This document shows positions 1 to 24,042 of a stretch of 24,042 nt of DNA, in pieces. The position numbers and the translations under genes are program-made. The notes below the pieces were generated by a model. It ran no database searches. It had not been told where the DNA came from and was given only the letters and a program-made list of their open reading frames with translations. Position 1 is the stretch's first letter, and every line of letters begins with the position of its first letter. This DNA comes from Chitinophagaceae bacterium (lineage in GTDB: Bacteria > Bacteroidota > Bacteroidia > Chitinophagales > Chitinophagaceae), in NCBI GenBank assembly GCA_003455235.1, contig DMRT01000143.1, positions 1 through 24,042 of the forward strand, given 5' to 3'.

Positions 1-1116
1 ACGCAGGCCGTTGGTGCTGGTGATATTCTGGTATACAGCCGGAATCAGCTGCACATCAATAGAATTGCTGATCTGGACTGATGAAGACGGAATATTTGCA
101 TGTGTTGAATAGGCATATACCTGGAACCGGGCAGAAGGATAGCGGGCGCTGAGCTGACTGGCGGTGTAATTGGCCAGGGTAAACTGCTGGTCGCTTTCGG
201 TTGAATAGCCATTGTTCTGGCAACCGGTATTATCCTGTGTATTTCCCCACCGGGCGCCATCCGGCACTTCAATACCAATATACTGGTTGGCATAATTAAA
301 ATTCCGGGATTGATTTATATACACGCTTTGATTGTTCAGAATTACATTGCGGTATTGCGTGTATTTCTGTTCAATGGCTGCCGACCACAGGTTCATGGCT
401 GCCGGGTTGTTTACATCCGGAACCGACTGATTGTTGGCCGTTCTTGAATTATTATAGCAGGCCACGTAGCAGGGATTGCTCTGCAGCGAGGAAATATAAC
501 TGCTCGTCATGATATCCCCCCGGTGCCCTGCAAAACGATAGGTTCCCAGCATTCCGTTCCTTCGTTGATACAAGGCCAGGTTATGACCATTTTCTCCCAG
601 GTAGGTATCCCATCCGTAGGCTGCATTATTGTCCATTGCCCAGCGGTTAGATCCGCCGCTTACAAACCAGGTCCTGTACCTGAAACTGTTTGTATAAATA
701 CTGTCTGTTTTCCTGAAAGGAGAACTCAGTTCTGGAACCAGTTCCCAGATGGAGCCGGGCTGGTAAAAACGAAATCCGAGACCCTGCAGGTATTGGTAAA
801 TACCAAAACATAATCCATTATCCTGCGGGGCGGAAAATTTTATATACCCCGAACCATCGCTCTGAACCCGGCATGCCTGGTTATCGGCAATGGTTGAATC
901 GTAAATGAAGATGATTCCGGAAGCGGGAAGGCTGCTATATGACTGTGTGCTGAACTGGCTGTTCTTTATTGCTTTCTGCAAAAGCATAGCTGCATCCTCC
1001 GCAGTTGACTTAAGCAACTGGGACGACCCCTGTGGATAGAAGACGGTTTGAGCCTCAGTATAAAACATACATAAGACCAATACCGCTGTGGTAAGGCAGC
1101 AGCGAATGAACGCCAT
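1..1116 (-). CDS. Secreted carbohydrate-active-enzyme-like protein (partial, C-terminus off the window)
   Basis: An uninterrupted frame of 372 codons runs from an ATG at 1116 to the left edge, so the C-terminus is missing. Residues 1-22 form a signal peptide with a likely cut after TEA. Next comes a region of about 100 residues containing a GLGFRFYQPGSIWELVPEL stretch. It resembles the small N-terminal domain found before the catalytic barrel in GH67/GH20-like and DUF4838 proteins, where 'G-R-W/F-Y-x-P-G...E-x-V-P' is typical. The following YRTWFVSGGSNRW segment also fits that layout. The middle is rich in N, Q, S, Y and aromatics, as in exported Bacteroidota enzymes. I infer a polysaccharide-acting or sugar-binding exported protein; the family assignment is tentative and no catalytic residue can be named. 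A type IX sorting domain could lie in the missing part. Confidence 0.7.
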   Translation of the reverse strand, partial: MAFIRCCLTTAVLVLCMFYTEAQTVFYPQGSSQLLKSTAEDAAMLLQKAIKNSQFSTQSYSSLPASGIIFIYDSTIADNQACRVQSDGSGYIKFSAPQDNGLCFGIYQYLQGLGFRFYQPGSIWELVPELSSPFRKTDSIYTNSFRYRTWFVSGGSNRWAMDNNAAYGWDTYLGENGHNLALYQRRNGMLGTYRFAGHRGDIMTSSYISSLQSNPCYVACYNNSRTANNQSVPDVNNPAAMNLWSAAIEQKYTQYRNVILNNQSVYINQSRNFNYANQYIGIEVPDGARWGNTQDNTGCQNNGYSTESDQQFTLANYTASQLSARYPSARFQVYAYSTHANIPSSSVQISNSIDVQLIPAVYQNITSTNGLR

Positions 1117-1292
1117 AGTTTAATGTTTGTGCGGATTGAAACTATGGTTCCATCACAGAAATACACGGATTTACACTTTGTTCTTCTTTGGTCGGGAAAA
1201 TATCAGATAATGGGGATTGTGGATTATCTGCGTTACTTGAGGGACTGTAAATATAGGCCAATTTGTTAGAAAACAAAACCTATTGCCCGGAA

Positions 1293-2135
1293 TTATTTTG
1301 CACTGGGGCATTTATAGCTGCTGATATTAAGGGAAAGCCCTATTTCAGCGATAATATACTGGTCTCTTTGTTTGCTCCAGCCCCGCTGGCGGCCTTCCAC
1401 ACCTATAATGTTATCAGGATCAAGCTCGTAGGAGCGATCCTGTAATAAGCCTGCTGTGGAAAGAGGGGCAAAGCGGCTGGCACCAATATACGTGGTACTT
1501 ACGTCGTCTAAGTAATCAGTCGTTGTAAACCGGTGAGCAATCTCAAAAGAGAGGTTCATCCGGTCGCTAATATTATATTTAATACCTACTCCCAGGGGTA
1601 TGCAAACAGCCAGTGTGCTGTAGGGCTTTCTGCCATTGTACCCGATCTGTTGACCTTCTGTACCCAATGGCCGTAAAAATTCCTTCTTGCCATTCAGGTA
1701 CGCATAGGGATCATAGGTAAATGCGCCAACACCCAATGTGATATAGGGGGTGAATGCATAATCCGGATCGCCTGGAATAAATTTAAAAAAGTTGAAATCA
1801 CCCTGTAATGCCAGTTCCCAGATGTTGGAATTAAAGCTCAGGTTTCGGGTTTTCTGGTATTCATTCTTGCTGTAGGTGTCGCTGTACCCCAACTGGGCAA
1901 AATGAGCGCTGAGGCGGAGTCCTACATAATTACCAAATTGTTTACGGAAGAAGGCGCCTACGGCAGGCTTTGGCCGGTTAATGGCCGCACGGGTATTCAG
2001 GTCTCCAAAATAATGGGCGGCTCCCACGGTGATCCCGAACTCTCCTTTTTGTACATATTCATTGTGCTGTAACTGGGCCTGGGCACCAACTGCAGTCATC
2101 ACCAGTAATAAGAGTACGCCGATTTTCATCTTCAT
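1293..2135 (-). CDS. DUF6089-like outer-membrane beta-barrel protein
   Basis: This 280-aa protein starts MKMKIGVLLLLVM and has a signal peptide ending near AQAQ at about residue 21. The mature part begins with 'GEFGITVGAAHYFGDLNTRA', the signature opening of the Bacteroidota DUF6089 family. It then alternates short amphipathic strands typical of an 8-12-strand outer-membrane barrel. A second ATG two codons downstream (2129) is an equally good start. It lies 77 bp downstream of gldH on the same strand and may share its transcript. The molecular role of the family is not established; location in the outer membrane is inferred from the signal peptide and strand pattern. Confidence 0.8.
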   Translation of the reverse strand: MKMKIGVLLLLVMTAVGAQAQLQHNEYVQKGEFGITVGAAHYFGDLNTRAAINRPKPAVGAFFRKQFGNYVGLRLSAHFAQLGYSDTYSKNEYQKTRNLSFNSNIWELALQGDFNFFKFIPGDPDYAFTPYITLGVGAFTYDPYAYLNGKKEFLRPLGTEGQQIGYNGRKPYSTLAVCIPLGVGIKYNISDRMNLSFEIAHRFTTTDYLDDVSTTYIGASRFAPLSTAGLLQDRSYELDPDNIIGVEGRQRGWSKQRDQYIIAEIGLSLNISSYKCPSAK

Positions 2136-2212
2136 ACATGCAAAATAAAGAATTGTTTTGAAAAAAACGGACAGGGGGTGATTTTTGGATAAAGGCTTTG
2201 TTAATGTTCCGG

Positions 2213-2710
2213 TTATCTCTTTTCAATCCGCAGCCCGGCGCTCATGATGTGCGGCAGGGGGTCGTCTCGCATGATCTGTGAGATGCTGAAATAATATTTT
2301 CCGGCCTGCCTGAATCGTTTGGGTTCTCCATTAAGCAGTTTGCGCAGTTCCCAGATATCGTTCATGCCGGAGCCTTCCCATCCCCGGGCATCGTCACCAA
2401 GTTTTATATCCACCCGTTGACTGAATAGGGTATCTCCGGGAGCCTGCAGCCCGATGCGGAGCCAGATATTATTGTATTTATACGCATCGGTATGCCGGAG
2501 CACCAGGTAAATACTGTAGGCAGAACTGGTATCGGTAATAATGAAATGCCCCGTGACGGGAAAATCGCTGCGCCATTCGTATTTGGGAATCACGGCGCTT
2601 TTTTCAAACAGGTCGTTTTGCCGGCATGAGAAAAGAAAAAGCAGGCAACCCACAACGGGCAACAAAAACCAACGTTGTACCATATTATTATAAGCCGGGG
2701 ATTTACTCAT
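2213..2710 (-). CDS. gldH: Gliding-motility lipoprotein GldH
   Basis: This is a 165-aa lipoprotein with lipobox LFSC (Cys29 counted from the first Met) followed by the NDLFEK stretch characteristic of GldH. The C-terminal half (W-E-G-S-G-M-N-D-I-W-E-L-R) also fits the family. GldH is a periplasm-facing lipoprotein needed for gliding and associated with the type IX secretion apparatus in gliding Bacteroidota; presence of the gene alone does not prove motility. The start is ambiguous: Met10 (codon at 2683) gives a compact 20-residue lipoprotein signal and may be the true start. It lies 18 bp after yicC in the same direction, so co-transcription is likely. Confidence 0.88.
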   Translation of the reverse strand: MSKSPAYNNMVQRWFLLPVVGCLLFLFSCRQNDLFEKSAVIPKYEWRSDFPVTGHFIITDTSSAYSIYLVLRHTDAYKYNNIWLRIGLQAPGDTLFSQRVDIKLGDDARGWEGSGMNDIWELRKLLNGEPKRFRQAGKYYFSISQIMRDDPLPHIMSAGLRIEKR

Positions 2711-2728
2711 GGCTGATTTGCTTATTGC

Positions 2729-3604
2729 TTACAATACATTTAATACCTGTTCTTTGGCCTTTTCCAGTTCATCCTTCATCTTCACCACGCATTTCTGAAT
2801 GTCGGCATCATAGGCCTTGCTGCCCGTGGTGTTGATCTCCCGTCCGATTTCCTGGAGAATGAAAGAGAGTTTTTTTCCCTTTCCTTCATCGGGTTCCTGC
2901 AGGATGGACCGGAAATATTCACAATGCTGCCGCAGGCGTATCTGTTCTTCGTGGATATCGATCTTCTCCATGTAATAAATGAGTTCCTGCTCCATCCGGT
3001 TATTATCGATGTTCTCTTTGCCTACGTTTTTCTCCAGCAACATATTGATCTCATCCCTGATCCTTTTTTTCCGGTTGGGTTCCAGTTTTAAAATGGCTTC
3101 TTCCTGTTCGTTAATGTTGGTGATGCGTTTAATCAGGTCTTTTTCCAGTACAGCGCCTTCTTCGGTACGGTGAAGGTTCAGGTCACTGAGGGCGGCCTGC
3201 AGTACTTTATGAAATTCCGAGAAATCAGTTTCGCTCAGCACGTCATTGGTGGGTGTAACCACTTCGGGCAGCCGGAGCAGGGCGCTTAATACCGAGTTGG
3301 TATCAATTTTTAATTCGGCGGCCAGGCTTTCGATCTGGCTGTAATAGGCCTTGATAAGGTCGGTGTTTATATTTACCGGTTTGGAAGTGCCGTTTTGTTT
3401 GATGGTGATGGTGCAGTCGATGGTTCCCCGTATCAGGCTTTCCTGCAATGCATTCCTGATCTCAAATTCATAGGGCCGTAGCAATGGTGGTAATTTCAGC
3501 TGCAGTTCAAACTGTTTCCCGTTGAGCGCTTTGATCTCCACCAGGAAGGTTTTATCATTCACGGTCTGTTCTGCTCTTCCAAAACCCGTCATTGATTTAA
3601 GCAT
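2729..3604 (-). CDS. yicC: YicC/YloC-family endoribonuclease
   Basis: The 291-aa protein opens with the family signature MLKSMTGFGRAE and closes with the conserved DUF1732 block LSFILQEIGREINTTGSKA followed by VVKMKDELEKAKEQVLNVL. The length matches the family (about 290 aa). Members act on RNA in the cytoplasm as endoribonucleases involved in small-RNA and mRNA turnover, as shown in E. coli. A central charged helical stretch (about residues 150-215) agrees with the known hexamer-forming helices. It is followed by gldH. In many Bacteroidota yicC is next to gmk, but no gmk is seen here. Confidence 0.92.
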   Translation of the reverse strand: MLKSMTGFGRAEQTVNDKTFLVEIKALNGKQFELQLKLPPLLRPYEFEIRNALQESLIRGTIDCTITIKQNGTSKPVNINTDLIKAYYSQIESLAAELKIDTNSVLSALLRLPEVVTPTNDVLSETDFSEFHKVLQAALSDLNLHRTEEGAVLEKDLIKRITNINEQEEAILKLEPNRKKRIRDEINMLLEKNVGKENIDNNRMEQELIYYMEKIDIHEEQIRLRQHCEYFRSILQEPDEGKGKKLSFILQEIGREINTTGSKAYDADIQKCVVKMKDELEKAKEQVLNVL

Positions 3605-3638
3605 GTGTTTTTATTTTGCTGCAAGTTACAGGATAAAG

Positions 3639-4094
3639 TCATCCGTTGGTTGGTGGATATTCATCAAACGGTTTCATACCCATGATGCGTTCCGGTTTAT
3701 CCAGCGGGGCAAAACCAAACTGTGCATACAGCCCATGTGCATCCATGGTGGCCAGCAGCCAGCGGCGCAATCCCTGAAGGGCAGGATTGTTCATAATGGT
3801 TTCCATCAGCCATTTGCTTAATCCCTTTCCCCGGTACTCCTGTACTATAAATACATCGGCCAGGTAAGCAAAGGTTGCGTGGTCGGTAATCACCCGTGCA
3901 AAACCCACCTGCCTTCCCTGGTGGTAAACTCCAAAACAAAAAGATCCTTCGATGCTTTTTTCAACAACGGCCACCGGAATATTTTTAGCCCAGTAACTTT
4001 CATGGCAGAGGTACCGGTGGATCATAGCCACCTGCAGTTTTGTTTTATCAGTACTGATGATAAAATCATCATTGATGGTTTCAAAATTTTTCAT
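3639..4094 (-). CDS. GNAT-family N-acetyltransferase
   Basis: This is a 151-aa single-domain GNAT. Motif A is clear: 'VFIVQEYRGKGLSKWLME' carries the R-G-K-G-L acetyl-CoA pyrophosphate loop after a beta-strand (YLADVF). A C-terminal YAQFGFAPL segment is the usual alpha4-beta6 'Y-x-x-x-G-F' element. The N-terminus (FIISTDKTKLQ...IHRYLCHESYWAKNIP) resembles the small stand-alone GNATs found widely in bacteria. The substrate cannot be read from sequence. It lies 34 bp before yicC on the same strand, so it may be the first gene of a GNAT-yicC-gldH-DUF6089 transcript. Confidence 0.85.
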   Translation of the reverse strand: MKNFETINDDFIISTDKTKLQVAMIHRYLCHESYWAKNIPVAVVEKSIEGSFCFGVYHQGRQVGFARVITDHATFAYLADVFIVQEYRGKGLSKWLMETIMNNPALQGLRRWLLATMDAHGLYAQFGFAPLDKPERIMGMKPFDEYPPTNG

Positions 4095-4120
4095 GCCTGG
4101 TCAATTGAATGAAAAGAAAC

Positions 4121-4165
4121 GGGTTGATAAAAATAATAAAGCCCGGCGTTTGACTGCCAGGCTTT
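4121..4165 (-). terminator. Leftward rho-independent terminator without an obvious parent gene
   Basis: Arms 4138-4147 and 4156-4165 pair over 10 bp on the minus strand with a single G-U wobble and an 8-nt loop. The same stem on the plus strand has a C-A mismatch. Minus-strand bases to the left (4137 down to about 4121) are U-rich. The geometry therefore favours leftward termination, insulating the GNAT gene from upstream minus-strand transcription. Confidence 0.5.
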
Positions 4166-4206
4166 GCTATATAGATGGGTTAGTAAGTACCGGGAACCAA
4201 ATTCCC
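4125..4206 (-). ncRNA. Candidate small RNA of about 80 nt ending in a terminator (tentative)
   Basis: On the minus strand a TAATATTG box (plus positions 4211-4218, one mismatch to TAnnTTTG) precedes a GGGAA/TTCCC hairpin (arms 4192-4196 and 4202-4206). About 26 unpaired bases follow, then a 10-bp terminator stem (4138-4165) with a U-rich tail. No protein gene upstream on this strand could be using the terminator. Together this looks like a short independent transcript. The promoter is weak (no clear -33 box), and nothing recognisable as a known RNA family is seen. Confidence 0.3.
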
Positions 4207-4605
4207 TACACAATATTAAAGAGAAATTTTTCTAACAGAAAAAAAAATCCAAAATATTTTATTAACATTTTTTTTTGGCCTGTGGATAAGGAAGCGTTTT
4301 CAACACATGTATCCTGCACGAAAACTTTTCGCAGCATCACAACAATGAGCACTAATCTGTTTGACCAGCAATTTTAGTGAATGTCTGAAACCATTGATTT
4401 AACAAGTATTTCAAGCGATGTGATTTTCCTGTGCATGGCATTATGTTTCCGGTTCAGTGAAAAAAAAATCATTCAGGCCTAAGAACGGAATGATGATCAG
4501 CCCCTTTTTTTCAGTGGCAAAAATTGCAAAAAATATTTTTTTAAAAATCCCGTTCTGCCTCCCTTTTTAAGGTTTTACCGGTTCAGCAACTAACATCAAA
4601 GAATG

Positions 4606-4613
4606 TACCTTTG
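4606..4613 (+). promoter_or_regulatory. Bacteroidota -7 box of the LpxD-like gene
   Basis: TACCTTTG matches the TAnnTTTG consensus exactly and sits 15 bp before the ATG at 4629. It covers the upstream TTG at 4611, so that TTG is unlikely to be the translation start. A TTCA at 4582-4585, 20 bp upstream, is the best but weak -33 candidate. Confidence 0.5.
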
Positions 4614-4628
4614 GAAAAATTACCGTGT

Positions 4629-5573
4629 ATGCAATTCCCTTCTCCTGTTTCACTGCCCTGGATCGCAGAATTGATCCAGGCAAAATTAGTAGGCAATGTG
4701 AATGCCCAGGCCACCGGCATCAACGAGATCCACAAGGTGGAAAAAGGTGATCTCGTTTTTGTGGATCATCCGAAATATTATACCAAGTGCCTGAACAGTG
4801 CTGCCAGTTTCATCATCATCAATAAAGAAACAGAAGTGCCGGAAGGGAAGGCCCTGCTGGTGGTTGACAACCCGTTTGAAGCCTATTGCAAAATCGTAAA
4901 TCATTTCCGCCCGTTTGAACCGGCTGCAAAAATGATCAGCGACAGCGCAGTAATCGGTGAAGGTTCGTTCGTGTATCCCGGCGTATTCATCGGTAACCAC
5001 GTGCGCATCGGCAGCAACTGCATCATTCATCCCAATGTAAGTATCCTCGATCACTGCATCATCGGCAACAACGTCATCATACAGGCGGGCACCGTTATCG
5101 GCAGCGACGCCTTTTACTATAACACCAAAAAAGACCGGGAGGTTTGGTATAAAAAAATGCCTAGCTGCGGCCGGGTAATCATTGAAGACGATGTGGAAAT
5201 TGGTGCCGGCTGCACCATCGACCGCGGGGTAAGCCACGACAGCATCATCGGCAAGGGAACCAAGATGGACAACATGATCCATATTGGTCATGATACCGTC
5301 ACCGGCAAGAACTGCCTCATTGCCGCACAGGTTGGTATTGCCGGCGTGGTGACGCTCGAAGACGGGGTGACGCTTTGGGGACAGGTGGGCGTGAGCAAAA
5401 CATTGACCATTGGCGCCAATGCCACCATCTATGCACAAAGCGGCGTGGGAAAAGATACCGAAGGCGGCAAGGTATACTTCGGCAGCCCCATTGAAGATGC
5501 CAAAGAAAAAATGAAGGAACTGGTTTGGGTAAAACGAATTCCCGAACTATGGGAAAAAGTAATGGGCAAATAA
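4629..5573 (+). CDS. lpxD: LpxD-like UDP-3-O-acylglucosamine N-acyltransferase
   Basis: The 314-aa protein has an N-terminal LpxD-type domain (about residues 10-100) and then hexapeptide repeats of a left-handed beta-helix ('IGEGSFVYPGVFIGNHVRIGSNCIIHP...'). The conserved block TIDRG...NMIHIGHDTVTG...IAAQVGIAG carries the expected catalytic histidine (His221 in GHD). LpxD transfers a 3-hydroxyacyl chain to the 2-amino group of UDP-3-O-acyl-glucosamine in lipid A synthesis. At 314 aa it is shorter than the usual Bacteroidota LpxD (about 345 aa), and no lpxA, lpxB or lpxC is nearby. It may be a second LpxD-like paralogue acting on another acyl or sugar substrate. ATG 4629 is chosen because the upstream TTG lies in the promoter. 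Confidence 0.82.
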   Translation: MQFPSPVSLPWIAELIQAKLVGNVNAQATGINEIHKVEKGDLVFVDHPKYYTKCLNSAASFIIINKETEVPEGKALLVVDNPFEAYCKIVNHFRPFEPAAKMISDSAVIGEGSFVYPGVFIGNHVRIGSNCIIHPNVSILDHCIIGNNVIIQAGTVIGSDAFYYNTKKDREVWYKKMPSCGRVIIEDDVEIGAGCTIDRGVSHDSIIGKGTKMDNMIHIGHDTVTGKNCLIAAQVGIAGVVTLEDGVTLWGQVGVSKTLTIGANATIYAQSGVGKDTEGGKVYFGSPIEDAKEKMKELVWVKRIPELWEKVMGK

Positions 5574-5575
5574 CC

Positions 5576-7093
5576 TTACTTCACCGTTCTTGTTTCAATC
5601 GCCATTACGTTCACCCCGTTGGCCTGCTGGATACGGGTGTATGACAGGCTGCCCGCTGTAAGAATAATGTTCTCCAGGTTCACCACCAGCGGCGTGGGAT
5701 ATTGCATGATCATTTTAATCTTTGTTCTTTCTGCATTGCTGTAATTCCATGTGAATCTGAATTCCTGCCCGTTGAAGGACCATCTGCCCGTGTTATCCCC
5801 GTTGAACTTATAAAAATCATTATCGAGGTTGATCGTATTTTCTGCCCCGCCTCTTTTATAATAAGAAACAGTATTGCCTTCCATGATGCGGCTTTCATCC
5901 GCCTTCCATACCTGCATTGTTAATGGATCGGCCGGCCTGGCGGTTACACCGGCGCCCGGTATGGTGGCGGGTGAGGTAGACGCTTCCTCTTTCGGCGCCG
6001 CCGCATCCATATAATTATAGGGCAGCATATCGGCCACTTTTTCCCAGGCCCAGTAGCCTGTAATGATAATATCATCCTGTTCGTAGTAATAACCGTTCTG
6101 TTCTATCTCCAGCGATTCATTCGGTTGGAAAGACAGCACCGAAAGCTGGAATTTGGAAGAACCGCCTGGATTGGCATCGAGATATGGTTGCGGAGGCGTT
6201 TCATTTTTATATAGAACCGCCACTTCTTTCTGGTTAGGCAATATTTCCACCACCCGGGCTGTATCATCCATTTTATAATTCATGGCACCGTAAAAATTGC
6301 GGAGCGGAATGGCCTTTTCTTTGTCGTTTTCCTTCAGCAGGAACTGGATCTCAAATCCTTCTTCGGCTAGTTTTTTCCGGTACATGCTGCGCATGAAGTG
6401 CAGGATAGAGCCGTTGTACGCCAGTGTGCGGCCTGCTTTCCATTTCTCCCGCTGTGCATCATTGGCAGGTTCCATTTCCCTGAATAAGGGATAACCGGTA
6501 TACACACTTACCTCCTTGTTATAATCGTGGGTGAACGAGTCGAGCGTATACCGGATGGAATAACCCAATGCATTGTTGTCGATCTCCACCGGGGCATCGG
6601 CGGTAATCTTCAACAGGTTCTTGCGTTTGTAAAAAAAGAAATGGATGGCTTCTTTGTTTTTGATGCTGCACTCCTGGCTGTTGGCGGTTTTACCGATAAA
6701 ATGATCGAGGAAAAAGCTGCCGTATTTTTCCCAGCCGTCCTTTACTTCGAAACTGGCTTTCACCACCACGTCCTGCAATTCCTTTTCTTTCTGTTTCAGT
6801 TCAACAATGATGGAATTATTTCCTTCGTCGCCCGAGGTGATCCGTTTTGTTTCTGTCTGGTACCCGGTAAACGTAATCACCAGGTTGTACCCGCCGTTGG
6901 GTAAATACAGGGTAAAGTTTCCTTCATTATCGGTGGCAGTTCCCAGGGTGGTGTTTTCGGCAAACACCGAAGCGGCCTGGAGCGGTTGTTTACTCACTGC
7001 ATCCAGGATCCTTCCTTTGACAATGAATGTTGATTGGGAGAATGCCATAGCCGGCGCAATAAATGCCAGCAGGCTGAACAGGATCTTTTTCAT
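5576..7093 (-). CDS. Exported protein with N-terminal carboxypeptidase-regulatory-like domain
   Basis: A 505-aa protein starting at MKKILFSLLAFIAPAMAFSQ, a clear signal peptide; an in-frame ATG 24 bp upstream lacks that logic. Residues about 21-105 are a CarboxypepD_reg-like beta-sandwich: 'VKGRILDAVSKQPLQAASV', 'TATDNEGNFTLYLPNGGYNLVITFTGYQTE'. In Bacteroidota this domain precedes many surface proteins and TonB-dependent receptors. Here no plug or barrel follows. Residues about 115-370 contain 'YRKKLAEEGFEIQFLLKE' and alternating strands, as in other exported Bacteroidota proteins of unknown role. The C-terminal part is beta-rich, and I recognise no enzyme motif. It ends only 2 bp from the convergent lpxD-like stop, with no visible terminator between them. 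Confidence 0.8.
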   Translation of the reverse strand: MKKILFSLLAFIAPAMAFSQSTFIVKGRILDAVSKQPLQAASVFAENTTLGTATDNEGNFTLYLPNGGYNLVITFTGYQTETKRITSGDEGNNSIIVELKQKEKELQDVVVKASFEVKDGWEKYGSFFLDHFIGKTANSQECSIKNKEAIHFFFYKRKNLLKITADAPVEIDNNALGYSIRYTLDSFTHDYNKEVSVYTGYPLFREMEPANDAQREKWKAGRTLAYNGSILHFMRSMYRKKLAEEGFEIQFLLKENDKEKAIPLRNFYGAMNYKMDDTARVVEILPNQKEVAVLYKNETPPQPYLDANPGGSSKFQLSVLSFQPNESLEIEQNGYYYEQDDIIITGYWAWEKVADMLPYNYMDAAAPKEEASTSPATIPGAGVTARPADPLTMQVWKADESRIMEGNTVSYYKRGGAENTINLDNDFYKFNGDNTGRWSFNGQEFRFTWNYSNAERTKIKMIMQYPTPLVVNLENIILTAGSLSYTRIQQANGVNVMAIETRTVK

Positions 7094-7135
7094 TTGATAT
7101 TTAACTGGATTAAACAATTGAACCGCTAATGTACA

Positions 7136-8113
7136 TCAACGGCTGTTAAGTTTTTGTTGAAATGCGGCGCAGGTGAATGCAATGCTTTCTTCCAGCGGGC
7201 GGTAGGTAAACTGCGGAAGAAATTTTTTCAGCTTGCTGTTGTCAAAATTTGCTTTGGTAAGTGCCGTGGCGGCCGTTTCTTTTGTCACCAGTGGGTTCTT
7301 CCCGCTAACCCGGCTTTTAACAGCCTCCCACCTCCACACGATCTTCGCCAGGGAGGAAGTTACTTTTTTATACGGCGGCCGTTTTCCAAAACCTTTTGCA
7401 ATCATATTGAACACGTCCCGGTATCCCCGGTTTTCGGCACTCAGGATGAAGCGTTCGGCGCTGATATCACTTTCCATCAGATCGATCATTGCTTTTACCA
7501 CATCCCGTACATCTACAAAACCGGTACTGCCATCCGAATACCAGGGAAACTCATTGTATACATTTTTAAAAATGGCCGATGACCCGCTGTTCCAGTCGCC
7601 AGGACCAACAATGATGGTTGGATTCACCATTACCGCATCCAACCCTTCGCCAATCCCCCGCCATACTTCCATTTCGGCCAGGAACTTGCTTTGCCCATAC
7701 GCACTGTTGCTGGTTTCTTCGGTCCAGTTCATGGTTTCATTGATGAGCTGTCCTTCCCGGATCCTTCCCAATGCCGCCACCGAACTTACATATACCATCT
7801 TGCGGATCCCGGCATCCAGCGATGCATTTACCACATTGGCGGTGCCTTCAATATTTACTTTGAATAATTTTTCCCGCTCTTTGGGATTAAACGTAACGAT
7901 GGCGGCGCAGTGGTACACCTCTTCCACTCCTTTCATGGCCTCTTCCAGTCCAACCACGTCGAGTATATTGCATTTTACCTGCGTTAAACTGCCCGAATCA
8001 AAATCGGGCAGGGTGGTATGGTTGTACAGGGCAATTACTTTCTTACCCTTTGCAAGTAACTGCCTGATCAGTTCCGATCCGACCAGCCCCGCCCCACCCG
8101 TTACCAAAACCAT
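7136..8113 (-). CDS. NAD(P)-dependent extended SDR (epimerase / dihydroflavonol-reductase-like)
   Basis: The 325-aa protein has the N-terminal nucleotide-binding glycine motif GGAGLVGS (residues 6-13), a Ser-Ser pair at 110-111 (VYVSSVAAL) and the catalytic Tyr-x-x-x-Lys as Y139-G-Q-S-K143. It has the length and C-terminal substrate region of extended SDRs, closest in style to dihydroflavonol-4-reductase or 3-beta-HSD-like members. The substrate cannot be named. It follows the NRAMP-like gene after 44 bp, but an exact TAnnTTTG box in that gap suggests it is transcribed on its own. Confidence 0.87.
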   Translation of the reverse strand: MVLVTGGAGLVGSELIRQLLAKGKKVIALYNHTTLPDFDSGSLTQVKCNILDVVGLEEAMKGVEEVYHCAAIVTFNPKEREKLFKVNIEGTANVVNASLDAGIRKMVYVSSVAALGRIREGQLINETMNWTEETSNSAYGQSKFLAEMEVWRGIGEGLDAVMVNPTIIVGPGDWNSGSSAIFKNVYNEFPWYSDGSTGFVDVRDVVKAMIDLMESDISAERFILSAENRGYRDVFNMIAKGFGKRPPYKKVTSSLAKIVWRWEAVKSRVSGKNPLVTKETAATALTKANFDNSKLKKFLPQFTYRPLEESIAFTCAAFQQKLNSR

Positions 8114-8128
8114 AAACAGAAGTTTTTA

Positions 8129-8136
8129 CAAATATA
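8129..8136 (-). promoter_or_regulatory. -7 box (TATATTTG) upstream of the SDR gene
   Basis: The minus-strand sequence TATATTTG matches the TAnnTTTG consensus exactly, 15 bp before the SDR ATG and inside the 44-bp gap after the NRAMP-like gene. No good TTTG is seen 19-21 bp upstream, so strength is uncertain. Confidence 0.45.
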
Positions 8137-8157
8137 GACTAATGAAAGGCGGAAATT

Positions 8158-9339
8158 TTACCCGGTCAAAGCAGCCAGGGTCTTTACACCCATATAGGTC
8201 ATCGCCAGCACCACAATCCACCCGGAGATGGAAAGCCAGTATGGATGTTTATATTCTCCTGTTATCTTTTTACGATAGGCCGCAACCAGCATAATGCCGA
8301 GTGCAAATGGCAATATGAATCCATTTACCGCTCCTGCCATCAGCAGCAGTTTTACCGGTTGTCCCACCAGCAGAAAAATAACCGTTGAAACAATAATAAA
8401 ACCAATGATGATCTCCCGGAACCGTTTTGATACCACCGGGTGAAGTAACCGGGCAAAGGTGACCGATGTAAATGCTGAGCCCACCACCGATGTAATGGCT
8501 GCACTCCATAATACCAAGCCGAATACCCGGTAACCCAATTCGCCGGCAGCGCTTTGAAATACGGTTGCTGCGGGATTCTGGCTGCTCAGCGTGATGCCCT
8601 GCCATACAATTCCCAAGGCAGCAATAAAAAGAATAAGCCGCATTAATGAAGCAATGAGAATGGCAGAAACCGCACTTTTGGAAACTTCTTTGATACTGCC
8701 TCCCCCACCGATGCCCGCTTCGAGTAAACGATGAGCGCCTGCAAAACTGATGTAGCCACCTACTGTGCCGCCAACAATGGTAAGGATAATGGTTTCGTTG
8801 ATCGAATCAGGAATGAATGTTTTGACCAGCGCCTCTTTTACGGGAGGATGTGATTGAAAAGCGACATACATCGTTAGCCCGATCATTATAAAGCCCAGGA
8901 TCTTTGCAAAAATATCCATGGTTTTGCCTGCCTCCCGGAATATGAAAATAAGAATGGCAAGTACACAACTGATAACAGCCCCAACCTGAACACTGCAGCC
9001 TGTTAAAACATTTAACCCAAGTCCGGCACCGGCAATATTGCCGATATTGAATGCAATGCCACCCAATATGATCAGTACCGAGAGGACGTAACCGGCTCCC
9101 GGTACTACCCGGTTGGCAATATCCTGTGCATACAACCGGCTTATGCTCACTATGCGCCAGATATTGAGCTGTGCGCCGATATCCATCAAAACAGAAATGA
9201 GGATCACAAAACCAAAACTGGCCTTCAGTTCCGCTGTGAACTTAGTGGTTTGGGTGATAAAGCCCGGGCCGATGGCCGAAGTGGCCATCAGGAATGCTGC
9301 GCCCAGCAAAGGGCCCGAGAGGAAGGATTTATTTTTCAC
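8158..9339 (-). CDS. NRAMP-fold transporter of the 5-oxoprolinase operon (YcsG-like)
   Basis: About 393 aa, 10-11 hydrophobic segments, inner membrane. The opening 'LLGAAFLMATSAIGPGFITQTTKFTAELKASFGF' and the GGTVGGYISFAGAHRLLEAG segment match the NRAMP-related family whose gene neighbours pxpABC (B. subtilis ycsG beside ycsF/kipI/kipA). The metal-binding residues of true NRAMPs are not conserved: the TM1 Asp-Pro-Gly-Asn is Gly-Pro-Gly-Phe, and no Met-Pro-His is seen in TM6. I chose the GTG at 9339, which places the family's usual first residues at the N-terminus and overlaps the pxpA stop by 11 bp. An in-frame ATG at 9378 would overlap pxpA by about 50 bp. Import of 5-oxoproline or a related compound is inferred from the neighbours only. 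Confidence 0.8.
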   Translation of the reverse strand: MKNKSFLSGPLLGAAFLMATSAIGPGFITQTTKFTAELKASFGFVILISVLMDIGAQLNIWRIVSISRLYAQDIANRVVPGAGYVLSVLIILGGIAFNIGNIAGAGLGLNVLTGCSVQVGAVISCVLAILIFIFREAGKTMDIFAKILGFIMIGLTMYVAFQSHPPVKEALVKTFIPDSINETIILTIVGGTVGGYISFAGAHRLLEAGIGGGGSIKEVSKSAVSAILIASLMRLILFIAALGIVWQGITLSSQNPAATVFQSAAGELGYRVFGLVLWSAAITSVVGSAFTSVTFARLLHPVVSKRFREIIIGFIIVSTVIFLLVGQPVKLLLMAGAVNGFILPFALGIMLVAAYRKKITGEYKHPYWLSISGWIVVLAMTYMGVKTLAALTG

Positions 9340-10042
9340 ACAGTGTTTTATAGATGGCTTTAGCAAATTCCACGGCATGAGTTCCGTCCCCATGAATGCA
9401 AACGGTATCTGCCTGGATGCGGACCGTTTCTCCTGTAACCGCAACGGCACTATTTTCTTTTACCAATTTCATTACCTGCTGCAGCATGGCACTTTCATCG
9501 GTGAGCAAGGCGTTAGGCTGTGATCGTGGAGTAAGTGAACCATCGGACTGATAGGTTCTGTCGGCAAAAACTTCGCTGGCCGTCCGCAATCCTTCCTTTT
9601 TTGCCATATCGATCATCACAGAACCCGAAAGCCCGTAATACATGAGTGAAGAATCAAAATTCTTCACGGCCCGGGCAATGACGTGAGCAATGGGGGTTTC
9701 CTTCGCTGCCATATTATATAAGGCGCCATGTGGTTTCACGTGATGCATCTTTCCCCCTTTCTTTATTATGACACGGTTCAGGATCTCCAGCTGTTCCGTT
9801 ACCAGCCTGTGTACATCTATCAACGAAAGCTGCATTGCTGTTCTTCCGAAATTCTCCCGGTCGGGGAAAGAAGGATAGGCACCGATGTGTACATTATGCT
9901 GCAGGCAAAGATCAACAACCCGCTCCATGGTTGCTGCATCTCCGGCATGGTAGCCACAGGCAATATTGGCGGAATGAATATAAGGCATCAGCAATGCTTC
10001 GTTGCCTACTCCCTCACCCATATCGCAGTTGATATCGATCAA
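9329..10042 (-). CDS. pxpA: 5-oxoprolinase subunit A (LamB/YcsF family)
   Basis: The 237-aa protein begins with the family signature (I)DINCDMGEG, followed by 'SANIACGYHAGDAATMERVVDLC' and 'IGAYPSFPDRENFGR', all diagnostic of PxpA. 'VKPHGALYNMAAKE' and 'VFADRTYQSDGSLTPRSQPNALL' complete the pattern. With PxpB and PxpC it cleaves 5-oxoproline (pyroglutamate) to glutamate using ATP in the cytoplasm. The start is a TTG whose last two bases begin the TGA of pxpC (TTGA overlap, 10039-10042), so translation is probably coupled. The true TTG is chosen because the family sequence begins exactly there. Confidence 0.93.
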   Translation of the reverse strand: MIDINCDMGEGVGNEALLMPYIHSANIACGYHAGDAATMERVVDLCLQHNVHIGAYPSFPDRENFGRTAMQLSLIDVHRLVTEQLEILNRVIIKKGGKMHHVKPHGALYNMAAKETPIAHVIARAVKNFDSSLMYYGLSGSVMIDMAKKEGLRTASEVFADRTYQSDGSLTPRSQPNALLTDESAMLQQVMKLVKENSAVAVTGETVRIQADTVCIHGDGTHAVEFAKAIYKTLCEK

Positions 10043-11022
10043 TGTTGGAAATATTTTTGATACTGCTGCCGGAAAGCCGCCTTGATCTCCTGCAGTTTTT
10101 GCTGTCTTGAAATTAGTGCATCTTCTGCTTCCGCCGCATCGATGATGGTAAAGCGGAACTCATCACCGGCGTTAAGCTGGGCCAGGGGTGGTATATCCGC
10201 TTTGATCACCGATGCAATGCGTGGGTATCCACCAGTTGTTTGGTGATCGGCCATCAGCACGATCAGGTTTCCATCAGGGAGCAATTGAACTGTTCCGGCA
10301 TCTACGGCAGAGGAAATCATTTCTACCGGTTTCTCCGTAAACAAACGAGGCCCGTTCAGGCGATAGCCCATACGGTCGTTTTGATTGTTTAAAGCAAAAG
10401 ACTGCTCGCTGAATATTGTTTTTGAGGAAGATGCTAACAGGCTCCATTCCGCTCCGCATATACAGCGCATTGCTTTGTTTACCGGGTACACTTCCTGCAG
10501 TTCCTGAGATGTGAAGCCCCAGGGAAGTATTTTATTCTCTGTTAAAAAAAATGACGGTTCACCAAATTCAATCACATCTCCTTTTTCCAGGGAACGGCCG
10601 GCATATCCGCCGGCGGCTGCTTTCAGGTGTGTACTGCTGCTGCCAAGCCATTTTTCGGCTATCCATCCCTCACGAACAGCGAGATAAAGTTTTGAACCAT
10701 GCACCGGCTTCCGGAACTTCAACACCGAATCTTTTTTTATCAATACCGGTTTCCAAACAGGCAACGGGATCTCATCCACACAAGCATCCATATCTGCTCC
10801 TGCCAGGCTAATCAATGCATCTTTCCGGAATACAATCTCCGGCGCCGGAAAATTCATTTCAAGTACAGCCGCATCTTCCTCATTCCCCACCAGGTAATTG
10901 GCTGCATGCATCGCAAACAGGTCCATGGCGCCACCGGGACCAATGCCGGCATCCCGGTAGCCATACCGTTGCTTACCCTGCACCGTGGCAAGTAGTCCTT
11001 GTTTATGAATGATGATACTCAT
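10039..11022 (-). CDS. pxpC: 5-oxoprolinase subunit C (biotin-dependent carboxyltransferase-like, KipA family)
   Basis: A 327-aa protein starting at MSIIIHKQGLLATVQG. 'GYRDAGIGPGGAMDLFAMHAANYLVGN' and 'AVLEMNFPAPEIVF' are the family hallmarks. A later 'NDRMGYRLNGPRL' plus 'ADHQTTGGYPRIASV' block matches the C-terminal half. ATG 11022 is favoured because the family starts near this point; a longer frame reaches 11073 inside pxpB. It overlaps pxpB by 20 bp and pxpA by 4 bp. It partners PxpB in the phosphorylation and ring-opening step of 5-oxoproline hydrolysis. Confidence 0.93.
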   Translation of the reverse strand: MSIIIHKQGLLATVQGKQRYGYRDAGIGPGGAMDLFAMHAANYLVGNEEDAAVLEMNFPAPEIVFRKDALISLAGADMDACVDEIPLPVWKPVLIKKDSVLKFRKPVHGSKLYLAVREGWIAEKWLGSSSTHLKAAAGGYAGRSLEKGDVIEFGEPSFFLTENKILPWGFTSQELQEVYPVNKAMRCICGAEWSLLASSSKTIFSEQSFALNNQNDRMGYRLNGPRLFTEKPVEMISSAVDAGTVQLLPDGNLIVLMADHQTTGGYPRIASVIKADIPPLAQLNAGDEFRFTIIDAAEAEDALISRQQKLQEIKAAFRQQYQKYFQH

Positions 11023-11677
11023 CTTGTCTTTCAAATTCTTCCCGGGTAATGGGCACAAATCTGACCTCATCACTTGCTGCCAGCAAACAAACCGGTTCTT
11101 TCATCTTGTCAAATATTTTAAGTGGTGTTTCTCCGATCAGCTGCCAGCCACCCGGCGAATCCAGCGGATAGATGCCTGTTTGAAACCCGGCAATGCCAAT
11201 GCTTCCCGCTTTTACTTTTGTTCGGGGCGATGAGCGCCGGGCTGTTGCTATTCCTTCATCAACGGGTCCCATATAAGGGAAGCCGGGTAAAAACCCAATC
11301 ATGAACACCCGGTAGGTACGGGAATGATGCAGGGTTATGACCTCTTCTTTTGAAAGATTGTTTTGTGAAGCAACGAAGTCGAGGTCTTCACCATGGTAAT
11401 AAACAGGAATGATGACGGTCTTTTTTTTGAAGAGTGCCGGGGTTTCATTCATGGTATCGGCACGTTGCCGCACGATGGCTTTTACCAGGTCGGCTGCCGA
11501 TCGTACTCCCGGATGGCCGTTTCGTACCAGCAAGGGATCATAAAATACAGTCAATGACGAATACGAGGGAACTGTTTCGACAAGACCAATGAAGGGTTCT
11601 GTGCGGAATGATTGATGCAGGCTGATCACCCGGTCATTGATCGCTTCTTGGATCGTATTGCCATAGGAAACCAGCAA
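11003..11677 (-). CDS. pxpB: 5-oxoprolinase subunit B (KipI family); start uncertain
   Basis: PxpB/KipI hallmarks are all present: 'HPGVRSAADLV', 'VIIPVYYHGEDLDFVA', 'VFMIGFLPGFPYMGPVDE', 'RRSSPRTKVKAGSIGIAG' and 'TGIYPLDSPGGWQLIGETP'. The listed start is a TTG (11677-11675). The reading frame stays open upstream to 11740, and the codons just before the TTG encode PAYSISALNETA, which matches the usual 'Y-x-I-x-x-x-G-D-x-A-L-L-V' beginning of PxpB. The native protein therefore probably starts further upstream, where only ATA (11728) or ATT (11722) are available; no ATG, GTG or TTG is. It is the first gene of the operon. Confidence 0.9.
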   Translation of the reverse strand: MLVSYGNTIQEAINDRVISLHQSFRTEPFIGLVETVPSYSSLTVFYDPLLVRNGHPGVRSAADLVKAIVRQRADTMNETPALFKKKTVIIPVYYHGEDLDFVASQNNLSKEEVITLHHSRTYRVFMIGFLPGFPYMGPVDEGIATARRSSPRTKVKAGSIGIAGFQTGIYPLDSPGGWQLIGETPLKIFDKMKEPVCLLAASDEVRFVPITREEFERQDEYHHS

Positions 11678-11741
11678 AGCTGTCTCATTAAGGGCTGATA
11701 TGCTGTAAGCCGGTGAAGGAATAAATATTACTTTTAGCAGT

Positions 11742-11749
11742 CAAAAATA
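11742..11749 (-). promoter_or_regulatory. -7 box of the pxp operon
   Basis: Minus-strand TATTTTTG is an exact TAnnTTTG match lying between the divergent pxpB and DUF2891 genes. Transcription would start near 11735, giving an almost leaderless pxpB message if translation starts at 11722-11728. No convincing -33 TTTG is visible. Confidence 0.4.
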
Positions 11750-11754
11750 ACAAG

Positions 11755-12849
11755 ATGCCGGGTAAATACTTTTTCTTATTGGCCCTACTGATCAAAGGGT
11801 TTGCCGCTGCTGCCCAGGAACCGCATTACGTAACCAGGAACGGGCAGATTGTTCTTACACAAACCGGCGCTTCCCATTTTGCCCTGCTGCCGCTTCGTTG
11901 TGCAGAAAAGGAATTGCCATACAAGACAGGAATCACGTTTGGAGATTCTTCACTGATTACAGCGCCAAAAAATTATCACCCGGCATTCTTTGGCTGTTTC
12001 GACTGGCACAGCAGTGTACACGGGCACTGGATGCTGGTGCGGCTGCTGAAGTTATTCCCCGGTTTGCCCGAAGCAAAACAGGTGAGGGAGCTGTTCAACA
12101 AACATTTTACTGAAGCAAATATCCGGCAGGAGATCCGCATCTTCCTGCCGAAAGACAATAAGAGTTTTGAGCGTACCTATGGATGGGCCTGGCTGCTGCA
12201 GTTGCAGGATGAACTGCTTGGCTGGAACGATGCCGATGCACAGCGCTGGGCGGCAGCCCTGCAGCCGCTGGCTACCGAACTTTCAAAACTTACCTGCAGT
12301 TATCTTTCCAAGCTGGTTTATCCCATCCGGGTGGGAGAACACAGTAACCTTGCATTCGGACTCAGCATGATGTACGATTATGCCGTTCACCGTCACGATA
12401 CCGCACTAAGCCGTTCGATCAAAGAAGCAGCCATGCGTTTTTATTTTGGGGATAAGAATTGTCCGTTCAGCTGGGAACCCGGAGGCTCCGATTTTTTGAG
12501 CCCCTGCCTGGAAGAGGCTGACCTGATGCGTAAAGTGCTTCCCGCTTCTGCATTCATTTCCTGGCTGAAGAAATTCATGCCACTGCTTTTCGACAAGAAC
12601 TTTACCATAAAACCCGGAGAAGTGAAAGACCGCACAGATGGTAAACTGGTTCACCTGGATGGGTTGAATTTAAGCAGGGCCTGGTGCCTGAAAGGAATGG
12701 CGGCAGTAACAAAGAATGAACACCTGCTCAAGCTGGCCAATGAACACCTGGAAGCAGCATTGCCACAGGTGGCGAGCGGTAATTATGAGGGGGAACACTG
12801 GCTTGCTTCCTTTGCAGTATATGCCCTCACCAGTAAACAGCAGGATTAG
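11755..12849 (+). CDS. DUF2891 family exported protein
   Basis: A 364-aa protein with a signal peptide (residues 1-20, cut near AAAQ). 'HPAFFGCFDWHSSVHGHWMLVRLL' is the unmistakable DUF2891 signature. Further family segments are 'FERTYGWAWLLQLQDELLGW', 'YPIRVGEHSNLAFGLS' and 'SWEPGGSDFLSPCLEEADLMRKVL'. The alternating helices suggest an alpha/alpha-barrel fold like that of some glycan-active enzymes, but the family has no established reaction. It is divergent from the pxp operon. Its stop TAG overlaps the TAA of the convergent dehydrogenase gene. Confidence 0.88.
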   Translation: MPGKYFFLLALLIKGFAAAAQEPHYVTRNGQIVLTQTGASHFALLPLRCAEKELPYKTGITFGDSSLITAPKNYHPAFFGCFDWHSSVHGHWMLVRLLKLFPGLPEAKQVRELFNKHFTEANIRQEIRIFLPKDNKSFERTYGWAWLLQLQDELLGWNDADAQRWAAALQPLATELSKLTCSYLSKLVYPIRVGEHSNLAFGLSMMYDYAVHRHDTALSRSIKEAAMRFYFGDKNCPFSWEPGGSDFLSPCLEEADLMRKVLPASAFISWLKKFMPLLFDKNFTIKPGEVKDRTDGKLVHLDGLNLSRAWCLKGMAAVTKNEHLLKLANEHLEAALPQVASGNYEGEHWLASFAVYALTSKQQD

Positions 12850-13697
12850 TATTGGTAAAACCCTTTACCTGTTTTCTTTCCCAATTCGCCCTTCGCCACT
12901 TTTTCGGCCTGTACAGGCGACGGCATGAAACGTTCAGCTTTTCCAAATGCTTCATATACTGATTGCGAAACGGCAAAGTTGATGTCCATGCCGATGAGGT
13001 CCATCAAACGAAAGGGCCCCATCTTAAAACCGGTGGCTTCCATGATCTCGTCCACCGTTTCGAAAGTGGCGGCTCCTGTTTCCACCAGTTTCATCGCTTC
13101 CAGGTAATAATGCCGGGCAACGCGGTTTACAATAAAGCCCGGGGCATCTTTGCACATCACAGGTGTTTTACCGAGTTTCAAACACAGGTCGTAAATCGTT
13201 TTTGCCACCACCCCGGATGTTTGGTCTCCCTTCACCACTTCCACCAGTTTCATGATATTGGCAGGATTGAAGAAGTGCATGCCCACCACCCTTCCGGGAT
13301 TGGTAATTGTTGATTGAATGGCTGAAATGGATAAAGAAGAAGTATTGCTGGCAAAGATGGTTCCGGCATCATTTACTTCCGTTAACTGGCTAAACAAGGA
13401 AACCTTTGCTTCGAGTTTTTCTATGATCGCTTCTATGTTAACATCCGCTTTGCACCGGTGTATGCTGCTGATGAATTGTATCCGGTTAAAGATCTTTCCT
13501 TTTTCTTCTGCTGAGATCTTTTGTTTATCTACCAGGAACTGCAGGTTCTTCAGTACAGAAGCCCTTGATTTTTTCAGCACCTGTTCGTTAATATCAAACA
13601 AGAATGCCTGGAACCCGCTTTGTGCTGCAGAAAGCGCAATACCGCTGCCCATGGTGCCGGCACCAATAACACAAATGGAGTTGATTGCTTGAGACAT
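12846..13697 (-). CDS. 3-hydroxyacyl-CoA / 3-hydroxybutyryl-CoA dehydrogenase
   Basis: 283 aa from MSQAINSICVIGAGTMGSG. The NAD-binding GxGxxG is at 12-17. The active-site area has N118-T-S-S and the catalytic histidine His141 in GMHFFNP, followed by MKLVEVV. The C-terminal dimerisation domain holds 'KDAPGFIVNRV' and 'GPFRLMDLIGMD'. Size fits the short, single-function HBDH/FadB-like enzymes that oxidise (S)-3-hydroxyacyl-CoA. ATG 13697 is preferred over the upstream 13757 because the Rossmann fold starts at once and the extra 20 residues fall inside pheS. The stop overlaps the convergent DUF2891 stop (4 bp shared, 12846-12849). It starts 14 bp after pheS ends. Confidence 0.92.
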   Translation of the reverse strand: MSQAINSICVIGAGTMGSGIALSAAQSGFQAFLFDINEQVLKKSRASVLKNLQFLVDKQKISAEEKGKIFNRIQFISSIHRCKADVNIEAIIEKLEAKVSLFSQLTEVNDAGTIFASNTSSLSISAIQSTITNPGRVVGMHFFNPANIMKLVEVVKGDQTSGVVAKTIYDLCLKLGKTPVMCKDAPGFIVNRVARHYYLEAMKLVETGAATFETVDEIMEATGFKMGPFRLMDLIGMDINFAVSQSVYEAFGKAERFMPSPVQAEKVAKGELGKKTGKGFYQY

Positions 13698-13710
13698 GTT
13701 AGGAAGTAAA

Positions 13711-14733
13711 TTAAACAGCTCCCGTAAACTGGTCGAGGAAGCGAACATCATTCTCACTGAACAGGCGCAGGTCTTTGATCTGGTATTTCAACATGGTAAT
13801 GCGTTCGATACCCATGCCGAAGGCAAAGCCGGTATATTTATTACTGTCGATGCCGCAATTGTCGAGCACATTCGGGTGAACCATACCACAGCCGAGTATC
13901 TCCACCCAGCCCGTTTTTTTACAAACATTGCAGCCCTCGCCGCCGCAGATGAGGCAACTGATGTCCATTTCGGCACTGGGTTCGGTGAAGGGAAAATAGC
14001 TTGGCCGGAAACGGATCTTCACTGTTTCACCAAACATCTCCTGCACAAAGAAGTACAGGGTTTGTTTCAGGTCGGCAAAGGAAACATTTTCGGCGATGTA
14101 CAACCCTTCCACCTGGTGAAAAAAGCAATGCGCCCGGGCACTGATGGTTTCGTTGCGGTATACCCTCCCCGGGCAGATGATGCGGATGGGAAGTTTTCCT
14201 TTTTCCATCTCCCGTACCTGCACGCTGGAGGTATGCGTGCGTAATAACCAATCGGGGTTTTGAGAAATATAAAAAGTGTCCTGCATGTCGCGGGCAGGAT
14301 GATTCTCGGGCAGGTTAAGTGCCGAGAAATTATGAAAGTCATCTTCAATCTCCGGCCCTTCGGCTACGGCAAAACCCAGGCGCTGGAAGATAGAGATGAT
14401 CCGGTTCTTTACCAGGCTGATGGGGTGACGGCTGCCCAGCGGCATCGGGTCGCCGGGAAGCGTGAGATCGATAGTTGAAGTTTGAGGTTTGCCGTTTGAA
14501 GCCGAGGCAGACTTCAGTACTTCGTATTTTTCTTCCGTAAAAAGTTTAAACTCGTTCAGCAGCTGGCCGGCTTCTTTTTTATTTTCGGCAGCCACGTTCT
14601 TCATTTCGCCCATCAGGGATTTTACCAGGCCCTTGGAGCCCAGGTATTTAATGCGGAATGATTCGGCATCGCCTCCATTGAATGCTGCGATCTCTTTTTT
14701 CAGTTCTTCAATCTGTGTTAACAGCTGTTGCAT
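13711..14733 (-). CDS. pheS: Phenylalanyl-tRNA synthetase alpha subunit
   Basis: 340 aa from MQQLLTQIEELKKEI. The N-terminal coiled coil (about 1-85) binds tRNA. The catalytic class II core contains motif 2 region 'PGRVYRNETISARAHCFFHQVEGL' and motif 3 'GFAFGMGIERITMLKY'. An insert with four cysteines (CLICGGEGCNVC) and KKTGWVEILGCGMVHPNVL is typical of Bacteroidota PheS. It charges tRNA-Phe together with PheT, whose gene is not in this window. ATG 14733 is chosen over the longer frame to 14814 because family members start at this point and an exact -7 box lies just upstream. Confidence 0.95.
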   Translation of the reverse strand: MQQLLTQIEELKKEIAAFNGGDAESFRIKYLGSKGLVKSLMGEMKNVAAENKKEAGQLLNEFKLFTEEKYEVLKSASASNGKPQTSTIDLTLPGDPMPLGSRHPISLVKNRIISIFQRLGFAVAEGPEIEDDFHNFSALNLPENHPARDMQDTFYISQNPDWLLRTHTSSVQVREMEKGKLPIRIICPGRVYRNETISARAHCFFHQVEGLYIAENVSFADLKQTLYFFVQEMFGETVKIRFRPSYFPFTEPSAEMDISCLICGGEGCNVCKKTGWVEILGCGMVHPNVLDNCGIDSNKYTGFAFGMGIERITMLKYQIKDLRLFSENDVRFLDQFTGAV

Positions 14734-14737
14734 ACCG

Positions 14738-14745
14738 CAAAGATA
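14738..14745 (-). promoter_or_regulatory. -7 box (TATCTTTG) next to the pheS start
   Basis: Minus-strand TATCTTTG is an exact TAnnTTTG match ending 4 bp before the pheS ATG. If used, the message would be leaderless or nearly so. A 6-bp ACCGGG/CCCGGT inverted pair just upstream could form a DNA or RNA hairpin. No clear -33 box is seen, so this may be chance. Confidence 0.35.
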
Positions 14746-14799
14746 AGGAACACCGGGTTTAACCGGAGTATCATCCCGGTAAAGATTGTAGCCGGCTTG

Positions 14800-14874
14800 A
14801 ACCACATAGAACATAGTATACAGGAATACACAATAGAACCCATGTGATATCTATGTTCCCTGATGTGCCTATGT
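14800..14874. repeat. CTATGTG-type inverted-repeat element
   Basis: Left arm ACCACATAGAACATAG (14801-14816) is answered by CTATGTTCCCTG (14851-14862) and CTATGTGGT (14868-14876 approx.) on the right, with further degenerate copies (CAATAGAACC, CATGTG) inside. Both CTATGTGG and CTATGTTC units are thus inverted around a roughly 35-bp centre. The pattern resembles short intergenic palindromic repeats I know from Bacteroidota genomes. It is the only copy in this window. It lies between the divergent pheS and polysaccharide deacetylase genes and provides a spurious upstream ATG (14844) for the latter. Confidence 0.55.
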
Positions 14875-14984
14875 GGTCAGCCCTGAGATCAGATTGCTTT
14901 ACACAATATTTAACAGGCAGGATTTTGAAACCGCATTTCCGCACTATTATCTTCATTGCTCAATTAAACAATCACCCTCATTTT

Positions 14985-15860
14985 ATGGACCCTGACCCTG
15001 CCACCGGCGGCTACCCCGGTACACAAACCGAAGCCGTCACCTCCCAGTTCTTAAAAACAACATTTATGACCGTTGTTTTTTCTGCCTGCCATGGATTTAA
15101 AACAGAAACGAACACCCCATCCATCAGCATCCATGCTTCGCCGCCCGACACGGTTGCAGTTCAACCGGCAAAGGCCGATGCCCCGAAGAAAAAAAAGAAG
15201 ACCATTTATCTCACATTCGATGACGGGCCAAATGAAGGAACCCGGAATATGTATGATGTGATTAAAAAAGAAGAAGTACCCGTCACCCTTTTCATCATCG
15301 GCGAACATGTATATGGCAGCAAAGACCAGGCAGCCATTTTCGACAGCCTGGTGAATTGCCGGTACATCGAGATCGCCAATCACAGTTTCACCCACGCCTT
15401 CAAAAATAAATTCCTGAAATTTTACCAGGTGCCCGACAGTGCCTTGAAGGATTTTAAACGCTGTGCCGACAGCCTGCAGTTAACATCCAACATCATCCGC
15501 ACGCCCGGAAGAAATATATGGCGAACAAGCACCGTCAACAGTACCGACATCAAGGCATCGTCACCAGCGGCAGATACTTTATATGCCAACGGTTTCCTGG
15601 TGGTGGGCTGGGACCTGGAATGGCATTACGACAAAAGCCTCAACCTGCTTACTACCGGTGAGCAGATCATACAGCAGATAGACAGTATGTTCAGCAACAG
15701 CAAAACAAAAACACCGGGCCACCTGGTGCTGCTGGCACACGACCAGGTATATGAAGATTCTTCCGATTCCACGCAATTGAGCCAGTTTATTGTACGTTTA
15801 AAGGCAAAGGATGAGTACGATTTTGAAACGGTAAGCCGGTATCCCGGACTTAAAAATTAA
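14985..15860 (+). CDS. Polysaccharide deacetylase family (NodB-like) protein; start uncertain
   Basis: The NodB domain begins near residue 72. Motif 1 is TFDDGPN (Asp79, Asp80). Motif 2 is NHSFTH with metal ligands His133 and His137. Motif 3 is IRTPGRN (Arg172), and a C-terminal LLAHD supplies the last histidine. Such enzymes remove acetyl groups from GlcNAc or MurNAc in peptidoglycan or chitin-like polymers. Residues 21-35 (QFLKTTFMTVVFSAC) look like a lipoprotein signal with a VFSAC lipobox, but no start codon sits just before it. ATG 14985 gives an unusual 20-residue polar leader. The frame continues up to 14844 inside the repeat element, which is probably not coding. A basic linker of five lysines precedes the domain. 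Confidence 0.85.
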   Translation: MDPDPATGGYPGTQTEAVTSQFLKTTFMTVVFSACHGFKTETNTPSISIHASPPDTVAVQPAKADAPKKKKKTIYLTFDDGPNEGTRNMYDVIKKEEVPVTLFIIGEHVYGSKDQAAIFDSLVNCRYIEIANHSFTHAFKNKFLKFYQVPDSALKDFKRCADSLQLTSNIIRTPGRNIWRTSTVNSTDIKASSPAADTLYANGFLVVGWDLEWHYDKSLNLLTTGEQIIQQIDSMFSNSKTKTPGHLVLLAHDQVYEDSSDSTQLSQFIVRLKAKDEYDFETVSRYPGLKN

Positions 15861-15910
15861 CGACGTCCATTCTTATAAAAGCCTTATTTTTATTTCTTAA
15901 ATAATCAACT

Positions 15911-16672
15911 ATGGAATTATTCAAATCTGGTAATCCTGCGCTGTCTGAAAAAAGATTCAAGGATACCGTATTGTCCGATGTGGTGACCAACGAAAATGCC
16001 ATGACCGTGAAAGGCACGTTGCAGAAATTCGGTTTTCTTTTCCTGATGGTAATGGGTACTTCGTTTTACTCCTGGAAACAATTTGCCGGGGGAGCCAATG
16101 TAATGCCGCTTATTTATATAGGCGCTTTTGGCGGACTGGCGGTAGCCCTGGTTCTTATATTCAAAAAAGAATGGAGTCCATACCTGGCACCGGCCTATGC
16201 CCTGCTGGAAGGATTGTTTGTGGGCGCCATTTCGGCCTATTATAATTTTGCGTTTGCTGATGTGGCCCCGAATATCGTGATCAATGCCGTGGGACTCACC
16301 TTCGGAACCGCCGTGGGCATGTACCTGCTTTACAGTTTCCGTATCATCCGGGCTACTGAAAAGTTTAAATCAATCATACTCACCGCCACGGCTGGTATTG
16401 CCATCTTTTACCTGCTTACCTGGGTGCTGGGTTTCTTTGGCATTAATTTCCCCTTCCTGCATGAAGGGAGTGCATTGGGTATCGGGTTTTCCGTTTTTGT
16501 AGTGGCACTGGCTGCACTTAACCTCATCATCGATTTTGACATGATCGAGAACGGGGTAGAAATGGGCGCTCCCAAATACATGGAATGGTATGGTGCATTC
16601 GGATTGCTGGTAACCATTGTGTGGTTGTACCTCGAGATCCTGCGCTTGTTGTCGAAGATCAGTAAACGATAG
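15911..16672 (+). CDS. Bax inhibitor-1 / YccA-family membrane protein
   Basis: 253 aa with a polar N-terminus (about 35 residues: 'MELFKSGNPALSEKRF') and seven hydrophobic segments. The conserved 'APAYALLEGLFVGAISAYY' and C-terminal 'NLIIDFDMIENGVEMGAPKYMEWYGAFGLLVTIVWLYLEILRLL' identify the YccA subgroup. Members are inner-membrane proteins related to eukaryotic BI-1; bacterial ones are linked to calcium leak or modulation of the FtsH protease. Single gene, followed by a strong terminator. Confidence 0.93.
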   Translation: MELFKSGNPALSEKRFKDTVLSDVVTNENAMTVKGTLQKFGFLFLMVMGTSFYSWKQFAGGANVMPLIYIGAFGGLAVALVLIFKKEWSPYLAPAYALLEGLFVGAISAYYNFAFADVAPNIVINAVGLTFGTAVGMYLLYSFRIIRATEKFKSIILTATAGIAIFYLLTWVLGFFGINFPFLHEGSALGIGFSVFVVALAALNLIIDFDMIENGVEMGAPKYMEWYGAFGLLVTIVWLYLEILRLLSKISKR

Positions 16673-16697
16673 ATAGTATCTGAAAATTAAAAAGAGT

Positions 16698-16728
16698 AAT
16701 GCTCCCCAATGGGGAGCATTTTTATTTC
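16698..16728 (+). terminator. Rho-independent terminator after the BI-1/YccA gene, facing the arsC stop
   Basis: A perfect 10-bp stem (AATGCTCCCC at 16698-16707, GGGGAGCATT at 16711-16720) with a 3-nt AAT loop is followed by TTTATTT. On the minus strand the stem is followed by ACTCTTTTTAA, so it may also end the ars operon, whose arsC stop is at 16722. Confidence 0.9.
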
Positions 16729-17114
16729 AGTCCGGTAAGAAGTTGTTTTACTTTCCCGGCAATGAGGTCTCTAACTTCATTGAATTGCTCCGGCTCCATA
16801 TGCTTCGGGTCAGGAATCTGCCAGTCGATGAACTGTTTGGCCGGCATCCATGGGCAGGCATCGCCGCATCCCATGGTAACCACAGCATCAAAAGGAGCAA
16901 ACTCCTTTACATCATCAAGGCTCTTGCTTTCATGCTTTGCCAGGTCATAGCCCAGCTCCTTCATAGCGGCAATGGCTTTGGGATTTACCAGGCCACTGGG
17001 TTTGCTGCCGGCGCTGTAAGCCTCTACTTCGTTACCCCCCAGCATTTTCGCAAACGCCTGGCTCATCTGCGAGCGGTTGCTGTTTTCAATGCATACAAAC
17101 AAGATCTTCTTCAT
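16722..17114 (-). CDS. arsC: Arsenate reductase, thioredoxin-coupled LMW-phosphatase type
   Basis: 130 aa. The phosphatase-like P-loop is C8-I-E-N-S-N-R14-S. The two further redox cysteines are in TMGCGDACPW (Cys83 and Cys87), and the general acid is Asp102 in WQIPDP. This three-cysteine arrangement marks the B. subtilis / S. aureus ArsC family, which reduces arsenate to arsenite and is regenerated by thioredoxin. It overlaps arsN2 by 4 bp (ATGA), is the last gene of the ars operon and ends at the shared hairpin with the YccA gene. Confidence 0.95.
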   Translation of the reverse strand: MKKILFVCIENSNRSQMSQAFAKMLGGNEVEAYSAGSKPSGLVNPKAIAAMKELGYDLAKHESKSLDDVKEFAPFDAVVTMGCGDACPWMPAKQFIDWQIPDPKHMEPEQFNEVRDLIAGKVKQLLTGLK

Positions 17115-17560
17115 AGCTGCTTTTTCATTACCACGGCGGTGGAAGGACAGAGGCTTACAAACTGGTCCGTCTGTTGTATTGGTTCCGGGGCCGTTACCCG
17201 GTCAATCACTTCGTATCCCTGTCTTGCGAAAAAATCTTTTGCGGTATGGGTGATGAGGTACAGGGCATCAATCCCCTTTTCCCTCGCAATCACCTCTATC
17301 CGTTCGTTCAGTTTTTTCCCATAACCCTTCCCTTTCAGATCTGCCAGTACACTTATGCTGCGCAGCAGGGTGCATCCGGGAAAGATGTCGAGCCCGGCCG
17401 TGCCGATCATTTTTTCTCCTTCCCAAAAGGAATAAAGCTCGGTGTTTTCGCTGATATCAGTAACGGGCAGGCCCTGTGCTTCCAGCAGGGTCATTACCCG
17501 GGATCGCTCTGCGTTGCCGTCAGCGATTGTTAAAACAGGCTGTGTTGCTGATGAGGTCAT
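17111..17560 (-). CDS. arsN2: ArsN2-type GNAT acetyltransferase of the ars operon
   Basis: 149 aa, single GNAT domain: 'WEGEKMIGTAGLDIFPGCTLLRSISV', then the acetyl-CoA loop K76-G-K-G-Y-G81 followed by KKLNERIEVIAREKGIDALYLIT and 'DFFARQGYEVIDR'. These match the ArsN2 group of GNATs found in arsenic operons. Related ArsN1 acetylates arsinothricin and phosphinothricin, but the ArsN2 substrate is not settled, as far as I know. It overlaps arsC by 4 bp, so the two are translationally coupled. Confidence 0.85.
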   Translation of the reverse strand: MTSSATQPVLTIADGNAERSRVMTLLEAQGLPVTDISENTELYSFWEGEKMIGTAGLDIFPGCTLLRSISVLADLKGKGYGKKLNERIEVIAREKGIDALYLITHTAKDFFARQGYEVIDRVTAPEPIQQTDQFVSLCPSTAVVMKKQL

Positions 17561-17591
17561 GCTGATGTATTGAGTAGTTATAAAATCACAA

Positions 17592-18050
17592 TTACCAGAT
17601 ATATCTCCGCTGCGTTCTCATTTTGACCATCCGTTGAATATTCCACAGGTCGGCTACTGTAAGCAACCGTCGGCTGGCCGGGTTCGCTTCCTGCTCCGGT
17701 GCAAAAGTAGTTGCAGACAATTCCACCTGCTGCCGCAGATCAATGGTTACTTTGTCTTTTTTAATGACACAATACCCCTGGCCGGAAAAGTATTCCTTTG
17801 CCTTGCTTACGAGGCAGGGCCAGTAATCACAGATGCCTTCTTCGGCATAGCGTTCCAGCGAGGCATTGATGATGGCGTTGAGTTCTTCCCGCTGTTCTTT
17901 TTTAATGCCGGGAAGCTGATGCAGCTGCCGGCAGTCTTCAAATATTTCAAGGCCTTCAATACCGATCACCCGTTCGCCATTCAGCCACAGGTAGCTGAAT
18001 GTAGTTTCTTCTGTTTTTGATGGGTGCGATGCCAGTAATTCTGTTTTCAT
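17592..18050 (-). CDS. Degenerate ArsN2-like protein with basic DLWNIQR tail
   Basis: 152 aa. Residues about 18-105 align by eye to the neighbouring ArsN2: 'LNGERVIGIEGLEIFEDCRQL' with 'WEGEKMIGTAGLDIFPGCTLL', and 'AKEYFSGQGYCVIKKD' with 'AKDFFARQGYEVIDRV'. At the place of the acetyl-CoA loop (KGKGYGKK in ArsN2) this protein has KKEQREEL at 50-58, with no glycines, so it is unlikely to bind acetyl-CoA normally. Residues 127-152 form an added basic tail, 'RRLLTVADLWNIQRMVKMR' plus TQRRYIW. There are four cysteines (40, 74, 79, 94). The frame is intact, so it looks maintained. Its function is unknown; a paralogue turned binding or regulatory partner is inferred. A fast-evolving pseudo-enzyme or early decay are alternatives. 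Confidence 0.75.
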   Translation of the reverse strand: MKTELLASHPSKTEETTFSYLWLNGERVIGIEGLEIFEDCRQLHQLPGIKKEQREELNAIINASLERYAEEGICDYWPCLVSKAKEYFSGQGYCVIKKDKVTIDLRQQVELSATTFAPEQEANPASRRLLTVADLWNIQRMVKMRTQRRYIW

Positions 18051-18084
18051 GATGTTTATTTTAATTCGGTTAATTTTCAGGTAA

Positions 18085-18111
18085 GGCCGGCATTGTTACT
18101 CTTTGCCGGCC
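18085..18111. other. Intercistronic hairpin in the ars operon
   Basis: Arms GGCCGGCA (18085-18092) and TGCCGGCC (18104-18111) pair perfectly over 8 bp around an 11-nt loop. On the minus strand no U tract follows, so it should not terminate the operon. It may protect or process the upstream arsR-arsM-peptide message. On the plus strand CTGG and seven T's (18116-18122) follow, which would stop antisense transcription. Confidence 0.5.
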
Positions 18112-18120
18112 CTGGTTTTT

Positions 18121-18201
18121 TTAGCAGCAACCCCAATCGGTGAGGCCGCAGCATCCGCTGTTTGTTTCGCAACAACCCGGATCTTTCTGATTTGTGTTCA
18201 T
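18121..18201 (-). CDS. 26-residue Cys-Cys peptide of the arsenic operon
   Basis: An ATG at 18201 opens a 26-codon frame ending in TAA. It lies 30 bp after the arsM stop and before the degenerate ArsN2-like gene, all in one direction. The peptide is polar and begins MNTNQKDPGCC. It contains three CC pairs (PGCC, SGCC, WGCC; Cys10-11, 17-18, 25-26), spaced seven and eight residues apart, and ends in CC. The same PGSGCC-style ending is seen at the C-terminus of ArsM, and ArsR also ends in CC. No known family is recognised. Soft-metal or arsenite binding is inferred from vicinal thiols and position. A chance ORF is the main alternative, made less likely by the regular CC spacing and the location. 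Confidence 0.6.
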   Translation of the reverse strand: MNTNQKDPGCCETNSGCCGLTDWGCC

Positions 18202-18231
18202 GGCTTTACTGTTTATGATGAAAAATACTTT

Positions 18232-19089
18232 CTAACAACAGCCGCTTCCGGGTTCACAGCATTTGCGCTCATCTTTGGCAGGCTTTTCTGCATAAACGGT
18301 TATGCTGCTGATCCGGGTGGTTCCCTTTTTATATTCTGCAATCTCCCCGGCACTCAGGTAATTGGCAAGGATGTCATCCGGAATATGAATGGTTTTATCC
18401 TTCTGAACGAGAACATTTTTAAACCCGGCCTCCTGGATCATTTCCAGGTACACCTGTTTTTGTACAGCGCCCGACACACAACCGGCATACAGTTCTGCCA
18501 CTTCTTTCCATTTAGCAGGCAGGTTCCCCTCTAATACTATATCGGAAATGGAAAAATGGCCGCCTGGTTTCAGCACCCGGTAAATCTCGCTGATCACTTT
18601 GTATTTATTGGGCACGAGGTTCAATACACAATTACTTACGATTACGTTTGCGTAGTTGGAGGTTACGGGCATATCATCGATATCGCCCAGCCTGAACTCC
18701 ACATTATTGAAACCGAGTTTTTCAGCATTAACTCTTGCTTTGCTGATCATGGCTTCGGTAAAATCAATGCCCAGCACTTTACCGCCTTCGCCCACCAGTT
18801 TCCGGGCTATAAAGGCATCATTACCGGCGCCGCTGCCAAGATCGATCACGGTATCACCGGCGCTGATTTTTGCAAATTCGGTAGGCAAACCGCAGCCCAG
18901 CCCCAGGTCGGCATCAGGATTATAGCCTTCCAGTTTGCTGTAATCGTCGGCCATAATATTATACACGTCGTCTCCACAGCAGGCGGATGTGGCGCCGCAG
19001 CAGGAAGCGGCATTCAGGCCTTTATCCTGTTGCGCAATGGCTGCATATTTTTCTTTTACCAGTTCTTTGATTTGGGATTCGTTGTTCAT
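18232..19089 (-). CDS. arsM: Arsenite S-adenosylmethionine methyltransferase
   Basis: 285 aa. The SAM-binding motif I is IDLGSGAGND (82-91), with 'GIDFTEAMISKARVNAEKLG' and 'RVLKPGGHFSISDI' following. The conserved arsenite-binding cysteines are Cys66 (GLGCGLPTE), Cys154 (SNCVLNL) and Cys204 (YAGCVSG). Two further CC pairs are at 30-31 and 37-38, and the C-terminus carries CC at 277-278 and 284-285. ArsM adds methyl groups to As(III), giving methylated and partly volatile arsenicals. It lies between arsR and the CC peptide; a stable hairpin sits in the 60-bp gap after arsR. Confidence 0.95.
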   Translation of the reverse strand: MNNESQIKELVKEKYAAIAQQDKGLNAASCCGATSACCGDDVYNIMADDYSKLEGYNPDADLGLGCGLPTEFAKISAGDTVIDLGSGAGNDAFIARKLVGEGGKVLGIDFTEAMISKARVNAEKLGFNNVEFRLGDIDDMPVTSNYANVIVSNCVLNLVPNKYKVISEIYRVLKPGGHFSISDIVLEGNLPAKWKEVAELYAGCVSGAVQKQVYLEMIQEAGFKNVLVQKDKTIHIPDDILANYLSAGEIAEYKKGTTRISSITVYAEKPAKDERKCCEPGSGCC

Positions 19090-19103
19090 GGTTTTCGTTT
19101 TGC

Positions 19104-19133
19104 CCCATACCCCGCCAACCGGCCTGGTACGGG
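19104..19133 (-). other. arsR-arsM intercistronic hairpin
   Basis: On the minus strand CCCGTACC (19126-19133) pairs with GGTATGGG (19104-19111) over 8 bp with one G-U wobble. Inside it a GCC/GGC stem may stack. No U tract follows. It may set the arsR to arsM expression ratio or stabilise mRNA. Confidence 0.4.
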
Positions 19134-19149
19134 AGGTTATTAATTATTT

Positions 19150-19485
19150 TCAGCAACAGGCTTTTTCGTTCTGCACTTTCAGCTTATTGAACAGTGAACT
19201 GAATTCGCCCATGAATTTGTCGAAGGCCTTCCAGTTGATGCAGTAGCAGCTCCGCGGTCCGTCGATATTGCCATCGATCAGCCCGGCGTTCTTCAGTTCT
19301 TTCAAATGCTGCGATACGGTGGACTGGGAAAGCGGCAGCACATCTACAATTTCGCCACAAATACACTCATTGCGCTGGGCCAGCAGCTTGAGGATGGCAA
19401 TGCGGGCCGGGTGCGCCAGGGCCTTGGCAAAAGCCGAGAGGTCCTGCTCTTTCTGCGTAAATTCTTCTTTTTTATGAATGGCCAT
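19150..19485 (-). CDS. arsR: ArsR/SmtB-family arsenic-responsive repressor
   Basis: 111 aa from [10 protein letters not shown] winged-helix domain has '[18 protein letters not shown]', the inducer-binding pair in NECICGEIV (Cys-x-Cys at the alpha3 helix) and recognition helix '[18 protein letters not shown]', then the wing '[13 protein letters not shown]'. Two further cysteines in SCYC and a terminal CC give extra thiols. As(III) binding to these cysteines would release DNA. ATG 19485 is chosen over 19506 because the longer start lies within the promoter-operator. First gene of the ars operon. Confidence 0.93.
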
Positions 19486-19498
19486 TGTTTTTATTTTA

Positions 19499-19516
19499 TA
19501 TCGCAAATATACGATA
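19499..19516. promoter_or_regulatory. Putative ArsR operator
   Basis: The 18-bp TATCGCAAATATACGATA is an imperfect palindrome (TATCG...CGATA arms) centred on the -7 box of the ars promoter. Position and AT-rich half-sites fit ArsR-type autoregulation by promoter occlusion. Confidence 0.6.
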
Positions 19517-19536
19517 AAGAAATCCAGATCTCCAAA
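19504..19536 (-). promoter_or_regulatory. Promoter of the ars operon
   Basis: On the minus strand TTTG (plus 19533-19536) is followed after 21 bp by TATATTTG (plus 19504-19511), matching both Bacteroidota promoter boxes and their spacing. The transcript would start near 19498, some 12 bp before the arsR ATG. This is the best promoter in the window. Confidence 0.8.
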
Positions 19537-19554
19537 TTTTTCCTGAAAAATTTG
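19533..19554. repeat. 10-bp inverted repeat over the ars -33 box
   Basis: CAAATTTTTC (19533-19542) and GAAAAATTTG (19545-19554) are perfect inverted copies around CT. The left end contains the -33 TTTG of the ars promoter, so a protein bound here could affect arsR transcription. Confidence 0.45.
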
Positions 19555-19570
19555 TCGCGGGCCCTACAAA

Positions 19571-19586
19571 TAACCCCTGGGGGTTA
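19571..19586. promoter_or_regulatory. G/C palindrome between arsR and the kinase gene
   Basis: TAACCCCTGGGGGTTA has 7-bp arms TAACCCC/GGGGTTA around TG. It stands out in the 158-bp divergent spacer, 78 bp before the histidine kinase ATG. It resembles CsoR-type TACCCC..GGGGTA operators only in general shape, and no CsoR is in the window. Confidence 0.4.
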
Positions 19587-19664
19587 CCGGCCGGAACTGA
19601 TTTTGAGGGAGTTTTGCAGGTGGCCGGGATTATTAAAACCCGGAACTAAGCTATACTTTTAAGT

Positions 19665-21743
19665 ATGAGATGGCTGATACTATATAGTGCCGTTCTTTTC
19701 GTGTGGCCCGTTGCCGGACAAATAAAGCCCGCCCCAAACAGAACAGAAGATAGCGCCGCCATTAAACAATACCTTGTACGCAGTAAAGAGCTATCCGAAA
19801 AAAATACAACAGCGGCCATCAGCTGGGCAACAAAAGCACTTGCTGCCGCTGAAGCCATTAACTATCTTCCGGGTATGGCGGCCAGTGAAACCGAACTGGG
19901 TATCCTGTACGTAAAAACAAGATCGTATAACGAGGCACTTACCCATCTTGAAAAAGCCAAACCGGCCTTGCAGAAACTGAATGATGAGATATCGCTTGGC
20001 ATTTTATACAAGACCATCGGCGATATTTACTCCGCCCGGAGCTATTTTCGCCAATCGTTCGACAACTACCGGGAGGCAGCCGCCCTGTTGCGCAAAACGG
20101 GTCAGTTGAAATTGCTGAACGAATGCCAGGATGCGATGGGAAATATCACACTTGATTTTGGTCAGCCCCGTGGCGCCCTGGGGTATTTCAAAAGATCCCT
20201 GGCTGTTAAAACCAGCCTGAACGATGAACCGGGTATCATCGCAACCAACAGCAAACTTTCCAAGATCTATTTTTCCCTGAAACAATACGATAGTGCCCTT
20301 TACTTTTCCCGGGAAGTGCAGCGGCTGGCGAAAGAAGATGCCGAAGCAAGAGCCGACGGAGCAATCGATGAATTCGTAAATCTTAGTTTCCTGGGGAAAC
20401 TGGAAGAAGCAGCCGAAGCCAAAAAGCAGGCGGAAAAAATGATTGCCCGGCAAAGCAACCTGGCCAATACGGTAAGATTGCTGGCCGCAACATCGGGTTA
20501 TTACATGGCAACCAAAGACAAGGCCATGGCCGAGAGGTATTTTGATTCTGCCGCCTCCCTCGTTGAAAAGTCAAGAAGCCCAGAACTGGCCATTACAGGA
20601 CTGACATTACTGTCTGAAATGAGCAGCCAGACAGAAGATTATAAAACGGCCTTCCGGATGACCAGGTTGTTGGATAAATACAAAGACATTTTCCGCAATG
20701 AAAACATTGAACGGATCAGTGCAGAGATCAGGAACAATGCCGATGCCAGTCTGAAAGAGAAAGAGATTGAATACCTCAGCCTGGTTAATAAACTGAAAGA
20801 ACAGGAACTGAGCAAAGAAGAACTGAAACGCATGGCCTTATTGAGAGAAAATATCTTAAAGGATTCTTCCCTGGCCAGCCAGCGACTGCTGATGGCAGCC
20901 CTCGAAACAGAATCTAACTTGCGAAACAGCCAGTTGTCAAAAGAAAAAGAATTAAGCCTTTCTCTCAGCCGTGAAAACAACCTTAAGCAGCAATTGCTGA
21001 ATGATGAGCGGAGGAATAAAAACATGCTTTGGGCCGGGCTGGCGCTGATGACCTTGCTGGGAGGCATTATTTTCTTCCAGTTTAAAAAACAACAGAAGAA
21101 AAACGCCATCATCAACAAACAAAGTTCCGAGCTGGAAGTGCTGAACAAGGAGATTCATCACCGGGTAAAGAACAACCTGCAGGTGATCAGCAGCATGCTC
21201 GACCTGCAGTCGCAGTCATTGAATGACGAACGGGCAACCGCTCTCATCAAGGAAGCCATCCAGCGGGTACAGAGCATGGCCTTCATCCACCAGAACCTGT
21301 ACCAGGGCAACGTGGTGAACAGCGTGAACATGAATGAATACATCCGCATGCTGAGCAACCACCTGTTCCAGACCTATAATATCCGCACCGATAAGATCCG
21401 CCTGCATACTTCCATCGAAGACATGAACCTGCATACCGACACTGCCATTCCGCTGGGCATGATCCTGAATGAACTCATCAGCAATGCATTGAAATATGCA
21501 TTCAGGGAGAAAGATTCCGGCGACATATGGGTTACACTGAAAAAGCAAAACAATGAGATGCTTTTAGAAGTAAAAGACAACGGCATCGGGTTAAAGGCCG
21601 GTTTTGATCCTGACAACAGTGGTTCATTCGGCTATGAGATCATCAAAGCTTTTGCCCAGAAGATGAAGGCCCGGATGAATATCGACGGGAGTGATGGCAC
21701 CGATGTTCAGCTGATTATTTCCCGATTCAAAACAATTACCTGA
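19665..21743 (+). CDS. TPR-containing sensor histidine kinase (HisKA_2 type)
   Basis: 692 aa. A signal peptide (1-18, VAGQ) is followed by TPR-like helical pairs (about 30-340) such as 'ALTHLEKAKPALQKL', 'ALGYFKRSLAVKTSL' and 'ALYFSREVQRLAKED'. A long coiled coil (about 345-450) and one membrane helix (about 452-472, LWAGLALMTLLGGIIFF) follow. The phospho-acceptor motif is EIHHRVKNNLQVISSML (His498 or His499), the HisKA_2 form. The ATPase domain shows 'MILNELISNALKYAF' (N box), DNGIGL (G1) and 'GSFGYEIIKAFA' (G2). This periplasmic TPR sensor layout is common in Bacteroidota. The signal is unknown. It is divergent from the ars operon and followed after 1 bp by its response regulator. Confidence 0.93.
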   Translation: MRWLILYSAVLFVWPVAGQIKPAPNRTEDSAAIKQYLVRSKELSEKNTTAAISWATKALAAAEAINYLPGMAASETELGILYVKTRSYNEALTHLEKAKPALQKLNDEISLGILYKTIGDIYSARSYFRQSFDNYREAAALLRKTGQLKLLNECQDAMGNITLDFGQPRGALGYFKRSLAVKTSLNDEPGIIATNSKLSKIYFSLKQYDSALYFSREVQRLAKEDAEARADGAIDEFVNLSFLGKLEEAAEAKKQAEKMIARQSNLANTVRLLAATSGYYMATKDKAMAERYFDSAASLVEKSRSPELAITGLTLLSEMSSQTEDYKTAFRMTRLLDKYKDIFRNENIERISAEIRNNADASLKEKEIEYLSLVNKLKEQELSKEELKRMALLRENILKDSSLASQRLLMAALETESNLRNSQLSKEKELSLSLSRENNLKQQLLNDERRNKNMLWAGLALMTLLGGIIFFQFKKQQKKNAIINKQSSELEVLNKEIHHRVKNNLQVISSMLDLQSQSLNDERATALIKEAIQRVQSMAFIHQNLYQGNVVNSVNMNEYIRMLSNHLFQTYNIRTDKIRLHTSIEDMNLHTDTAIPLGMILNELISNALKYAFREKDSGDIWVTLKKQNNEMLLEVKDNGIGLKAGFDPDNSGSFGYEIIKAFAQKMKARMNIDGSDGTDVQLIISRFKTIT

Positions 21744-21744
21744 T

Positions 21745-22368
21745 ATGTCCGGCATAAAAGTACTGATCGTTGAAGATGAACCGCTGATTGCCAAAAACAT
21801 CGGCATGTACCTGAACAACCACGATTATGAAGTGGCCGGTATTGCCTATGATCCGGAAGAGGCATTTTTTCAGTTGAAAAAAAATCAGCCCGACCTTGCC
21901 ATCCTGGACATTAACCTGGAAAGTGATAAAACGGGGATTGACATTGCCGACTACATCAACCGGAACAACTTCATCCCCTTTATTTACCTCACTTCTTATT
22001 CCGACAAAGAAACACTGGAAAAGGCAAAGCAAACCAATCCCTCGGGCTTTATCGTAAAACCCTTTAACGAAAAAACCCTGTACGCCAGCATCGAGATTGC
22101 CCTGGCCAATCATGCCACACAGGCAAACCGGCACGTACGGGTGTTGTTGCCGGATAAGATCAATAAACAGCTTACGGCGCCGCTGAGTGAACGGGAATTT
22201 GACGTGATGCGGTTATTGTATGAAGGAAAAACAAACCAGCAGATCGCCGGTTCTCTCTTCATTGCCATGAACACACTGAAAAAACACATCAACAACGCTT
22301 ATTTCAAATTAGACGTGACCGGCCGTACGGCTGCCATTGCCAAACTGAGGGATTGCATGCTGCAGTGA
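21745..22368 (+). CDS. Response regulator with LuxR-type HTH output
   Basis: 207 aa. The receiver domain (1-120) has the acidic pair E10-D11, phosphorylation site Asp55 (AILDINL), Thr in YLTSYSD and Lys in IVKPFN. The C-terminal domain (about 145-205) is 'LSEREFDVMRLLYEGKTNQQIAGSLFIAMNTLKKHINNAYFKL', a LuxR/NarL-like helix-turn-helix. It begins 1 bp after the kinase stop, so the two form a co-translated two-component pair. Targets are unknown; the upstream palindromes are possible self-regulatory sites. Confidence 0.93.
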   Translation: MSGIKVLIVEDEPLIAKNIGMYLNNHDYEVAGIAYDPEEAFFQLKKNQPDLAILDINLESDKTGIDIADYINRNNFIPFIYLTSYSDKETLEKAKQTNPSGFIVKPFNEKTLYASIEIALANHATQANRHVRVLLPDKINKQLTAPLSEREFDVMRLLYEGKTNQQIAGSLFIAMNTLKKHINNAYFKLDVTGRTAAIAKLRDCMLQ

Positions 22369-22404
22369 CCACCGGTAAAATCACCCTTCGGTTCTATCCG
22401 GAAT

Positions 22405-22445
22405 GTATTTAATGATCACATCTTTGATTTGTAATCATTAAATAC
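22405..22445. repeat. 12-bp inverted repeat immediately before the esterase ATG
   Basis: GTATTTAATGAT (22405-22416) and ATCATTAAATAC (22434-22445) are perfect inverted copies separated by 17 bp. The right arm ends one base before the ATG at 22447. It could be a protein-binding site or an RNA stem occluding the translation start. Confidence 0.6.
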
Positions 22446-22446
22446 C

Positions 22447-23436
22447 ATGAACAGAAAAATTATTACTGCCGCATTCATTGCATTCACCCTGTTCTCCTGC
22501 CAGAAGGAAGACAGCATTACCCCCATCAACGGAACCGGAACCAATTCCGGTTATGTAAAAGGCAAGAACCGTTTTACCATAACCGTTGATGGTGTGGAAA
22601 GGGAATATTATGTTCATGTCCCTGCCGGCTATACAAATAGTTCTGTAACACCAGTTGTCATTATGTGCCATGGCGGCGGGCAGACCGGTGAACAGTTCTA
22701 TAATATTTCCGGCTGGAAAGAAGTTGGTGATTCAGTTAATATTCTCACCGTTTTCCCAACTGCTTTAGTTTATTGTACAAACGAAAATGGAGTAATTACA
22801 AACATGACGAAATGGAATTCTTTTCCTGGCGGTTCTGATATTTGCCCTGGAACTAATCCCAAAGACGACGTTAAGTTTATGAAGGAGATGATAGCGGCTA
22901 TGAAAGCCAGATTTAAAGTTGATGAGAAGCGAATTTATATGGTAGGATTTTCAAATGGCGGGCAATTCACTGCCACCTGTTCTGTAGAAATATCAGATAT
23001 GCTGGCAGCAGCGATTGCCAGCGGCGGAGGCGGCGCTTTCCCCCGTGATACCACCTGCAACCCGGTTAGGTTATTGCCATCTATGCTCATGTTTGGCAGT
23101 AAGGATGGAAAAATGATAAAAGGTTTAGGGCTCCAGGCAGGCTCAAGCGTACCAATGGGTTTTACCCAGCTATATACAGCATATCCATATTTGTATAGTG
23201 TACAGCCCAAGCCTTATATCAATACGTTTCGCCTGAATGCATCATCTTATACTGTAAGCGGTGATACAAATTCAGTCGTTATGGCAGATTATGTGGGTTT
23301 ATCCGGCAATCCGAACAATGTGTTCAGAATGGTGGAAGTAAAAGGAATGGATCATGAATATCCAAATGGCGTCAACTACCCGCTAAGAGGAGCCGTTTTT
23401 CATTGGGCCTGGTTCAAACAATACAGCCTGCCCTGA
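22447..23436 (+). CDS. Lipoprotein esterase, PHB-depolymerase / LpqC-like alpha/beta hydrolase
   Basis: 329 aa with a lipoprotein signal, lipobox LFSC with Cys18. The alpha/beta-hydrolase core shows the oxyanion strand 'VVIMCHGGGQTGEQF' (70-84), the nucleophile elbow G167-F-S169-N-G-G, a probable acid in 'MLMFGSKDGK' and the catalytic histidine in MDHEYPNG near the C-terminus. This arrangement fits the PHB-depolymerase, LpqC and feruloyl-esterase (CE1-like) group. The substrate is not readable from sequence: polyester, acetyl or feruloyl ester are all possible. Surface or periplasmic lipid anchoring is expected. A 12-bp inverted repeat touches its start. Confidence 0.87.
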   Translation: MNRKIITAAFIAFTLFSCQKEDSITPINGTGTNSGYVKGKNRFTITVDGVEREYYVHVPAGYTNSSVTPVVIMCHGGGQTGEQFYNISGWKEVGDSVNILTVFPTALVYCTNENGVITNMTKWNSFPGGSDICPGTNPKDDVKFMKEMIAAMKARFKVDEKRIYMVGFSNGGQFTATCSVEISDMLAAAIASGGGGAFPRDTTCNPVRLLPSMLMFGSKDGKMIKGLGLQAGSSVPMGFTQLYTAYPYLYSVQPKPYINTFRLNASSYTVSGDTNSVVMADYVGLSGNPNNVFRMVEVKGMDHEYPNGVNYPLRGAVFHWAWFKQYSLP

Positions 23437-23508
23437 GCCGTTAAACCTTCTGCATAAAAAACAATCAAATACACTTCAACCAACCCCTTATTACTAAAAC
23501 ACACAACA

Positions 23509-24042
23509 ATGAAAAAGCTACAACTTCTTACCTGCCTCATCACCGCTTCCCTGGTGAACATAGGCATTGCCCGTGCACAGGAGGCCGATTCAACCGGTCT
23601 GCCTGGTGATAATTTCAGCCTGCAGGGCGCCATTGAAATGTTTAAAAAAGCCGGATCACCGGAAGAATTCGAGAAGCTGATCAATACCGAATCAAACAAC
23701 GTGAACAACCTTGACCTGAATGGGGATGGGGAAACAGATTATGTACGGGTGATTGACAAATCAGATAAAGACGCCCATGCTTTTGTGTTGCAGGTAGCCG
23801 TTTCGGAAAACGAAAACCAGGACATAGCCGTGATTGAGCTCGAAAAGAACGGCAGTGAATCGGCGGTATTGCAGATTGTGGGCGACGAAGAGATTTATGG
23901 CGAAGAAGTGATTGTAGAAGCATCAGATGGAACCGACGGTGATGACGATGCTGGCCCGGCCAAGAATGGTCCCAGTTTCAACTACGATGAAAATAATTTC
24001 CCGATTGTGGTAAATGTATGGATGTGGCCCTGTGTTCGTTTT
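23509..24042 (+). CDS. Exported acidic protein with EF-hand-like calcium loop (partial, 3' end off the window)
   Basis: 178 codons run open to the right edge from an ATG at 23509. Signal peptide: MKKLQLLTCLITASLVNIGI, with a cut near ARAQ (about residue 24). A DxNxDGxxD loop, D69-L-N-G-D-G-E-T-D77, is followed by YVRVID. An acidic stretch (about 145-160) precedes 'NNFPIVVNVWMWPCVRF'. The same order, 'LDLNGDG..DYVRV' then 'V..W.WP..R', is found in uncharacterised exported Bacteroidota proteins. The loop suggests calcium binding; no enzymatic motif is seen. It follows the esterase after 72 bp. Confidence 0.8.
   Translation, partial: MKKLQLLTCLITASLVNIGIARAQEADSTGLPGDNFSLQGAIEMFKKAGSPEEFEKLINTESNNVNNLDLNGDGETDYVRVIDKSDKDAHAFVLQVAVSENENQDIAVIELEKNGSESAVLQIVGDEEIYGEEVIVEASDGTDGDDDAGPAKNGPSFNYDENNFPIVVNVWMWPCVRF

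Follow-up and report, generated by a model that had tools for sequence, protein, structure and literature searches.

Does the 26-residue reading frame that follows arsM in a Chitinophagaceae arsenic operon encode a product of its own and, if so, what would that product do? Few resistance systems have been studied as thoroughly as the ars operons, yet a very short gene within one of them matched no Pfam or NCBIfam family here. The frame lies in a stretch of 24,042 nucleotides (the window, by which we mean the whole stretch of DNA that was analysed), in an operon of the order arsR–arsM–peptide–GNAT–arsN2–arsC, all read in one direction (Table 1).

Table 1. Positions of the operon genes and associated elements in the window.
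Feature	Position	Strand	Remarks
arsC-type protein, low-molecular-weight phosphatase family	16722..17114	-	Pfam LMWPc
arsN2 N-acetyltransferase	17111..17560	-	NF040501, 137 bits, above cut-off
GNAT-like protein	17592..18050	-	First gene past the hairpin; no Pfam match
Terminator-like hairpin	18085..18111	-	8-bp perfect stem, 11-nt loop; begins 9 nt past the peptide stop
CC-peptide gene, 26 aa	18121..18201	-	ATG at 18201, TAA ending at 18121; CC-X5-CC-X6-CC-stop, three Cys-Cys pairs
arsM, arsenite methyltransferase, 285 aa	18232..19089	-	NCBIfam NF008823, E 1.4e-105, above cut-off
arsR, 111 aa from ATG	19150..19485	-	Pfam and NCBIfam scans; Cys 41, 43, 80, 82, 110, 111
16-nt near-palindrome ATCGTATATTTGCGAT, likely ArsR operator	19500..19515	.	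3 mismatches to the ArArsR footprint core given in the available text of PMC11868830

The predicted peptide has the sequence MNTNQKDPGCCETNSGCCGLTDWGCC, with CC at positions 10-11, 17-18 and 25-26, and its ATG stands 30 nt past the arsM stop codon (18232). The ArsM encoded next to it carries a CC-X5-CC near the N-terminus and a CC-X5-CC-stop tail (Cys 30, 31, 37, 38, 277, 278, 284 and 285). An original prediction, made from the letters of this stretch, had described the ATG-to-TAA frame, its three CC pairs, its distance from arsM, a co-directional set of ars genes and the same doublets in ArsM and at the end of ArsR (110-111). On reading the sequence we could confirm all of these, the shared direction holding for arsR, arsM, GNAT, arsN2 and arsC; the hairpin at 18111-18085 and the recurrence of the peptide outside the arsM context had gone unmentioned.

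As for the genes behind the peptide, the GNAT-like protein is only distantly like ArsN2, scoring 25 bits where the cut-off is 125, and the best NCBIfam arsenate reductase match of the arsC-type protein falls below its cut-off. In the 29 loci compared, L033 was the only one in which a best match to the GNAT-like protein was assigned (46%). A search for Acr3 in the window's own genome, which is 68% complete, gave no match.

The frame is more than a chance occurrence, as both shuffling and a comparison with local ORFs indicate. When the intergenic region (181 nt) was shuffled 20,000 times by dinucleotides, no ATG ORF with three CC pairs arose. A scan of ATG ORFs 15-60 aa long (7703 distinct ones) turned up 21 with at least three CC pairs, 20 of which belonged to the family described below; the loci scanned had been collected near ars genes, and the scan gives a local background only. 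Reading through the stop codon of arsM was rejected as a source of the peptide, since relatives have the peptide in another frame (+29 or +31).

Neither Pfam nor NCBIfam, their known metallothionein models included, returned a match for the peptide. This is a weak test for so short a query, and its outcome agrees with the earlier statement that no described family was known to match. A tblastn search for copies on plasmids, insensitive with a query of 26 aa, was likewise negative. Matches to granulin in the PDB (E 0.0012-2.6) were ascribed to cysteine composition.

Related peptide genes were found at 37 loci, no two of them identical in nucleotide sequence, and each lies next to an arsR or arsM that runs in the same direction. 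The loci were gathered through arsM neighbours, profile matches, a CC-pair scan and two genus searches; they are not a random sample and include close relatives. The three features by which we delimit the family, namely a CC-X5-CC core, a C-terminal CC and a place in an ars operon, were all found. Three or four CC pairs are present in 28/37 copies, and in 28/28 of these the first spacing is X5 and the frame ends in CC-stop, while a terminal CC occurs in 34/37 copies overall. The four-pair form belongs to genus g25 (6/15 genomes). Of the nine remaining copies, L149, L150, L016 and L057 have two pairs, and L038 and L048 carry single cysteines between two CC pairs, being the only copies with extra single Cys. 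The other three are decayed: L039 was truncated through a shifted frame, L059 (also truncated) has a TTG start and an early TGA, with CCC present, and L043 is devoid of CC pairs.

The searches behind this set differed in reach. A survey of arsM neighbours took in 80 ArsM loci of named records (some named to a higher rank only), 79 of which could be read past arsM, L090 being cut off; the peptide followed arsM in 14/79, and L043 added one degenerate copy. Position-blind whole-genome searches with a profile found the full length of the model matched (E ≤ 1e-3) in 19 genomes, 19/19 of them in ars loci. Eight of the 19 were sources of the profile (G000, G237, G249, G497, G530, G533, G564 and G1086), and the other 11 had supplied none of its sequences. 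L016 and the four-pair form were added by scanning the retrieved loci. In the window's genus, 7/93 genomes are known carriers: six, one of them with a truncated copy, came from a single search, and the seventh, G070 (L048), was missed there. A scan of the phylum matched 2/395 genomes, both of family f1, and overlooked divergent copies in G070 and G113, so that absence elsewhere holds for close forms only.

Several candidates were set aside. Profile matches to part of the model (e.g., in G197, G162 and G199) are ArsM tails, and matches arising from DUF6428 tails were dropped. The matches in G591 and G663 (L175, L176) had no ars match nearby, a two-CC ORF in L034 sits inside a longer frame, and L127 was judged to be chance. 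Solitalea agri has, between its arsR and its arsM, an ORF of 51 aa with two CC pairs (L107:3826-3981), which was left out of the count.

Comparison of relatives points to constraint on the encoded protein. The original prediction had staked itself on conservation of the frame and of the CC spacing and on a codon bias in the substitutions; the former is apparent in the 28 copies just described, and the substitutions are weighted toward silent changes. Over eight disjoint pairs, which were hand-picked and one of which (L149/L150) has no silent difference, pN/pS was 0.31 (37 silent differences over 117 sites and 47 replacements over 486 sites); four further pairs gave values of 0.16-0.59. Cysteine is encoded by both codons in 28 peptides (TGC 102, TGT 55). 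A K/N-D motif precedes the first CC pair in 24/29 peptides, its D being GAT in 17 and GAC in 7, and any P is encoded by CCC, CCG or CCA. Judged by these comparisons, the CC spacing of the peptide is kept by selection at the protein level. The claim does not extend to G1078 and G1082, because their peptide genes differ by three replacements and one silent change.

The reading that we favour, at a probability of roughly 0.58, is that the peptide is the product of an ArsR-controlled gene and acts as a free thiol micropeptide. Arsenite would release ArsR, and the peptide would then be made in quantity. Its vicinal cysteines would bind As(III) as do those of AfArsR, in which Cys95, Cys96 and, less strictly, Cys102 form a CC-X5-C site (PMC8470949, available text), and the peptide would hold As(III) until the metalloid is extruded, methylated or otherwise handled. 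In effect it would act as a free-standing version of ArsM's CC-X5-CC tail, usable with or without ArsM. We infer metal(loid) binding by clustered thiols from the CC spacing only; the family probably binds arsenite, and a buffer role of the peptide is possible. The sparse distribution in the window's genus and the three decayed loci weigh against this reading.

The proposed control by ArsR is consistent with the repressor and with its putative site. ArArsR of Arsenicibacter rosenii has cysteines at 41, 43, 80, 82, 107 and 108, and senses As(III) via Cys 41, 80 and 82, the terminal pair being dispensable (PMC11868830, available text). The cysteines of this sensing are present in the ArsR of the window and in those of G1078 and G1082, whose cysteines occupy the same six positions as in the window. 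Upstream of arsR, ATCGTATATTTGCGAT was found in 28/31 loci outside genus g25, the exceptions being L143 (one change), L042 (no good match) and L167 (cut by the contig end). This sequence is likely the ArsR operator and would govern the operon as a whole; it marks the operon and not the peptide, because the scan outside g25 took in peptide-bearing loci only. Six g25 genomes have a second ArsR-site-like sequence 35 nt upstream of the peptide, and in g25 genomes devoid of the peptide (G197, G535 and G670) that site lies 36-39 nt upstream of arsM. Peptide and hairpin thus behave in g25 as a cassette set between the ArsR-like site and arsM. A terminal CC was seen on ArsR in 86/89 loci read.

The main rival to a free micropeptide is a translation-gated terminator, because a hairpin (a stem of 7 bp or more, including 4 or more GC, within 70 nt of the stop) follows 32/37 peptides; in 30 cases it is no more than 12 nt away, and the median distance is 6 nt. 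In that case the gene would be a cis-acting leader: a ribosome on the Cys-rich ORF would cover the hairpin lying about 6 nt past the stop, and the speed of translation (depending on Cys-tRNA, on thiol state or on a nascent peptide that has bound As) would decide on read-through into the next ars genes. In the first set of loci, 22/24 peptide hairpins lay at most 12 nt from the stop. The other genes of the same loci had a hairpin at 37/245 ORF ends, amounting to 13 clusters, of which three were equally close; controls were compared per gene cluster, as the earlier control count had duplicates. With the criterion set at 6 bp or more within 60 nt, a stem was found at 27/29 peptide ends, as opposed to 19/64 ends of arsM genes not followed by the peptide and 217/1450 mononucleotide shuffles.

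Other data are in line with such gating. Ribosomes almost completely repress a terminator placed a few bp past a stop codon in E. coli (PMC4824070, available text), and hence the hairpin may be gated by translation of the peptide. In Bacillus CDB3, a hairpin between arsC and arsD reduces the long transcript (available text of PMC4562236). The constant distance of the hairpin suggests that translation in cis could outweigh the product, and the cassette of the six g25 genomes, with its hairpin between the second ArsR-like site and arsM, would suit a leader as well.

Against this, a leader requires in every case a same-strand ars gene past the hairpin, and 8/37 loci have none: six loci of genus g18, where the next gene is convergent, together with G1078 and G1082. 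Translation gating is therefore not the whole story. Three CC pairs are kept in six of those eight loci and two pairs in two. Elsewhere, the first gene behind the peptide varies (GNAT, arsN2, arsC, acr3 or arsM), and the non-Cys residues of the peptide are conserved with varying codons. The short distance from stop to hairpin recurs after arsC in L033, L038 and L044. RNAalifold, applied to the region past the ORF in five g25 loci, kept the hairpin, but the stem does not covary cleanly (a compensated change in 3/14 predicted pairs, with an unfavourable covariation term of +2.2). In the window itself, the T-run 3' of the stem is weak. On balance we consider a purely cis-acting role unlikely. Under the free-micropeptide reading, the hairpin would end the transcript, wholly or in part, so that the peptide would be favoured relative to the genes that follow. 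A mixture of the two seems doubtful, though conceivable: a mobile cassette made of an arsenite-binding micropeptide and a ribosome-gated terminator, whose product would sequester As(III) while its translation sets downstream ars transcription.

A dedicated carrier handing As(III) to ArsM, which the original prediction had offered next to a buffer, is quite improbable. It would fit the 25/37 copies that directly follow arsM, and also the peptide core CCEPGSICC of L064 and L145, almost identical to the ArsM tail CCEPGSGCC. The other copies lie between arsR and arsM (8/37) or have no adjacent arsM (4/37). Against a carrier, the arsM of G047 is about 193 kb away from the peptide. As a general role the carrier fails because three peptide-bearing genomes, G613, G1078 and G1082 (estimated completeness 94%, 100% and 100%), gave no ArsM match at E ≤ 1e-30. 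What stands of the earlier interpretation is a conserved, ars-linked small gene with a selected CC spacing; delivery to ArsM as a general role does not, even if an ArsM-specific interaction could occur in the window's lineage.

In G613 the peptide lies between arsR and arsC. In G1078 and G1082, both of the window's genus, the unit is arsR–peptide–hairpin (L195:4013-4477 and L196:4043-4508), followed by mraZ (identified by Pfam) and mraW, and searches of the two genomes for Acr3 and for the low-molecular-weight ArsC, with ArsB and ArsP outside the search, gave no match. That the peptide is merely left over from a duplication of the ArsM tail and kept by chance only is very improbable: the likeness to that tail, the patchy presence in the window's genus and the three decayed copies would agree with it, but pN/pS is below 1, the spacing is fixed, and the peptide is independent of arsM and retained in genomes with no ArsM match.

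Among known systems, the metallochaperone ArsD (PF06953) is likewise a small ars-operon protein with vicinal Cys pairs, and in R773 ArsD Cys12, Cys13 and Cys18 are needed for chaperone function (PMC4562236, available text). The CC-peptide, in contrast, has 26 aa and no match to PF06953 or any other Pfam family, and ArsD had no match in 21 peptide-bearing genomes; accordingly, it is at most an ArsD analogue. The C-terminal tail of Bacteroidota ArsM shares the CC-X5-CC-stop pattern (47/79 complete tails have the X5 spacing), with core residues nearly identical in some copies. Unlike the tail, the CC-peptide is free, has its own start codon, is out of the arsM frame in several loci and exists where arsM is missing. 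The type-2 As(III) site of AfArsR has the CC-X5-C ligand spacing but is part of a repressor, and no homology is claimed.

Bacterial metallothioneins are small, Cys-rich and presumably devoted to metal(loid) buffering. The CC-peptide resembles them in size and cysteine content and differs in having no family match and in carrying its cysteines as vicinal pairs. Cys-codon leader peptides with attenuators are short Cys-rich ORFs just before a terminator, an arrangement much like that of the CC-peptide and its hairpin, except that 8/37 CC-peptide loci offer no ars gene on the same strand for regulation. DUF6428 (PF20001) probably belongs to arsenic handling and comprises small proteins with a tail such as CCTPNSGCC; it differs from the peptide in being a 157-aa domain protein, and none of the loci checked, with or without the peptide, had a match to it. 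A CC-X5-CC tail like that of ArsM was seen on DUF6428-like proteins in L128, L131, L132, L136, L138, L139, L161 and L162, of which L136 alone was scanned.

A small thiol ligand of metalloids is a known kind of molecule; the family, its size and the arsR-only operon appear to be new. No such peptide was described in the titles or abstract starts that we searched, most subscription journals being outside the search. Thiol chelation of arsenic is known in eukaryotes, and the peptide, if it binds As(III), would be a gene-encoded bacterial counterpart. Binding would also suggest a role for the CC tails of ArsM, ArsR and DUF6428. Should translation gate the terminator instead, the gene would be part of an arsenic- or thiol-linked attenuator. 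If the cassette reading is true, no arsenic-resistance operon would be smaller than its bare form, arsR with a 26-residue peptide.

In a quick ArsM tree, the peptide label changes 10-11 times, at least three of these changes being forced by the starred branches. In L049 (2180-2340), which has no peptide, the arsM tail runs straight into a hairpin resembling that of L057 (4790-5010); the two CC-stop ends, that of arsM and that of the peptide, probably recombined, so that the peptide was lost and the hairpin was left past arsM. In L038, L042 and L064, insertions (repeat-like by eye) widen the gap between arsM and the peptide to 65-108 nt, and the peptide and its start context are intact.
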